Assembly: GCF_022096995.1 (NCBI RefSeq)
Contig: NZ_JACXGQ010000004.1
Location: 186,001 to 250,000 of the forward strand
Direction of reading: 5' to 3'
DNA length: 64,000 nt
From: Yoonia sp. I 8.24
GTDB lineage: Bacteria > Pseudomonadota > Alphaproteobacteria > Rhodobacterales > Rhodobacteraceae
Shown: in pieces, positions 1 to 64,000 of the stretch
How the letters are laid out: the number at the start of each line of letters is the position of its first letter
Numbering within the stretch: position 1 is the stretch's first letter
Program-made: the position numbers and the translations under genes
Notes under the pieces: generated by a model
Database searches by the model: none
The model's input: only the letters and a program-made list of their open reading frames with translations
Told to the model about the DNA's origin: nothing

Positions 1-567
1 CATAACCCGTTTAACGCCGTGGTATCCCCGCGCCCGATCGGTTGGATATCAACGCGTGGTGCTGATGGGCATGATAACCTCGCGCCATATTCATTTTTCA
101 ACGCTGTCGCATATGAACCGCCACAAGTGATGTTCTCATCCACCAGCAGCAAGCCAGACCGCGATGGTACCAAGGATTCAGTCACGCATATCCGCGAAAC
201 GGGTGTTTTTGCAGTGAATATCGTTGATTACGCATCCAAAGACGTGATGAACCAGACCTCTGGACCATGGGACAAAGAGACCGATGAGTTTGAACTCGCG
301 CAGATCGCCAAGGCAGAATGCAAAACCATTGCCTGCGCCCGAGTCGCGACAGCACCTGCGACATTGGAATGCAAGCTAACCCAAATCGTGCAGCTGCCCG
401 GCGCCGCCAATTTCGCAGTATTTGGTGAGGTCACCGGCGTGCATCTGCGTGACGATTGTCTTGTTGACGGCAAATTTGACGTGACGCAGTTTGGGATGCT
501 CGCGCGGATGGGCTATCAGGACTACGCGGTGGTGCACGATGTCTTTACGATCAAACGCCCCGGCTAA
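1..567 (+). CDS. Flavin reductase-like FMN-binding protein (5' truncated)
   Basis: The reading frame is open from the first base, so the start lies upstream of the window; the codons before the GTG at 19 read in frame as HNPFNAV and continue into SPRPIGWIST. This N-terminal motif (SPRPIGW, followed by NLAPYSFFNAVAYEPP) is typical of the flavin reductase-like split-barrel family, which binds FMN and often reduces it with NAD(P)H for a partner oxygenase or acts as a flavoprotein of unknown substrate. The visible 188 residues cover nearly the whole domain. Its stop overlaps by 4 bases the stop of the convergent small gene. The family call is solid; the substrate is unknown. Confidence 0.85.
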   Translation, partial: HNPFNAVVSPRPIGWISTRGADGHDNLAPYSFFNAVAYEPPQVMFSSTSSKPDRDGTKDSVTHIRETGVFAVNIVDYASKDVMNQTSGPWDKETDEFELAQIAKAECKTIACARVATAPATLECKLTQIVQLPGAANFAVFGEVTGVHLRDDCLVDGKFDVTQFGMLARMGYQDYAVVHDVFTIKRPG

Positions 568-812
568 ACCCCAATTAGAAAATATCTGCCGATCCCGTAG
601 ATATAAAGTGCCGTGAACAGCATGTTGATGTATTTTAACTGCGGCTCCCGGCGCAACCATGCGCAATACATCCAGATTAGGCAAAACGGCAGGCTGAACA
701 GCATCGCCCCCAGATGATAGCCCTGCACAACGCAAACCGTACTGGCAACGCCCAGCACAAATGCGACCCACTTCAATTGCTGCTCATAAGCGGCAAATGT
801 CATCAATGTCAT
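564..812 (-). CDS. Small hydrophobic membrane protein, function unknown
   Basis: An 82-residue protein with three predicted membrane segments (roughly residues 15-31, 34-50 and 61-78). The basic stretch WLRREPQLK lies between the second and third. I do not recognise a function. It converges on the flavin reductase-like gene, and the two stop codons overlap in CTAA at 564-567. Two in-frame ATG codons (812 and 803) are possible starts. Hydrophobic pattern and tight packing between neighbours support a real gene, but there is no homology evidence in hand. Confidence 0.6.
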   Translation of the reverse strand: MTLMTFAAYEQQLKWVAFVLGVASTVCVVQGYHLGAMLFSLPFCLIWMYCAWLRREPQLKYINMLFTALYIYGIGRYFLIGV

Positions 813-908
813 TTAGATTGTTTTCTCGGTGATGTCCGCCGTGGACCCGGCGTGTGACATCGCATGTCTATCGCAAAAGCGCTGCGCGCGCAAACGATAG
901 GATGCAGG

Positions 909-937
909 GACCGGGCCCGACAAATTCGGGCCCGGTC
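909..937 (-). terminator. GC-rich hairpin after the SulP gene
   Basis: A perfect 12-base-pair inverted repeat, GACCGGGCCCGA (909-920) and its complement (926-937), around a 5-base loop, a few bases beyond the stop of the minus-strand transporter gene. There is no T-run, so it may act as a 3' stabiliser or a weak terminator. Confidence 0.55.
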
Positions 938-943
938 ATCATG

Positions 944-2575
944 TTAGTGACCGCCAAGAATGCCGGTTTTGACGCTGTAGTTCACAGCCAATGCATAATC
1001 AGGATCATCGTCGCTATCCACGATCAGGTGACCCGCTTTAGACAAAAGCTGATGGCAATCATGGCTGATATGACGCAGTTGGATACGTTTGCCTGCGGCT
1101 TCGTATTTACCCGCAATGGCTTCGATGGCTTGCAGCGCCGATTGATCGACCACACGGCTGTCCGCAAAATCGATGATGACCAGCGATGGGTCATTTTCAA
1201 TGGTGAACAGCTCGGTGAACCCGTCGGATGAGCCAAAGAACAGCGGCCCTTGAACTTGGTACACTTTGGCACCTTCAGGGGTTTCATGGGTCTTGGCATG
1301 AATGCGGCTGGCGTTGTTCCAAGCATAAGCCAAAGCTGACACAATCACACCAACAACCACCGCCGTGGCAAGATCAGTGGCCACTGTCACAACAGTCACT
1401 AGGATGGTCACAAAGGCATCCGTACGCGGCACCTTGCGCAGGATCGTGAGCGAGTTCCAAGCAAAGGTCCCAATCACCACCATGAACATCACACCGACCA
1501 AGGCCGCCAGCGGGATTTGTTCGATCAAACCGCTCGCGAACAAGATAAACGCCAGCAAAAACAGCGCCGCCGCGATACCTGCAACGCGGGTCCGTCCGCC
1601 AGATTTCACGTTAATCATGGATTGCCCGATCATTGCACAACCACCCATGCCGCCAAAGAAACCTGTCACGGTATTGGCCGCGCCTTGTGCGATGCATTCT
1701 TGGCTTGCGCCGCCGCGGTTGCCGGTCATTTCACCCACAAGGTTCAACGTCAGCAGGCTTTCAATCAACCCAATCGCGGCAAGGATCACCGCATATGGTA
1801 AAATGATTTCAATCGTTTCCCAATTCAGCGGCACCATCGGGATATGGAATGGGGGCAAGCCACCTTCGATGCTCGCCAAATCGCCAACAACTGGCACATC
1901 CAGCCCAAAGCCAATCACGATCGCCGCAACGATCCCGATCCCGGCCAAAGGTGCAGGGATCGCGTTGGTCAGGCGCGGTATAAAATAGATGATCGCCATC
2001 GTCAGCGCCACCAACCCCAACATCAATGCCATTGGCCCACCAGACAGCCATTCGCCGCCACCAACGCCGTGACCAGAGGCTTCTGCGGTGCCCGGCACTT
2101 TGAATTGGCCCAATTGCGCCAAGAAAATCACGATCGCCAGCCCGTTCACAAAGCCGAGCATCACAGGATGCGGCACAAGCCGGATGAATTTCCCCCAACG
2201 CATGATGCCAACGAAAATTTGGATCAGCCCCATTAAAACGACGGTCGCAAACAGGTATTCAACGCCGTGCATCGCAACAAGGCTGACCATCACAACGGCC
2301 AAAGCGCCGGTCGCCCCGGAAATCATCCCCGGACGCCCACCAAAAATCGCTGTGATCAAGCCGACGATAAATGCCGCATAAAGCCCCACCAATGGCTGCA
2401 CCCCAGCGACAAAGGCAAAAGCCACCGCTTCGGGCACCAACGCCAAGGCAACGGTTAGTCCAGAGAGCACGTCAATACGCAGCTGCTTTGGGGTCAACGG
2501 GGCGTTTGGATCGCTGATCGAAAGACTATCTGCGAAACTCGCTAAAAGAGCGCGGGGCATGGAGATTCCTGTCAA
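944..2575 (-). CDS. SulP family inorganic anion transporter with STAS domain
   Basis: A 543-residue inner-membrane transporter. The N-terminal two thirds carry the SulP signature: [20 protein letters not shown] near residue 35, then a hydrophobic core of roughly 10-14 membrane segments. The last ~110 residues form a cytoplasmic STAS domain ([20 protein letters not shown]). The family imports sulfate, bicarbonate or other oxyanions, often with sodium or protons. Substrate cannot be told from sequence, and no carbonic anhydrase or sulfate assimilation gene is adjacent. It is transcribed alone, divergently from mtnP. A GC-rich hairpin follows the stop. Confidence 0.9.
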
Positions 2576-2734
2576 GATTGGGATGTTGCGCCTGCCCTAC
2601 CCGACCTGCGTGCAATTGTCACCCCTTGGGGCGCAAGTGCCTTTTATTGATGCGGTACGGGCACTGACGCGGGGTTCACTTTTGCGTTATTCCCGGCCAG
2701 TGTGAAGCGAACGGATTCGACGCAGGTGGCACAT

Positions 2735-3601
2735 ATGCAAACGAAAATCGGAATTATTGGCGGCTCAGGTATCTATGATATGGAGGGGCTGGAAAATGCA
2801 AAATGGGTCACAGTCGACAGCCCATGGGGCACACCCTCAGATGCAATTCTGACTGGCACGCTCAATGGGGTCGATATGGCCTTTCTACCGCGTCACGGAC
2901 GCGGGCATGTGCATTCACCAACAACCGTGCCCTACCGTGCGAATATCGACGCGCTCAAGCGGCTTAGCGTGACTGATATTATCAGCGTCAGCGCCTGCGG
3001 GTCATTTCGTGAAGACCGCGCACCCGGTGATTTTGTCATCGTCGACCAATTCATCGACCGGACTTTCGCGCGTGAAAAATCATTCTTTGGCACAGGCTGT
3101 GTGGCACATGTCAGCGTTGCCCACCCAACCTGTGACCGGCTGTCCGACGCATGCGAAGCTGCCGGCCGCGATGCGGGTATCACCATTCACCGCGGCGGCA
3201 CCTATCTCGCGATGGAAGGGCCGCAATTTTCCTCTGTCGCCGAAAGCAAAATGTACCGCTCTTGGGGCTGTGACGTGATCGGCATGACCAATATGCCCGA
3301 AGCCAAGCTCGCCCGCGAGGCCGAGATTTGCTATGCATCCGTCGCGATGATCACTGATTACGACAGCTGGCACCCGGATCATGGGGCCGTTGATATCACC
3401 GAAATTATCGCGACATTGCAGGGAAATGGCACCAAGGCACGCGATCTTGTCGCGCGACTGCCCGCCCTGCTCGGCGCAACACGTGACGCATGTCCGCACG
3501 GCTGTGATCGGGCGCTTGAATATGCGGTCATGACCGCCCCCGACAAACGCGACCCTGCGCTGGTTGCCAAATTAGACGCCATCGCTGGCCGTATCCTTTA
3601 G
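2735..3601 (+). CDS. mtnP: S-methyl-5'-thioadenosine phosphorylase
   Basis: Phosphorolysis of methylthioadenosine to adenine and methylthioribose-1-phosphate, in methionine/adenine salvage. The protein begins [17 protein letters not shown], the phosphate-binding start of PNP/MTAP family enzymes, and contains the family stretches FLPRHGRGH and [13 protein letters not shown], then [13 protein letters not shown] chose the ATG at 2735 (288 aa) over an in-frame start at 2702: AGGTGG lies 5 bases upstream, and homologues begin close to the GGSG motif. The apt gene starts 10 bases after the stop, so adenine made here can be reused by the next enzyme. Confidence 0.93.
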
Positions 3602-3611
3602 AAAGCCCCCC

Positions 3612-4142
3612 ATGAAAACCGTCCAAGACTACATCCGCACGATCCCTGATTTTCCACACGAAGGGATCATGTTTCGCGATGTCACCACATTGTTCAGCGA
3701 CCCTCGCGGATTTCGCATCGCCATTGACCAACTGCTTCACCCCTATGCAGGGCTTGATATTGACCGGATTGTCGGGCTTGAGGCGCGCGGGTTTATTCTT
3801 GGCGGGGCCATCGCGCACCAATTGACCAAAGGCTTTGTGCCTATCCGCAAGAAAGGCAAACTGCCCGGCAAAACAATCGAGCAATCCTATACGCTCGAAT
3901 ACGGCGAGGCCGTGATGGAAGTCCACGACGACGCGCTACAACCGGGCGAAAAAGTCTTGATCGTCGATGATCTGCTGGCCACAGGCGGCACCGCCGAAGC
4001 AGGGATCAAACTGGTCGAACGCATGGGCGCCCAAGTCATCGGCTGCGCCTTTGTCATCGACCTGCCTGATCTGGGCGGCCGTAAAAAATTGGAAGATATG
4101 GGGATGGACGTACACGCGCTGTGTGAATTCGCAGGCGACTGA
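3612..4142 (+). CDS. apt: Adenine phosphoribosyltransferase
   Basis: Converts adenine plus PRPP to AMP in the cytoplasm. The protein is 176 residues, the usual length. The PRPP-binding loop [14 protein letters not shown] is at about residues 115-128. Other APT hallmarks are [17 protein letters not shown] near the N-terminus and [14 protein letters not shown] near residue 55. It is the second gene of a two-gene operon with mtnP. An oriented short repeat-like element follows the stop (4145-4176), and the next gene converges. Confidence 0.96.
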
Positions 4143-4144
4143 CC

Positions 4145-4176
4145 CTTCGGGGAGAGTATTTTAGGAAAAAAGAAGA
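4145..4176 (+). repeat. Degenerate copy of the oriented 3'-end element
   Basis: Directly after the apt stop, CTTCGGGGAGAGTATTTTAG followed by a purine-rich AAAAAAGAAGAG tail resembles the GCCTCCGGCGGGAGTATTT element seen at 4324-4342 and 46435-46453. It has the same orientation relative to the upstream gene. Match quality is partial. Confidence 0.5.
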
Positions 4177-4323
4177 GACGCGCCCGCTACCATTGCCTGA
4201 TCTCGGCTGACCCGTTTCTGGGGTCTGGCGGCGGGCGGCTTCTCATTTCACGGCCATCGGCTCTCCAGCCTGTGCCGCAATCCGAGCCTAGCGGCATATC
4301 ATTAATATTTTCTTTTTTCCCGT

Positions 4324-4342
4324 AAATACTCCCGCCGGAGGC
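4324..4342 (-). repeat. Oriented GCCTCCGGCGGGAGTATTT element
   Basis: Read on the minus strand this is GCCTCCGGCGGGAGTATTT, five bases past the stop of the FAD-linked dehydrogenase, followed by a GGGAAAAAAGAAAA tail. CTCC/GGAG can pair as a tiny hairpin. An identical 19-mer is at 46435-46453, also after a minus-strand gene end. Confidence 0.75.
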
Positions 4343-4346
4343 AGCG

Positions 4347-5762
4347 CTAACGCGGCGGCGCGAGCACGGCTCCTGGGTTCATGATCCCTTTGGGATCTAG
4401 CGCATCTTTCACGGCGCGCAGCATCGCGAGCTTGGCGGGGTCGCCATATTTCTCAAGGTCAACGACCTTGAGCCGCCCAATCCCATGTTCCGCGCTCACA
4501 GAGCCTTCCATCTGTGCCACAAGATCATGCACCGTCCGCTTCACATCTGTTGCTTGGCCATCGTAATCTGCACGGCTTCGCCCGCTTGCGGGGAATACGT
4601 TGTAATGCAGGTTGCCGTCGCCAAGGTGCCCGAAACAATTGACCCGAAAATCGCCCAAGGCGGCCAGTGCCGCGCCTGCCTTTTCGATAAACTCGGGGAT
4701 CATGCTCAGCGGCAGCGCCACATCATGTGAGCTGACAGAGCCGATCCGACGGTTGGCTTCGGGGATATTCTCGCGGATATCCCAAAGTTCCTGACGCTGT
4801 GCGCGGCTTTGCGCGATGACGCCGTCGGTGACAAGTTCTTGTTCAAACCCAGCCTCAAACAGCCCTTCTAGCGCGGCCTCAGGGCTCAGCCCTTCAGGCA
4901 GGCCAACATCGATCAACACCGACCATTCAGGGATCTCATCAAGTGGCTCGCGCTGTTGCGGGCCGACTTCGGCGAGAAAATCCATGCCTTGCCTGTGCAT
5001 AATCTCAAAAGCGGAAATGCCGTCCCCGATCCGCGCACCCGCGAACGCCAATAGGTCAAGCGCGGCCTGCGGTGACGGCACAGCCATCAATGCTGCACCG
5101 ATCCCCACCGGGCGCGGCGAAAGTTTGAGCGCGGCCCCCGTAATGATCCCCAGTGTCCCCTCTGCCCCGATCATAAGATCACGCAGATCATAGCCAGTGT
5201 TATCTTTGCGCAGCCGGGTGAGCCCGTGCCAAATGGTGCCATCGGGGCGCACGACCTCTAGCCCCAGACAAAGCGCGCGCGCATTGCCATAGCGCAGCAC
5301 ATTCACACCGCCTGCGTTTGTAGATAACACCCCACCGATCCGCGCCGAGCCTTCAGAGGCCAATGACAGCGGAAACAAGCGATCCACATCTTCTGCCGCC
5401 TTTTGCACATCTGCAAGAATCACGCCTGCATCACAGACGAGAACATTCTCGGTGGGATAGACCGCGCGGATTTTATTCATCCGCTCGAGCGAAAGCACAA
5501 CGGGTTTCGGTCCTTCGTCGCTGAGCTGCCCACCGACAAGACCGGTACCGCCACCGTAAGGAATGATCCCGACAGATGCCTCGGCACAGGCTTTGACCAG
5601 CGCTGCGACCTCCTCGGTCGTGGCGGGAGCAACGACGATACCGTGGCCTGAGCGACGCCCACGCGGTTCGGACATATAGGGTGCGATATCTTCTTTGAAC
5701 GCTGCGGCTGGCAACAGGTTGCGTAGCCTATCTTCGAATATGGCGGTGACAGGGTTCAGCAT
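4347..5762 (-). CDS. FAD-linked 2-hydroxyacid dehydrogenase (GlcD/D-lactate dehydrogenase-like)
   Basis: A 471-residue flavoprotein. The N-terminal half is a PCMH-type FAD-binding domain with IIPYGGGTGLVGGQ (about residues 65-78) and ARIGGVLSTNAGGVNVLRYG. The C-terminal half is the FAD-oxidase C domain ending in CFGHLGDGNLHYN and SAEHGIGRLK, where His residues bind metal and substrate carboxylate in D-lactate/D-2-hydroxyglutarate/glycolate dehydrogenases. The exact acid cannot be assigned. A GNAT gene lies upstream on the same strand (17-base gap). No partner glycolate oxidase subunits are present, which favours a single-subunit D-lactate or D-2-hydroxyglutarate type enzyme. Confidence 0.87.
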   Translation of the reverse strand: MLNPVTAIFEDRLRNLLPAAAFKEDIAPYMSEPRGRRSGHGIVVAPATTEEVAALVKACAEASVGIIPYGGGTGLVGGQLSDEGPKPVVLSLERMNKIRAVYPTENVLVCDAGVILADVQKAAEDVDRLFPLSLASEGSARIGGVLSTNAGGVNVLRYGNARALCLGLEVVRPDGTIWHGLTRLRKDNTGYDLRDLMIGAEGTLGIITGAALKLSPRPVGIGAALMAVPSPQAALDLLAFAGARIGDGISAFEIMHRQGMDFLAEVGPQQREPLDEIPEWSVLIDVGLPEGLSPEAALEGLFEAGFEQELVTDGVIAQSRAQRQELWDIRENIPEANRRIGSVSSHDVALPLSMIPEFIEKAGAALAALGDFRVNCFGHLGDGNLHYNVFPASGRSRADYDGQATDVKRTVHDLVAQMEGSVSAEHGIGRLKVVDLEKYGDPAKLAMLRAVKDALDPKGIMNPGAVLAPPR

Positions 5763-5779
5763 AGTTTGGTCCTTTGACG

Positions 5780-6364
5780 TTAACCGACGTCTGTTTTCCC
5801 ACGCCGATCATGGCGCAGGTTGGCGTACAGCACATGATTGCGCCAACGTCCGTTGATCTGCAAATAGCTTTGCGCGACGCCTTCATATTTATAACCACAT
5901 TGTTCTAGCAGTCGGCGCGATGGGTTGTTTTCGGGCAGGCAGCCTGCCTCAACGCGGCTTAGGTCCATCGCAGTGAATGCATGGTTTACGACGGCCTGCA
6001 GCGCCTCGCGCATATAGCCTTGGCGCGCGAAAGGTTCGCCGATCCAATAACCCGTCGTGCCAGCCTGTGCAGGTCCGCGCCGAATATTGTCGAGCGTGAT
6101 CGCCCCAACCAGCCCCTGGTCATTGCGGCGTACCAAAAACAGCGGCAAGGCAGATCCATTCGCAATGGACCGCTGCGCCCAATAGACCCGGTTGGTAAAA
6201 GCCTTACGTGTCAAATGATCTGTCGCCCAAGTCGGTTCCCACGCAGTTAGAAACGCGGCACTATCATAACGCAGCGTCGACCACGCCCGGTAATCACCAT
6301 GCGTCGGCGGGCGCAGGATTAACCGTTCGGTTTCGATCCGGACCTTGCGTTTGGCCCCAAGCAT
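5780..6364 (-). CDS. GNAT N-acetyltransferase, RimJ/RimL type
   Basis: A 194-residue acetyltransferase that would transfer acetyl from acetyl-CoA to an N-terminus or small amine. It starts with the RimJ-like ETERLILRPPTHGDY and has the acetyl-CoA loop region WIGEPFARQGYMREAL, then ENNPSRRLLEQCGYKYEG near the C-terminus. Length and pattern fit ribosomal-protein alanine acetyltransferase relatives (RimJ), but substrate is inferred only from family. The ATG at 6364 overlaps the stop of the upstream peptidase gene by one base (TGATG), a translational coupling arrangement; a GTG one codon earlier is also in frame. Confidence 0.85.
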   Translation of the reverse strand: MLGAKRKVRIETERLILRPPTHGDYRAWSTLRYDSAAFLTAWEPTWATDHLTRKAFTNRVYWAQRSIANGSALPLFLVRRNDQGLVGAITLDNIRRGPAQAGTTGYWIGEPFARQGYMREALQAVVNHAFTAMDLSRVEAGCLPENNPSRRLLEQCGYKYEGVAQSYLQINGRWRNHVLYANLRHDRRGKTDVG

Positions 6365-7632
6365 CACGCGGCCAGCCGTTCTTTCAACGCGTCCAAGGTC
6401 GGTGCGGCATCCGTCGGACCATAGAGCGCCAGCCCCATCCCGGTTTGCCCCGCCATTTGCCCCGCAAAGGATTTGACATCGCCCGTGGTCACCGCATCAA
6501 TTTGCGCGATGGTTTCATCAAGGCTTGGGATACGTCCCCAGATTTGCAGCAAACGCGCCAAACGTTCCGCCCGGTTTGACGGGCTTTCTAATCCCATCAA
6601 AAGCCCAGCCTTCATTTGCGCGCGCGCACGCGCCACTTCTGACGCGGTCATATCATCTGCGGCGCGTTTCATTTCATCGATGGTGACAGTCGCCAGTTCT
6701 GCGATTTGTTCCGCACTGGTACCTGCGTAAATCGTGGTCATCCCAGTGTCTTCATAGGCGCCTGTTTGCGCAAAGATCGAATAGCATAGCCCACGGTTTT
6801 CGCGGATTTCTTGGAATAGGCGCGAGGACACGCCGCCGCCCATGACCGAACTATAGATTTGTGCGGTGTAAATCTGTGGATCACGGTAATTCGGCCCTTC
6901 CAGGCCGAGCGCAAAATGCACCTGTTCAAGATCTTTAACGTTGCGGATTTCACCGCCGCCAAACTGGGCGGGCTGGATCAAATCAGCGCCACGATCCAAC
7001 GCGGGCAGATGGCCAAACAACGCCTCAGCTTGTGCAACAATCGCGTCATGATCCACCGCGCCTGCGGCGGCCAAGATCATCTGGTTGGGGCCATAGTGTT
7101 GGCCAACAAACTGCTGCAAATCATCACGGTTAAATGCGCTAACCCGCTCTGCCGGGCCCAAAATCGTACGGCCAAGCGCCTGATCGGGAAAGGACACTTC
7201 TTGCAGCCAATCAAACACCATTTCATCAGGGGTATCGATGGTCATGCCAATTTCTTGCAAGATCACACCGCGTTCAATTTCGATATCTTCGGGCGTGAAC
7301 ACCGGATTCAGCAGAATATCCGCGATCACATCAAGCCCAAGTGGCACATCATTTTCTAGAAGGCGCACATAGTAGGCGGTCGCCTCGCGACTGGTATAGG
7401 CGTTGATATAGCCGCCAACATCTTCGATGCATTCCGCGATCTGTAAGGCGGTCCGCTTTTGCGTGCCCTTGAACGCCATATGTTCAAGAAAATGCGCGAT
7501 ACCGTTTTGCGCGGGCTTTTCGTGCCGCCCGCCCGCTTCGACCCAGATGCCAATACTGGCAGATTTCAGCGTCGGCATATGTTCTGTCACGATCCGAAAA
7601 CCGTTCGACAGGGTGTGCAGTTGAATTGTCAA
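6364..7632 (-). CDS. M16 family zinc peptidase (mitochondrial processing peptidase-like)
   Basis: A 422-residue protein with the inverted zinc-binding motif HFLEH at residues 47-51 and the downstream glutamate region IERGVILQEIGM that supplies the third ligand. The sequence is close to alphaproteobacterial homologues of the mitochondrial processing peptidase beta subunit (NGIAHFLEHMAFKGT; GGGVSSRLFQEIRENRGLCY near residue 275). It is likely cytoplasmic, with no signal peptide. It follows thrC by two bases and precedes the GNAT gene with overlapping stop and start. The thrC-M16 neighbourhood is common in alphaproteobacteria (recalled, not searched). Confidence 0.93.
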   Translation of the reverse strand: MTIQLHTLSNGFRIVTEHMPTLKSASIGIWVEAGGRHEKPAQNGIAHFLEHMAFKGTQKRTALQIAECIEDVGGYINAYTSREATAYYVRLLENDVPLGLDVIADILLNPVFTPEDIEIERGVILQEIGMTIDTPDEMVFDWLQEVSFPDQALGRTILGPAERVSAFNRDDLQQFVGQHYGPNQMILAAAGAVDHDAIVAQAEALFGHLPALDRGADLIQPAQFGGGEIRNVKDLEQVHFALGLEGPNYRDPQIYTAQIYSSVMGGGVSSRLFQEIRENRGLCYSIFAQTGAYEDTGMTTIYAGTSAEQIAELATVTIDEMKRAADDMTASEVARARAQMKAGLLMGLESPSNRAERLARLLQIWGRIPSLDETIAQIDAVTTGDVKSFAGQMAGQTGMGLALYGPTDAAPTLDALKERLAA

Positions 7633-7634
7633 AG

Positions 7635-9014
7635 TCAGATCCGTTCTTTGATGACGGCTTGCAATGCCGCCAAATCATTGGCCACGCGTGTGACCCGTTC
7701 GGGGCGCTCATATAGGTCGGCCATCCGGGGGGGAAGTGGTGCCGCGACGCCAGAGGCTTCTTTTACCGCATCAGGGAATTTTGCAGGGTGCGCGGTGGCC
7801 AAGGTGACCATCGGTGTTGCCCCCAAGTGTGCGTGCGCAACATGCACGCCGACTGCACTATGTGGACACAGTAATTCGCCGCTATCCGCACGACACGATT
7901 TGATCATCGCTTTTGTGTCATCCTCGGAAGCGCGCCCCGACTTAAACGTGTCTTGCAACATCTCGAAGGCCCCTTGCGAAATATCAAAGCCGCCGTTTTT
8001 CAGATCATCCATCTGTGCAGCAACTGTCGCGCCGTCACCGCCGTAAGCATAAAACAAAGCGCGTTCAAAGTTAGAACTCACCTGAATATCCATCGACGGG
8101 CTGATGGTCGGGGTGACGCCTTCTTTGGTGTAAGCGCCGGTTTCCAAAGTGCGGTGCAAGATATCATTACGGTTTGTCGCAACGACCAAATCGGCAATCG
8201 GCAGCCCCATTTTCTTGGCGATGTAGCCTGCAAAGATGTCGCCGAAATTGCCTGTCGGGACGGTAAAGCTCACCTCGCGGTGCGGCGCGCCAAGACTGAC
8301 AGCGGCAGTGAAATAGTAAACCACCTGCGCCAAAACGCGGCCCCAGTTGATCGAATTCACGCCCGCCAATTTCACATCTTCGCGGAAGGTGAAATCGTTG
8401 AACATGTCTTTTACAGCCGCCTGACAATCGTCAAAATCGCCGTCCACTGCCAATGCATGCACATTGGATTCGCTTGGCGTGGTCATTTGGCGGCGTTGTA
8501 CTTCGGAGACACGCCCATGTGGGAACAAGATGAACACATCGACGTTCGACAGGCCGCGAAAAGCTTCGATCGCGGCGGACCCTGTGTCACCCGAAGTCGC
8601 ACCAACGATGGTCACCCGGTCGCCTGAACGTGACAATGCAGCTTGGAACATCTGCCCGATCAACTGCATTGCGAAATCTTTGAACGCCAGTGTTGGGCCG
8701 TGGAACAACTCCAACAAGAAATGATTTGGTGCCAGCTGCACCAAAGGCGCACGCGCCGCATGCCCAAAACCAGCATACGCCTTGGCAATCAATTCGCGAA
8801 ATTGCGCATCACTAAAGGTATCGCCAATAAAGGGGCGCATCACGTCGAACGCCACCTCTTCGTAAGATTTGCCCGCCATTGCAGCGATCTGCGTTGGGGT
8901 CAGCGTCGGAATTTCTTCGGGCACATAAAGCCCACCATCACGGGCAAGACCCGTGAGCATGGCTTCTTCGAAGGTCAGCGCGGGGGCGGTGCCCCGGGTG
9001 GAGATATAGCGCAT
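7635..9014 (-). CDS. thrC: Threonine synthase
   Basis: PLP enzyme converting O-phospho-L-homoserine to threonine. The protein is 459 residues, the longer class typical of proteobacteria and fungi. The PLP lysine is in HGPTLAFKDFAMQL (K112). Phosphate binding fits VGATSGDTGSAA around residue 155, and the N-terminus MRYISTRGTAPALTFEEA is characteristic. SURF1 ends one base upstream of the thrC start, so it is probably co-transcribed with the cytochrome oxidase genes upstream and M16 downstream. Confidence 0.96.
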   Translation of the reverse strand: MRYISTRGTAPALTFEEAMLTGLARDGGLYVPEEIPTLTPTQIAAMAGKSYEEVAFDVMRPFIGDTFSDAQFRELIAKAYAGFGHAARAPLVQLAPNHFLLELFHGPTLAFKDFAMQLIGQMFQAALSRSGDRVTIVGATSGDTGSAAIEAFRGLSNVDVFILFPHGRVSEVQRRQMTTPSESNVHALAVDGDFDDCQAAVKDMFNDFTFREDVKLAGVNSINWGRVLAQVVYYFTAAVSLGAPHREVSFTVPTGNFGDIFAGYIAKKMGLPIADLVVATNRNDILHRTLETGAYTKEGVTPTISPSMDIQVSSNFERALFYAYGGDGATVAAQMDDLKNGGFDISQGAFEMLQDTFKSGRASEDDTKAMIKSCRADSGELLCPHSAVGVHVAHAHLGATPMVTLATAHPAKFPDAVKEASGVAAPLPPRMADLYERPERVTRVANDLAALQAVIKERI

Positions 9015-9015
9015 T

Positions 9016-9696
9016 TTAGACGTCCTTTTGGCGGGTCGTGCGGAAGATAAGAAAGAGTGTCATAACGGCCCAAACAAAGGCCAGCGAAAACCACGTGATC
9101 GCATATTCAAGGTGGTCATTTTTGATACCCGATGTTGCCACCGGCAAGGGGGTCAGGCGCGGATCGACCGGGGTCGCGGTGCTCACCACGACCATAAAGG
9201 CTTCGGTCGAAAGCTCTGCGGCCATGATCTGCGTATTGCGCGCAAACCAAATGTTTTTGGCAAGATCAGGATCAGGGGTGCTGTCGTTTTGATCATCAGG
9301 CCACAGCAACGTGCCCGTGATCTGCATCGGCGCGATCAGCGGGGCTGCGTCTCTGTTGTTCAGGGGCAGAAGCCCAAGATCGACAAGAATCGCGGTGCCA
9401 TCATCCAGAACGAACTTTGAAATCACGCGGTATCCTGTCCCGGCAGCGGTGCCAGATGTCAGCACGTGCAGTTCGTCACCTGTCGGAGTGCCTGCGAGGG
9501 TCACCCGCGTATATTCATCCGCCACCTCAGTCGCTGCTGTTGTGAATGGTGCGGGTGCCCCGGTAAGGCGCTCATCAAGCTCGGTCAGAATATTTTCTTT
9601 CCAGGCCAGCCGCTGCACTTGCCAAACCCCAAGGCTTACCAGAACCCCGCAGCCCGCAATTCCCAAAAGCAGTGGAAAGATCAGTTTACGCAGCAT
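9016..9696 (-). CDS. SURF1 family cytochrome oxidase biogenesis protein
   Basis: Membrane protein helping heme a insertion into cytochrome c oxidase subunit I. It is 226 residues with one membrane helix at each end (about 5-22 and 200-218) and a periplasmic loop between, the SURF1/Shy1 topology. The family start LGVWQVQRLAWKENIL is visible at about residues 22-40, and the second helix is preceded by HLEYAITWFSLA. It closes the ctaC-ctaB-ctaG-ctaE run and is separated from ctaE by a hairpin and a palindromic repeat. Confidence 0.93.
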   Translation of the reverse strand: MLRKLIFPLLLGIAGCGVLVSLGVWQVQRLAWKENILTELDERLTGAPAPFTTAATEVADEYTRVTLAGTPTGDELHVLTSGTAAGTGYRVISKFVLDDGTAILVDLGLLPLNNRDAAPLIAPMQITGTLLWPDDQNDSTPDPDLAKNIWFARNTQIMAAELSTEAFMVVVSTATPVDPRLTPLPVATSGIKNDHLEYAITWFSLAFVWAVMTLFLIFRTTRQKDV

Positions 9697-9717
9697 TTTG
9701 CGCCCTTAATTAGAAAA

Positions 9718-9742
9718 GCGCGCGAGTGATCCCCGCGCGCCT
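9718..9742 (-). terminator. Hairpin between ctaE and SURF1
   Basis: GCGCGCG (9719-9725) pairs with CGCGCGC (9735-9741) around a 9-base loop in the ctaE-SURF1 gap. There is no clear T-run, so it is a weak or processing hairpin. Confidence 0.4.
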
Positions 9743-9753
9743 AGATCAGCGGT

Positions 9754-9775
9754 GGTGGATCAAGATCCACCCTAC
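9754..9775. repeat. Dispersed GGTGGAT-N4-ATCCACC palindrome, copy 1
   Basis: GGTGGATCAAGATCCACC followed by CTAC, eight bases past the ctaE stop. It is the same palindrome as at 12377, 12414, 35122 and 57673. Confidence 0.75.
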
Positions 9776-9782
9776 GTTTGGC

Positions 9783-10589
9783 TTAGCCGCCCCAGACGTA
9801 AACGGCAGCAAACAAGAACAACCAAACCACGTCCACAAAGTGCCAGTACCATGCGGCGGCTTCGAACCCGATGTGCTTTTCAGGGGTAAAGTCGCCCTTT
9901 TGCAGACGGATCAGGCAGACCAGCAAGAAGATCGTCCCGATAAAGACGTGCGCGCCGTGGAAACCTGTCGCCATAAAGAAGTTCGCGCCATAGATGTTGC
10001 CGCCGAACCCAAATGCCGCGTGGCTATATTCGTAAAGCTGAAACACGGTGAAAATTCCGCCCAACACAACAGCAAGGATCAGCCCCCATTTCATGTCTTC
10101 ACGGTTATTTTCATGAACCAGTGCGTGGTGCGCCCATGTCGCGGCGGCCCCAGAGCACAGCAGGATCAAGGTGTTGATCAACGGCAGGTGCCAAGGGTCA
10201 AATGTTTCGATCCCGGCAGGTGGCCAAACGCCGTCTTGCGCCGGGCTCAGCGGGCCCATTGGGTACATCGCGTGCTTAAAGAATGACCAGAACCATGCTG
10301 CAAAGAACATGACTTCGGACATGATGAACATGATGAAACCGTAGCGCAGGCCGATCCGCACGACCGGGGTGTGATCGCCAACCCGGCTTTCTGCGACAAC
10401 GTCCGCCCACCACGCGTACATGACATAAAGCACCATCGCCAACCCGATGAGGAACACATAGGGCTTACCGCCTTGGGCTGGCATCCACATAACCGCGCCG
10501 TACAGCATTATAAATGCGCCCAGGCTTCCCAAAAAAGGCCAGATCGAAGGTGGCAAAATGTGATAATCGTGATTTTTTTCATGCGCCAT
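9783..10589 (-). CDS. ctaE: Cytochrome c oxidase subunit III
   Basis: Integral membrane subunit III of the aa3-type cytochrome c oxidase: 268 residues, about seven membrane helices. Family stretches are [18 protein letters not shown] at the N-terminus, [13 protein letters not shown] near residue 95 (with the conserved Glu in the membrane) and [18 protein letters not shown]. The C-terminus [15 protein letters not shown] is a hallmark of subunit III. ctaG lies upstream on the same strand with a 25-base gap. Subunit I (ctaD) is not in this cluster, as in Rhodobacter and Paracoccus where it is encoded apart. Confidence 0.97.
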
Positions 10590-10614
10590 GTGGTGCGTCC
10601 CTATCGGCTGATCG

Positions 10615-11229
10615 TTAGTTCAATTCTATGGCGTCTTGTGACGCCGTTGTCAAAGTCGAGGGCGCAAGCGCGGCTTGCACCACGTCCTCTGGTAGGTCGA
10701 TTTGGTAGAAAGTATAGCTGAGCGTGATTGTGTGCACGTGTTTCCCTTCGCGGTCGTCAACAATCGCGGGGTCAACAAAAAAGCTCACCGGCATCATCAC
10801 GGTTTCGCCCGGTTGCAAAACCTGTTCGGTGAAACAAAAACACTCAATCTTGTCGAAAAACGCACCGGCCTCGTAGGGGGTGACATTATAGGCGGCTTGA
10901 CCCGCAATCGGCACATCAAGCGGGTTATGCGCCTCGTAGTAGGCAAGACCGGTTTCCCCGATCCGCAACTCCATCTCGCGGACTTCGGGCTTGAAGGTCC
11001 AAGGCATGTCCCGATCAAGCGAGGCATCAAAGCGCACGGTAATCGTTTGGTCCAAAACCACATCGCTACCAGCCTCGGCAACATTTGTGATCCCGCCAAA
11101 TCCGGTGACCCGGCAAAACCAGTCGTAAAACGGCACCGACGCATAAGCCAAACCGCCCATCGTCACCACAACCGCACTTGTCATCAGCGCAGTCCGGTGC
11201 GGGCCTGAAAGGTTTGCGAAAAGCTTCAT
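10615..11229 (-). CDS. ctaG: Cytochrome c oxidase assembly protein CtaG (Cox11)
   Basis: Delivers copper to the CuB site of cytochrome oxidase subunit I. It is 204 residues: one N-terminal membrane anchor (about 13-32) followed by a periplasmic immunoglobulin-like domain. The family segment [16 protein letters not shown] follows the anchor, and the copper-binding CFCFTEQ motif is near residue 130. The start overlaps the stop of the small upstream gene (11226-11229). Confidence 0.96.
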
Positions 11230-11426
11230 TCTGTGCCTTCCTCCGGAATGATTTGAGGACGTGCAACATGATCAGTGGCTTCGAACTTGCGCGCATCACC
11301 AAGCTGGATAACCTTTACAACGGTCAACCCTAAGACGATTCCAACAAAACACAGCAACAAGATCAAGACACCGTAGTTGCGGTTTTTGCGGCGGCCGTGC
11401 ACCTCATGCTCAACTTTCATTGTCAT
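11226..11426 (-). CDS. Small single-helix protein of the cytochrome oxidase operon
   Basis: A 66-residue protein: basic N-terminus (VEHEVHGRRKNRNYG), one membrane helix (about 20-40) and a short polar tail. It sits between ctaB and ctaG with overlaps at both ends (TGATG with ctaB at 11426-11428; ATGA with ctaG). A small ORF at this position recurs in alphaproteobacterial cox operons (recalled) and is sometimes called a CoxF-like or hypothetical protein. Its role is unknown; an assembly factor or small structural role in the aa3 oxidase is an inference from position. Confidence 0.8.
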   Translation of the reverse strand: MTMKVEHEVHGRRKNRNYGVLILLLCFVGIVLGLTVVKVIQLGDARKFEATDHVARPQIIPEEGTE

Positions 11427-12358
11427 CACCAGCCCCCCAGCCCGTATTGGCGCAGCGCGGCCTCAAACAAAAGTGCGAGGAAATGGGCAAAGAGGTAGTA
11501 GAGTGACACCTTAAAGACGTTGATTTCGACTTTATGTTTATCAGCCTCGCAGGCGGCATCATCACGGCGCGAAATATCGATGGCCCCCTTGAGAAACCAA
11601 AGGTTCATCACCACGGCAACAGCCATGTAGAAAGGGCCGCCAATGGATGTCAGCCCAAGCCCAAGCGCGACTGGCACCAGCGCAATCGTGTAGATCAACA
11701 CGTGCCGTCGGGTTGTGTCGCGCCCATGTGTTTCGGTGAGCATTGGCACCCCGGCGCGACCGTAGTCAGATTTCACAAACAGCGCCAGCGCCCAAAAATG
11801 CGGAGGTGTCCACATAAAGATCAATGCGAACATCAGCACGCTTTCAATGCTCACGCCACCTGTCGCAACGGCCCAACCGATCATCGGAGGAAACGCGCCC
11901 GCAGCCCCACCGATCACGATGTTATGTGGTGTCGAACGCTTGAGGTACATCGAATAGACGACCGCATAGAAAAAGATCGTGAAGGCCAGTAAGGATGCTG
12001 CCAGAAAATTCGTCGCAAGCGCCAAAAGCACAACTGCAAAACCTGAAAGCGCTAGCCCGATGCCCAATGCTTCACCTGGCTCTACCCGGCCCGAAGGGAT
12101 TGGCCGTGTCGCCGTGCGCTTCATCAACCGGTCGATATCCGCGTCCCACCACATGTTCAGCGCACCAGAGGCCCCAGCCCCAACAGCGATACACAAAATG
12201 CCCACGAACCCGATGAATGGATGAACAGGCACGGGCGCAACCAACAGCCCAACCAAGGCGGTAAACACCACCAATGACATGACGCGCGGCTTCAGCAAGG
12301 CGAAATAATCGCCCATGTTTGCCTCATAGCTGCTGTCTTGCATGCTGATGTCACTCAT
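11426..12358 (-). CDS. ctaB: Protoheme IX farnesyltransferase (heme O synthase)
   Basis: Adds a farnesyl group to protoheme to give heme O, the precursor of heme a. It is a polytopic membrane prenyltransferase of the UbiA superfamily with about 9 helices; the first Asp-rich motif NMWWDADIDRLMKRT and second YGRAGVPMLTETHGRDTTRR bind prenyl diphosphate. I chose the ATG at 12358 (310 aa) because GGAAAG precedes it by about 8 bases. An upstream in-frame start at 12394 would place a palindromic repeat inside the coding region. It is second in the ctaC-led cluster. Confidence 0.95.
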   Translation of the reverse strand: MSDISMQDSSYEANMGDYFALLKPRVMSLVVFTALVGLLVAPVPVHPFIGFVGILCIAVGAGASGALNMWWDADIDRLMKRTATRPIPSGRVEPGEALGIGLALSGFAVVLLALATNFLAASLLAFTIFFYAVVYSMYLKRSTPHNIVIGGAAGAFPPMIGWAVATGGVSIESVLMFALIFMWTPPHFWALALFVKSDYGRAGVPMLTETHGRDTTRRHVLIYTIALVPVALGLGLTSIGGPFYMAVAVVMNLWFLKGAIDISRRDDAACEADKHKVEINVFKVSLYYLFAHFLALLFEAALRQYGLGGW

Positions 12359-12376
12359 ATAGGGTCTTTCCACGAC

Positions 12377-12399
12377 GGGTGGATCAAGATCCACCCTAC
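12377..12399. repeat. Dispersed palindrome, copy 2 (ctaB leader)
   Basis: GGGTGGAT-CAAG-ATCCACCC followed by TAC, immediately upstream of the ctaB ribosome-binding region. It is the inverted partner of the copy at 12414-12436. Confidence 0.8.
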
Positions 12400-12413
12400 A
12401 GGGTTAATTTAGC

Positions 12414-12436
12414 GTAGGGTGGATCCTGATCCACCT
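12414..12436. repeat. Dispersed palindrome, copy 3 (ctaC 3' end)
   Basis: GTAGGGTGGATCCTGATCCA followed by CCT, just after the ctaC stop. It lies 14 bases from copy 2 in the opposite orientation, so the pair can form one long hairpin (about 21 pairs, one mismatch) or two short ones. Confidence 0.8.
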
Positions 12437-12442
12437 CCCCGC

Positions 12443-13261
12443 TTAGGACTTCGCCGCTGCCAGCCATTCGTCGTATGTTTCTTGGCTTACGACTTTTACA
12501 GTGATCGGCATATAGGCATGGTCTTTTCCGCAAAGCTCTGAACATTGCCCAAAGAAGATACCTTCGCGCTCAGCCGAAAACCAAAGCTGTGACAAACGGC
12601 CCGGAACCGCATCTTGTTTCACGCCGAACGCTGGCACGGTCCATGAGTGGATCACATCCGCACCAGTCAGCTGCATCACAACGGTTGTATTCACGGGCAC
12701 AACAACGGACGTGTTGGTCGCCAGCAGATATTCGTCTTGGCTATAGCCAAATTCTTCCAGCTCTTCACGGCCAAGCATAAAGCTGTCAAAGCTTACGTCT
12801 TCGTCGACATACTCATAGCCCCAATACCACTGGTACCCGGTGACCTTGATATTGATTTCGCCTTCTGGGATCACTTGCTGCTTGAACAGCACCGGCAGCG
12901 AAAACGAACCGATGAACACGAGAATGACGATCGGCAGCACAGTCCAGGCCACTTCGAGCGGCGAGTTATGCGTAAATCCTGCGGGTGTCGGCTGGCGCTT
13001 TTGGTTATAGCGGATCAAAACCCAAGCAAGCAGCGCCGTCACAAACAAAGTAATGACGGTGATGATCACAAGCAAAAGCTGATCAAGCCCCTGCACATCG
13101 CGTGCCAATTCGGTGGCCGCAGGTTGAAAGCCGGTTTGGCCGTCAACGGGTCTCCCGATTATTTCCAGCTCTTGGCTGACTTCTTGCGCTGTGGCAACCG
13201 CCCCGGCCATGATCAGGCCGGCACCGGACAAAAGTGAGGTCGCAAAGGTTTTCAGTCGCAT
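12443..13261 (-). CDS. ctaC: Cytochrome c oxidase subunit II
   Basis: Subunit II accepts electrons from cytochrome c. It is 272 residues: a signal peptide ending near VATAQ (residue 26), two membrane helices (about 55-80 and 95-118), then a cupredoxin domain. The CuA ligands are visible: an early His in DVIHSW and CSELCGKDHAYM near the C-terminus (C240, C244, H248, M251). GYQWYWGYEY, the aromatic patch for electron entry, is also present. It leads the minus-strand cox cluster and is divergent from tldD, so its promoter should lie in 13262-13431. Confidence 0.97.
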   Translation of the reverse strand: MRLKTFATSLLSGAGLIMAGAVATAQEVSQELEIIGRPVDGQTGFQPAATELARDVQGLDQLLLVIITVITLFVTALLAWVLIRYNQKRQPTPAGFTHNSPLEVAWTVLPIVILVFIGSFSLPVLFKQQVIPEGEINIKVTGYQWYWGYEYVDEDVSFDSFMLGREELEEFGYSQDEYLLATNTSVVVPVNTTVVMQLTGADVIHSWTVPAFGVKQDAVPGRLSQLWFSAEREGIFFGQCSELCGKDHAYMPITVKVVSQETYDEWLAAAKS

Positions 13262-13431
13262 ATTCTACCCTAACATCGTTGCGCCTCAGGCGCGTCTGGA
13301 ACGGTACCCAAGAAGGAATCCCGTTGTATCTGACCGTCCATGTCCCATATCTTGATGAACAACTCAAGAACTGCTGTTGCGGCAAAGAGCCGCTTTTGCC
13401 GATAAATTTGCGCAGACCTAAGGAATTCCAC

Positions 13432-14853
13432 ATGTCCACCGACCCATTTCGCCCGTTTGACACCAACCTTGATCAGGACCGCGCGCTTACCTTGCTGCGC
13501 GAAGCCACCCAAGGGGCCGACGACGGCGAGCTGTTTTTAGAGCGCCGCAAATCCGAAGTTCTTTCGTTTGATGACGGGCGCGTAAAAACCGCTAGCTATG
13601 ATGCCTCCGAAGGGTTTGGTCTGCGTGCGGTCCGCGGAGAAACGGCAGGCTACGCGCATGCGACCACGATTGACGAACATGCGCTCAAGCGTGCTGTGGC
13701 GACCGCCAGGTTGGCCGTGGGTGACGGCGGTGGCACGATGGCCCCCGGCCCGATGGGCACCAATCAAAAGCTCTATTCGGATGCCGATCCGATGCTGCAG
13801 GCGACGTTCCCCGCCAAAATCGACGTCCTGCGTGAGATCGACGCCTTTGCCCGCGCGCTTGATTCGCGGGTGGTGCAGGTGTCAGCAACCCTTGCCGCAT
13901 CGCATCAAGAGGTGCTGATCCTGCGCCCAGAAGGCACACTTGTGACCGATAACCGCCCGATGTCGCGGCTGAACATCAGCGTCATTGTCGAAGAAAACGG
14001 CAAGCGCGAAAGCGGATCAATGGGCGGCGGCGGGCGCGCTGGGTTGATCGGCTTGATCGGGCGCGATCATTGGGAGCCCGTCGTTCGCGAGGCCTTGCGT
14101 ATCGCCCTTGTAAATCTTGACGCCGAACCTGCGCCCGCGGGCATGATGGATGTGGTGCTTGGCCCCGGATGGCCCGGTATTCTGCTGCATGAGGCCATTG
14201 GCCACGGGCTTGAGGGTGATTTCAACCGAAAAGGATCATCCGCATTTGCGGGGCTCATGGGCCAACAGATCGCCGCGAAAGGCGTGACAGTATTAGACGA
14301 CGGCACGATCCCCGATCGGCGTGGCTCTATCACCGTCGATGACGAAGGCACGCCCAGCGCCCAGAACACATTGATCGAAGACGGGGTGCTGGTCGGCTAT
14401 ATGCAAGACCGCCAAAACGCGCGGCTGATGGGGGTCGCCCCGACAGGCAACGGGCGGCGTGAAAGCTATGCCCATACACCAATGCCGCGCATGACCAACA
14501 CCTATATGTTGGGCGGGGACGCGGACCCTGAAAGCCTCGTCGCCGATCTGAAAGACGGGATTTATGCGGTTGGGTTTGGCGGCGGGCAGGTTGATATTAC
14601 CAACGGCAAATTTGTGTTCTCATGCACCGAGGCCTACCGCGTCAAAAACGGTATCGTTGGGGCGCCTGTCAAAGGGGCCACCCTGATCGGAGACGGCGCA
14701 ACTGCGTTGAAACAGATTCGCGGGATCGGCAATGACATGCAACTTGATCCCGGGATCGGCAATTGCGGCAAGGCTGGGCAATGGGTGCCCGTCGGCGTCG
14801 GACAGCCCAGCCTGCTGATTGGCGGCCTAACGATTGGCGGGGCTGCGGCGTAG
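13432..14853 (+). CDS. tldD: Metalloprotease TldD
   Basis: Zinc metalloprotease half that works with PmbA/TldE on modified peptides and unstructured proteins in the cytoplasm. The protein is 473 residues. The metal site HEAIGHGLEGD starts at H253, and SSAFAGLMGQQIA and the glycine-rich VGFGGGQVDITNGKFVFSC segment near the end fit TldD. I chose the ATG at 13432: AAGGA lies 7 bases upstream. An in-frame start at 13234 would overlap ctaC and add a non-conserved extension. A small membrane-protein gene starts one base after the stop. The partner gene (pmbA) is not in the window. Confidence 0.93.
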   Translation: MSTDPFRPFDTNLDQDRALTLLREATQGADDGELFLERRKSEVLSFDDGRVKTASYDASEGFGLRAVRGETAGYAHATTIDEHALKRAVATARLAVGDGGGTMAPGPMGTNQKLYSDADPMLQATFPAKIDVLREIDAFARALDSRVVQVSATLAASHQEVLILRPEGTLVTDNRPMSRLNISVIVEENGKRESGSMGGGGRAGLIGLIGRDHWEPVVREALRIALVNLDAEPAPAGMMDVVLGPGWPGILLHEAIGHGLEGDFNRKGSSAFAGLMGQQIAAKGVTVLDDGTIPDRRGSITVDDEGTPSAQNTLIEDGVLVGYMQDRQNARLMGVAPTGNGRRESYAHTPMPRMTNTYMLGGDADPESLVADLKDGIYAVGFGGGQVDITNGKFVFSCTEAYRVKNGIVGAPVKGATLIGDGATALKQIRGIGNDMQLDPGIGNCGKAGQWVPVGVGQPSLLIGGLTIGGAAA

Positions 14854-14854
14854 T

Positions 14855-15292
14855 ATGTTTCGCTCCGCGCCAGTCCGATTGCGTGATGCGCTCAAGATGA
14901 TTGGGATTGCGATACTCATCGTTGAGCTCATTCTTCCGGCACTGTTGCTCGCCGTTTGGGCCGCAGTAACGTATACGCCAACGCTGACCGATAGCTTTGG
15001 GTATTTTTGGCATACAGGTGCATTTATTTTTAATCTGTTTATTTTTGCGTTTGTAACAACCTTGCTGATTGTGCCGGTCGCTGTGGCTCTGCTTATGGCT
15101 GGGATTGGCGGATGGGCCGTTGCCTTTGTATTGGGCGGGATTGTGAGCCACGCGGCGTTTCTTGTGCTTTCGGGCCTAAAGGAAGCCGCGTATGACTTCG
15201 GCTTCGTCGCAATGACTTCACTGCCCGGCGTTGGCTTTGCCGGGGCGCTTTGGTTCTGCGCACAACTTGCGCGGCCAAAGCAAAACCTTTGA
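14855..15292 (+). CDS. Small integral membrane protein, function unknown
   Basis: A 145-residue protein with about four membrane segments (approximately residues 12-36, 50-75, 78-100 and 113-133) and short basic ends. I do not recognise a family. The ATG at 14855 is one base after the tldD stop, suggesting translational coupling to tldD; a TTG at 14834 is also in frame. It may be an accessory membrane protein, but nothing in the sequence says for what. Confidence 0.7.
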   Translation: MFRSAPVRLRDALKMIGIAILIVELILPALLLAVWAAVTYTPTLTDSFGYFWHTGAFIFNLFIFAFVTTLLIVPVAVALLMAGIGGWAVAFVLGGIVSHAAFLVLSGLKEAAYDFGFVAMTSLPGVGFAGALWFCAQLARPKQNL

Positions 15293-15370
15293 ACGACAAA
15301 ACATGCAAAGATTCACATCTCGTTAACTGCGTAGGCCTAAAACTGACCGCGCAATAGGCGGAGAATCAGG

Positions 15371-16504
15371 ATGACCGGAAAACGCAAAACTTCCAATCCC
15401 CCCCCACTCCTACCCACCACGGAAGGTGATCTGGTTGATCGGCTTCGCCTATTGCGATCGCGTCGGGTTGGCATTGTGACCTACCGGCGATTGATGGCTG
15501 AACATGGCAACGCGCAAAATGCGTTGGATGCCTTGCCAGACGTTGCCCGTGAAGCGGGTGTAAAAGGGTATGAAACATGCCCCATTGGCGTGGCGCGCGC
15601 AGAACTTGACGCGGGTCACGCCGCTGGCGCGGTATTGATGACGGATGACGACCCCCGCTATCCGGCCAATCTGCGCGATATTGCGGACGCCCCGCCCCTA
15701 TTGTGGGCCTTGGGCGATTTCGCTCTTTTGGCCCGTCCGATGATTGCATTGGTTGGCGCGCGCAATGCGTCATCGCTTGGCACCCGGATGGCGAAAAAGC
15801 TTGCTGCGGATTTGACAGATTCGGGGTTTGTCGTTGTGTCTGGGCTTGCACGCGGGATCGATACCGCTGCGCATCTCGCAGCACTTCCCGGTGGGACAGC
15901 CGCCGTACAGGCCGGCGGGGTCGATACGATCTATCCTGTCGAAAACACCCAGCTAGCGTATGACATTGCCAAACAGGGCGTGCGCCTGTCCGAGATGCCG
16001 GTGGGGATGCAACCACAAGCCCGGCATTTTCCGGCGCGCAACCGTATTATATCCGGCATGGCACAGGCAGTGATCGTGGTCGAAGCGGCCGCAAAATCAG
16101 GCAGCCTGATTACCGCGCGAAATGCATTGGATCAGGCCCGCGACGTTTTCGCAGTTCCCGGCCACCCGTTCGATGCGCGCGCGGCTGGTTGCAATATGCT
16201 GCTGCGCGATGGGGCCACACTGATCCGCAACGCGTCTGATGTGATCGAAGCTATTTCTCCGGTCCTTCCCGAAGCGCCCGAACTGGACCTAACACCGCCC
16301 CCTGCACCGCGCCCGTTACAGCAAACCGCAGCGCTGCACGATAAAATCTTGGCGCGGCTTGGCCCAAACCCCATTGCCGAAGACCAATTGTTGCGCGATG
16401 TGGACTCGCCCGCCGCAACGGTGGCTCCGGTTTTGGTCGATTTGGAACTTGACGGCAGGATCGCACGCCAGCCCGGCGGGTTATGGGCCGCGGTCGTCAA
16501 CTAG
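15371..16504 (+). CDS. dprA: DNA processing protein DprA
   Basis: Binds incoming single-stranded DNA and loads RecA during natural transformation. It is 377 residues: an N-terminal SAM-like region, then the Rossmann-like core with VGARNASSLGTRMAKKLA and SGLARGIDTAAH, EMPVGMQPQARHFPARNRII (about residues 215-235), and a C-terminal winged-helix domain. GGAG precedes the start by several bases. topA follows in the same direction; dprA-topA adjacency is common in proteobacteria. No competence pilus genes are in the window. Confidence 0.95.
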   Translation: MTGKRKTSNPPPLLPTTEGDLVDRLRLLRSRRVGIVTYRRLMAEHGNAQNALDALPDVAREAGVKGYETCPIGVARAELDAGHAAGAVLMTDDDPRYPANLRDIADAPPLLWALGDFALLARPMIALVGARNASSLGTRMAKKLAADLTDSGFVVVSGLARGIDTAAHLAALPGGTAAVQAGGVDTIYPVENTQLAYDIAKQGVRLSEMPVGMQPQARHFPARNRIISGMAQAVIVVEAAAKSGSLITARNALDQARDVFAVPGHPFDARAAGCNMLLRDGATLIRNASDVIEAISPVLPEAPELDLTPPPAPRPLQQTAALHDKILARLGPNPIAEDQLLRDVDSPAATVAPVLVDLELDGRIARQPGGLWAAVVN

Positions 16505-16627
16505 CGGCACCTTTACGCGCAACAATTGGACGAAAATGACCCTGTCGTAATGGGCGCATTGACAATCCGTCGCGACACACCACATCTTGCGCACCTAAAC
16601 CGCTCCCCATCCGCCCAAAGGATTCTC

Positions 16628-19237
16628 ATGCCAGTTGTCGTCGTCGAATCACCGGCCAAAGCCAAGAAAATTGAAGGTTATCTTGGAAAAGGTTATACCG
16701 TTTTGGCATCTTACGGCCACGTCCGCGACCTGCCGCCCAAGAACGGCTCGGTCCTCCCCGACGAAGATTTCGACATGAAATGGGAGGTCGCAAGCGACAG
16801 TAAAAAGCACCTCAAGGCAATTATCGACGCGTTGAAAAACGACAACGAACTGATCCTCGCGACCGACCCCGACCGTGAAGGCGAAGCGATTAGTTGGCAC
16901 CTGACCGAGGCCTTAACTGCCCGCAAAGCGATCAAGAAAGACACGCCCGTCAGCCGCGTTGTGTTCAACGCCATCACCAAAACCGCAATTCTTGATGCGA
17001 TGAAAAATCCGCGCCAAGTCGATGCGCCCCTGGTCGAGGCGTATCTTGCGCGTCGCGCACTCGATTATTTGGTTGGCTTCAACCTGTCGCCCGTCCTTTG
17101 GCGTAAACTGCCCGGCGCGAAATCCGCAGGCCGGGTGCAGTCGGTGACACTACGTTTGATTTGCGAACGCGAAATGGAAATCGAAGCTTTCCGCAATCAA
17201 GAATACTGGACAATCAAGGCACTTTTGACATCCGCGCGGGGTCAAACATTTGAAGCACGGCTAACGACGCTGGCGGGCAAGAAGCTCGATAAATTTGATC
17301 TGGGCAATGAAACGCAAGCCGAAATGGCCGTGCAGGCGATTAATTCGCGCGATTTAACCATCAAATCGGTCGAAGCAAAGCCCGGCACCCGCAACCCATC
17401 GCCGCCATTCATGACGTCAACCCTGCAGCAAGAGGCCAGCCGCAAATTCGGTATGGGCGCGCGCCAAACCATGAGCGTGGCCCAGCGTTTGTACGAGGCC
17501 GGATTGATCACCTATATGCGGACCGACGGCATCGACATGGCGCCAGAGGCGGTGACCAGCGCGCGCGACGCGATCAAAGCGAAATTCGGCGAGAAATATA
17601 TGCCCGAATCGCCGCGCGTCTACAAAAACAAGGCAAAGAACGCCCAAGAGGCCCACGAATGTGTGCGGCCAACGGATTTGATGTTGGGTGCAGATGAGGC
17701 GAATATTAAAGACGCCGACCAACGCAAACTCTATGAGTTGATCTACAAACGTACCCTTGCTAGCCAGATGTCCGCTGCGCGTTTTGAACGCACGACCGTT
17801 GATATCGCCAGCGCTGACGAACAGGTGATCATGCGCGCCAATGGGCAGGTTATGGTCTTTGACGGCTTCATCGCGATCTACGAAGAAGGCAAGGATGACA
17901 CTGTCGTTGACGATGACGACAAGCGCCTGCCGCAGCTAGCTGAGGGCGAAGACGCCGCCAAGCAATCGGTAACGCCAGAGCAGCACTTTACCCAACCGCC
18001 CCCCCGCTACACCGAAGCCACGCTCGTCAAGCGCATGGAAGAATTAGGCATTGGCCGCCCATCGACCTATGCGTCGATCGTGACCACGATTCAGGATCGC
18101 GGCTATGTTGAAAAAGACAAGAACCGTCTGATTCCGCAGGATAAGGGCCGTTTGGTTACCGCATTCTTGACCAACTACTTTCGCAAATACATCGGTTACG
18201 ATTTCACTGCTGATCTGGAAAACCAGCTTGATGAGGTCAGCGCAGGCGACGCTGAATACAAAAAAGTACTTGAACGGTTTTGGCGCGATTTTTCAGCTGC
18301 GATTGCGGAAACGGCAGATCTGCGGATCACCGAAGTGCTTGAAAAAATTAACGAAGTGCTTGAGCCGCATCTTTTCCCAGCTACGGAAGATGGCAGCGAT
18401 CCACGCCTGTGCCCCAACTGCGGCAAAGGGCGGTTGTCCATGCGTACCGCCCGCTCTGGCGGGGCCTTTATTGGCTGTTCGAACTATCCAGAATGCCGCT
18501 ACACGCGCCCCTTTGGTCCGCCAAACCCAGAGGCCGAAGCATCCGCCATCCCCCCCGAAGGCAAGCTGCTTGGCGAGGACGCAGGCGATCCCATCCGCGT
18601 GTTCAAGGGGCGCTTTGGCCCCTATGTGCAGCGTGGCGAAGTGACCGAAGATAATAAGAAGCCCCCTCGTCAAGGTGTGCCCGAAGGTTGGAATCCCGAA
18701 GAAATCGGGCTTCCCGACGCGCTGCGTTTGCTTGAGCTACCGCGTTTGATCGGCACCCATCCCGAAGACGGTGTAAATGTATGGGCCAATCTTGGACGCT
18801 ATGGTCCCTATCTTAAGCACGCTGAAAACACGTCGTTTAAGGGCGGCACAAACGCCAATCTTGAAGGCATCGAAGACGTCTGGACCGTGGGCATGAACCA
18901 CGCCGTACAATTGCTTGCGGAAAAAGTCGCGAGCCGTGGGCAACGTGGCAAGGCTGCCGTGCCGATCCACGAATTGGGCGAACACCCTGAAGCAGGCGGG
19001 CCGGTGAACGTCTTCGACGGCAAATACGGCCCCTACGTCAAATGGGAAAAGATCAACGCGACGATCCCCGAAGACATTCCACCAGCCGAGCTGACGATGG
19101 CACAGGCTGTGCATCTGATTGATGAGCGTGCCGCAAAGTCTGGTAAGAAAAAACCGGCGCCTAAGAAAAAGGCCCCGGCAAAAAAACCTGCCGCGAAGAA
19201 GCCCGCAGCAAAAAAGAAACCTGCTATCAAGAAATAG
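16628..19237 (+). CDS. topA: DNA topoisomerase I
   Basis: Type IA topoisomerase relaxing negative supercoils. It is 869 residues from the ATG at 16628, chosen because AAAGGA lies just upstream and the protein then starts PVVVVESPAKAKKIEGYLG, the TOPRIM start. TOPRIM acidic residues are in LATDPDREGEAISWH. The catalytic Tyr is Y296 in GLITYMRTDG. One four-cysteine zinc ribbon (about 595-623, CPNCGKG...GCSNYPEC) is followed by several repeats of the GRFGPYVQ/GRYGPYLK/GKYGPYVK type, and a Lys/Ala/Pro-rich tail of about 30 residues ends the protein, as in other alphaproteobacterial TopA. Confidence 0.96.
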   Translation: MPVVVVESPAKAKKIEGYLGKGYTVLASYGHVRDLPPKNGSVLPDEDFDMKWEVASDSKKHLKAIIDALKNDNELILATDPDREGEAISWHLTEALTARKAIKKDTPVSRVVFNAITKTAILDAMKNPRQVDAPLVEAYLARRALDYLVGFNLSPVLWRKLPGAKSAGRVQSVTLRLICEREMEIEAFRNQEYWTIKALLTSARGQTFEARLTTLAGKKLDKFDLGNETQAEMAVQAINSRDLTIKSVEAKPGTRNPSPPFMTSTLQQEASRKFGMGARQTMSVAQRLYEAGLITYMRTDGIDMAPEAVTSARDAIKAKFGEKYMPESPRVYKNKAKNAQEAHECVRPTDLMLGADEANIKDADQRKLYELIYKRTLASQMSAARFERTTVDIASADEQVIMRANGQVMVFDGFIAIYEEGKDDTVVDDDDKRLPQLAEGEDAAKQSVTPEQHFTQPPPRYTEATLVKRMEELGIGRPSTYASIVTTIQDRGYVEKDKNRLIPQDKGRLVTAFLTNYFRKYIGYDFTADLENQLDEVSAGDAEYKKVLERFWRDFSAAIAETADLRITEVLEKINEVLEPHLFPATEDGSDPRLCPNCGKGRLSMRTARSGGAFIGCSNYPECRYTRPFGPPNPEAEASAIPPEGKLLGEDAGDPIRVFKGRFGPYVQRGEVTEDNKKPPRQGVPEGWNPEEIGLPDALRLLELPRLIGTHPEDGVNVWANLGRYGPYLKHAENTSFKGGTNANLEGIEDVWTVGMNHAVQLLAEKVASRGQRGKAAVPIHELGEHPEAGGPVNVFDGKYGPYVKWEKINATIPEDIPPAELTMAQAVHLIDERAAKSGKKKPAPKKKAPAKKPAAKKPAAKKKPAIKK

Positions 19238-19323
19238 CATGTGCTGCATCGCAGCATGCACGTTGACTTTCCCTGTTTCGCGGGTCAGGCTTTGGCCGAT
19301 TGCGAAACGGGGGAACACCATAA

Positions 19324-20022
19324 ATGCAGAAAATATATCCGAATGCCGCCGCGGCCCTTGATGGGTTGTTGTTTGACGGCATGTTCATTGCCGCCGGGGG
19401 TTTTGGTCTATGCGGCATCCCTGAATTGCTGCTTGATGCGATCAAAGACGCAGGCACCAAGGATCTTACTTTTGCCTCCAACAACGCAGGCGTAGATGAC
19501 TTTGGCATCGGTATTTTGCTTCAGACGCGCCAAGTCAAAAAAATGATCAGCTCTTATGTTGGTGAAAACGCAGAATTCATGCGCCAATACTTGTCCGGCG
19601 AACTTGAGCTGGAATTCAACCCACAGGGCACATTGGCCGAACGCATGCGCGCTGGCGGCTGCGGCATCCCCGGGTTTTACACCAAAACCGGCGTCGGCAC
19701 AGTGATTGCCGAAGGCAAAGACCACAAAGATTTCAACGGCGAAACCTACATTATGGAAGAGGGCATCTTTGCTGATCTGGCCATCGTCAAGGCGTGGAAA
19801 GCCGATGAAACAGGCAACCTGATTTTCCGGAAAACTGCCCGTAACTTTAATCCGCCAGCCGCAATGTGTGGCAAGGTTTGTATTGTTGAGGTGGAAGAAA
19901 TCGTTCCAACTGGCAGCCTTGATCCAGACCATATCCACCTGCCCGGCATTTATGTGCATCGCATTATTCAAGGCGACCACGAAAAACGCATTGAGCAGCG
20001 TACAACGCGCCCTGCAGCCTAG
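19324..20022 (+). CDS. scoA: Succinyl-CoA:3-ketoacid CoA-transferase subunit A
   Basis: Alpha subunit of the enzyme that activates acetoacetate with CoA from succinyl-CoA, in ketone body and PHB use. It is 232 residues with the CoA-transferase family I glycine-rich region FIAAGGFGLCGIPELL near residue 25 and the segment GGCGIPGFYTKTGVGT near residue 115. The beta subunit follows after an inserted 77-residue gene. The start is the ATG at 19324; upstream is the topA 3' end without a strong hairpin. Confidence 0.94.
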   Translation: MQKIYPNAAAALDGLLFDGMFIAAGGFGLCGIPELLLDAIKDAGTKDLTFASNNAGVDDFGIGILLQTRQVKKMISSYVGENAEFMRQYLSGELELEFNPQGTLAERMRAGGCGIPGFYTKTGVGTVIAEGKDHKDFNGETYIMEEGIFADLAIVKAWKADETGNLIFRKTARNFNPPAAMCGKVCIVEVEEIVPTGSLDPDHIHLPGIYVHRIIQGDHEKRIEQRTTRPAA

Positions 20023-20031
20023 GGGAAAAGC

Positions 20032-20265
20032 ATGTCAGATCATAACGCCTCTAAGGCCGAACAAGATCGAGAAATATTGCGCGATTTCCATCATTGGATC
20101 GTTATTGCCCGCGCAATGGTTCACGATACCTTTGTTGGTGATGACACCGAATTACAGCGCATGACGCTGAGCACCGCACATAGTCTCATGTTGGAACACC
20201 AATTGAGCGAAATCAAAACAAGTCTTGCCGAGATCAAGACCTCTCTTAACTCTGGGAAGGATTAA
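20032..20265 (+). CDS. Small helical protein encoded between scoA and scoB
   Basis: A 77-residue soluble protein, unrecognised. It is strongly charged at the N-terminus (SDHNASKAEQDREILRDFHH), has a middle segment WIVIARAMVHDTF, and ends in a short heptad-like repeat (SEIKTSLAEIKTSLNSGKD) that could form a coiled coil. It lies 9 bases after scoA and 3 bases before scoB, with GGGGAAAAGC before its ATG, so it should be co-translated with the CoA-transferase. Function unknown; regulation or assembly of the transferase is only a guess. Confidence 0.75.
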   Translation: MSDHNASKAEQDREILRDFHHWIVIARAMVHDTFVGDDTELQRMTLSTAHSLMLEHQLSEIKTSLAEIKTSLNSGKD

Positions 20266-20268
20266 ACC

Positions 20269-20895
20269 ATGGCTTGGGATCGCAACCAAATGGCCGCGCG
20301 CGCGGCGCAAGAACTGCAAGATGGCACCTATGTAAACCTCGGCATCGGTATCCCGACGCTGGTTTCCAACTATATCCCCGAGGGCGTCGAAGTCACGTTG
20401 CAGTCAGAAAATGGCATGCTTGGCATGGGGCCGTTTCCGACCGAAGAGGACATCGACGCGGACCTGATCAACGCAGGCAAGCAAACCATCACCGAATTGC
20501 CCCAAACCGCGTATTTCGACAGCGCGCAGTCTTTCGGCATGATTCGCGGTGGCAAGATCGCGATGGCGATTTTGGGCGCGATGGAAGTCGCCGAAAACGG
20601 CGATCTCGCCAATTGGATGATTCCCGGCAAGCTTGTCAAAGGGATGGGCGGCGCGATGGATCTTGTGGCTGGCGTCGGCCGTGTCGTTGTCGTGATGGAT
20701 CACACATCCAAACACGGCGACAGCAAATTGCTAAAATCCTGTACCCTACCACTTACTGGGAAAGGCGTCGTCGACCGCATCATCACCAATCTTGGTGTGC
20801 TTGATGTTGTTGAAGGCGGGCTGCACATTGTCGAATGCGCTGACGGCGTAACCGAAGATGAACTACGCGCCGCCACCGAAGCGACAATCGTCTAA
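20269..20895 (+). CDS. scoB: Succinyl-CoA:3-ketoacid CoA-transferase subunit B
   Basis: Beta subunit with the catalytic glutamate in [11 protein letters not shown] (E47), which forms the CoA thioester. It is 208 residues. Other family stretches are [14 protein letters not shown] near residue 23 and [20 protein letters not shown] near residue 127. A GGAAGG precedes the ATG by about 6 bases. It is the last gene of the scoA-orf-scoB operon, which ends at a perfect 9-pair hairpin (20903-20931). Confidence 0.95.
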
Positions 20896-20902
20896 TCAAA
20901 TC

Positions 20903-20931
20903 GGGCGACACGATATAATAGAGTGTCGCCC
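20903..20931. terminator. Bidirectional hairpin between scoB and the transglycosylase
   Basis: GGGCGACAC (20903-20911) pairs perfectly with GTGTCGCCC (20923-20931). It sits between two convergent genes, 8 bases past the scoB stop and 6 bases before the minus-strand stop. T-runs are weak in both directions. Confidence 0.7.
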
Positions 20932-20936
20932 AGTAC

Positions 20937-21770
20937 TTAAATTCCGTTCACGTTGAACACGCAGCCATCAGTGATCAATTCGGGTGGCGTATTGCAAAGC
21001 CCCTTCGCAACCTGCCAAGCCGCCAATACTTTTGGTACATAGGCCCGTGTTTCCGCGAACGGCGGCACGCCTGCGTGACGCATGACATTGCCTTCGCCCG
21101 CATTATACCCTGCAAGCGCCAAAACCGGATCATTTCCGAATTCATTGAGCAACCAACCAAGGTAGGCAACGCCGCCCTTAATGTTTTGGGCCCCATCTGT
21201 ACTGTCAGTCACGCCAAAGCGCGCGGCAGTTGCAGGCATCAATTGCATCAAACCTGTTGCGCCCGCACTGCTTACTGCATCAGTGCGCCCCGCGCTTTCC
21301 ACCGAAATCACGGCCAGTACCAATGCCGGTGACACATCCGTGCCAACAGTTTCGGTCAAAATCGCCAGACCATGTGCATTGGCAATATCTTGGAGACTTT
21401 GCAGACGCGGTGCGGAAACCCTTTCACCTGCTGGTGGGTTATTGATTTGCTTAAGCGCGCTTTCGAGCCGCGCCGGAGAAGAATCGTTAATCCCGAAAGA
21501 TACGTTGTTCCAAAACCAGTCAGTTCCCGCAGATTGCGGCACGGCAATCGCCGCAGATGCTTCTTCCACTTCAGGCTCATCTGAATAGACAGGACCAAGC
21601 CGCGGCGCATTCGGATCAATCTGCACGTTGATCCGCCCCGTAGAGCCTGCAGTCGGTACCGAAACCATCCGGAATGTAAAATCCGGCTGTAGTCGCTCTA
21701 CCTCTGCGCTGGCGTTAGAACTGCTGACCGATAGGGCCAAAGCCACTAAAAAAGGAATCTTACGATTCAT
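20937..21770 (-). CDS. Lytic transglycosylase (SLT domain) with signal peptide
   Basis: A 277-residue exported protein. A signal peptide (about 1-22, ending SNASA) precedes a low-complexity linker. The SLT fold occupies roughly residues 140-255, with the catalytic Glu in VISVESAGRTDAVS (E158), then GATGLMQLMPATAARFGV and ALAGYNAGEGNV, the diagnostic motifs. It would cleave peptidoglycan glycan strands to make 1,6-anhydro products in the periplasm. It is divergent from the Flp pilin gene and may open the wall for pilus assembly (inference from position only). Confidence 0.9.
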   Translation of the reverse strand: MNRKIPFLVALALSVSSSNASAEVERLQPDFTFRMVSVPTAGSTGRINVQIDPNAPRLGPVYSDEPEVEEASAAIAVPQSAGTDWFWNNVSFGINDSSPARLESALKQINNPPAGERVSAPRLQSLQDIANAHGLAILTETVGTDVSPALVLAVISVESAGRTDAVSSAGATGLMQLMPATAARFGVTDSTDGAQNIKGGVAYLGWLLNEFGNDPVLALAGYNAGEGNVMRHAGVPPFAETRAYVPKVLAAWQVAKGLCNTPPELITDGCVFNVNGI

Positions 21771-22119
21771 GATCTGTCCTGCTCGTCATTTTTATTACCC
21801 TAATCATGGCAGAAAACCGCCAAAACTCCAGATTCCCGAAAACAATTATGTCATTTAGGCCCTATTGCCGACCTTTTAGCAACGGACACTAAAACACCGC
21901 AGCACAAAATTCATTAATTAGTACAATAAATACAATTGCTTAAATGATTTTTTCGCAAAAAATTTACCCGTCCAAAAAAAATATGAAAGGCGTCAAACTC
22001 CCGCCCCATTCTACAGGCTATATAAGGACATCCAAGACAGGGGCTTTGCTAAACACCTAGTAACGCTGACCTGGCGAGGAACGAAATAAACCCTAATGAT
22101 ACCCTGAGGAGGGAATTCA
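21771..22119. promoter_or_regulatory. AT-rich divergent control region upstream of flp1
   Basis: 349 bases without a gene between the transglycosylase and the first pilin. The stretch 21890-21990 is unusually AT-rich for the window, with T6-CGC-A7 at 21948-21963. A TATATAA stretch at 22020-22026 could serve as a -10 for flp1, but no good -35 is visible. A strong GAGGAGGG ribosome-binding site (22106-22113) precedes the pilin start. I see no further gene here. Confidence 0.5.
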
Positions 22120-22299
22120 ATGCTTAACTTTATCAAAAACTTCCGCAACGACGAAGACGGCGCTGTAACAGTTGACTTCGTAGTTCTGACTGCTGCGATC
22201 GTTGTTCTTGGTCTGGCTGTTGGTGGCGCTGTGTCACGTGGCGCAGAAGGTCTTGCCAACGAAATCGAAGACTCACTTGACAACATGGACGCTGAATAA
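22120..22299 (+). CDS. Flp/Fap-type pilin, first copy
   Basis: A 59-residue prepilin: short basic leader with MLNFIKNFRNDEDG, cleavage expected after G14, then AVTVDFVVLTAAIVVLGLAV as the hydrophobic pilin helix and an acidic tail (EIEDSLDNMDAE). Position +5 of the mature protein is Asp and +6 Phe, where classical Flp pilins have Glu-Tyr. GAGGAGGG with 6-base spacing implies strong translation, fitting a major pilin. The protein would be processed by CpaA (32334) and polymerised by the Tad machinery downstream. A terminator with a T7 run follows. Confidence 0.93.
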   Translation: MLNFIKNFRNDEDGAVTVDFVVLTAAIVVLGLAVGGAVSRGAEGLANEIEDSLDNMDAE

Positions 22300-22359
22300 G
22301 CGCTTCTTGGCTAGTTGAGTATTGCGCTAGCGCTACTCAGCACATGTCTAAAAGTTTGA

Positions 22360-22393
22360 GGGCGCGGCACATTTTGTGGCGCGCCCTTTTTTT
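22360..22393 (+). terminator. Intrinsic terminator between the two pilin genes
   Basis: GGGCGCG-G-CACA pairs with TGTG-G-CGCGCCC (7 plus 4 pairs around one mismatch, 3-base loop), followed by seven T residues at 22387-22393. It is a canonical rho-independent terminator, 60 bases after the flp1 stop. Confidence 0.9.
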
Positions 22394-22430
22394 AAAACTA
22401 TTGCGAACGCTGACACAGATAGGACACAGG

Positions 22431-22610
22431 ATGAAGCAGATTTTTAAACGTCTCGCCGCCGAAGAGGACGGGGCAGTTACCGTAGATTTCGTGGTCCTTA
22501 CCGCCGCCATTACTGTGCTCGGTTTAGTCGTGGTTACCGCGTTTTCTCCCGGCGCGACCGGCCTTGCAAACGAAATAGAAGATGCTCTTGATAATATGGA
22601 TGCCGAATAG
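22431..22610 (+). CDS. Flp/Fap-type pilin, second copy
   Basis: A second 59-residue prepilin, same length as the first and nearly identical in the core (DGAVTVDFVVLTAAI) and tail (LDNMDAE). The leader MKQIFKRLAAEEDG differs and is more basic. I start it at the ATG 22431, preceded by AGGACACAGG. An in-frame ATG at 22344 would read through the terminator hairpin and give an implausible leader. Mature +5 is again Asp. It lies between two hairpins, so it depends on read-through from flp1 or its own promoter in 22394-22420. Confidence 0.92.
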   Translation: MKQIFKRLAAEEDGAVTVDFVVLTAAITVLGLVVVTAFSPGATGLANEIEDALDNMDAE

Positions 22611-22636
22611 GTGTCAGGGTAAACCCCGACACCTTT
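22610..22636 (+). terminator. Hairpin overlapping the flp2 stop codon
   Basis: GGTGTC-A-GGG (22610-22619) pairs with CCC-C-GACACC (22624-22633) with one mismatch, followed by TTT. The last base of the flp2 TAG is the first base of the stem. Confidence 0.6.
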
Positions 22637-22894
22637 AGCATGCACCTCGTCGCTAGACATAAGCTGGGGAAAGTCAGCACCCGTTTGTGTCTCCGTTCGG
22701 CGACAGTAAGCCGCTCAATACTGTGTTAAATGCACACTCCCAAATTGGCGTGTTCGCTGCGCACGCACCTCGCGCATTGAAATCCCCTTTCTAAATGGTC
22801 TAAAACGCGGCAAAGCTAATAGCTTGTCAGGGTTTGGGGCTACAGTGCCAGTCTCAACGCTCGATGGCGGCTCAAAAAATCGAAGGATGCGATA
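22637..22894. other. Gap upstream of cpaB, no gene seen
   Basis: About 258 bases with no convincing coding sequence on either strand. It presumably contains the cpaB promoter, as a hairpin closes the pilin unit before it. GAAGGA at 22882-22887 is the cpaB ribosome-binding site. Confidence 0.5.
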
Positions 22895-23728
22895 ATGCGT
22901 GGAGTTTTTGGACTGGTTTTATTGGTCGGCATGGGCCTAGCGGGCTTTGCCGTATATATGGTGAACCAACAAATCGAACAAACGGCAAGTCAACTCGCGC
23001 GTGCCGAAGCGCAGCGCGATGGTGCCGTTCAGACAGTTGACGTTTACACGGTGAACAAGGCGTTTTCATACGGCGATGTCCTAACGGCCGACGATGTCGT
23101 ACTAATAAAATACGCCCGCGATTCGCTGCCAGAAGGTATCTTGCGGGAAGAAGAAGCCCTGTTCCCTCCAGAATATGCCGCGAAATCACGCGTGGTAATC
23201 CTGCCGATCATTCCGAACGAGCCTTTGACGCAGAGTCGCCTCGCTGCTCCTGGAGCGACGCGTGGCCTTACTGCACTCCTTGATCCAGGCATGCGCGCAT
23301 TTCCCATTCAAGGTCGGGTAACCGGTAGTTTTGGCACTTTGCGCCCGGACGATCGCATCGACTTGTATTGGAGCGGCCAACTGCAGTCTGGGCGCCGCGT
23401 AACAAATCTTTTGAAATCGGGGTTGGAGATTATCGCAGCGCCTGACGAGGAGCGCTCAAACGGGATTGATCAAGTCATCGTCCAAATTACCCCACAAGAA
23501 GTCGCCGAGCTAACGCAAGCACAGTCCAGCGGTACGCTCACGATCTCGCTTGTTGGTTCTGGAGATTCGGTTTCGATCACCGAAAGCATTTCTGCGGACA
23601 ACTTATCGGTGACCGGTGAGATCATCGAAGAAGAAGAGGAAGAAGAGGTCGTCGAAGAGGATGCGAAATGCTACGGCTACGAACGGCGTGGCACAGAGCG
23701 TGTCGAAGTCGAGATCCCTTGCAATTAG
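22895..23728 (+). CDS. cpaB: Flp pilus assembly protein CpaB
   Basis: A 277-residue periplasmic protein anchored by one N-terminal helix (about 5-22). A SAF domain (VYTVNKAFSYGDVLTADDVVLIKY, about 50-75) is followed by the RcpC/CpaB core (RVTGSFGTLRPDDRIDLYWSG). It is thought to support or gate the outer-membrane secretin. Near residues 238-256 there is a run of glutamates (EEEEEEVVEE), then a short basic/acidic tail with two cysteines (KCYGYERR and EIPCN) that could form a disulfide. A perfect terminator (23762-23791) follows, separating it from cpaC. Confidence 0.92.
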   Translation: MRGVFGLVLLVGMGLAGFAVYMVNQQIEQTASQLARAEAQRDGAVQTVDVYTVNKAFSYGDVLTADDVVLIKYARDSLPEGILREEEALFPPEYAAKSRVVILPIIPNEPLTQSRLAAPGATRGLTALLDPGMRAFPIQGRVTGSFGTLRPDDRIDLYWSGQLQSGRRVTNLLKSGLEIIAAPDEERSNGIDQVIVQITPQEVAELTQAQSSGTLTISLVGSGDSVSITESISADNLSVTGEIIEEEEEEEVVEEDAKCYGYERRGTERVEVEIPCN

Positions 23729-23761
23729 TCTGCAAGCCCTAAACCGCACCATTAATTCACT

Positions 23762-23791
23762 AAAAACGCCCGGAGAGCCCCGGGCGTTTTT
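23762..23791 (+). terminator. Intrinsic terminator after cpaB
   Basis: AAAAACGCCCGG and CCGGGCGTTTTT form a perfect 12-pair stem around a 6-base loop, with T5 at the end of the stem. It can act in both directions. Confidence 0.92.
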
Positions 23792-23942
23792 GCATTCCGA
23801 GACATAGTGTTGCGCGATGTCCACATTTGCTTCGTCTTCCAACCTATTGATTATTGCAATAAATGCGCGACTGACGCATGGTCACTACATCATGGGCATT
23901 AAGACCCTAGCAACGAGGCGTGATCGGAGAGGCAGGTCACTT

Positions 23943-25319
23943 ATGAAGTATGACAGATTTATCAAAGCCGCACTTACAGGCTTAACGTTGTCGCTTACCG
24001 CGACGGCACCAACAATGGCACCGGCTGAAACGTTGCGCGTCTTGCGCGGCGCGGCATCCAGTGCACTCAGCGTCCCAATGAACCGGGCCATCGTGGTTGA
24101 GAGCGACGTTCCTTATTCGGACGTTTCAATCGCCAACCCTGGCATCGCAGATATTTCTTCGCTTTCAGAACGCACATTGTACGTTTTGGGCAAAGAGCCG
24201 GGCCGCACCACCCTAACCCTATTGGGCGCTGATGGGCGTCTGATTACCAACGTTGAGATCCATGTCTCACCTGATATGGGCGAGTTCAAAGAACGCTTGG
24301 CCCAGATCCTTCCAGGTGAGAACATCGAAGTACGCACGGCCAATGATGGTATCGTACTTTCTGGACAGGTCAGCTCAATCGCGCGCCTTGAACGTGCCCT
24401 TCAACTCGCGAACCGCTACGCACCAGATCGGGTGTCAAACCTGATGGTCGTCGGTGGCACGCAGCAAGTTATGTTGCAGGTACGGTTCTCAGAAATGCAG
24501 CGTTCTGTAAGCAAATCATTTGGCACCAACTTCTCCGTACTCGGAACATCGAATGGCCTAAGCGTCGACGGTGGGACTACTACCGCCGCAGGAGCCGGGT
24601 CTAACGGTGCGGTTACCTTTGGTTTCGGCGCTGGTGCAATGGATGTGAGTCTCACGCTTGAGGCGCTGGAATCGCGCGGCCTTGTACGGACTTTAGCCGA
24701 ACCAAACCTTACTGCGCTGAGCGGTCAGGAGGCATCGTTCTTAGCCGGTGGTGAATATCCGGTACCAATCGCTCAAGACGAAGATACAATAACGGTAGAG
24801 TTTAAGCCTTTTGGTGTTGAACTCAACTTCATCCCGACTGTCGTCGACGATGATATCATCAACCTTGAACTGGAAGCTGCGGTATCTGCGATCGACACGA
24901 CCAACTCGTTTACGTCGGGTGAGTTCACAATTAATGCGTTTTCACGCCGTGAAACCAGCACAACCGTGGAAATGCGCGACGGTGAAAGCTTTGCAATTGC
25001 TGGACTGTTGCAGGACGACTTTAATGATCTGACCGAGTCGGTGCCATGGATCGGCGATGTGCCAGTCTTGGGCGCTCTGTTCCGGAGTGCGGCCTATGAG
25101 CGCGAACAAACTGAGCTTGTGATCATTGTGACGCCGCATTTGGTCTCGCCAACACGCGGCGCTGCTTTGTCGCTTCCAACCGATCGTGTGCAGCTGCCAA
25201 GCGAAGCCGATCTGTTCTTGCTCGGCAAAACATCCGCCGGCACTCAAATCCCCGGCGCAGCCGGTGAAGTAGCCCGTCAGGACTTTAGTGGTTCTTACGG
25301 CTACGTCATGGACGAATGA
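23943..25319 (+). CDS. cpaC: Tad pilus outer-membrane secretin CpaC/RcpA
   Basis: 458 residues from the ATG at 23943; a longer in-frame start at 23817 would precede the true signal peptide (KYDRFIKAALTGLTLSLTAT, cut near residue 29). An N-terminal BON/secretin N region (about 40-160) is followed by the secretin domain with VGGTQQVMLQVRFSEMQRSVSK and the C-terminal signature FLAGGEYPVPI...VPWIGDVPVLGALFRS. It forms the pore through which the Flp pilus exits. An OmpA-like lipoprotein gene follows with a 16-base gap. Confidence 0.94.
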   Translation: MKYDRFIKAALTGLTLSLTATAPTMAPAETLRVLRGAASSALSVPMNRAIVVESDVPYSDVSIANPGIADISSLSERTLYVLGKEPGRTTLTLLGADGRLITNVEIHVSPDMGEFKERLAQILPGENIEVRTANDGIVLSGQVSSIARLERALQLANRYAPDRVSNLMVVGGTQQVMLQVRFSEMQRSVSKSFGTNFSVLGTSNGLSVDGGTTTAAGAGSNGAVTFGFGAGAMDVSLTLEALESRGLVRTLAEPNLTALSGQEASFLAGGEYPVPIAQDEDTITVEFKPFGVELNFIPTVVDDDIINLELEAAVSAIDTTNSFTSGEFTINAFSRRETSTTVEMRDGESFAIAGLLQDDFNDLTESVPWIGDVPVLGALFRSAAYEREQTELVIIVTPHLVSPTRGAALSLPTDRVQLPSEADLFLLGKTSAGTQIPGAAGEVARQDFSGSYGYVMDE

Positions 25320-25335
25320 ATAGGAGCACAGGTCA

Positions 25336-25986
25336 ATGAAGAAACTTATGACAACAGCAACGGCCGCTGCGCTCCTTGCGGGCTGCTCGGCAACGACGGA
25401 TGACTTCCCACAGCTTCAATACGAAGCAGGGGCTGTCGTTGACGGCGGTGGTTTTGGCAACGCGACGATGAACAACGTGATGGTTCAATCAGCGCAAGAA
25501 GACTACCGCGTCAATCTAGCGCGTCGTTTCGCGTCCGAGATTGATTCAACAGTCACATTCGAGTTCAACTCGACTGTACTTGATGCAGATGCCCAGCGTA
25601 TTCTTTCACGCCAAGCAGATTGGATCCGTCAGTTCCCAGAAGTCCGCTTCCGGGTCTACGGGCACACCGACCTTGTCGGTAGCCAATCATACAACCGCAG
25701 TCTCGGCCTTCGTCGTGCACAAGCAGTTGTTGCCTATCTGACGTCGCAAGGTATTGGACGGGATCGCCTCGAAGCGGTTGCTTCATTTGGCGAAACTCAG
25801 CCTTTGATCGCGACAAATGATCGTGAGCGTCGCAACCGCCGGACAGTTACAGAGGTATCAGGATTCGTTGAAACCGATCCTATGGTGCTCGACGGAATAT
25901 ACGCGCAAGTTATCTACCGTGGGTATATTGAACGCGCTGTATCACCGCCCGCATTGGGTGGCACAGAAATCGCCGCTGGCGAATAA
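25336..25986 (+). CDS. OmpA-domain lipoprotein of the Tad locus
   Basis: A 216-residue lipoprotein: signal with lipobox LLAGC (Cys17 becomes the lipidated N-terminus), a variable stretch, then an OmpA-like peptidoglycan-binding domain (about 70-165) with VTFEFNSTVLDADAQRIL and RVYGHTDLVGSQSYNRSLGLRRAQAV. In Rhodobacterales such a protein often follows the secretin and may take the place of CpaD by tying the secretin to the cell wall (inference from position). The C-terminal ~45 residues extend beyond the OmpA fold. A terminator follows at 26002. Confidence 0.9.
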   Translation: MKKLMTTATAAALLAGCSATTDDFPQLQYEAGAVVDGGGFGNATMNNVMVQSAQEDYRVNLARRFASEIDSTVTFEFNSTVLDADAQRILSRQADWIRQFPEVRFRVYGHTDLVGSQSYNRSLGLRRAQAVVAYLTSQGIGRDRLEAVASFGETQPLIATNDRERRNRRTVTEVSGFVETDPMVLDGIYAQVIYRGYIERAVSPPALGGTEIAAGE

Positions 25987-26001
25987 CAGCCTACCAATTA
26001 T

Positions 26002-26040
26002 GTCCACGCCGAACACAGTTTGGCGTGGACGTTCTCTTTT
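26002..26040 (+). terminator. Intrinsic terminator after the OmpA lipoprotein
   Basis: GTCCACGCC (26002-26010) pairs with GGCGTGGAC (26022-26030), followed by GTTCTCTTTTTAG. It closes the cpaC-OmpA unit, so cpaE needs its own promoter within 26041-26220. Confidence 0.85.
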
Positions 26041-26230
26041 TAGTTACATTTTTTGCAACACTGACCTGAAATATGGGTCTTTGGTCCAAAATTCGACACG
26101 ATTGCCCCCAATATTATCCCAACCACAGTGCGCCACGGCAACGCGGCCGCGCCTTATATTCTATCGCTCTAGCGCTTACACTTGCTGGTGGACTAAGATG
26201 GAATCACAACATCGATGAGGACGACAAAGA

Positions 26231-27472
26231 ATGACTGATACTACGGCCGTACAGCACGATGCGCCCCCGATTGTAGCGTGCACGATCAGCCGCGATGTAC
26301 AGATTTTTGATCTGTTAATCGAAGACATGGAAGCCGCACTTGGCGACGCTTGGGGCGACCTGAGCTTTGAAGACGCTGTCGCATTTTTGGGGCAAAAAGA
26401 GGCGCGTAGCCTCCAGTTTGTCACAATCGCGATGGATGTGAATGACGAAGACAACTTGCCATTGGTGTCCGAAGTGATCGCTGTTGCCAAAGCCGCCAAA
26501 ATCAAAGTTATTCTTATTGCAGAAGATGTCAGCCCAACCGCGTTGCACCAATTGCTCCGCGAAGGCGGTGATGAATTTGTGCCCTACCCGCTCCCCGAAA
26601 ACGAACTTGCGCGCGCGATCGAACGTGTCCTGACCGCCGAAGAACCTGAAGAACCCGCAGAAGGCACCAAAGGCTTTAACGCGACGGGGAATCATTCTGG
26701 CGTTGTTGTGCCAATCCACGGCATTGCTGGCGGTACCGGTGCAACGATGTTTGCCGTCAATCTTGCTTGGGAACTTGCCAACATAGACAAGGAAGACCCA
26801 CCCAAGGTTTGCTTGCTTGATCTCGATTTTCAGTTCGGATCGGTGTCGACCTATCTTGATCTTCCCCGCCGCGAGGCCGTGTTGGAAATGCTAACCGACA
26901 CAGAATCGATGGATTCCGAAGCTTTTTTACAATCAATGCTGACCTACGAAGACAAGCTGCACGTGCTGACGTCGCCAACAGATATGATTCCGTTGGACAT
27001 GATTACACCCGAAGATATCGCGCGAGTGATCGAAGTCGCGCGGGTCAATTTCGACTATGTCATCATCGACATGCCAACGACGATGATCGAATGGTCGCAA
27101 ACTGTCCTTGAAACCGCACATATCTATCTCGCGATGATCGAACTGGATATGCGGTCCGCGCAGAACACATTGCGCCTGAAACGCGCGTTGCAGTCAGAAG
27201 ACCTGCCGTTCGACAAAATTCGGTTCATTCTCAACCGCGCACCTGGGTTTACCGATATGAACGGCAAAAGCCGGGTCAAACGCCTTGCGGATAGTCTCGG
27301 AATTTCAATTGACGTGCTGATGCCTGACGGCGGCAAGCCCGTCATGCAAAGCTCTGACCACGGATCGCCAATGGCTGTTGGTATCCCTAAGAACCCATTG
27401 CGCAAAGAAATTACTAAATTTGCGAAGTCACTGCATGAAGTCAACCAAGCTGAAGCTGACGCGAGAGCTTAA
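26231..27472 (+). CDS. cpaE: Tad pilus localisation ATPase-like protein CpaE/TadZ
   Basis: A 413-residue protein: N-terminal receiver-like domain (about 15-135), then a MinD/ParA-type domain (about 155-400) with LLDLDFQFGSVSTYLDL and YVIIDMPTTMIEW. TadZ localises the pilus machine to a cell site. The nucleotide loop reads GIAGGTGATMFAVNLA: the signature lysine of deviant Walker A (KGG) is Ala and the GKT lysine is Ala, so ATP hydrolysis is doubtful. It starts a new transcription segment after the terminator at 26002 and is followed 11 bases later by cpaF. Confidence 0.92.
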   Translation: MTDTTAVQHDAPPIVACTISRDVQIFDLLIEDMEAALGDAWGDLSFEDAVAFLGQKEARSLQFVTIAMDVNDEDNLPLVSEVIAVAKAAKIKVILIAEDVSPTALHQLLREGGDEFVPYPLPENELARAIERVLTAEEPEEPAEGTKGFNATGNHSGVVVPIHGIAGGTGATMFAVNLAWELANIDKEDPPKVCLLDLDFQFGSVSTYLDLPRREAVLEMLTDTESMDSEAFLQSMLTYEDKLHVLTSPTDMIPLDMITPEDIARVIEVARVNFDYVIIDMPTTMIEWSQTVLETAHIYLAMIELDMRSAQNTLRLKRALQSEDLPFDKIRFILNRAPGFTDMNGKSRVKRLADSLGISIDVLMPDGGKPVMQSSDHGSPMAVGIPKNPLRKEITKFAKSLHEVNQAEADARA

Positions 27473-27483
27473 GAGGCAACAAT

Positions 27484-28938
27484 ATGTTTTCGAAATATAA
27501 AAAACCCAACGCACCCAAAGATACCCCTGCCGCAGCGGGCCGTCCAAAGGTGAATGTCGCCCCAGCGGCTGCCCCAAAAGTGGATGAGGCACGTAAATCG
27601 CTGATGAAGGCGATGCCCGAAAAGCGGGCCGCTGAAGCGGGCCCTGTCGATAAAGACAAGCGTCGCAAGGAACGTCTGGGCGAGATCAAGCTCGAATTGC
27701 ACAAGTCGCTGCTCGACAATTTGAACCTCGCCGCGTTGGAATCCGCGTCAGAGGCCGAGCTGCGTAACGAGATCAACTCAATCGCGAATGAATCGCTTGA
27801 GGAAATGGGCATCGTCTTGAACCGTGACGAACGGCAAGCGCTGAGTCAGGATCTGTTCTTTGAGGTTACTGGACTTGGCCCACTTGAGACATTGCTTAAA
27901 GACGAATCTGTAAACGATATTTTGGTCAACGGCCCGCAGCAGATTTTTGTGGAACGTGACGGTAAGCTTCAGCTCACTGATATTACGTTTAAAGATGAAA
28001 AGCACCTGCTGCGGATCATCGATAAAATCGTTTCCGCCGTTGGTCGCCGGGTTGATGAAAGTAACCCTTACGTCGATGCGCGTCTTGCTGATGGTTCTCG
28101 TTTTAACGCCATGGTGCCACCTATTGCGGTCGACGGGTCACTGGTTTCCATTCGTAAGTTTAAGAAAGATAAGCTTGGGATCGAAGAACTGGTCAAATTT
28201 GGCGCATTTACCGAAGAAATGGCCGCCTATCTTCAGGCCGCCGTGTCAACCCGCCTAAATGTCATCGTATCTGGCGGTACGGGTTCTGGTAAAACGACCA
28301 CATTGAACGCGCTTTCGGGCTTTATTGATGACGCCGAACGTATCCTGACAATCGAGGATACGGCCGAACTTCAACTGCAACAAACGCACGTTGGTCGGAT
28401 GGAAAGCCGTCCACCAAACGTCGAAGGCAAGGGCGGCGTATCCCAGCGCGACTGTCTGAAAAACGCCCTGCGGATGCGTCCTGATCGCATCATCGTGGGG
28501 GAGACGCGTGGCGAAGAAGTTATCGACATGCTGCAAGCCATGAACACTGGCCACGATGGGTCAATGACCACAATTCACGCCAACTCTGCACGCGATGGCG
28601 TGTCGCGTTTGGAAAACATGATCGCGATGGCCGGGATCGAAATGCCGCTGAAAGCGATGCGGAGCCAGATTTCATCGGCGGTAAACCTCATCGTGCAGGC
28701 ATCGCGTTTGCAAGATGGTTCCCGCCGCATGACGTCCATCACAGAGATCACCGGGATGGAAGGCGACGTTATTTCGATGCAAGAAATCTTTCGATATCAA
28801 CGTGTCGGTCTAACACCCGACAACAAGATTATCGGGCACTTTACAGCGACAGGCGTGCGCAGCCACTATTCTGACCGCTTCAAGCTGTGGGGATACGATT
28901 TGCCACCTGCTATCTTTGAACCAATGGTTGCGGAGTAA
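27484..28938 (+). CDS. cpaF: Tad pilus assembly/retraction ATPase CpaF/TadA
   Basis: A 484-residue secretion ATPase of the VirB11/GspE superfamily, powering pilus extension and probably retraction. A variable Pro/Ala/Lys-rich N-terminus is followed by the N-terminal domain and core: Walker [17 protein letters not shown] (about 259-275), Asp box [10 protein letters not shown], Walker B region [14 protein letters not shown] and His box [17 protein letters not shown]. All catalytic features are present, in contrast to the neighbouring TadZ. tadB follows after 6 bases. Confidence 0.97.
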
Positions 28939-28944
28939 CGACGC

Positions 28945-29910
28945 ATGATTTCGGCTGCCCCAGTAATTTATATCCTGATCTTTGTCGCCGTTGTCGCGAT
29001 GGTTCAGGGTGTCTACCTTGTGATTTTTGGCAAATCGATCAGCATGGACGGGAAGGTTAACCGCCGTCTTGAGATGCTTGATAAAGGCGGGAACCGCGAA
29101 CAGGTTCTTGATCAGTTGCGCAAAGAGATGTCGCAGCATATGCGCTCGCAAAGTATTCCGATCTATTCCATCTTGGCGAACAAAGCGCAGATGGCGAACA
29201 TCGTGTTTACCCCGCCACAAATCATCATGCTGATGGGCGTCATCAGCTTTGTCGCCTTTATGATGCTGACAGTCCTGACCCAGCTTGGCGTGCCTGTGCG
29301 TGCTGCTGTCGCAGTTTTGATGGGCGTTGGCGGCGTATACGTTTGGATCAGCCGCAAGGCTAACAAACGGATGTCAATGATTGCTGAGCAGCTTCCCGAA
29401 GCCGTTGAACTTATGGTCCGTTCGCTTCGCGTGGGTCACCCGTTCTCAAACTCGCTACAGATTGTTTCGACCGAAATCGCTGACCCGCTCGGCACTGAAT
29501 TTGGGATGATCTCGGATGAGGCTGCATATGGGCGTGATATGGGGGAAACACTTAAAGCTATGGCGGAACGCTTGGATAACCAAGATATGCGCTTCTTGGC
29601 CGTTGCCGTCAGTATTCAACAGACATCCGGTGGTAACTTGGCGGAAATTCTGGATGGTCTTGCCAAAGTTATCCGCGCACGGTTCCGCCTGTTCCGCCGC
29701 GTTAGTGCGATTACTGCAGAAGCAAAATGGTCTGGCAACCTTCTGTCCGTTTTCCCAGTTTTGGCACTTATCCTCATCACATTGGTCAAACCCGACTATT
29801 TCGATGAAGTCATGGAAAGCTCTGCCTTCATTCCGGCCTGTTTCGTTATCAGCGCCTTTCTTGTGTTGAACGTGGTCGTCATGCGTTCGCTTGTAAACAT
29901 TAAGGTCTAA
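28945..29910 (+). CDS. tadB: Tad pilus inner-membrane platform protein TadB
   Basis: A 321-residue T2SF-type platform protein. There are membrane helices near the N-terminus (about 5-25), a pair at 92-135 and two at 265-315. The cytoplasmic T2SF domain contains LPEAVELMVRSLRVGHPFSNSLQ and TSGGNLAEILDGLAKVIRARF. Together with TadC it anchors CpaF to the inner membrane. It lies between cpaF and tadC in a tight operon (6 and 10 base gaps). Confidence 0.94.
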   Translation: MISAAPVIYILIFVAVVAMVQGVYLVIFGKSISMDGKVNRRLEMLDKGGNREQVLDQLRKEMSQHMRSQSIPIYSILANKAQMANIVFTPPQIIMLMGVISFVAFMMLTVLTQLGVPVRAAVAVLMGVGGVYVWISRKANKRMSMIAEQLPEAVELMVRSLRVGHPFSNSLQIVSTEIADPLGTEFGMISDEAAYGRDMGETLKAMAERLDNQDMRFLAVAVSIQQTSGGNLAEILDGLAKVIRARFRLFRRVSAITAEAKWSGNLLSVFPVLALILITLVKPDYFDEVMESSAFIPACFVISAFLVLNVVVMRSLVNIKV

Positions 29911-29920
29911 GGGGCCCATC

Positions 29921-30883
29921 ATGGAAAACATTCAAGCACAGCTTACCGAACTTCTTGGACCAAACGCACTGATCATCCTTGTCGGTCTTATTGGCTTCTT
30001 TTTGGTGTTGGTGACCCTGCCAGTTCTGCTCAAGAAAGACGACGATCCGCTTAACCGCCTAAAGGCAAGTGGACACAGCACAGATAAGAAAACCGCTAAG
30101 GGCGAAAAACTGCGTACGGCCTCTAGCAAAGATAAGCTCGAGAAATATTCGAGCTTCCTCGAGCCGCAAAACGAAGATGAATATTCAGCCGTCAAGCTAA
30201 AGCTATTGCAAGCGGGCTACCGTGGCAAAACAGCTGTGCGCACATATAACTTCTTACAACTCACACTGGGTATCTTTGGGCTGGTGCTTGGTGGCATGTA
30301 TGCTGTTTTCAAAATGTCGCAAGGCGATGTTTCATCGCAAGATCTTGCGCTTATGATCTTGGGGCCTGCTGGCGCCGGCTACTTTCTACCCAAGTATTGG
30401 GTCACACGCCGACAAGCCGTACGCCAAGAAGCCATCACAAACGGCTTTCCCGACGCGCTCGACTTGATGCTGGTCTGTGTCGAAGCTGGGCAATCACTTG
30501 ATCAATCGATCATGCGCGTATCCAAAGAGCTGCGTTCTGGCTTTCCCGACATTTCAGATGAGTTTGAAATGGTTGGTCAAGAAACTAAAGCGGGTAAAGA
30601 CAAGACAACCGTGCTGAAAGATATGGCCGAACGCTGCGGTGTGCAGGACATCACCAGCTTTGTTACAGTGCTGGTCCAATCGCAGCAATTTGGTACATCG
30701 ATTTCGGACGCGTTGCGTGTCTATTCACTTGAAATGCGTGACAAGCGCGTCATGCGCGCCGAAGAAAAAGCCAACAAACTGCCAACAAAAATGACATTAG
30801 CCACCATGATGTTGACTGTGCCGCCACTTATGGCAATTTTGATTGGTCCATCGATCTACGCGATCGCCCAAAACTTGGGCTGA
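29921..30883 (+). CDS. tadC: Tad pilus inner-membrane platform protein TadC
   Basis: A 320-residue partner of TadB with the same T2SF domain (GFPDALDLMLVCVEAGQSLDQSIMRV; VLVQSQQFGTSISDALRVYS) and helices at about 15-35, 105-150 and 285-315. A Lys-rich cytoplasmic loop (about residues 50-80) follows the first helix. It is part of the cpaE-cpaF-tadB-tadC-TPR-TPR-cpaA run; the next start codon is 7 bases after its stop. Confidence 0.94.
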   Translation: MENIQAQLTELLGPNALIILVGLIGFFLVLVTLPVLLKKDDDPLNRLKASGHSTDKKTAKGEKLRTASSKDKLEKYSSFLEPQNEDEYSAVKLKLLQAGYRGKTAVRTYNFLQLTLGIFGLVLGGMYAVFKMSQGDVSSQDLALMILGPAGAGYFLPKYWVTRRQAVRQEAITNGFPDALDLMLVCVEAGQSLDQSIMRVSKELRSGFPDISDEFEMVGQETKAGKDKTTVLKDMAERCGVQDITSFVTVLVQSQQFGTSISDALRVYSLEMRDKRVMRAEEKANKLPTKMTLATMMLTVPPLMAILIGPSIYAIAQNLG

Positions 30884-30890
30884 TCAAAAA

Positions 30891-31451
30891 ATGAAACCTC
30901 GGCTCGCCCTTCTGGGGATCGCTTTCACCACGTTGATCGCCTGTGCCAACGACGGGTTGGATAATTCGGGCGACGGGGTATTTGCCCCCGGTGTGTCTGG
31001 TGAAGGCAGTGTTGACGGGTTGATTGTGGGTCATCGGCTGATGGCCGCGGGCGAATACGAACTGGCGCTCAAAGCTTATAGGCGAGCGGCCATTCAGCAC
31101 GGGCTCAATGTCGACACACTCTCGGCAATTGGGTCTGCAAACCTGCATATTGGGCGCCTTGGACAGGCTGAACGTTGGTTGCGTGATGCTGTTGAATTAG
31201 ATGCTAGCTTTCCACCCGCGTGGAACAATCTTGGCGTCGTTTTGATGGAACGTGGCAAAGTTGCCGAAGCAAGTGAGGTTTTCCGCCGCGCATATGCCGC
31301 AGACAACGGAAATTCGGATGAAATCCGCGACAATTTACGGTTAGCGCTCGCAATGTTGGAAAACAACGACAATACTGTGGTACAAGATTACCAGAACTTC
31401 AATTTGATCCGACGCGGTGCAGGTGATTTCGTGCTAATGTCAGATCTCTGA
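30891..31451 (+). CDS. tadD: TPR lipoprotein TadD
   Basis: A 186-residue lipoprotein: signal peptide with LIAC lipobox (Cys18), then about three tetratricopeptide repeats between residues 45 and 150 (GEYELALKAYRRAAIQHGL; GRLGQAERWLRDAVELDASFPPAWNNLGVVLMERGKVAEA). TadD is needed for secretin stability or assembly in other Tad systems. I start it at the ATG 30891, since the in-frame ATG at 30843 lies inside tadC and precedes no export signal. A second TPR lipoprotein follows. Confidence 0.88.
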   Translation: MKPRLALLGIAFTTLIACANDGLDNSGDGVFAPGVSGEGSVDGLIVGHRLMAAGEYELALKAYRRAAIQHGLNVDTLSAIGSANLHIGRLGQAERWLRDAVELDASFPPAWNNLGVVLMERGKVAEASEVFRRAYAADNGNSDEIRDNLRLALAMLENNDNTVVQDYQNFNLIRRGAGDFVLMSDL

Positions 31452-31476
31452 GTATGAGCAGCAAAAGGACGCTAAA

Positions 31477-32331
31477 ATGCGCCACCCAATTATTCTTTCG
31501 CTTTGCCTAGCAACGCTTACCCTGTCGGCCTGTGCAAAATCGACAGAAGAGCAAATTCAAGAAGCCATCAACGACATCAACGCCAGCGATGCGCAAAACG
31601 TCAACGAGCTCATGATGACAATGGGCGACCCCAACGAAGCGGTCCAGCATTTCTCAGCCTCGCTTGCCGCCGACCCGGACAATATCGATCTTCAGCGTGG
31701 CCTTGCGACATCACTGATCCGTGCGACCCGTGTGACAGAAGGGATTGCAGCATGGAATACAGTTGTTGCACATCCTGAAGCCACGAGTGAAGACCGCGTA
31801 GAACTTGCAGGCGCGCATATCCGGGCAAGCGCCTGGGACGATGCTGCCGCCACGCTCAACACAGTGCCGCCAACCTTTGAAACGTTCAAACGCTACCGGT
31901 TTGAGGCCATGGTCGCCGATAGCCGCCAACAATGGGACAAGGCGGACAGTTTCTATCAAACTGCTGCGGGTCTCACGACGCGCCCGGCCTCGGTCTATAA
32001 CAACTGGGGGTATTCCAAGCTAACCCGCGGTGATTACCGTGGTGCTGAACGACTGTTCCTCGACGCTTTGCGCCATGACGCGACCCTGTTTACTGCCAAA
32101 AACAACCTCGTTCTTGCACGCGGCGCACAGCGCAACTATGCGCTGCCCGTCGTTGACATGAACCAAATCGAGCGCGCGCAGCTGCTTTACACCCTCGCGC
32201 TTGCTGCAATTAAACAAAATGACGTCTCGATCGGCAAATCGCTTTTGGCGGATGCGATCGAAACCCACCCGCGTCACTTTGAAGAAGCCGTGCGCGCATT
32301 GCAGGCGCTTGAAAACAACGCGACAAACTAG
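31477..32331 (+). CDS. Second TPR lipoprotein of the Tad locus
   Basis: A 284-residue lipoprotein with lipobox LSAC (Cys19), then tetratricopeptide-like repeats over about residues 50-260 (NEAVQHFSASLAADPDNIDLQRGLATSLI; VYNNWGYSKLTRGDYRGAERLFLDALRHDATLFTAKNNL). It has the same architecture as the preceding TadD but is about 100 residues longer, so an ancient duplication or a division of labour is likely. AAAGGA precedes the start. cpaA begins 2 bases after its stop. Confidence 0.87.
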   Translation: MRHPIILSLCLATLTLSACAKSTEEQIQEAINDINASDAQNVNELMMTMGDPNEAVQHFSASLAADPDNIDLQRGLATSLIRATRVTEGIAAWNTVVAHPEATSEDRVELAGAHIRASAWDDAAATLNTVPPTFETFKRYRFEAMVADSRQQWDKADSFYQTAAGLTTRPASVYNNWGYSKLTRGDYRGAERLFLDALRHDATLFTAKNNLVLARGAQRNYALPVVDMNQIERAQLLYTLALAAIKQNDVSIGKSLLADAIETHPRHFEEAVRALQALENNATN

Positions 32332-32333
32332 CT

Positions 32334-32822
32334 ATGGGACTGACGGCATACGCAGCATGCTGGTTCCTGCCGGCAGTTATCCCAATCGCAGTTTTCGTGG
32401 CGTGGAACGACATGCGAGTCATGAAGATCCCCAATCTTGCGGCAGGTGCGCTTTTGCTCAGCTTTGCCGTACTTGGGATCTTTGCACTGCCCTTTGTCAC
32501 CTACCTGTGGCACTGGACCCATTTTGCCGTGGTGCTTGCGGTAGGAATCCTGTTTTGGATGTCTGGGGTCATTGGCGGTGGCGATGTGAAGTTTATGGCG
32601 GCGGCCGCCCCGATGGTTGCTGTTGCCGACCTGCGCATGTTTTTGTTGATCTACGCGTCCTGCCTTTTGGCCGCCTTGGTCACGCACCGCTTGGCAAAAC
32701 ATAGCCCGCTGCGTAAAATTGCGCCTGATTGGCTTAGCTGGGACAACGACCGTTTTCCAAAGGGGCTCGCGCTAAGCGGGACGATTTTGTTTTATCTACT
32801 AGTTGTTGCGATTACGCGTTAA
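32334..32822 (+). CDS. cpaA: Tad prepilin peptidase CpaA/TadV
   Basis: A 162-residue A24-type aspartic prepilin peptidase, all membrane. The two catalytic Asp regions are visible: WNDMRVMKIPN near residue 25 and GGGDVKFMAAAAP near residue 82 (GxGD motif). It lacks the N-methylation domain, as expected for Tad peptidases. It should cleave the two Flp pilins encoded 10 kb upstream. It is the last gene of the cpaE-led operon. Confidence 0.92.
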   Translation: MGLTAYAACWFLPAVIPIAVFVAWNDMRVMKIPNLAAGALLLSFAVLGIFALPFVTYLWHWTHFAVVLAVGILFWMSGVIGGGDVKFMAAAAPMVAVADLRMFLLIYASCLLAALVTHRLAKHSPLRKIAPDWLSWDNDRFPKGLALSGTILFYLLVVAITR

Positions 32823-32840
32823 ACAAAGACAACATAGGCC

Positions 32841-32867
32841 GTGCCCCTTACAGGCACTTGTTTGTTC
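32841..32867 (+). terminator. Weak hairpin after cpaA
   Basis: GTGCC (32841-32845) pairs with GGCAC (32853-32857), followed by TTGTTTGTT. A short stem, so a weak candidate terminator for the cpaE-cpaA operon. Confidence 0.35.
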
Positions 32868-32955
32868 ACTATTTCGCCACAATAGGCTGTAATCTTAGTT
32901 AAAACCGCCGCAGATTCTGCGGAATTCGAATCTTTTTACGATAGGCAAGAATGTC

Positions 32956-34266
32956 ATGAACGTGCAATCCTCTGGTGTAATGGCCCCCCCGGCGCCGCGT
33001 AGTCTTGAAGGCATGCTCCTGCCTATGTCGATGATGCGCGATATTTTAATCAAAACAATGTTCCGGATGAACCTTGATCAGGTCTCGCTGATCAGCCGTG
33101 CCATTTGTCTGCCCATTCCCGTCACACAAGAATTGGTCGATATGGCCCGCAGTCAGCTCCTGCTTGAGGCGCGCGGAACGCTGAACGCCAACAGCGGCAA
33201 TGAGATGGGTTATCAATTGACCGACGCCGGACGCGCGCGCGCGCTGGATGCGCTTAGCCAGTCTGAATATTACGGTGCGATGCCCGTCCCGCTTGATATC
33301 TACCGCGAACAGATTGAACGCCAGTCGATCCGGAATATCCAGATCACACGTGAACAGCTATCGACCGCGATGGGGCACCTTGTGTTGCCGCCAGACCTGT
33401 TATCAAATCTTGGCCCCGCGATTAGTGCGGGCCGCTCGATCTTGATGTATGGTCCACCGGGCAATGGGAAGTCATCCATCTCGAACGGTATTCGCGATGC
33501 GTTAGGCGATAAAATCTATGTGCCTCGTGCAATTGAATATTCGGGTCAGGTGATCACCGTTTACGATCCGATTGTGCACTCCGCCGCCGAAGATGACGTC
33601 GATGATCCCAATAGCCTGCGCCGGACCTCTGGTCGGTTTGACACGCGCTATGTGCGCTGTGAACGCCCAACCGTGATTACGGGTGGTGAATTGTCACTGT
33701 CGATGCTTGACCTTGTTTATAACCCCACCGCGCGGACTTATCAGGCGCCCTTGCAGTTGAAATCAACTGGCGGCATCTTTATCGTGGACGACCTTGGCCG
33801 TCAGGCTGAACCACCGCAGACGCTGGTCAACCGTTGGATTGTTCCGCTCGAAGAAAACAAAGATATTCTTGCGCTGCAATCGGGTGAGAAATTCGAGGTT
33901 CCCTTTGACACGCTTGTCATTTTCTCAACCAACTTCCACCCGAACGCGATCTTCGATAAGGCGGCTTTGCGCCGGATTTTCTATAAGATTAAGATCGACG
34001 GCCCACACCAAGAAGACTTCCTAAAGATTTTCGCGATGGTGGCCCGCAAACGTAAAATGCCACTTGATGAGGATACGCTCGTTCACCTGTTGAACACGCG
34101 TTACCCCGAGATCGACAATGTCTATGCCAACTACCAGCCGATTTTCTTGATCGATCAGATGATCTCAATCTGTGAATTCGAAGGCATCCCCTATCAAATG
34201 ACACCGGATCTGATTGATCGGGCATGGGCCAACATGTTCGTGAAAGAAGAAGAAATCATTCACTAG
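32956..34266 (+). CDS. AAA+ ATPase next to the Tad locus, role unknown
   Basis: A 436-residue cytoplasmic ATPase. An N-terminal ~150 residues look like a helical or winged-helix domain (LIKTMFRMNLDQVSLISRAI; ELVDMARSQLLLEA). The AAA+ core follows: Walker A MYGPPGNGKSSISNGI (about 165-180), Walker B GGIFIVDDLGRQ (about 271-283), then FSTNFHPNAIFDKAALRRIFYKI, a sensor/arginine-finger region. Both nucleotide motifs look intact. It follows cpaA after 133 bases and ends at a strong terminator, so it belongs at the end of the pilus region. I know no assigned function; the position suggests a link with pilus control or chaperoning. Confidence 0.85.
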   Translation: MNVQSSGVMAPPAPRSLEGMLLPMSMMRDILIKTMFRMNLDQVSLISRAICLPIPVTQELVDMARSQLLLEARGTLNANSGNEMGYQLTDAGRARALDALSQSEYYGAMPVPLDIYREQIERQSIRNIQITREQLSTAMGHLVLPPDLLSNLGPAISAGRSILMYGPPGNGKSSISNGIRDALGDKIYVPRAIEYSGQVITVYDPIVHSAAEDDVDDPNSLRRTSGRFDTRYVRCERPTVITGGELSLSMLDLVYNPTARTYQAPLQLKSTGGIFIVDDLGRQAEPPQTLVNRWIVPLEENKDILALQSGEKFEVPFDTLVIFSTNFHPNAIFDKAALRRIFYKIKIDGPHQEDFLKIFAMVARKRKMPLDEDTLVHLLNTRYPEIDNVYANYQPIFLIDQMISICEFEGIPYQMTPDLIDRAWANMFVKEEEIIH

Positions 34267-34291
34267 TGACATTTTAAATTCCCAAGCAACT

Positions 34292-34327
34292 GACTTCCCT
34301 TTACCCAAAGGGAAGTCTTTTTCTTTT
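34292..34327 (+). terminator. Intrinsic terminator after the AAA+ ATPase
   Basis: GACTTCCCTTT (34292-34302) pairs perfectly with AAAGGGAAGTC (34307-34317) over a 4-base loop, followed by TTTTTCTTTT. It marks the end of the Tad region. Confidence 0.93.
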
Positions 34328-34339
34328 GGGGGGTACGAT

Positions 34340-35125
34340 ATGACGGAAATTATTGGTGTGGCTGGATGCGGCCGCATGGGCAGGCCAATGTTGGCCAATC
34401 TACAATCGGCTGGATTTGATGCGCGTGGCTATGATCTGCGTGCCTCTGCCGGGGTTGGCACAGATGTTGATACCTTTTGCGACGGGCTGACAACGCTGAT
34501 CACCGTCGTCCGCGACGCGGCAGAGACCGATGCGTTGCTCTTCGATGATCAAAATGTCGTCGCCAACGCGCGCGCCTTGCAGACAATTGTGATCAGCTCG
34601 ACCCTATCGCCCAATTACGTCAAATCCCTGCGCGCACGTATCCCTGCGCATATCACCATCATTGATGCGCCTATGTCTGGCGCGCAAGTGCGTGCCCGCG
34701 CAGGCACGTTGACCTTTATGGTCGGTGGCGATCCAGCACCCATTATGCCGCTCTTGCAGGCAATGGGCGACGCGATCCACCCGATGGGCGACTTCGGTGC
34801 TGGGATGACCGGCAAGGTGCTGAATAATATGCTGGCGGCGTCGCATACGGCAATGACCCGGCTGGTGCTTGATTGGGGTGATGCACAGGGCGTGGGTGAG
34901 GCAAAATTACTGGCCTTGATCGCAAGCGCCTCAGGCCAAAACTGGTTGGCCTCAGGCTTTGACGATATTGAATTCGCACGCGACGGGTTCGGCGACGACA
35001 ATAGTATTGGGATTTTGGCCAAAGATGTCGGCGCAGCACTCGATATCGCGCCAGATGGTAACACCGCTCTGCCCGAGGCCGTGCAAACGGCAATCAGGCA
35101 GCTTAAGCCGCGCGCCAAATCGTAG
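34340..35125 (+). CDS. NAD(P)-dependent beta-hydroxyacid dehydrogenase family protein
   Basis: A 261-residue oxidoreductase of the 3-hydroxyisobutyrate/6-phosphogluconate dehydrogenase superfamily. The N-terminal Rossmann motif is IGVAGCGRMGRPMLANL. The substrate-binding motif DAPMSGAQVRARAGTLTFMVGG and catalytic-lysine region GAGMTGKVLNNML follow, so it looks catalytically complete. It is somewhat shorter than typical (about 290). Substrate cannot be named. The stop codon TAG at 35123-35125 is supplied by the dispersed palindrome that begins at 35122. Confidence 0.87.
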   Translation: MTEIIGVAGCGRMGRPMLANLQSAGFDARGYDLRASAGVGTDVDTFCDGLTTLITVVRDAAETDALLFDDQNVVANARALQTIVISSTLSPNYVKSLRARIPAHITIIDAPMSGAQVRARAGTLTFMVGGDPAPIMPLLQAMGDAIHPMGDFGAGMTGKVLNNMLAASHTAMTRLVLDWGDAQGVGEAKLLALIASASGQNWLASGFDDIEFARDGFGDDNSIGILAKDVGAALDIAPDGNTALPEAVQTAIRQLKPRAKS

Positions 35126-35145
35126 GGTGGATCTTGATCCACCCC
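35122..35145. repeat. Dispersed palindrome, copy 4 (forms a stop codon)
   Basis: GTAGGGTGGATCTTGATCCA followed by CCCC: 8-pair stem GGGTGGAT/ATCCACCC with a 4-base loop. Its TAG is the stop codon of the preceding dehydrogenase, and it ends 8 bases before the folD stop on the other strand, so it could serve as a bidirectional hairpin. Confidence 0.8.
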
Positions 35146-35152
35146 ACCTAAA

Positions 35153-36046
35153 CTAGGCAGTCAGCCCTTCGGGCTCTTTCAACCCGTTGGCGCGGCAACA
35201 GGCGGTGACTGTATTCGCCAGAAGGCAAGCAATCGTCATCGGTCCAACACCGCCCGGCACCGGGGTTATCGCCCCCGCCACAGCGGCGCAACTGTCGTAA
35301 TCTGCGTCACCCACCAGCCGGGTGCCACCCTCTGGCTTATCAATGCGGTTGATGCCCACATCAATCACCGTCGCACCTGGTTTGATCCAATCGCCGGGGA
35401 TCATCTGCGGGCGGCCCACGGCTGCGACCACGATATCAGCTTGGCGCACCACGGCGGGCAAGTCTTTCGTACGGCTATGCGCGATGGTCACGGTGCAGCT
35501 ATCGCCGAGCAGCAATTGCGCCATCGGTTTGCCAACAATATTCGAACGACCAACAACGACAGCATTCATGCCAGAAAGCGATCCATGATGGTCACGCAAC
35601 ATCATCAGACAACCAAGCGGGGTGCAGGGCACCATGCTTTTTTGTCCCGTTCCCAGAAGTCCAACATTTGAGATATGAAACCCATCCACATCCTTGGCCG
35701 GGTCGATGCTATTGATGACCAAGTCACTGTCCAAATGTCCGGGAAGTGGTAGTTGCACCAGAATGCCGTGGACATCCTGATCCGCATTCAACTTAGCAAT
35801 CAAAGCAAGCAAATCCTCTTCGGAGGTTTGCGCATCCAACTTGTGTTCAAAGCTGTTCATGCCAACTTCGACGGTCATTTTGCCCTTGGAACGCACGTAA
35901 ACTTGGCTGGCCGGGTCTTCGCCCAACAGTACCACGGCAAGTCCCGGCGTAATCCCGTGCACTTCTTTAAGGCGCGTGACATGTTCGGCGACTTTCGTGC
36001 GCACTGTCGCGGCAAAGGCTTTTCCGTCAATTACTGTTGCTTTCAT
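35153..36046 (-). CDS. folD: Bifunctional methylenetetrahydrofolate dehydrogenase/cyclohydrolase
   Basis: NADP-dependent oxidation of 5,10-methylene-THF to methenyl-THF and hydrolysis to 10-formyl-THF. It is 297 residues. Signatures: [15 protein letters not shown] with the catalytic Lys near residue 55, [38 protein letters not shown] (cofactor loop) and [15 protein letters not shown] near the C-terminus. It lies downstream of the MOSC gene with a 182-base gap, so it probably has its own promoter. Confidence 0.96.
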
Positions 36047-36228
36047 TGTATATCCCCGGCGTTGGTTACGTATGAAGGCTCCGCTGCCCTACCGCAATTC
36101 CAACGGTGAGCAATTACACAGCCTCTTTGGCGTCAATTTATCCACGCAATACGGGATGTAATCCCCTAATCCGACATAATTTCGCGGTTTTTCGGCACCG
36201 GGTATGTCCCGCGTTTCTGATCAGAAAC

Positions 36229-36807
36229 CTATGGCTGCCATGCGCGTTGGTCGGGCACATGCAAGCGCACAGCGTCACCCACCTTGACCTTGCCCTCACG
36301 CTCCACCCAGGCTGTCACACCGCGTTTATCCTTAGCCGCTGCCTTAAACTTGCGCCCGGCCTCTGGGTTATCTTCTGCGATGACCTTTGCCGGCAGATGG
36401 CAGGGCCGATTTTCCATATCCACCACGATGGCAGAGCCATCTGGGAATTGCAGCCGCGATGATGGTGGCAGGTGCGTGAAATCAGGAATGCCCTTGATCA
36501 CCATAGATGCGCCAACATCCGCTGGGTCTAGCTGGTCAAGCCCGCACGCGGTAGCGATCATTGCCAGTTCTTCGGCAGAGAGAACCGTCAACTGCCGCAC
36601 ATTCCGGATCGGCGTGTCACGGGGGTACTGGCTGGCCACACGCACACATGCAGGGCGTATCTCTCCCCCGTGCGCCTCACCCGGAATACCCGCGAATGTC
36701 AGCACGGCCTCTGCTTGGTTTGCTGCGCGTAAAGACGCGTCGCGATCTGGCACATGGCCGATCCAAATAACTTCGCCAGTAATTTCGGTTGGTTTGAGAG
36801 CGGGCAA
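36229..36807 (-). CDS. MOSC domain protein
   Basis: A 192-residue soluble MOSC (MoCo sulfurase C-terminal) domain protein. The conserved cysteine lies in VVDMENRPCHLPAKVI (about residue 135), and RKFKAAAKDKRGVTAWVEREGKVKVGDAV closes the domain. MOSC proteins bind molybdopterin or sulfur carriers; here the substrate is unknown. The start is a TTG at 36807, supported by AAAAGGA seven bases upstream. It follows the ftsH terminator on the minus strand. Confidence 0.88.
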   Translation of the reverse strand: MPALKPTEITGEVIWIGHVPDRDASLRAANQAEAVLTFAGIPGEAHGGEIRPACVRVASQYPRDTPIRNVRQLTVLSAEELAMIATACGLDQLDPADVGASMVIKGIPDFTHLPPSSRLQFPDGSAIVVDMENRPCHLPAKVIAEDNPEAGRKFKAAAKDKRGVTAWVEREGKVKVGDAVRLHVPDQRAWQP

Positions 36808-36873
36808 GGCGCGTTCCTTTTGTCAGGTTGGTGGTTGCGCCGAATGCACCACGGGTAGCCAATCGGTTCAAGC

Positions 36874-36904
36874 AAAAACGCCGCCCCAAGTGGGACGGCG
36901 TTTT
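36874..36904 (-). terminator. Intrinsic terminator after ftsH
   Basis: AAAACGCCG and CGGCGTTTT flank a loop with further partial pairing (CCCC/GGGA). Read on the minus strand it ends in a run of five T residues. It can also work on the plus strand. Confidence 0.85.
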
Positions 36905-36910
36905 CTTGCA

Positions 36911-38827
36911 TTAAGCAGATGGTTCGGGTTCTAACCCGGCATCCGGTGTTTTGGGCTTTTTCGGCTTGGTCTTGGGGATTGCCGTGACCGATGGGGTTTC
37001 AGATTTTGCGGCATCGCCGTCATCATCTTCGCCCGGATGCGGTGGTTCACCCGCCATCACGCGCTTAATCTCAGCACCTGTCAGCGTTTCATATTCGAGC
37101 AAGCCCTGTGCAAGACGTTCAAACTCATCGTTTTTCTCGATCAAGATTTCACGCGCGCGCTCATAGCCATTTTGGATAAACTCGCGCACTTCTTCTTCGA
37201 TCAGCTCTTTGGTATTTGCCGAAACGGACAAGCCTGCGGTATTGCCCTGATAGCCTTCGTGGGCTTCGGAATAGTCGATATTGCCGACTTTATCCGACAT
37301 CCCCCAGCGCAGGATCATCGCGCGCGCCAATTGGCTGGCTTGCTGAATATCGCCCGCAGGGCCATTGGATACCTGATCTTCACCATATTTGATGATTTCA
37401 GCGGCCTTACCGGCCATCGTCATCGCAAGCCGCTGATGGCATTCATCCTTGAACATGTTCAAGCGGTCCATCTCAGGCAGGCTCATCACCATACCCAATG
37501 CCCCGCCGCGCGGAATGATCGTTGCCTTATAAACCGGGTCACATTTTGGCAAGCTGATGCCCACGATCGCATGGCCCGCTTCGTGATAAGCGGTCATTTC
37601 CTTTTGTTCGGCTGTCATCACCATTGACCGACGCTCTGCGCCCATCATGACCTTGTCTTTGGCGCTTTCGAAGTCGACCATTGTGACAAAGCGGCGACCT
37701 ATACGGGCTGCCATCAATGCGGCCTCATTCACAAGGTTCGCAAGATCAGCACCGGAAAATCCGGGGGAACCACGCGCGATGATGCGCAGATCGACATCTG
37801 GGCCCAACGGAATTTTACGCGCATGCACGCCCAAAATTTTCTCTCGGCCTTTGATATCTGGGTTTGGCACGGTGACCTGACGGTCAAAACGACCCGGGCG
37901 CAGCAACGCGGGGTCAAGCACGTCGCGGCGGTTGGTCGCCGCCACGATAATCACGCCTTCATTGGCTTCGAACCCATCCATTTCAACCAGCAACTGGTTC
38001 AATGTCTGTTCGCGTTCGTCGTTGCCACCGCCATGGCCCGCACCACGGGCACGGCCAACCGCATCGATTTCATCGATAAAGACAATACAAGGCGCGTTCT
38101 TTTTCGCCTGTTCAAACATGTCACGCACACGCGACGCACCAACACCCACGAACATTTCAACAAAATCAGATCCTGAAATTGTGAAAAATGGCACGCCCGC
38201 CTCGCCCGCAATCGCGCGTGCAAGCAAGGTTTTCCCCGTACCGGGCGGACCAACAAGCAGCGCACCCTTTGGAATTTTCCCGCCAAGGCGGCTAAATTTT
38301 TGCGGGTTGCGCAAAAACTCGACGATTTCTTCAAGCTCTTCTTTGGCTTCATCGATGCCAGCAACATCGTCAAAAGTGACGCGCCCATTCTTTTCGGTCA
38401 GCAGCTTAGCCTTTGATTTACCAAAGCCCATCGCCCCACCTTTACCGCCACCTTGCATCCGGTTCATGAAATAGACCCAAACGCCGATCAGCAATGCGAA
38501 AGGAAGCAAGCTAATCAAGAATGATTGCAGCAGCGAAGTTTCTTGACCAATAGCTGTAACCGGCACATCTGCTTCGACTAAAAGTTCTGTGATTTCAGCG
38601 TCTTCCGGCTTGATAGTCGTAAAGTTTGCACCGCCCGCGGTGTAACGCACGTTCTCACCATCGATCGTCACATCGGTCACTTGACCAGCTTCGACCGCCT
38701 CAACGAATTGGGTGTAACTTTGGCTGTTGCCGCGTGTCGCAGCTGGTGCGCCGCTAAAGATTTGGAAAAGTCCAAGAACCATCAAAAACAAGACGATCCA
38801 AAAGACCATATTTCGCGCGTTGCCCAA
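36911..38827 (-). CDS. ftsH: ATP-dependent zinc metalloprotease FtsH
   Basis: A membrane-anchored AAA+ protease degrading unassembled membrane proteins and regulators such as RpoH. It is 638 residues from a TTG at 38827, chosen because AAAGGAG precedes it by 6 bases and the protein then begins [14 protein letters not shown], matching homologues as I recall them. An ATG 57 bases earlier would add a basic extension. Two N-terminal helices flank a periplasmic loop. Walker [21 protein letters not shown], second region of homology and zinc site HEAGH (about residue 415) are all present. It follows tilS, the classical order. Confidence 0.96.
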
Positions 38828-38903
38828 GGGGAGCTCCTTTGAAGTCGGGGAATGAAAGCGACAGAGTCGTTTCAAGCGTTTCATCTAAAATAGAGGCTAT
38901 TAC

Positions 38904-40184
38904 TCAATCTTCAATGCCAAACGCCCCAGAATGAAAATCCGCGACAATCTGCGCCGACCAGCCATTCGACAGGCCAGCCAGCGGCGCCGCAATCAGTGTG
39001 TCGCCCGACCAGACCGACGGTGACGCCAAAAGCGACACTTGCGGCATCGATGCCTGCCGCCAATCGGGACAGTCGCGCAGCCCTTCACCCAAGGCCTGCA
39101 CCCGCAACCCATCCCGCACGGGCCCATCCAGATGCCAGCGTCGATCCCAGCGCAGCCCGGTCGCTGCAATGTCCAATCCTTCGGGTCGTGTATATGGGGC
39201 CGTTGCCGAGGCCTCGCGTAGGATGCGCGCGCCACCACCGGGCAGCGGCAGCAGGACACACCCGGCCAATGTCACCTTGTGCCCTTTGCGCAGCTGGTCG
39301 ACACGTGCGAGCAGGCTCTCAAACCTCGGTCTATAGGTGCGGCTCGCCACCCATGAAATCGCTGCGGCCATCACCCGACGCGGCGCATCGTCATTGCTGA
39401 GGTCGAGAGCAACAGGATCAAAAATCAAATCTCCGGCGTCTTGGCGCACATGTAGTTTCGCAAAATCACGCGCGGCCCGCCGCAAGGATCGCTGCGCGGC
39501 CTGCATGTGATCGACCGTTTGCAAAAGACGTTTGCGGGTAAGCCCAAGGGTTTCGAGCTGCGCATACATTTTGCGCGCCCGTACCCGGTCATAGCGCGTG
39601 TCATCGTTGCTCGGGTCATCGCACCACGCAATCTGTTCAGCGCGTAACCAGTCCCGCAAAGCATCGCGTGATATCCCCAACAGCGGGCGCCCGACCCGCA
39701 GCCCATCACGCAAATCGACACGGCTCATCGCGGTCAGCCCATCAATGCCAGACCCACGCGCGAGCCGCATCAACACGGTTTCAAGCTGGTCATCTTCAGT
39801 ATGACCAAGCAAAAGCGCGACAATGCCCGCCTGCCCGGCCCATGCATGCATCGCCGCCCAGCGTCCTTGGCGCGCAGCCCCTTGCAAATTGCCTTTGCGG
39901 TCCCAATCCCAACCAAGAGCGACATGCGCGATCCCGAGGTCTTTGGCTTGGTTCGCGACCAATGCGATTTCGTCGCGCGCTTCGGGGCGCAGCCCATGAT
40001 CAACAGTGACAGCTCGCAATCGTTTTGGGTCAACCGCCCGCGCGGCCATATGCATCATCGCGATTGAATCACCGCCACCCGACACCGCAAGCCCAATTAC
40101 CGCCTGAGGCGTGACGACCCCAAGCTCGTGCAATGCGCGGGTAAACTGGTCGGAAAGGTCAGAATGGGGTGCCGCTACTGGCAT
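38904..40184 (-). CDS. tilS: tRNA(Ile)-lysidine synthetase TilS
   Basis: ATP-dependent attachment of lysine to C34 of tRNA-Ile(CAU), changing its codon reading to AUA. It is 426 residues. The PP-loop IGLAVSGGGDSIAMMH (SGGGDS at 35-40) and GHTEDDQLETVLMRLARGSGIDGL are diagnostic; DHGLRPEARDE is also conserved. It overlaps the end of the upstream cpoB gene by 10 bases and is followed by ftsH. An essential gene, so the region should be stably maintained. Confidence 0.94.
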   Translation of the reverse strand: MPVAAPHSDLSDQFTRALHELGVVTPQAVIGLAVSGGGDSIAMMHMAARAVDPKRLRAVTVDHGLRPEARDEIALVANQAKDLGIAHVALGWDWDRKGNLQGAARQGRWAAMHAWAGQAGIVALLLGHTEDDQLETVLMRLARGSGIDGLTAMSRVDLRDGLRVGRPLLGISRDALRDWLRAEQIAWCDDPSNDDTRYDRVRARKMYAQLETLGLTRKRLLQTVDHMQAAQRSLRRAARDFAKLHVRQDAGDLIFDPVALDLSNDDAPRRVMAAAISWVASRTYRPRFESLLARVDQLRKGHKVTLAGCVLLPLPGGGARILREASATAPYTRPEGLDIAATGLRWDRRWHLDGPVRDGLRVQALGEGLRDCPDWRQASMPQVSLLASPSVWSGDTLIAAPLAGLSNGWSAQIVADFHSGAFGIED

Positions 40185-40993
40185 CCCAGATTCTGCATCG
40201 CAAGCTGCGCGTCATTGACCGCCGGGTTGCCCGGAAAGCGCACATTGACTTCTGCAAGCGTCAAACACGCGTCTTGGGTCTGCCCGATCGCACCCAAGGA
40301 TGCCCCCAATTTATACAGTGATGCAGGGGCATGTGCGCCCGTCGCATCGGCGGAAAACGCTTCCAAATAGGCGCGTGCAGCGTCGGTTGGCTGACCAAGC
40401 CCTTCAAGCGCCTCACCGCGCATATAATTGACTTGCGCCTCTAACGGGCTTCCGGGGTAGGTCGTGCCAAAGGTCTCAAGCTGGTCCAAGGCGCCGCGAA
40501 AGTCACGGTTCGCGAGCGCCTCCCGCGCCCGCTCAAAATCGGTCTGTTCACCGATGGCCAATGCTGGGCCATCTGTCGCAGGAGGTAAGTTCGGCGCGGG
40601 CACATCGGCCCCATTATCAACGCCACCAAGACTAGGCGTGTCGCCAAGCTGGGCAATGTCGCAATTTGCTTCAAGTTCACACAGCCGGAATTCAAGATCG
40701 CCCACACGGTTGGTGCCATCCACCGTGATCCGGTTCACCCGGAATTCAAGCTGCTCAGTCTTTGACGTCAGGCGCTGCAATTCAGCTTCAATCGCATTAA
40801 GCCGGTCAAGCGGTGTATTGCCCGCGATCCCGCTATTTAGCCCGCCAGTGGTTGATAGCTCGCGACGCAACAGTTGCACGTCACCATAAAGCCCGGTCAA
40901 TTGCTGTCGAATATCGGCCAACGTTTCCTCTTGGGCAACGGCGGGCAGCGGCGACAACAAAATGGCGTAAAGAACAACAATACGGTGCAACAT
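40175..40993 (-). CDS. cpoB: Tol-Pal system protein CpoB/YbgF
   Basis: A 272-residue periplasmic protein: signal peptide (about 1-20, ending AVAQ), a coiled-coil trimerisation segment (about 25-95) and a C-terminal TPR region with RGALDQLETFGTTYPGSPLEAQVNYMRGEAL. It coordinates peptidoglycan synthesis with the Tol-Pal machine during division. The middle carries a Pro/Asp-rich linker. It follows pal by 19 bases, completing the tolQRAB-pal-cpoB set. Confidence 0.92.
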   Translation of the reverse strand: MLHRIVVLYAILLSPLPAVAQEETLADIRQQLTGLYGDVQLLRRELSTTGGLNSGIAGNTPLDRLNAIEAELQRLTSKTEQLEFRVNRITVDGTNRVGDLEFRLCELEANCDIAQLGDTPSLGGVDNGADVPAPNLPPATDGPALAIGEQTDFERAREALANRDFRGALDQLETFGTTYPGSPLEAQVNYMRGEALEGLGQPTDAARAYLEAFSADATGAHAPASLYKLGASLGAIGQTQDACLTLAEVNVRFPGNPAVNDAQLAMQNLGCQ

Positions 40994-41012
40994 AGGGGGT
41001 CCTTTGGGCTGG

Positions 41013-41531
41013 TTAGCTAGTAATAGCTGAGAATGAAAGAACAGTTACCGCGCGACGGTTTTGCGAATAACAGGCCTCGTTAGAGCAGACTTCAATCGGA
41101 CGAAGTTTTCCGTAGCTGATCACCTCAAGTCGGGCCGTTGGAACCCCACGTGACACCAAATATTCGCGTACGGCATTGGCGCGACGCGCACCCAGCGCGA
41201 TGTTATATTCGCGTGTGCCCTGCTCATCCGCGTGGCCTTCGACAACTGCGCGGTAGTCGGCATTGGTTAACAACCATTGCGCCTGGCCATCCAAAATGCG
41301 CTGACCTTCGGGGGTAAGCGTTGACGTATCCACCGCAAACAGCACCCGGTCGCCAATCGCCTGATTGAAATATGCGGGGCTGGTCGGGTCACTGGCTGAT
41401 CCTGCCAGACCACCGTCGGCGGCTGCACCACCTGCACCTGCGCCACCGGCACCACCTAAGCGGTCGGGATTGGTACAGGCTGCCGTGCCCAATACCAAAA
41501 GCAGCATCGTCGCTTTTGTCATCATATTCAT
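41013..41531 (-). CDS. pal: Peptidoglycan-associated lipoprotein Pal
   Basis: An outer-membrane lipoprotein that binds peptidoglycan and TolB. It is 172 residues with lipobox TAAC (Cys19) and a Gly/Ala-rich linker (about 25-45). The OmpA-like domain contains VLFAVDTSTLTPEGQRILD and VEGHADEQGTREYNIALGARRANAV, with the NRR motif near the end for diaminopimelate binding. It lies between tolB and cpoB. Confidence 0.96.
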   Translation of the reverse strand: MNMMTKATMLLLVLGTAACTNPDRLGGAGGAGAGGAAADGGLAGSASDPTSPAYFNQAIGDRVLFAVDTSTLTPEGQRILDGQAQWLLTNADYRAVVEGHADEQGTREYNIALGARRANAVREYLVSRGVPTARLEVISYGKLRPIEVCSNEACYSQNRRAVTVLSFSAITS

Positions 41532-41605
41532 TGGTTCAATCCTGTTTTTATCTGCTCGTTTTCATCAGCATAGCATGGCTGATTGGTTCTGGGAATGTAC
41601 TTTGA

Positions 41606-42919
41606 CTAGGGCTGCAAGGGGCCCCATGACGGATCCGATGCGGCCCCCTGAACCGGGACAGCCTTCAGGTTACGGCCCGAAATATCGATGGAATACAGTG
41701 ATGATGTGCCGCTTTCGCCTTGGGTTTCACGGCTAAACATGATCACCCGGCCATTCGGGGACCATGTTGGGCCTTCATCCAAGAACGACGCTGTAAGTAG
41801 ACGCTCTTCTGAGCCATCCGTGCGCATCACGCCGATATGGAACCGGCCTGCGTTTTGTTTGGTAAAGGCAACCAAATCCCCCCGAGGCGACCAAACCGGC
41901 GTTGAATACCGCCCCTCGCCAAAGGAAATCCGGCGCGCCTCGCCGCCATTGGCGGACATAATGTAAAGCTGCTGCGTGCCGGAACGGTCGCTTTCAAAAA
42001 CGATCTGCGTGCCATCAGGCGACAGGCTTGGCGCGGTTTCAATCGAAGGCGCAGAGGTCAGCCGCGTATATTGCCCCGACGCAAGGTCCGAGCGAAAAAT
42101 ATCCGTGTTTCCGCCGTTAGAGAGGCTATAAATTACTGAACCACCATCGCGCGAAAACCGGGGGCTAAAGGCCATTTCGCCGGGGGCAGTCTGCAACTGC
42201 TGGCGGCCCACATTGGCGACATTCAACAGGTTGATCCGCGGAAAGCCACTTTCGTAGCTGGTGTAGAGCACACGGTCGCCGGTAGGTGAAAACCGTGGAG
42301 CCAGCACAATGGCACTGCTATCGGTCAAATACTGCGTATTCTCACCGTCAAAATCCATCACTGCCAAACGCATTTGGCGGTTATCTTTGGGGCCGCTTTC
42401 CGCGACATAGACAACGCGACTGTCGAAATAGCCGCCCTCGCCGGTGATCCGGCTATAGACCGCATCGGCGACCTTGTGCCCCATCCGGCGCCATCCAGTC
42501 GTCGTACCCGCAAGCTGCAAACCGCCGCCCAATTCTTGGCCAGAATAGACATCATATAGCCGGAATTTAACGGTCATCTGATTGCCGTTCACCGCAACCG
42601 CACCTGTGACCAATGCCTGCGCATTGATTGCCCGCCAATCCGCAAAGGCGATAGGCTGCGAGAATGACGTGATCTGCGAGATAAACGCGCTCGCCGGAAT
42701 TTCGCGGAACAAGCCCGTGCCGGACAGATCTTGGGCGACCATCCGGTTCAGGTTGTTCACAACTTGCGCGGCCTCGGCATTTTCAGCCTGAAACACAGGG
42801 GCCGCAAATGTGATCGGTTCGATCACACCATCGGTGATCGTTATGCGCAGCGGTCCGTCTTGCGCAGCGACAGGCCCCGCCAACAATAGGGCCATCAAAA
42901 GTGTCAGAACTTTTTTCAT
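41606..42919 (-). CDS. tolB: Tol-Pal system beta-propeller protein TolB
   Basis: A periplasmic protein linking TolA to Pal, 437 residues. The signal peptide [21 protein letters not shown] is cut after AQ. An N-terminal domain (about 22-160) precedes a six-bladed WD-like propeller made of repeats such as [39 protein letters not shown] and [18 protein letters not shown] start it at the ATG 42919 directly before the signal peptide, with GAGG upstream; an ATG seven codons earlier (42940) is also possible. Confidence 0.95.
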
Positions 42920-43024
42920 CTTCTTCGCCTCATTTCGCATCGTCAGGTTACCCCTAATCCGCGTCTTTCTTTGTCTTCATAGCAGATGGATGAAACCATT
43001 TCATCTCACCTGCGCGTGTTCTTT

Positions 43025-44158
43025 TTAACGTAGCCGCATTCCGCTGGGATCGAACGCGGCCTCGACATCCTTCCACGATTCATACTTCTCTACCGGCAAT
43101 GGAAACCCCCCAGATCGCGACACGGCCCAAATCGAGCTCCGCGCAGCTAGAAACGCAGCATCTACGACTTCAGCCGGCGCATCAGTGTTGCTTATCAACT
43201 CAACATCACCATCAAGTTGTCCATCGCGACCTAACGAAAATGCAACGACAATAACGACATTCGAGCTGCGCGCGCCGTTATCGACGATCCACTTTCGACC
43301 AATTGCAGAAACAACGTTGCGCATTTCCGTATCAGATAGCCCCTGCCCCAATGGTATCGCAGAAGTCGCAACATTAGGCGTTTCAGTTGCCAAAGCCGCC
43401 GCAAGCGCCGCCTCAACCGCGTCATCATTTGGGGTTTCGGTTTCAATCGGCGCTTCAGCAGTCTCGGCCGCTGTGTCTGTTTCCGGCGCAGGTGGCGCAG
43501 TGGGTCTTGGTCGTGAAACTGGCCGCAGCGAGGTTTCGACCAAGCCGGACGGTTTTTCATCTTCAATCGCGATCTGAGTTGCCGTTTCTTCGGGCGCGGT
43601 TGGGGTGGTTTCTTCTGTCACCACTTCTGCGGTTGTTGTCTCGTCGGGCACGACTGCTTCGCGCACTGTATCTTCAACTTGCGCATCCGGTGGTGGCGGC
43701 GCAATTGGAACCGCTGCGACACGGTCCGCCTGCGTCGGTGCGGGTTCTGCATTGACATCAACATTCGGCGACGACGGGAGCGACTCTGGCGCATCAGGTG
43801 TCTCAGGTGGCGTATCTTCTGCTTCAGTCACCAGAACGTCTGGCGCGGGTGGCGGCGGAAGCTCGTCAACAGGTTGATCCACAGGGTCCGGCGGCGGCGC
43901 GGGTTCTGCGGGGCTTTCTGTTACTGGCAACGGCGGCAGCGTGTCATCAATTTCCGGCTGCGGCGGCGCAGTTGGGTCTGCATCCCCCGGCTCTGGGGTG
44001 CGGGCCGCCAACAATTCGTCAAAGGCCTCACCGCTGATAACAGACACATCCATCGCGTCAAATTCCAGCGGATCTGAATCAAAGCCCCATCCAAAGATGA
44101 GCCAGCCAATCAAAGCAACATGGCCTGTGGCAGAAATATACGTGCCCGGCGTGCGCAT
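43025..44158 (-). CDS. tolA: Tol-Pal system protein TolA (energy transducer)
   Basis: A 377-residue protein with one N-terminal membrane helix (about 6-24), a long middle region (about 45-270) very rich in Pro, Glu, Asp, Thr and Ala, and a folded C-terminal TolA/TonB-like domain (QGLSDTEMRNVVSAIGRKWI ... FDPSGMRLR). It couples the proton-motive force from TolQR to TolB-Pal. The middle is acidic and proline-rich, whereas E. coli TolA has an Ala/Lys-rich helix. It is called TolA mainly by position and topology: tolR lies 3 bases upstream and tolB follows. Confidence 0.86.
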   Translation of the reverse strand: MRTPGTYISATGHVALIGWLIFGWGFDSDPLEFDAMDVSVISGEAFDELLAARTPEPGDADPTAPPQPEIDDTLPPLPVTESPAEPAPPPDPVDQPVDELPPPPAPDVLVTEAEDTPPETPDAPESLPSSPNVDVNAEPAPTQADRVAAVPIAPPPPDAQVEDTVREAVVPDETTTAEVVTEETTPTAPEETATQIAIEDEKPSGLVETSLRPVSRPRPTAPPAPETDTAAETAEAPIETETPNDDAVEAALAAALATETPNVATSAIPLGQGLSDTEMRNVVSAIGRKWIVDNGARSSNVVIVVAFSLGRDGQLDGDVELISNTDAPAEVVDAAFLAARSSIWAVSRSGGFPLPVEKYESWKDVEAAFDPSGMRLR

Positions 44159-44161
44159 GAC

Positions 44162-44641
44162 CTACCCGTCCGACCCCGCAAAGGACGGGCCGCCAACATC
44201 GGTCACCAGACCAATGTTGGAAAACCCACCTGCGTTCAACGCGCCCATGATTTCGGCAACAGCGTTCCACTGGTTCGTGCCATCGGCGCGCAAGAAAATA
44301 CGGTCGCTCGTACGTTCAGCGGCAATGGCCTGCAATTTCGCGACCAGTTCATCGGGCGATGTTTCTGTCTCTTGAATCATCACGATACCTTCGGCAGTGA
44401 TGGTAACAGTTAACGGTTCTTCGTCATCACCGGGCAATGCGTCAGCGGCTGTTTTAGGCAAATCAACCGGAACACCCACCGTCATCAACGGGGCCGCCAC
44501 CATAAAGATGATCAAAAGCACCAGCATCACATCCACAAACGGGGTGATGTTGATCTCGGCCATGGGCTGCGTGCCACCGCCGCTCCGCCGCCGCCTGCGC
44601 CGTCCGCCGCCACCACCTGATTTGGTTACACCTGCACCCAT
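44162..44641 (-). CDS. tolR: Tol-Pal system protein TolR
   Basis: A 159-residue ExbD/TolR family protein. A Gly/Arg-rich N-terminus (GGGGGRRRRRRSGGG) precedes AEINITPFVDVMLVLLIIFMV, where the membrane aspartate carries protons. A periplasmic domain follows (DRIFLRADGTNQWNAVAEIM). It forms the proton-driven motor with TolQ. It is tightly packed between tolQ (2-base gap) and tolA (3-base gap). Confidence 0.95.
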   Translation of the reverse strand: MGAGVTKSGGGGGRRRRRRSGGGTQPMAEINITPFVDVMLVLLIIFMVAAPLMTVGVPVDLPKTAADALPGDDEEPLTVTITAEGIVMIQETETSPDELVAKLQAIAAERTSDRIFLRADGTNQWNAVAEIMGALNAGGFSNIGLVTDVGGPSFAGSDG

Positions 44642-44643
44642 GA

Positions 44644-45318
44644 TTAGCTATCCAGCTGGCGACTAAGGATGGTCGCGAATTCATCCGCAAAGGCTTCATA
44701 ACCTGCGATGATGCGATCACTATCTGCGGACAGTTTGTTATAGAATATCACGGCCGGAATAGCGGCCAAAAGACCCAAACCCGTCGCCAAAAGCGCTTCG
44801 GCGATCCCAGGTGCGACAACGGCAAGGTTCGTGTTTTGAGCTTCGGCGATCTCAATAAATGCGTTCATGATGCCCCAAACCGTCCCGAACAGACCGACAA
44901 ACGGCGCTGTCGATCCGACGGTTGCCAAAACAGGAAGACCCTTTTGCAGCCGCGCGGCCTCTTTCGCGATGGCGACATCCATAGAGCGATCAATGCGTGC
45001 AGTTGCCCCTGCGATCAGACCACCGTCTTGGCGGTGCGATCTGCGCCATTCCAACATACCTGCCGCGAAAATCTTTTGGCTGGCGCCCTGTGGGTCAGCG
45101 CCGATCTGATCAAACAAAGCATCCAAGGGCTCACCCGACCAAAACTGTTGATCGAAAATCTCGGCCTCGCTCCGGGCATTTCGGTATTGCACGATTTTGT
45201 CCACGATCACGGCCCAGCACCAGATAGACGCGGCGATCAGTAAGATCATGACAAGTTTTACGGTAATTGTTGCGCGCGCAAATAGCGCCCACATCGTGAA
45301 GTCGGTTGCTGCTTCCAT
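44644..45318 (-). CDS. tolQ: Tol-Pal system protein TolQ
   Basis: A 224-residue MotA/TolQ/ExbB family protein with three membrane segments (about 12-36, 130-155 and 165-190). The conserved core is LATVGSTAPFVGLFGTVWGIMNAF and the final helix ALLATGLGLLAAIPAVIFYN. It forms the pentameric motor around the TolR dimer. First of the tolQRA run; a 113-base gap upstream after ybgC could hold a promoter. Confidence 0.96.
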   Translation of the reverse strand: MEAATDFTMWALFARATITVKLVMILLIAASIWCWAVIVDKIVQYRNARSEAEIFDQQFWSGEPLDALFDQIGADPQGASQKIFAAGMLEWRRSHRQDGGLIAGATARIDRSMDVAIAKEAARLQKGLPVLATVGSTAPFVGLFGTVWGIMNAFIEIAEAQNTNLAVVAPGIAEALLATGLGLLAAIPAVIFYNKLSADSDRIIAGYEAFADEFATILSRQLDS

Positions 45319-45431
45319 TGTGCCTGCTCTGCCTGTAGGCCCGGTTTTGGGCTCTGATTAAGGCGAGATATAACGCATTCGAAATCGAAAAGCCAATCAA
45401 ACCCGTATTACAAGGCTGAAACCCACACGAA

Positions 45432-45818
45432 TTAACGCGTGGATTGGCGGATCTGTGCCGGAAGCCGAGCCACCGTCCCAGTTTCATCCATACAAATGAT
45501 CGTTACAACAGCCCGAAACAACAAGGTCTCTTCGCGCATAACATCTTGCTGAAGTGAAAGCCGCACGCCAGTCGTACGGCTGATCGACGTTTCAATCTGC
45601 AACAGATCATCAAAACGCGCAGGCGACAGGTAGTCAGCCTCGACCCGGCGCACCGCAAAAACCAACCCTGCGGCCTTCATCGCAACCTGATCAATCCCCA
45701 ATTCGCGGACCCATTCAGAGCGGGCGCGCTCAATGAACTTCAGATAATTGGCATAATAGACGATCCCGGCAAGGTCGGTATCTTCGTAATAGACGCGGAC
45801 GGGGAACTGATGGGTCAT
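45432..45818 (-). CDS. ybgC: Tol-Pal-associated acyl-CoA thioesterase YbgC
   Basis: A 128-residue hot-dog fold thioesterase. The catalytic Asp is in VYYEDTDLAGIVYYANYLKFIERAR, the YbgC signature. It hydrolyses short or medium acyl-CoA, or acyl-ACP linked to phospholipid synthesis, and sits at the head of the Tol-Pal cluster. It overlaps the end of the unknown upstream gene by 4 bases (45815-45818). Confidence 0.95.
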   Translation of the reverse strand: MTHQFPVRVYYEDTDLAGIVYYANYLKFIERARSEWVRELGIDQVAMKAAGLVFAVRRVEADYLSPARFDDLLQIETSISRTTGVRLSLQQDVMREETLLFRAVVTIICMDETGTVARLPAQIRQSTR

Positions 45819-46426
45819 GGCAGGCGCGCGCCGATACGCATGGCGTGGCTTGCATCGCGCGCTGCAACCGGCATCACCGGGTCATAGGCGGCACGAATAA
45901 CGTCGCCGATCTCGGGACGCAGGGCAACTGCCCCGTCGATCATCGCAAGCGGCGGCATTTCCGAAAATGCCGTATCCGACCAAAGCAAAATCACCTGTAC
46001 CGCTTGCGACAGAGCCAGCGTATCGGCTGGGGCCTGCGCCATTTGGTCATCCATGCGCATAAATACAAAAGCGGCTTGAATGGCGCCAGCATCATCAAAA
46101 CGGAAAATACGGTACTGATTGGCCTCGGCCGCCTGTAGACGTGCAACCAATGGACCAAGCTCTGGTAACATCTTGTCCAGATGCGGCACTTCCAACAGTT
46201 CGGCCCAGTCATTACAGAAGAACATCATCAGGTTGGCACCTAATTCCATGTCAGTCTCGTCCATTTTGTGACCGGCCAATGTCACAACGGCCTCAATCGC
46301 TCCCTTAAACAGCGCCAAGGTCGCATCATCGACACCGAACACGACAGGGACAATCGGCCGCCCCCAACGGGCAAATACATAATCCCCATCGGATCGGGTA
46401 AACAAAGGCGCGACATCCTGCATCAT
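45815..46426 (-). CDS. Conserved protein of unknown function between ruvB and ybgC
   Basis: A 203-residue soluble protein beginning MQDVAPLFTRSDGDYVFARWGRPIVPVVFG after the initial Met. No signal peptide or membrane segment, and I recognise no catalytic motif. The start at 46426 is supported by TTTGGAG just upstream, within or beside the oriented repeat element; a longer frame to 46552 runs into ruvB. Its stop overlaps the ybgC start. Homologues in other Rhodobacterales at the same place are expected from memory, but function is not known. Confidence 0.78.
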   Translation of the reverse strand: MMQDVAPLFTRSDGDYVFARWGRPIVPVVFGVDDATLALFKGAIEAVVTLAGHKMDETDMELGANLMMFFCNDWAELLEVPHLDKMLPELGPLVARLQAAEANQYRIFRFDDAGAIQAAFVFMRMDDQMAQAPADTLALSQAVQVILLWSDTAFSEMPPLAMIDGAVALRPEIGDVIRAAYDPVMPVAARDASHAMRIGARLP

Positions 46427-46434
46427 CTTGCTCC

Positions 46435-46453
46435 AAATACTCCCGCCGGAGGC
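46435..46453 (-). repeat. Oriented GCCTCCGGCGGGAGTATTT element, second exact copy
   Basis: A perfect 19-base match to the element at 4324-4342, read on the minus strand after the ruvB stop. The bases that follow, TGGAGCAAG, form the ribosome-binding site of the next gene. A separate palindrome CAAATTT-CTTG-AAATTTG lies at 46457-46474. Confidence 0.8.
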
Positions 46454-46484
46454 GAACAAATTTCTTGAAATTTGATCTGCGCCC

Positions 46485-47504
46485 TCAGCCAAATAAATCG
46501 TCTCGTGACTTTGGTTGATCCAACCCCAAATGGGTCCATGCCGCCTGTGCAAGCATCCGCCCGCGTGGTGTGCGCTGGATCAGGCCTTTTTGCAACAAAT
46601 AGGGTTCGATCACATCTTCCAAACTATCGCGGCTTTCGGACAAGGCCGCTGACATCGTTTCAATCCCAACCGGGCCACCACCATAGCTTTCTGCGATCAA
46701 ACGCAAATAGCGCCGGTCGGCATTATCCAATCCCAAATGATCCACGCCCAGCCGGGTCAACGCGCGATCGGCAATTTGCTGTGTGACTGTCCCGTCACCC
46801 TCAACAATCGCAAAATCAACGACACGGCGCAGCAACCGCCCCGCAATCCGTGGGGTACCGCGTGCACGACGGGCGATTTCGCGCGCCCCACCGTCGGATG
46901 CCGGCGTTCCCATCATCCGGGCACCACGCGTCACGATCTGATGCAATTCATCTTCGGTATAAAATTCAAGCCGTGTTGGAATGCCAAACCGATCACGTAA
47001 AGGCGTCGTCAAAAGCCCCATCCGGGTTGTCGCCCCAACAAGCGTAAAGGGCTGCAATTCAATACGCACAGTACGGGCTGCCGGGCCTTCACCGATCACC
47101 AAATCCAGTTCAAAATCCTCAAGCGCGGGGTAAAGCACCTCTTCAACGGCTGGGTTCAGCCGGTGAATTTCATCGATAAACAAAACATCGCGCGCCTCTA
47201 GGTTGGTCAAGATAGCGGCCAGATCACCTGCTTTGGCCAGCACCGGCCCAGATGTCATACGAAAGCTCACACCCAATTCGCGGGCCATGATCTGTGCAAG
47301 CGTGGTTTTCCCCAGCCCCGGCGGGCCGTGAAACAATGTGTGGTCCATCGCCTCGCCACGGCGGCGCGCGCTTTCTATGAAGACCTTGAGATTCGCACGC
47401 GCATCCGCCTGCCCGATAAATTCATCCAGCACCTGCGGACGCAGCGCGCGGTCCGCATCTTCGGGCTGAGGCGCTGCGCGCAATGTCGGATCCGGCTCAT
47501 TCAT
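46485..47504 (-). CDS. ruvB: Holliday junction branch migration helicase RuvB
   Basis: A 339-residue AAA+ motor that drives branch migration with RuvA. Walker [15 protein letters not shown] (about 59-72), Walker [26 protein letters not shown], sensor region [21 protein letters not shown] with the arginine finger, and a C-terminal winged helix ending [22 protein letters not shown]. It lies 9 bases after ruvA. Confidence 0.97.
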
Positions 47505-47513
47505 GGGCCATCT

Positions 47514-48167
47514 CTACTCTTTTGGGGCCAAGAGCTTCAAGGCCGCACGGATCAGGCGTGATGTATCTGCATCTGGATCGGCGCCTGCGGCTTCGGCGAC
47601 GGCGCTTGCCGCGTCGCCGGGCGCATAGCCAAGATTACCCAGCGCCGAAAGCGTTTCCGCCTGTGCGGGGTTCGCCTTTTTCGTAGGCTTCCTGCGCACG
47701 GGTGCCGCGTCTTCAATCACCGCAGTATCAACCGGTTCCGCGACAGCCCCATGCAACGCCATAACCCCCGGCGCTTTATCCTTGAGATCAAGAATGACTT
47801 TTTGCGCGGTCTTCGGGCCAACACCTTTGGCTTTTGCAACGGCATTCCAGTCACCCAGGGCAATCGCACGGCTGACACCGTCTTCGCCCAAGGTTCCCAA
47901 AATCGACAACGAAGCCTTGGCCCCGATCCCTTGCACCGACATGAGCATCCTGTGCCATTCTTTTTCGACCAAAGTCGTAAAGCCGAATAGCTGCAAATTA
48001 TCTTCGCGCACCAAAAGATCCGTATATAGCGCAACCGCCTCACCGTTGCCCGGCAATCCGGTCATCACACGGTCGGACACATAAACTATGTAGCCCACAC
48101 CGCGCACATCGATCAAAACATGATCGGTGCTACGGTATTCAAGTCTACCTGCAATCTTACCAATCAT
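47514..48167 (-). CDS. ruvA: Holliday junction DNA-binding protein RuvA
   Basis: 217 residues from the ATG at 48167 ([25 protein letters not shown]), overlapping the ruvC stop by 4 bases (ATGA). The OB-fold N-terminal domain, the helix-hairpin-helix pair ([34 protein letters not shown]) and the C-terminal domain III that contacts RuvB ([19 protein letters not shown]) are all visible. An upstream in-frame start at 48230 lies inside ruvC and is unlikely. Confidence 0.96.
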
Positions 48168-48670
48168 GCCCCTGCCCTCGCCAACGCTTTGGCCAGTGTA
48201 CCCGCTGATTGCAGGTGGTGCGAATGACAAATCGCGATCGCAAGCGCATCCGCCGAATCCGCGCCCACGATTTTCACACCCGGCAATTGCAGTTTCACCA
48301 TATGTTCGACCTGATGTTTTTCTGCATGCCCGACGCCGACAACCGCCTTTTTCACGGCGTTCGGCGCATATTCACCGATCGCAAGCCCGGCCTGCGCAGG
48401 CACCAGCATGGCGATGCCGCGGGCCTGCCCAAGTTTGAGCGTCCCTACACCATCCTTGTTTACAAATGTCTGTTCAACCGCAGCCGCATCTGGCGCCCAT
48501 GCGTGAATGACATCGGTGAGTTGCGCATGGAGCGACAATAACCGCTCCCCAAGGTCGGCGCCCTTAGAGTGACAAATGCCATTTGCGATATGCGACAGGC
48601 GTGAACCGGTAACTTCGATCACGCCCCACCCCATATTTCGCAGGCCAGGGTCGATTCCCAATACGCGCAT
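48164..48670 (-). CDS. ruvC: Holliday junction resolvase RuvC
   Basis: A 168-residue endonuclease resolving four-way DNA junctions. The RNase H-like fold has its first catalytic Asp in [19 protein letters not shown] (D7), Glu in [11 protein letters not shown], and Asp residues near the C-terminus in [17 protein letters not shown]. It begins the ruvC-ruvA-ruvB operon, whose promoter should lie in 48671-48900. Confidence 0.96.
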
Positions 48671-48977
48671 TGCTCGCCTCGTTATTATTTTTGTAAAAAT
48701 TACCTAGCACAAAACGCGAACATAAACCAAGCCACATTCGGATCACAGGCTTTGGCCGCGCCAAAACCCTCACTTGGCCTTAAGAAAATCGTGCCAAATC
48801 ATGGCCCTAGTAATTCCTTAAAAACAAGGGTTTTTTACGGGCAACCGCCCAAAAGTTAGGCATTCTGAAAACTCATATGAGCTATGCAAAAAATGGGGTA
48901 CCGCCGGATCCGAATCCCCCCTAAATGCCGGTCATCAAGTCATTTCTGCAACGCAGATCAACACAAGGAACGACCCA
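48671..48977. promoter_or_regulatory. Divergent control region ruvC / DUF1127 gene
   Basis: 307 bases without a gene. It contains a T6 run (48831 region), a perfect 10-base palindrome CTCATATGAG at 48872-48881 and CGGATCCG at 48904-48911. No canonical promoter stands out. AAGGA at 48965-48969 is the ribosome-binding site of the plus-strand gene. An sRNA or operator is possible but unproven. Confidence 0.4.
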
Positions 48978-49187
48978 ATGGCCAACGTCCAAACAAACCT
49001 CGCAACGTCCAGCATCCTTGCAGGCCGCGTTGCATCATTCTTTCACCAGTCCTTCAACACTGCGATGCAGTGGAATGCCGCGCGCATCACACGTAACTCG
49101 CTTTCCAAACTTTCAGCACGTGAGCTAGATGATATCGGGCTGACATTTGCTGACATCGACGCTGTCGCGACCCATAAATTACGTTAA
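48978..49187 (+). CDS. DUF1127 family small protein
   Basis: 69 residues. The C-terminal half has the DUF1127 (YjiS-like) signature: ARITRNSLSKLSARELDDIGLTFADIDAVA, a small helical domain. The N-terminal half is a helix of mixed character (FFHQSFNTAMQW). DUF1127 proteins in alphaproteobacteria are associated with RNA binding, phosphate and stress responses (general knowledge). It is a single-gene unit with a strong terminator at 49211 and a 300-base leader or control region, suggesting individual regulation. Confidence 0.88.
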   Translation: MANVQTNLATSSILAGRVASFFHQSFNTAMQWNAARITRNSLSKLSARELDDIGLTFADIDAVATHKLR

Positions 49188-49210
49188 ACGAACCACCACT
49201 CACAAATGCG

Positions 49211-49240
49211 AAAGGCCGCGCTGATCCAGCGCGGCCTTTT
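49211..49240 (+). terminator. Intrinsic terminator after the DUF1127 gene
   Basis: AAAGGCCGCGCTG (49211-49223) pairs perfectly with CAGCGCGGCCTTT (49227-49239) around ATC, ending in TTTT. Thirteen pairs, very stable; it can serve both strands. Confidence 0.93.
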
Positions 49241-49263
49241 CGTATTCATCTCACAAAAAGTGG

Positions 49264-49608
49264 TTAGGGCATGATAGTTTTGACTTGGTCCGCGATAAAC
49301 ACAGTTGCAACGTCAGGCTGCATGACCCAAGCACCAGCCTTCTCAACAAATGAACCGCTGCTCAGACCAGCAACCCGTTCTTCATAAGCTTCGGCACCAA
49401 GCGCTGCAAAAAGAAAACCTTTGAACAAAAACCCTGTGACGACCAGTGCGATAAGCCCCTTGAGCGGGAAGCGCGGACGATAGACACGCGGGCGTGCAAC
49501 GATCAGACCATCGGCATTAACAGAAGTAACAACGCCGTTAGCCATACGGTCATGGCGACGCACGATACGCTTCAGTCGTTTATCAAACGGGACATTTGCC
49601 TGTGCCAT
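49264..49608 (-). CDS. Small membrane-anchored protein, function unknown
   Basis: A 114-residue protein: a basic N-terminal half (DKRLKRIVRRHDRM; RVYRPRFPLKG), one membrane segment around 50-68 (LIALVVTGFLFKGFLFAAL) and a periplasmic-like tail. It is probably anchored with a positive cytoplasmic side. I do not recognise a family. TGGAG precedes the start, but a complete intrinsic terminator (49621-49648) ends just upstream of it, leaving little room for a separate promoter. Confidence 0.75.
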   Translation of the reverse strand: MAQANVPFDKRLKRIVRRHDRMANGVVTSVNADGLIVARPRVYRPRFPLKGLIALVVTGFLFKGFLFAALGAEAYEERVAGLSSGSFVEKAGAWVMQPDVATVFIADQVKTIMP

Positions 49609-49620
49609 ACTAAACTCCAG

Positions 49621-49648
49621 AAAAAAATATACGGATTAACTCCGTATA
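49621..49648 (-). terminator. Intrinsic terminator between prmA and the small membrane-protein gene
   Basis: On the minus strand TATACGGA and TCCGTATA form an 8-pair stem with a 5-base loop, followed by seven T residues (A7 at 49621-49627 on the plus strand). It lies 60 bases past the prmA stop and 12 bases before the next start codon. Confidence 0.85.
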
Positions 49649-49707
49649 GGATTGCAACCCATGTGATCAGAAACAAGGATTTTCACAAGAAACACTTAAA
49701 TGATTCG

Positions 49708-50586
49708 TCAAATTGGAATATTCTTGCTCATTGTTAACGTTGTCCATTCAACAATGCTACTATTTTCGACAAGATTGAACCCACTTTCAACATAAACGGC
49801 GATCACCTCATCGGCTTGCTCGTTCAATATCCCCGAGAGAATCACGTGCCCCCCATCGACAATATTCTGTGCCATCGCGGGTGCCAGCCCGATGAGCGGT
49901 CCCTTTAGAATATTGGCAAATATTAAATCATAGGGCGCGCCCGTTGCCAGTTCGGGTGCTTCAAACCCGGCAGCAACAACGCAATCTACCTGCCCCGAAA
50001 GCCCGTTTGCCGCGACATTCGCCGCTGCGACTTCGACCGCAACTGGATCAATGTCGCTGGCAAGTACGACGTCAGGAATAACCTTTGCCGCAGCCATCGC
50101 GAGCACTGCGGTGCCGCAGCCCACATCAATAACCCGCCCACCCGAAAAGCCCGCATTACAAAGCGCGTCAAATGCCCGTAAGCAACCTAAGGTTGTTCCA
50201 TGATGGCCTGTCCCGAACGCCATCGCGGCGTCAATCAGCAGTGGAATCTTGCCCGCTGGCACCGTATCCGCATCATGGCTGCCATAGACGTAAAACCGTC
50301 CTGCAGCGACAGGCGCCAATTCGCGCTGCACTTTGGACACCCAGTCTTGGTCGGGGAGTTCAGAAATATTGAACGGTTTCGCATCGTGCAGCGCCGAATA
50401 GACCGCCAACGCACCTGCGTCTGGATATTCTAAGAAGTAGGCCGCGACCTCCCATAGGCCGGACCCATCCTCGATTTCAAAAACGCCTACCCCGGTGGGC
50501 TCTGGCACCAAATCTTCAAGCGCCTCCGAAAGCTGATAGGCCGCGTCTTCGCCCGAGATGGTGGTTAACGCTGTAAACGTGGTCAT
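49708..50586 (-). CDS. prmA: Ribosomal protein L11 methyltransferase PrmA
   Basis: An SAM-dependent methylase of ribosomal protein L11. It is 292 residues from the ATG at 50586, since the longer frame to 50643 adds an unconserved stretch. The SAM motif RVIDVGCGTAVLAMAAAKV and the post-motif VLASDIDPVAVEVAAANV are clear. IPLLIDAAMAFGTGHHGTTLGCLRAF is the PrmA signature before motif I, and ANILKGPLIGLAP replaces the usual NxLxxPL motif. It is separated from msrA by 64 bases on the same strand. Confidence 0.92.
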   Translation of the reverse strand: MTTFTALTTISGEDAAYQLSEALEDLVPEPTGVGVFEIEDGSGLWEVAAYFLEYPDAGALAVYSALHDAKPFNISELPDQDWVSKVQRELAPVAAGRFYVYGSHDADTVPAGKIPLLIDAAMAFGTGHHGTTLGCLRAFDALCNAGFSGGRVIDVGCGTAVLAMAAAKVIPDVVLASDIDPVAVEVAAANVAANGLSGQVDCVVAAGFEAPELATGAPYDLIFANILKGPLIGLAPAMAQNIVDGGHVILSGILNEQADEVIAVYVESGFNLVENSSIVEWTTLTMSKNIPI

Positions 50587-50650
50587 ATCCGTTGCCCTTT
50601 TCCGGTGATCCCCCGAGTTAGGCACAGACCCTCGCGACGTCAAGCCGCGC

Positions 50651-51301
50651 TCAGGCGCCTGTCCCGATCGGGCAAGTCACCCCTGTCCCGCCGATGCCGC
50701 AATAACCGCTGGGGTTCTTGGCCAGGTATTGCTGGTGATAGGTTTCGGCAAAGTAGAACTGAGACGCATCGATGATTTCTGTCGTGATTGCGCCAAGCCC
50801 TGCTGCCGTCAGACGCGCGCCAAAACTTGCTCTTGATGCCTGCGCCGCAGCTTTTTGCGCGGCAGAGGCGGTATAAATACCAGAGCGATACTGCGTCCCC
50901 GCGTCATTACCTTGCCGCATCCCTTGTGTCGGATCGTGGTTTTCCCAAAACACCTGCAACAGTTGGTCATAGCTGATTTTTACGGGGTCAAAGACAACGC
51001 GGACCACTTCGTTATGTCCGGTTTTACCGGTGCAGACTTCTTCGTAGGTGGGGTTGGGCGTATAGCCCCCTGTATAACCAACCATCGTCGAGACCACGCC
51101 ATCAAGGGTCCAGAACATCCGCTCGACACCCCAAAAACAGCCCATGCCAAAAACGGCGACATCCATCCCGCTAGGTACATCCGCCATCAAGGGCGTGCCA
51201 AAAGTAAAATGGGGTTCGGTGATCGGGATCGCGGCATCACGGCCGGGTAAGGCCGCATCGGGCGTGACCATTTCTGATTTAGCGCGGCTGGCAAAAAACA
51301 T
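50651..51301 (-). CDS. msrA: Peptide-methionine (S)-S-oxide reductase MsrA
   Basis: Repairs oxidised methionine. The 216-residue protein has the catalytic Cys55 in [15 protein letters not shown] and typical segments [27 protein letters not shown] and [17 protein letters not shown] second cysteine near the C-terminus ([11 protein letters not shown]) can resolve the sulfenic acid. The N-terminal ~45 residues extend beyond the core and show no export signal. It lies downstream of an MFS gene on the same strand. Confidence 0.95.
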
Positions 51302-51335
51302 CGGCGAACTCCTTTATCTGATGAACATATATGGG

Positions 51336-52565
51336 TTATTCGGCTGGTGCCAAAAGACGCCCTTGAAACACGGTTTCGTGACCGGGCCCGGGGTGGCGCG
51401 GGACCAAAAGCGCAAGCGCAAAGGAGGTCGCGGCCATACAGGCCGCTACTATGAACACCGCTGCAGGTGAGACCAGCCACAAATACCCAAGCCCCGCAGG
51501 CAAAAAAACAGCCGCGATATGGTTAATTGTAAAGGCAACAGCCGCCGTCGGCGCAATATCCCCCGGATCCGCGATTTTTTGGAAATAGGTCTTCAACGCC
51601 AAAGCCAGTGCAAACAGCATATGATCGATCACGTATAGCGCAGAGGCGATAATCACGCCCCAACTAAAGAAATACAGCCCACCATAAGCCACAAAGACGA
51701 TAATCAAACCCGCATATTCAAACAACAGCGCCCGACGTTCGCCAAAGACCTGCACGATCCGCCCCATCAACGGCGCGATGATGATATTGACCACAAGGTT
51801 GATCGTATAGAGCGCCGTAATTTCATGGACCTTAAAGCCAAATTTCTCGACCATCATAAAGCCTGCGAAAACCACGAAAATCTGCCGCCGCGCCCCCGCC
51901 ATGAACTGCAACGCGTAATAGAGCCAATAGCGCTTGCGTAGCACAAAGGTTTTCAACTGTGGGTGCGGGGCCTCGAACTGCGGATAGGCGAACAAACAAA
52001 ACAGCGCCACAACTGCGGTAAACCCGCCCGACACCATATAGACGAAATTATAGCTCAGATCATACGTGCGCCAGGTCGAGACGATTAGGATATAAGCAAC
52101 CAATGTCGCGCCGGACCCCGCCGCCATGAGCCAGCCAATCATTTGCGGCGCCCGCTTTTTATCGATCCACTGCAACTGCAATGACTGGTTCACCGTTTCG
52201 TAGTAATGAAACCCAATCGACGATAGCATTGTCAGCGTCAAAATTCCGCCCATCGTGGGGAATTGTGCGGTCAATGCGGTGGCCACACCGAGCATCGCCA
52301 GTGCAACCATCCCCAAGACTTGTTCGCGCACAAACATGATGATCGCGATCACCCCGATCGCAAAGAACCCCGGAATTTCGCGCACCGTATGCAGCCAGCC
52401 GATATCACTGCCATCAAAATTGGCGACATCAATCACAAAGTTGTTAAGCAAGGCCAACCACGTCGAAAACGCCACAGGCATCGCCATCGCCATCAAAAAC
52501 AAAAGCGCTGCGGGGCGACGCCAAAATGGCAATGCGGGTGTATCTTCAAGACGGATAGTTTTCAT
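51336..52565 (-). CDS. MFS transporter
   Basis: A 409-residue transporter with about 12 membrane segments starting at residue 20 (AALLFLMAMAMPVAFSTWLALLNN). The ATG at 52565 is supported by AAGGA seven bases upstream; a longer frame to 52595 lacks that site. The loop HTVREIPGFFAIG and the central GSGATLVAYIL and GARRQIFVVFAGF motifs look like the MFS branch of uncharacterised permeases; substrate unknown. It is divergent from ccoG, and the FnrL-type box lies in the shared upstream region, so oxygen may affect it too. Confidence 0.88.
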   Translation of the reverse strand: MKTIRLEDTPALPFWRRPAALLFLMAMAMPVAFSTWLALLNNFVIDVANFDGSDIGWLHTVREIPGFFAIGVIAIIMFVREQVLGMVALAMLGVATALTAQFPTMGGILTLTMLSSIGFHYYETVNQSLQLQWIDKKRAPQMIGWLMAAGSGATLVAYILIVSTWRTYDLSYNFVYMVSGGFTAVVALFCLFAYPQFEAPHPQLKTFVLRKRYWLYYALQFMAGARRQIFVVFAGFMMVEKFGFKVHEITALYTINLVVNIIIAPLMGRIVQVFGERRALLFEYAGLIIVFVAYGGLYFFSWGVIIASALYVIDHMLFALALALKTYFQKIADPGDIAPTAAVAFTINHIAAVFLPAGLGYLWLVSPAAVFIVAACMAATSFALALLVPRHPGPGHETVFQGRLLAPAE

Positions 52566-52689
52566 TTGTAAATCCTTACGCCCATTCAATTCCATTGGCG
52601 AGACCGATCAGACCACAATACACGCACAGTCGCGGCACCATTGGTGCACAATTGCCGTGACACCCCGCCGCAGGGGGCGGCTGCCGCGT

Positions 52690-52703
52690 TTGATCCACAT
52701 CAA
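52690..52703 (+). promoter_or_regulatory. FNR/FnrL binding site upstream of ccoG
   Basis: TTGATCCACATCAA is a perfect TTGAT-N4-ATCAA FNR-type palindrome in the MFS/ccoG divergent region, 63 bases before the ccoG start codon. In Rhodobacterales, FnrL activates cbb3 oxidase genes under low oxygen. No -10 element is confidently assigned. Confidence 0.88.
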
Positions 52704-52765
52704 AGATATATTCCAGACACCTAATACAAGCGATCGTGCGAACAGACCGATTCATTGGATACACT

Positions 52766-54181
52766 ATGTCTACGACACCTCCCCCCTCCCTCTATGCCGC
52801 GCGCGAGCCGATCTTTCCTAAACGTGTGAAAGGCTACTACCGCAATCTGAAATGGGCGGTAATGGCCGTCACGCTCGGGATCTACTATCTGACGCCGTGG
52901 ATCAGGTGGGACCGGGGGCCAAACCTGCCCGATCAAGCCGTGTTGATCGACCTTGCGCACCGCCGTTTCTATTTCTTCTGGATCGAAATTTGGCCGCATG
53001 AATTCTATTTCGTCGCGGGCCTGCTGATTATGGCCGGGCTCGGGCTGTTTTTGTTTACCTCTGCCTTGGGCCGTGTCTGGTGCGGCTATACCTGTCCGCA
53101 AACTGTTTGGACCGATCTGTTCATCCTTGTCGAACGTTGGATCGAAGGCGACCGCAACGCGCGTGTGCGCCTGTGGAAATCCAAATGGGACATGCATAAA
53201 TGGCGCTTGCGGATCACCAAATGGATGGTTTGGTTTGCCATTTCGGTTGCGACAGGCGGGGCTTGGGTCTTTTACTTTGCCGATGCGCCAACACTGGCTG
53301 CCGGGCTTTTGACCCTTCAAGCGCCTTATATCGCTTGGGCGACTATCGGCGTGCTCGCGTTGACGACATTCGTGTTTGGTGGATTTATGCGCGAACAAGT
53401 TTGTAATTACATGTGCCCATGGCCGCGTATCCAAGCAGCGATGATGGACCCTGAAACGCTGACCGTGGCTTACCGGGACTGGCGTGGGGAGCCGCGCGGC
53501 AAAAAGCGCGACGCCAATGCAGGTGATTGTATCGACTGCATGGCTTGCGTGAACGTCTGCCCTGCTGGCATCGACATCCGCGACGGGCAGCAGATGGAAT
53601 GTATCACTTGCGCGCTTTGTATTGATGCCTGCGATGATATCATGGCTAAAATCGGCAAGCCGCGTGGCTTGATCGACTATCTGGCGCTGTCTGACCAAGA
53701 GGCCGAATCAAAAGGCAAACCGGCCAAGCCCATCTGGCGGCATGTCCTGCGGCTGCGCACGGTGATCTACACATCTCTATGGTCACTCATCGGGATTGGG
53801 CTTGTCTTCGCGCTGTTTATCCGCGCTGACATCGAAATGACCGTCTCGCCAGTCCGCAACCCAACATTTGTGACCCTCTCGGACGGGACAATCCGCAATA
53901 TCTATGATATTCGTCTGCTGAACAAAAACGGCGAAGATCGGGCGTTTCATCTGTCGTTGGTATCGGATGACATTTTGCGGATTGAGCTGGAAGGCACGGC
54001 AGAACGCTCTATCGTTGTTCCCGCGAATGAAACCTTGCTGCAACGGGTCTATGTATCTGCGCGGCCCAGTGACGCGGCAGCAACCGTAGACCGGACCGAA
54101 TTGCGGCTTTGGGTCGAAGATATGACATCAGGTGAACGTGCCTATAAGGACACGATATTTAACGGAAGGGCTGCACAATGA
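52766..54181 (+). CDS. ccoG: Cytochrome c oxidase accessory protein CcoG (RdxA/FixG)
   Basis: A membrane iron-sulfur protein for maturation of cbb3-type oxidase. 471 residues from the ATG at 52766. Several helices occupy the first half, with the signature WCGYTCPQTVWTDLF and CNYMCPWPRIQAAM. Two [4Fe-4S] ferredoxin-like clusters follow: DCIDCMACVNVCPAGID and ECITCALCIDACDDI. A C-terminal immunoglobulin-like domain faces the periplasm. ccoH starts 4 bases before its stop. The ccoNOP structural genes are not in this window. Confidence 0.95.
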   Translation: MSTTPPPSLYAAREPIFPKRVKGYYRNLKWAVMAVTLGIYYLTPWIRWDRGPNLPDQAVLIDLAHRRFYFFWIEIWPHEFYFVAGLLIMAGLGLFLFTSALGRVWCGYTCPQTVWTDLFILVERWIEGDRNARVRLWKSKWDMHKWRLRITKWMVWFAISVATGGAWVFYFADAPTLAAGLLTLQAPYIAWATIGVLALTTFVFGGFMREQVCNYMCPWPRIQAAMMDPETLTVAYRDWRGEPRGKKRDANAGDCIDCMACVNVCPAGIDIRDGQQMECITCALCIDACDDIMAKIGKPRGLIDYLALSDQEAESKGKPAKPIWRHVLRLRTVIYTSLWSLIGIGLVFALFIRADIEMTVSPVRNPTFVTLSDGTIRNIYDIRLLNKNGEDRAFHLSLVSDDILRIELEGTAERSIVVPANETLLQRVYVSARPSDAAATVDRTELRLWVEDMTSGERAYKDTIFNGRAAQ

Positions 54182-54630
54182 CCCGTGAATTTACTGGCTG
54201 GCACATGCTTGGGATTATGGTCGTGATGTTTGGCACGATCATCGCTGTCAATCTGACACTGGCCTATAAGGCTGTAAAAACCTTTCCAGGGCTTGAGACA
54301 CGCAATTCCTACGTCGTCAGCCAAAGCTTTGATGCGGACCGGGCCGCGCAAAATGCACTGGGTTGGACGCTCGACAGCACGTTGACACATACACAGTTGA
54401 CGGTCGCAATTACCGATGACGCAGGTACCGCTGTGATCCCCAAAGTTGTCAGCGCGACCTTGGGCCGCGCCACAAATGTTTCCCAAGACATGACGCCTGA
54501 ATTCGCCGTTGTTGATGGTGTGATGCATGCTGATGTCGATGCGGGCGCTGGCTATTGGAACCTGCGTATCGTGCTTGAGGCCGAAGATGGCACCGTCTTT
54601 CGCCGCCGTGTGCAGCTAACGGCAGAATGA
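54178..54630 (+). CDS. ccoH: cbb3 oxidase assembly protein CcoH (FixH)
   Basis: A 150-residue protein with one N-terminal membrane helix (TGWHMLGIMVVMFGTIIAVNLTLAYKA) and a periplasmic FixH domain with the segment YVVSQSFDADRAAQNALGW. It aids assembly of the cbb3 complex, probably copper-related. It overlaps ccoG (54178-54181) and ccoI (54627-54630), a translationally coupled cluster. Confidence 0.93.
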   Translation: MTREFTGWHMLGIMVVMFGTIIAVNLTLAYKAVKTFPGLETRNSYVVSQSFDADRAAQNALGWTLDSTLTHTQLTVAITDDAGTAVIPKVVSATLGRATNVSQDMTPEFAVVDGVMHADVDAGAGYWNLRIVLEAEDGTVFRRRVQLTAE

Positions 54631-56774
54631 CCCAAGCCGCCGCGTGTCCGGCCTGTATCGGCCTTCCCGAAGGGACGCTTGAAAAAGCGGCCTCGAACGG
54701 CAGCAGCGAGATCTTGCTATCGCTGCCCGCAATTCACTGCGTCGCCTGTATCAACGGGGTCGAACGCGCCCTGCGCGGGATGGACGGCGTGGCCAACGCC
54801 CGTGTTAACCTGTCGATGAAACGGGTCACCGTCGGGCTAGATGCGCCCGTCGCAGCCGAAGCGCTGATTGATACGCTTGAGTTGGCCGGGTTTGAGGCGC
54901 GTGTGCTCGACACATCTTTGCTTGGCGCAGAAAGCGACAGCTACGGCAGCGGGTTGATGACGCGGATTGCCGTGTCGGGCTTTGCGATGATGAACGTCAT
55001 GCTGCTTTCTGTCGCGGTCTGGTCGGGGGCCGTTGGGGCGACCCAGCACATGTTCCATATGATCAGCGCGATGATCGCCCTGCCCGCATTGATCTACGCC
55101 GCACAGCCGTTTTTCCACAACGCGTGGACCGCTTTGTCGGTGCGTAAGCTGAACATGGATGTGCCGATTTCACTGGCGATCATTCTGGCCGCTGGCATGT
55201 CGCTATTTGAAACCTTTGTCGGCGGCGCGCAGGCCTATTTTGACGCGGCCCTTTCGCTGACTTTCTTCTTGTTGATCGGGCGTTACCTTGATCACCGCAG
55301 CCGCAAAGCCGCAGCATCCGCCGCGGCACAGCTGTCAGCGCTAGAGGTACCGCGCGTCATGCGCGTGCGTGATGACAGCCGCGAAATGGTTGATTTTGTA
55401 CAGCTTGCGATTGGCGATTTGATCCAAGTCCTGCCCGGCGGACGCATCCCTGTCGATGGTGTTGTCACGGATGGAAGCAGCCAAATTGACCGTTCTTTGC
55501 TGACGGGTGAAAGCCGCACAGCAGATGCGAGCCCCGACACGGTCGTCACCGCAGGCGAGGTCAATATGACCGGGCCGCTGACCATCCGCGCAACAACTGT
55601 CGGCGCTGATACGACGCTGCGCAAAATGGTGACCATGGTCGATCAGGCCGAAGCCGTCCGCAACCGCTACACCGCCATCGCCGACCGCGCCGCCGCGGTC
55701 TATGCGCCTGTTGTGCATCTGCTGGCCCTGGCCGCGTTCTTGGGATGGGTGTTCTATTCGGGCGACGTGCGCCTGTCGCTGAATATAGCTGTGGCCGTGC
55801 TGATCATCACTTGCCCCTGTGCGCTTGGGTTGGCTGTTCCGGCCGTATCAACCACAGCAGCAGGTCGGCTGTTTCGCGCCGGGCTTTTGGTGAAAGATGG
55901 TACAGCGCTCGAACGCTTGGCCGAAGTCGACACAGTGGTATTCGACAAGACAGGCACGCTGACCATGCCTGCCGCCGCGCGCGATGCGCTTGATGCGCAG
56001 GCGCAATCGATCGCGATGGCGCTCACCGAAAACTCGACCCATCCAGTCGCGCAGGCGATTGCCGCTTCGTTGGATGGGGTCACGCCAGCAAAAATCACTG
56101 CCCAAGAGGAATTGTCTGGGCGCGGGTTACGCGCCCAATGCGACGGGCAGGTCGTGCGGCTTGGGTCTGGTGCGTGGCTGGGCGCAAAGGCTGGCACATA
56201 TTTGCAAATTGGCGACGCACCCGCACAAAAAATCGCACTGCGGTCGGAACTGCGTGAAGGTGCCGCGCAATTGATCAGCGGCTGGCAAGACGCCGGGCTT
56301 GATGTGCATTTGGTATCAGGTGATGACGCCGATGAGACCGCCAAGATTGCCGACGCACTTGGGATCAGCAACTGGCAAGCACAGACCAAACCCGCAGAAA
56401 AAATCGCCTATATCACTGGATTGTCCGAGAAAGGCGCAAAAGTGCTGATGGTGGGTGATGGGCTGAATGATACGGGTGCGCTCGCTGCGGCCTATGCATC
56501 GGTGTCGCCCGCGACGGCTGCAGATGCATCACGTGCCGCATCGGACATCGTTTTGCTGAACGATAGCTTGGTCCCGCTGATCGAACTGCCAAAGGTTGCG
56601 CGCGCCGCCAAACGGCGCATTCTGGAAAATTTTGCGATCTCAGCCAGCTATAACGCCATCGCCATTCCGGTCGCGCTCTTGGGGTTTGCAACACCCCTAC
56701 TGGCCGCGATTGCAATGTCGGCCTCGTCGATTACAGTACTACTGAATGCGCTACGGCTACGAGGGCGGGTATGA
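54627..56774 (+). CDS. ccoI: Copper-translocating P-type ATPase CcoI (FixI)
   Basis: A 715-residue P1B ATPase that exports copper to the periplasm for CuB of cbb3 oxidase. An extra N-terminal CPAC (C7, C10) precedes the HMA domain with CVAC (C38, C41). The membrane CPC motif is at 396-398, the phosphorylated Asp in DKTGTLT at D440, the TGES region in LLTGES and the hinge GDGLNDTGAL at about 610. It ends with two C-terminal helices. All catalytic elements are intact. Overlaps ccoH and ccoS by 4 bases each. Confidence 0.96.
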   Translation: MTQAAACPACIGLPEGTLEKAASNGSSEILLSLPAIHCVACINGVERALRGMDGVANARVNLSMKRVTVGLDAPVAAEALIDTLELAGFEARVLDTSLLGAESDSYGSGLMTRIAVSGFAMMNVMLLSVAVWSGAVGATQHMFHMISAMIALPALIYAAQPFFHNAWTALSVRKLNMDVPISLAIILAAGMSLFETFVGGAQAYFDAALSLTFFLLIGRYLDHRSRKAAASAAAQLSALEVPRVMRVRDDSREMVDFVQLAIGDLIQVLPGGRIPVDGVVTDGSSQIDRSLLTGESRTADASPDTVVTAGEVNMTGPLTIRATTVGADTTLRKMVTMVDQAEAVRNRYTAIADRAAAVYAPVVHLLALAAFLGWVFYSGDVRLSLNIAVAVLIITCPCALGLAVPAVSTTAAGRLFRAGLLVKDGTALERLAEVDTVVFDKTGTLTMPAAARDALDAQAQSIAMALTENSTHPVAQAIAASLDGVTPAKITAQEELSGRGLRAQCDGQVVRLGSGAWLGAKAGTYLQIGDAPAQKIALRSELREGAAQLISGWQDAGLDVHLVSGDDADETAKIADALGISNWQAQTKPAEKIAYITGLSEKGAKVLMVGDGLNDTGALAAAYASVSPATAADASRAASDIVLLNDSLVPLIELPKVARAAKRRILENFAISASYNAIAIPVALLGFATPLLAAIAMSASSITVLLNALRLRGRV

Positions 56775-56926
56775 ATATTTTGGTCATTCTGATTCCGGTT
56801 TCACTGATCCTTGGGGGGCTTGGGCTTGCCGCGTTTTTATGGAGCCTGCGCAGCGAACAATATGAGGACCTCGACGGGGATGCGTGGCGCATTTTATCAG
56901 AAGACGACGAAACGCCCCGGGATTAA
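56771..56926 (+). CDS. ccoS: cbb3 oxidase maturation protein CcoS (FixS)
   Basis: A 51-residue protein with one helix (NILVILIPVSLILGGLGLAAFLWSL) and a short acidic tail (EQYEDLDGDAWRILSEDDE), the CcoS pattern FxWxxxxxQYxDxxG. It starts inside the ccoI stop (ATGA at 56771-56774). CcoS is needed for heme/copper loading of the cbb3 catalytic subunit. The stop overlaps that of the convergent small gene. Confidence 0.92.
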   Translation: MNILVILIPVSLILGGLGLAAFLWSLRSEQYEDLDGDAWRILSEDDETPRD

Positions 56927-57153
56927 TCCGCGCCTTCATCCAAACCGCTGTCCGCCTCAACATCTTCGTCGATGCGGCGGCGTAGCGGTTCATCCGTCAT
57001 CCCAATGCTGGCCGCGAAAAAGCTAGATGCCGCCAGCGTCGGCACGACCCACACCATTTTGTCGGTCAGGAATGCGGCAGTATATGACGGACCTAAAACG
57101 ACAAATGCCTTCAGCGCCGCCAGTTTAATATGTGTGATCTGCGTCATCGCCAT
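56923..57153 (-). CDS. Small membrane protein, function unknown
   Basis: A 76-residue protein with a positively charged start (THIKLAALKAF), two hydrophobic stretches (about 15-30 and 33-51) and an acidic C-terminal tail (EDVEADSGLDEGAD). It converges on ccoS, with stop codons overlapping in TTAA. I do not recognise it; it could be a small accessory membrane protein or, less likely, a spurious frame. No strong ribosome-binding site is seen. Confidence 0.5.
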   Translation of the reverse strand: MAMTQITHIKLAALKAFVVLGPSYTAAFLTDKMVWVVPTLAASSFFAASIGMTDEPLRRRIDEDVEADSGLDEGAD

Positions 57154-57281
57154 CGTCTTTCATATTGCGGAACAACATTGCAACCCCAGATTGCCGAGGT
57201 CTGTGTTACTGCGCACAATAGACCCAAATTCGCAAAAGAATGCTGAATCTCAAAAATCAGCACATCCGCAAGAACAGGCTG

Positions 57282-57310
57282 TTGACTCGGGCATTTTCGG
57301 TGCCTAACTA
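57282..57310 (+). promoter_or_regulatory. Putative groESL promoter
   Basis: TTGACT (57282-57287) and TAACTA (57305-57310) separated by 17 bases form a good sigma-70-like promoter. The predicted start falls at or just before the CIRCE element at 57318. Confidence 0.6.
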
Positions 57311-57317
57311 TGCTGCG

Positions 57318-57344
57318 TTATCACTCGGACGGGCTGAGTGCTAA
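57318..57344 (+). promoter_or_regulatory. CIRCE element (HrcA operator)
   Basis: TTATCACTC-N9-GAGTGCTAA, the CIRCE inverted repeat with one mismatch in the left arm (consensus TTAGCACTC). It sits in the groES leader, 33 bases before the start codon, the classic place for HrcA repression of groESL. Confidence 0.92.
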
Positions 57345-57377
57345 CACAAGAGAAACCCGAACTGGAGAAGTTCTGAA

Positions 57378-57662
57378 ATGGCATTTACACCACTTCACGA
57401 CCGCGTACTCGTTCGTCGCATCGAAGGCGACGAAAAGACTGTTGGCGGCTTGATCATTCCTGACAGCGCAAAAGAAAAGCCTGCTGAAGGCGAAGTTGTT
57501 AGCACTGGCGAAGGCGCACGCAAAGACAGCGGTGAGCTGATCGCGATGGCTGTTAAAGCTGGCGACAAAGTGCTGTTCGGCAAATGGTCCGGCACAGAAG
57601 TTAAAATCGACGGCGAAGACCTGTTGATCATGAAAGAAAGCGACATTCTGGGCATCATGTAA
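57378..57662 (+). CDS. groES: Co-chaperonin GroES
   Basis: A 94-residue GroES ring subunit: [36 protein letters not shown] includes the mobile loop that docks on GroEL, and [29 protein letters not shown] completes the beta barrel. It caps the folding chamber. Expression is expected to be repressed by HrcA through the CIRCE upstream. groEL follows with a 71-base gap that contains a dispersed palindrome. Confidence 0.98.
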
Positions 57663-57672
57663 GCCCACGCAG

Positions 57673-57696
57673 GCGTGGATTGAAATCCACCCTACG
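57673..57696. repeat. Dispersed palindrome, copy 5 (groES-groEL gap)
   Basis: GGCGTGGATTGAAATCCACC followed by CTAC. It is the most diverged of the five copies (arms GTGGATT/AATCCAC). It can fold into a small hairpin in the groESL mRNA. Confidence 0.65.
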
Positions 57697-57712
57697 TATG
57701 TCACGCAATTAG

Positions 57713-59377
<1,665 letters not shown>

Positions 59378-59379
59378 GT

Positions 59380-59398
59380 CGAAACGCTTCGCGTTTCG
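59380..59398 (+). other. Hairpin just after groEL
   Basis: CGAAACGC-TTC-GCGTTTCG, a perfect 8-pair stem starting 3 bases past the groEL stop; possibly a 3' mRNA stabiliser. Confidence 0.5.
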
Positions 59399-59419
59399 GC
59401 GCGAGCGGCAAAGCTCTTG

Positions 59420-59451
59420 AAGGGCGGTCCATTTATGGCCCGCCCTTTTTC
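59420..59451 (+). terminator. Intrinsic terminator after groEL
   Basis: AAGGGCGG (59420-59427) pairs with CCGCCCTT (59440-59447) and is followed by further T residues. It ends the groESL operon. Confidence 0.85.
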
Positions 59452-59552
59452 TATTTATAACACCCGTTTCACATTATTACGCGATCACGCTGTTAGCCCT
59501 TGCAACGGAGCGTTAACTCCCACCTTATGACCTGAGTAAGAAGGAACAGAGC

Positions 59553-60035
59553 TTGGTAATTGGTCCCGATTTTGCCCGCGATCTACGCGCGGGAGAAGAG
59601 CCAGCAGTTGATGCGTTGTTGCGCGATGCATTCCCAACCTCGGATGAAGCTAGGCTAGTCGCAAAACTACGCAAGGCACGTGCCATTGCAGGCGAAACAG
59701 TGCTGCCTTGGGAACATACAATCATTGGCTATTTTGCTTTGTGTTATATGGTGAAACCCAAAGGTTGGCTTTGCCTCGCCCCCGTCGCCATCCACCCCGA
59801 TGTCCAAGGACGCGGCTACGGCAAACGCATGTTGGGGATGCTGACAGAATGGGCACGGCTGACGAAAACCCCAATTGTGGTGCTGGGTGATCCCGCATTT
59901 TACCAACGCGCCGGGTTTTCAAGCGCACTGGCACAAAACCTAAAATCCCCCTACCCGATCGCAAACACGTTGATCGCCGGCGTCGAAAACGCGCCAAAAC
60001 AAAGCCTGACCTATCCGTCGGCATTTCAATCATGA
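59553..60035 (+). CDS. GNAT family N-acetyltransferase
   Basis: A 160-residue acetyltransferase. The acetyl-CoA motif VAIHPDVQGRGYGKRMLGML (about 90-108) and the C-terminal FYQRAGFSSAL fit the YhbS-like branch. The start is a TTG at 59553, supported by AAGGA about 8-9 bases upstream; no in-frame ATG exists before the domain. Substrate unknown. It overlaps the downstream transporter by 4 bases, so the two are co-translated. Confidence 0.87.
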   Translation: MVIGPDFARDLRAGEEPAVDALLRDAFPTSDEARLVAKLRKARAIAGETVLPWEHTIIGYFALCYMVKPKGWLCLAPVAIHPDVQGRGYGKRMLGMLTEWARLTKTPIVVLGDPAFYQRAGFSSALAQNLKSPYPIANTLIAGVENAPKQSLTYPSAFQS

Positions 60036-60862
60036 GGCTCTTTTTTGCCGTGGCGCTGGTCATGACCGCCTTTGCCGCAAACTCTGTGCTCAACAGGATC
60101 GGTATTGCCCAATATGGGATGAGCCCGCTCAGCTTTGCCGCGATCCGCGTGATCGCGGGGGCAGCCATGCTTTGGGTGCTGATCGCCGCCAGAACACAAA
60201 CTGCGCCCGCCATATTTACCCCGAAACGCTTCGCGGGGGCTGCGACATTAGCCACCTATATGATTGGGTTCTCTGTCGCCTATCAAGAGCTCGACGCGGG
60301 TGTCGGCGCGTTGATTTTATTCGGTGCGTTGCAAGTCGTCATTTTCGGTTGGGCCATTGTGGAAAAGCAACCCATTGCGCCACTGCGCTGGCTGGGGGTA
60401 GCGACCGCATTCATGGGCCTTTGTGTACTGTTATGGCCATCACAAAGCACTTTGATGCCGTTTGGCAGTATTGCGGCGATGGTCGCTGCGGCAGGGGGCT
60501 GGGGGGCCTATACGTTGCTTGGACGCGCAGAAGCAGACCCTTTGGGCGCGACGGCGAGTAACTTTTTACTCTGCGTGCCAGTCGTGGGGTTTGGATTGAT
60601 CGGCGCGGGTGCTCTCCCCGTGACGGGGATCATGACAGCCGTGGTCGCGGGAGCACTGACATCTGGGTTGGGCTATGCATTGTGGTATCAACTTTTGCCA
60701 AAACTCGCGACGACGGTGGCCGGCACCGCGCAGTTGACCGTTCCGGTGATTGCCGTGGCGTTCGGCGTCATATTCTTGGCAGAACCGCTCAGCCTCCGTC
60801 TTGTTTTATCGGGTGTATTGGTTTTAGGCGGCATCGGCCTTTCGCTGCTGATCAAGAGGTAA
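60032..60862 (+). CDS. EamA/DMT family transporter
   Basis: A 276-residue transporter with about ten membrane helices in two EamA repeats (about 5-130 and 145-275). The first repeat contains [25 protein letters not shown], and the second [36 protein letters not shown] transporters export amino acids or other metabolites; specificity is not predictable here. Overlap with the GNAT gene suggests a link between acetylation and export (inference). Confidence 0.88.
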
Positions 60863-60911
60863 CGCGAGGTCCCCCCTTTTCCTACGGCGGCACGATGCTA
60901 TCTATAGCTGT

Positions 60912-61634
60912 ATGAAAGCCTTTCTCATCGCCGCATTTTGCCTCTTTGGCACCGCATCGTCAGCACAAGACTGTGTTGTCTTGCTGCACGGGCTTGCCCG
61001 CTCTGAAATGTCGTTGACGCCCATGCAATTGGTGCTCGAAGACGCGGGCTATAAGGTCATAAACCGCGGTTACCCATCGACAGAGGCCCCTATTGAAACG
61101 CTCGTCCACGACCATTTGACCGAAGATGTTGCCGCCTGTGGTGATACGCGCATCAACTTTGTCACCCATTCGATGGGCGGGATTTTGGTGCGGTTGTGGT
61201 TGACCGAAAACCGCCCCGAACAAATGGGCCGCGTGGTGATGCTTGGGCCACCCAATGGTGGATCAGAACTGGTTGATATTTTCGGTGAATTTGAACCCTT
61301 CCAATGGGTTAACGGCCCGGCGGGGCTTCAGTTAGGAACTGAGCCCAACAGCGTCCCCAATTCCATCGCCTATCTTCCTTATGAAATTGGGATTGTCGCG
61401 GGGGATCGCACCCTGAACCTTGTCTATTCAGCGCTAATCGAAGGGCCTGACGACGGCAAAGTCTCTATCGCCTCTACCCGCTTAGATGGGATGACGGATA
61501 TGATTATCCTGCCCGTCACCCATACCTTTATGATGAACAACCCGCTGGTGATGGAAGAAGTGCTGACCTTCCTCAAAAACGGCAGTTTTGACCATGATCT
61601 AACCCTGACGGATGTGATCTTGGGGCTTGATTAA
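60912..61634 (+). CDS. Exported lipase/esterase-like alpha/beta hydrolase
   Basis: A 240-residue protein with a signal peptide (about 1-18, [17 protein letters not shown]). The alpha/beta hydrolase core has the oxyanion motif [14 protein letters not shown] and nucleophile elbow [13 protein letters not shown] (Ser in HSMGG). A C-terminal His in [11 protein letters not shown] could complete the triad. It is probably periplasmic. Function within lipid or ester turnover is unproven. Its stop overlaps the purK stop by 4 bases (TTAA). Confidence 0.87.
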
Positions 61635-62701
61635 GCCTTTGTGACGATCTTATTCACATGGCCCATTTTGCGCCCTGGCTTGACGTCTGCTTTGCCATAA
61701 AGATGGATCGCCGCATCCGTGCGCGCCAACTCAGGCACACGGTTCATGTCGTCACCGATCAGGTTTTCCATCACAACATCCGCATGGCGCGCACCGCTGC
61801 CCAGCGGCCAGCCTGCCACGGCGCGAATATGTTGTTCGAACTGACAAATCGTGCAGCCATTCTGTGTCCAGTGCCCTGAATTATGGACACGCGGGGCGAT
61901 TTCGTTCACGATCAACCCACCTGAGGTGACAAACAGCTCAACCCCCATCACGCCAACATAGTCGAGCGCATTTAAGATGTTCGCCGCCAAAAGCACGGCG
62001 TCGGTCCGCTGAGATGGCGTCAGGTTTGCGGGCACTGTGGTGGTCCGCAAAATCCCGTCTTCATGAACATTTTCGCCCGGATCATAACAGGCGACAGCCC
62101 CATCTACGCTGCGCGCGCCGATGATCGACACTTCGTGGCTAAAGTTGATGAACCCTTCAAGGACCGCAGGCGCACCCGCCATATCGGCAAGTGCCTGATC
62201 CGCATCAGCCGCAGCCATGATGCGTGATTGCCCTTTGCCATCGTAGCCCATACGCCGGGTTTTTAGGATCGCGGGGGTGCCGATTTCGACAATCGCCTTG
62301 GCCAGATCATCCGCGTTTTCGACATTGGCAAAAGGGGCCGTTTGTAGGCTAAGCCCTTGCAAGAATGTCTTTTCGGTCAATCGGTCTTGGCTTGTGGCCA
62401 ACGCCTGACGGCCCGGATGGATCGGCGCGAGAGATTCGAGCAGATCCAGCGCTGACGTGGGGATGTTTTCAAACTCATAGGTGATGATATCAACAGCATT
62501 GCCAAAAGCAGTGAGGGCAGCCTGATCGTCATAGCTGGCGGTGGTAACGGTATCGGCCACTTCGGCGGCAGGCGGGTTAGCACCGGGTTCAAAGATATGG
62601 GTTTTCAGCCCCAGACGCGATGCCGCAACAGAGAGCATCCGGCCAAGCTGACCGCCCCCCAAGATACCGATTGTGGCCCCGACGGGCAGTGCATTAGTCA
62701 T
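61631..62701 (-). CDS. purK: N5-carboxyaminoimidazole ribonucleotide synthase
   Basis: An ATP-grasp enzyme making N5-CAIR from AIR, bicarbonate and ATP in purine synthesis. It is 356 residues from the ATG at 62701 ([22 protein letters not shown]), 8 bases inside the purE end; a longer frame to 62749 is out of keeping with homologues. The ATP-grasp region contains [19 protein letters not shown] and [21 protein letters not shown]. Its product is rearranged by PurE, encoded immediately upstream. Confidence 0.95.
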
Positions 62702-63182
62702 CAGTTGGTTCATCCGGAATTGAGGCGGACAAAGCCGCGCGCCATGCATCCAACCGCGCAGCCAATGCAGGGTCTTGTAAAGCCAAAATACTTGCGGCCA
62801 TCAGCCCGCCGTTCTTCGCGCCAGCGGCCCCAATGGCCATTGTCGCAACCGGAAAGCCGCGCGGCATTTGCAGAATCGAATAGAGACTATCAACGCCAGA
62901 CAGTGCCTTGGTTTGCACCGGGATACCAACGACAGGCACCCGGGTTTTCGACGCCATCATGCCCGGCAAATGGGCCGCGCCGCCAGCGCCCGCGATAATG
63001 ACCTGCAATCCGCGGTCCACGGCTGTTTTGCCGTAATCCCACAACCGATCCGGGGTGCGGTGCGCCGAGACGATTTTGGTCTCATAGGTGACACCCAATT
63101 CATCTAGGACATCCGCAGCCTCGCGCATTGTCGGCCAATCAGATTGGCTGCCCATAATAATGCCAACAACAGGTTGCGTCAT
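62694..63182 (-). CDS. purE: N5-carboxyaminoimidazole ribonucleotide mutase
   Basis: A 162-residue class I PurE that converts N5-CAIR to CAIR. Signatures: [46 protein letters not shown] and [26 protein letters not shown]. It is coupled to purK by an 8-base overlap. Confidence 0.97.
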
Positions 63183-63250
63183 CTGTTCATATCCTTGGTT
63201 TCAAAAGGAAGCGGCACTATAGCCAAGGCGGACAAAGCTGCAACGCCATA

Positions 63251-63469
63251 TCACGCGATAATATCAGGGAAAATGCGGTCTTCGAGCCTGACGATCTTGT
63301 CCTTGAGCATCAGTTTTTGTCGTTTAAGGCGTTTCAGTGTCAGCATATCGGGTGCCCCGCGTTCATGCAGCGCCGCAATCGCAGTATCAAGATCGCGATG
63401 TTCTTGTTTTAAAACGGCAAGTTCGACGCGCAGTACGTCATCTTGATCCATTTTCGAAGAGTTATTCAT
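63251..63469 (-). CDS. YdcH-like (DUF465) small coiled-coil protein
   Basis: A 72-residue acidic/basic helical protein. LAVLKQEHRDLDTAIAALHERGAPDMLTLKRLKRQKLMLKDKIVRLEDRI is the DUF465 (YdcH) hairpin of two helices. Family function is not settled; some members are linked to DNA or RNA binding. Starts at 63469, 63490 or 63451 are all in frame; I prefer 63469 as it removes an odd leader. It lies upstream of purE on the same strand. Confidence 0.85.
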   Translation of the reverse strand: MNNSSKMDQDDVLRVELAVLKQEHRDLDTAIAALHERGAPDMLTLKRLKRQKLMLKDKIVRLEDRIFPDIIA

Positions 63470-63636
63470 CAACACTGCACCCAATTCCATTCGTTACGCC
63501 GACTATAGAACATGGCTTAGCATAAGACATCTTAATACTTGCCACTTGATCAATTGGTCCGCACCCCCCATATTTTTACAAAGGTCGCCGAAACGGGGCC
63601 GCAAACGCGACAGTCGCTTAGCAAAGGACATGTCTT

Positions 63637-64000
63637 ATGACAAAATTGGCTTTGGGAACCCATCCGTTCCTTCTTGGATTTGAGCAGCTTGAACGGCTGG
63701 TCGAACGCACCGCAAAAACCGGCAATGACGGTTACCCCCCTTACAATATCGAACAGACCTCGGAAAATTCGTACCGGATCACGCTAGCCGTGGCGGGATT
63801 CGCCGAAAGCGATCTCGCGATTACGGTTGAGGATAGCTCGCTTGTGATCCGCGGACGCCAGAACGATGACGCCGAAGGGCGCGTGTATCTGCACCGGGGT
63901 ATTGCAGCGCGTCAGTTTCAACGCTCTTTCGTGTTGGCAGATGGGGTCGATGTTGGCGAAGCAACCATCGAAAATGGGCTGCTGCATGTCGATCTAACGC
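63637..64000 (+). CDS. Hsp20/alpha-crystallin small heat-shock protein (3' truncated)
   Basis: Runs off the window with at least 121 codons. The protein begins with TKLALGTHPFLLGFEQLERLV and then the alpha-crystallin domain (YNIEQTSENSYRITLAVAGF through VLADGVDVGEATIENGLLHVDL), as in IbpA/HspH-type holdases, which bind unfolding proteins without ATP. AAAGGA precedes the ATG at 63637. No CIRCE is seen upstream; an RpoH promoter is possible but not recognised by me. Confidence 0.93.
   Translation, partial: MTKLALGTHPFLLGFEQLERLVERTAKTGNDGYPPYNIEQTSENSYRITLAVAGFAESDLAITVEDSSLVIRGRQNDDAEGRVYLHRGIAARQFQRSFVLADGVDVGEATIENGLLHVDLT

Follow-up and report, generated by a model that had tools for sequence, protein, structure and literature searches.

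Downstream of the tad cluster of Yoonia sp. I 8.24 lies a gene for an AAA+ ATPase that is separate from the usual Tad ATPases and that probably assists a subset of the Tad (Flp) systems as a remodelling factor or chaperone, by a mechanism that we infer from its domains and its neighbours. If this role is true, a step of control or chaperoning that is missing from the usual models would exist in many Tad machines. The gene was found in a stretch of 64,000 nucleotides of one contig, referred to as the window in the following.

The ATPase gene at the end of the tad cluster

The tad cluster of the window, the ATPase gene, and the sites flanking this gene are all on the forward strand.

22120-22299, +: first Flp-like pilin ORF, recognised by eye from the sequence
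22344-22610, +: second Flp-like pilin ORF, also by eye, the true start being probably internal
22895-32331, +: tad cluster with cpaB, cpaC, an OmpA-like gene, cpaE, cpaF, tadB, tadC, and two TPR/TadD-like genes, from ORFs and profile searches
26231-27472, +: cpaE, with a profile match to a ParA/MinD-type domain
27484-28938, +: cpaF, with the Pfam domain T2SSE (PF00437, 226.5 bits)
30843-31451, +: first TPR-like gene, named by eye
32334-32822, +: cpaA, prepilin peptidase (PF01478), directly upstream of the ATPase
32861-32884, +: conserved upstream element of 24 nt, by its conservation a likely promoter or regulator site of the ATPase gene itself
32956-34266, +: ATPase gene (AAA+ with winged helix, 436 residues, ATG start), from the ORF call and the family alignment
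34292-34317, +: terminator-like hairpin after the ATPase, an 11-pair stem with T-tract, from a pattern match only

The ATPase is encoded by a single gene in its own genome, as judged by a genome search, and the nearest named record, Loktanella sp. D2R18, has an ATPase of 100% identity. According to the preliminary description the gene lies between cpaA and a terminator, which is correct, cpaA ending at 32822 and the 11-pair terminator-like stem following the ATPase. Its other neighbour is a dehydrogenase-like gene (by eye). At the opposite end of the cluster, a lytic-transglycosylase-like gene (by eye, 20937-21770, reverse strand) is located opposite the pilin genes, and a homologue adjoins the tad clusters of seven other loci (L205, L206, L207, L211, L213, L214, and L220).

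The ATPase had also been said to close the Tad region. This is true by position but is to be taken as positional only, because in this genome the ATPase probably has its own promoter and its own terminator, as far as can be read from the DNA. The conserved upstream element together with the terminator-like site suggests a separate transcription unit. This element is a block some 90 nt ahead of the ATG that is conserved in an alignment of 13 sequences, i.e. the window plus 12 relatives, although it is weaker in two of them. It has one site in its own genome at up to 3 mismatches. With up to 4 substitutions allowed, its 20-nt core precedes the ATPase in 25 of 79 loci, a search of both strands of these loci (1.42 Mb) giving no other site, and was not found in the remaining 54. 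It also precedes, with 3 mismatches, the ATPase of L047, a locus whose stretch contains no tad genes. The 24-nt block fits the standard sigma-70 spacing poorly, and no Rfam family matched within 32000-35500. The idea of a regulon was considered as well, but the element has no second site in the window or in the genome and so gives no support for co-regulation of the ATPase with the tad genes.

Single promoter-like and terminator-like sites are weak evidence because their counts are below or about equal to those in shuffled sequences. Between 21500 and 35300 there are 6 sigma-70 promoter-like sites compared to 10.9 in the shuffles, i.e. fewer, and 21 terminator-like sites compared to 17.2 on average (sd 5.7), so that as a class the latter are no more frequent than by chance. 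Among the 20 other terminator-like sites one has a longer stem than the hairpin after the ATPase and one has an equal stem. A weak 5-pair site is present between cpaA and the ATPase (32841-32857).

Within the ATPase, the following domains and motifs were located.

33025-33261, +: winged-helix-like domain, residues 24-102, from AlphaFold and Foldseek
33268-33324, +: conserved linker, residues 105-123, with Y105, G107, P110, and Q123 invariant in 33 sequences
33451-33474, +: Walker A, residues 166-173 (YGPPGNGKS spans 165-173), from the family alignment
33775-33792, +: Walker B, residues 274-279 (FIVDD 275-279), followed by L-GRQ, from the family alignment
33931-33933, +: sensor-1-like Asn, residue 326, invariant in the family alignment, its role assigned by analogy
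33970-33975, +: Arg pair, residues 339-340, invariant in the alignment, a likely arginine finger or sensor

The earlier account of a 436-residue ATPase with intact Walker A and B motifs is borne out by the exact ORF and by the family alignment, in which the Walker residues G166, G169, G171, K172, D278, and D279 are unchanged in 33 of 33 members, with identities down to 29%. G281, R282, and Q283 after Walker B as well as N326, R339, and R340 are invariant in the same alignment. Because they are invariant across 33 members of such low identity, the motifs are not a product of chance. The core is, by its sequence, that of an AAA+ protein with intact catalytic motifs, for which ATP hydrolysis and assembly into rings are predicted. 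However, no Pfam or NCBIfam family reached its cut-off for the ATPase in profile searches; PF00004 did so in five of eight relatives scanned but not in the window protein itself. In a profile comparison with solved structures, Sec18/NSF, Cdc48/p97, and spastin were best, the coverage being mainly restricted to the P-loop region. The ATPase shares the P-loop and Walker B and, as judged by sequence, the sensor-like Asn and the arrangement of the Arg pair with the classical AAA proteins and the MoxR-like chaperones. Profiles of AAA_3/MoxR and AAA_lid gave no match to the window protein at E 0.1; bpMoxR appeared below threshold in three of the eight scanned relatives. In conservation the ATPase is close to CpaF and ahead of the other Tad proteins, with medians of 83% for the ATPase, 82% for CpaF, and 39-68% for the others (35-66 loci per gene), values that are biased upward because the loci were picked by similarity to the ATPase.

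The N-terminal 150 residues had been regarded as a domain that cannot be assigned. This does not hold, since about 80 of these residues (24-102) form, with moderate confidence and according to the predicted model, a winged-helix-like domain, which the conserved linker joins to the AAA core. The structure prediction that had been proposed for this part yielded a fold, helix-helix-helix-strand-strand-helix, with AlphaFold block means of 77-90 for residues 21-70 and 81-100, but only 61 in the wing block (residues 71-80). Of the 50 Foldseek matches listed, the majority are winged helices of the MarR/PadR type. The assignment is only moderate because the best of the listed matches has an E of 4e-3 and none of them an E at or below 0.001. 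Overall the AlphaFold models are poor (pLDDT 50 with a 50-row alignment, and 47 for the AAA part with 47 rows), the alignments being shallow and restricted to Rhodobacteraceae with distant rows left out, and their usable parts are limited to the winged helix and the helices at the C-terminus.

Co-occurrence with Tad genes and gene order

Presence of the ATPase was compared with that of CpaB and CpaF in Pseudomonadota, namely in 196 genomes of the own order, all of which belong to the own family, and in a class and a phylum sample that were counted outside the family. In the own order the ATPase is present in 180 and CpaB over cut-off in 183 of the 196 genomes. Both are found in 178 genomes, the ATPase only in 2, CpaB only in 5, and neither in 11, so that CpaB accompanies 178 of the 180 ATPase-positive but 5 of the 16 ATPase-negative genomes (Fisher 1e-12, uncorrected for kinship). 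The 16 negative genomes are not independent events because ten of them belong to one genus. Outside the family, CpaB is present in 13 of 15 genomes with and 94 of 270 without the ATPase in the class sample (Fisher 9e-5), and in 16 of 18 with and 78 of 266 without it in the phylum sample (Fisher 7e-7).

A survey of co-occurrence with cpaF had been proposed in the preliminary description, which had named a wide occurrence of homologues in tad-less genomes as the observation that would speak against a pilus role. Taking the samples together (180 genomes of the own order, 15 of the class, and 18 of the phylum), 210 of the 213 ATPase-bearing genomes have CpaB or CpaF; within the Pseudomonadota as sampled, homologues are therefore not widespread in genomes lacking tad. 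In G265 and G456 tad is shown by CpaF-like genes (46-51% identity), and in G172, which has the ATPase but no CpaB, the contig ends inside the tad cluster. The three genomes with neither CpaB over cut-off nor CpaF are G055, G493, and G665, the last being 86% complete. G055 has kept the ATPase while cpaB to tadC have been lost and CpaF is not found. At its locus (L203) unrelated genes stand in place of most of the tad core, whereas cpaA and the ATPase are intact, and a short-chain-dehydrogenase-like frame runs into a truncated TadD-like frame (by eye).

The converse does not apply. In the class sample outside the family, 94 of 107 genomes with CpaB have no ATPase, and among the other classes of the phylum sample the ATPase is found in 15 of 32 CpaB-positive genomes. 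G063 and G141 have complete-looking Rhodobacter-type tad clusters without the ATPase. Because it is absent from these two clusters and from many other Tad systems, the ATPase would tune or assist the machine but would not be indispensable. In G063 a large helicase-like ORF (by eye; L206, 12377-14782) follows cpaA at the place where the ATPase is expected. Three weaker ATPase matches were seen in G110, whose tad cluster was covered by a stretch ending at cpaA.

Among 80 Rhodobacteraceae loci chosen by similarity to the ATPase, 74 have cpaA ahead of the ATPase gene in the same orientation. The gap between cpaA and the ATPase is about 82-225 nt in 43 of these loci and 1.7-2.0 kb in 31. In the two of the 31 that were read (L045, 8222-10624, and L064, 8216-9832) the wider gap contains one large membrane-protein gene on the opposite strand, and a gene of this kind separates cpaA and the ATPase in the G055 locus, which is not part of the 80 (L203, 11729-13381). 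Of the remaining six loci, four begin no more than 1.5 kb from the end of a contig. In L097 a tad cluster is present close to the ATPase but inverted, so that L047 is the only one of the 80 loci with no tad genes within its stretch. In G011, too, the stretch with the ATPase is without tad genes, which are located on another contig.

Other lineages have different arrangements. In the other classes of the phylum, the order peptidase-ATPase-cpaB is found in 13 of 13 tad-linked loci (Pfam over cut-off in 10 of 10 scanned, the other three by eye), with Flp-like ORFs further upstream (by eye), and plasmids of Burkholderia pyrrocinia and Paraburkholderia terrae are annotated with the series flp-prepilin peptidase-ATP-binding protein-cpaB. 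The ATPase follows tadC in Rhizobium etli p42e, Sinorhizobium, and Ensifer, and is placed tail-to-tail with tadC on a Salipiger plasmid. Tad genes are adjacent in all nine plasmid loci opened, which were taken from 75 matching records and are not a random draw. Judged from these sequences, the adjacency of the ATPase and Tad genes is a feature that recurs in several different gene orders.

Proposed function and alternatives

The pairing with tad in varied orders, the adjacency of cpaA and ATPase in two far lineages, the constrained motifs, and the non-basic winged helix favour a remodelling or chaperone factor. The ATPase would assemble into a ring driven by ATP on the cytoplasmic side of the inner membrane. 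Its winged helix may grip a Tad protein, which could be the prepilin, CpaA/TadV, or the TadB/TadC platform, and the gripped protein would be remodelled or chaperoned by the ATPase. The outcome would be a control of the number of pili or of the machine being switched on. The preliminary description had proposed a control or chaperone factor for Flp pili, and this candidate gains from the co-occurrence with Tad and the recurrent adjacency; to call the protein a pilus component would still go further than these data.

Like the CpaF/TadA motor the ATPase is encoded at the tad locus, and it would act at the same machine. However, as had been noted before, it is unlike CpaF: it has no match to T2SSE, which the cpaF product contains, but an AAA+ core and a winged helix, and it is encoded by a separate gene beside a normal cpaF. 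Because of this separate T2SSE-type cpaF in the same cluster the ATPase is expected to be a helper and not the motor. With CpaE/TadZ it shares being a second, non-motor ATPase of Tad loci, but CpaE is encoded by a separate gene with a ParA/MinD-type domain, for which the ATPase has no match.

An alternative is a role in transcription. The winged helix would bind DNA and the AAA+ ring would switch tad or surface-attachment genes, for which the resemblance of the N-terminal fold to MarR/PadR-type winged helices and the separate control suggested by the upstream element can be put forward; regulators combining AAA+ and HTH domains do exist, for example FleQ. However, the net charge of the winged helix and of the putative recognition helix is neutral to slightly acidic (mean -0.5 each, 33 sequences), and the lack of a net positive charge favours contact to proteins over contact to DNA. 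Winged helices in AAA+ proteins often make protein contacts, and the upstream element with its one site in the own genome gives no sign of a regulon. We therefore regard a transcription regulator as unlikely. Much the same applies to a cellular ATPase independent of pili, whose place beside tad in Rhodobacteraceae would be due to inherited synteny. It is hard to see in this case why tad adjacency should recur with different orders in rhizobia, on the Salipiger plasmid, and in other classes, and why CpaB over cut-off is likewise missing from 11 of the 16 ATPase-negative genomes of the own order. On the other hand, such a general role would agree with the occurrence of the ATPase within the family (180 of 196 genomes), its persistence in G055 after the loss of tad, its location apart from tad in L047 and G011, and the location of relatives in other alphaproteobacteria mostly away from tad. 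Altogether this explanation is improbable.

The best, albeit weak, library matches of the ATPase are to the anti-phage ATPases IetA/IteA (NCBIfam IteA, E 5e-7; PADLOC IetA, E 2e-8), with a local similarity that is strongest at the P-loop for IetA and at residues 316-367 for IteA. An ATPase of this kind is nevertheless hardly to be expected here. The match to IteA has 29.3 bits, far below the NCBIfam cut-off of 510, and the protease partner that is encoded adjacent to the ATPase in the IetA/IteA system is missing, the gene neighbourhood consisting instead of cpaA and the dehydrogenase-like gene. In addition, there is no phage match, and none of 600 pattern-matched stretches of viral contigs encodes a relative. 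A phage or defence origin was accordingly rejected, and we return to the accessory remodelling or chaperone factor.

In the usual description, Tad pili have a single motor (CpaF/TadA) and a single ParA-like ATPase (CpaE/TadZ). For their Tad model, Denise and colleagues name the motor ATPase, tadB, tadC, tadD, tadV, tadZ, rcpB, rcpC, and the secretin, and no further AAA+ gene, in the available part of the paper (PMC6668835). Such a gene is also not mentioned in the available parts of a paper on Tad in Rhodobacterales (PMC8383342) and of those on the tad genes of Vibrio vulnificus, Aliivibrio, and Aeromonas (PMC11287873, PMC6420764, PMC11322086); in the 13-gene operon of Aliivibrio, tadV is directly followed by rcpC, as far as given in the available text (PMC6420764). 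A functional study of such a Tad-linked ATPase was not found in the literature, judged by titles. There is presumably a SEED/RAST role for such a gene, "Predicted ATPase with chaperone activity, associated with Flp pilus assembly", although, among the papers listed by literature searches, none contained both of its phrases or "ATPase with chaperone". With such a role, the link between the ATPase and Flp pili may already be annotated, though unstudied as far as found.

Relatives away from tad clusters and MshEN-like motifs

Relatives of about 40% identity are encoded at 17 loci in 15 other alphaproteobacterial genomes, where stretches of 5.9-19.9 kb around the ATPase contain no tad genes. The same is true for the stretches from one further genus (f171 g337, four genomes). 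In wider stretches around two of the 17 loci (L141 and L146 of G360 and G456, which belong to one genus) tad is located about 9 kb off; the other 15 have none within 5.9-19.9 kb. By genome, CpaB or CpaF is found in 15 of 15 of these alphaproteobacteria but in only two of the four f171 genomes.

The proteins encoded away from tad differ from that of the window in their N-termini. All but two of 23 are extended at the N-terminus by a segment in which a 5-residue spacer separates two motifs of 24 residues. This resembles the c-di-GMP signature of MshEN, which according to the available part of its description consists of two 24-residue motifs with a 5-residue spacer (PMC5013675). Scored with a relaxed version of the published motif (22 points), 21 of the 23 proteins reach at least 18 and are each above their own 200 shuffles, the exceptions being the partly degenerate L130 and one copy of the L187 tandem pair. 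In the tad-linked branch, 28 of 28 scored proteins have 15 points or fewer, including L164 with its tad genes on another contig. The window protein, which was outside the scoring run, has no N-terminal extension in the family alignment. The leading Arg of the first motif is absent from many of the MshEN-like extensions; this residue contacts guanine in MshE, as stated in the available part of the same source (PMC5013675). No Pfam MshEN match was obtained in the eight relatives scanned, and both observations speak against binding of c-di-GMP. Most relatives away from tad resemble the c-di-GMP-binding ATPases MshE/PilB in the motif pair, while the window protein lacks the extension and has an AAA+ core and not the fold of the secretion ATPases.

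In a tree of 55 proteins two changes between the linked and unlinked classes are required when L164 is assigned to the former class and L141 and L146 to the latter. Tad-linked proteins from alphaproteobacteria, namely from Rhodobacteraceae, rhizobia, and Salipiger, fall into one supported group (96/85), which stands apart from the tad-linked proteins of other classes. The deep order of the tree is unsure because of several long branches.

It is conceivable, but can be put forward only as a tentative and rather doubtful extension, that the window protein belongs to a branch of an AAA+ regulator family so far not described, in which the complete architecture is MshEN-winged helix-AAA+. The stand-alone members would be c-di-GMP sensors controlling Tad pili in trans. 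The members that moved into tad loci would be without the sensor and would work directly on the machine encoded there. If this is true, the family represents an ATPase for control of pili by a second messenger that is distinct from the CpaF motor, and the MshEN-bearing relatives suggest a possible route for c-di-GMP to reach the pili. The combination of MshEN-like pair, winged helix, and AAA+ core was seen in L131-L146 and L185-L188, i.e. in alphaproteobacteria and one genus outside this class, and the ATPases of L186 and L187, from two genomes of one genus, are tandem duplicates.
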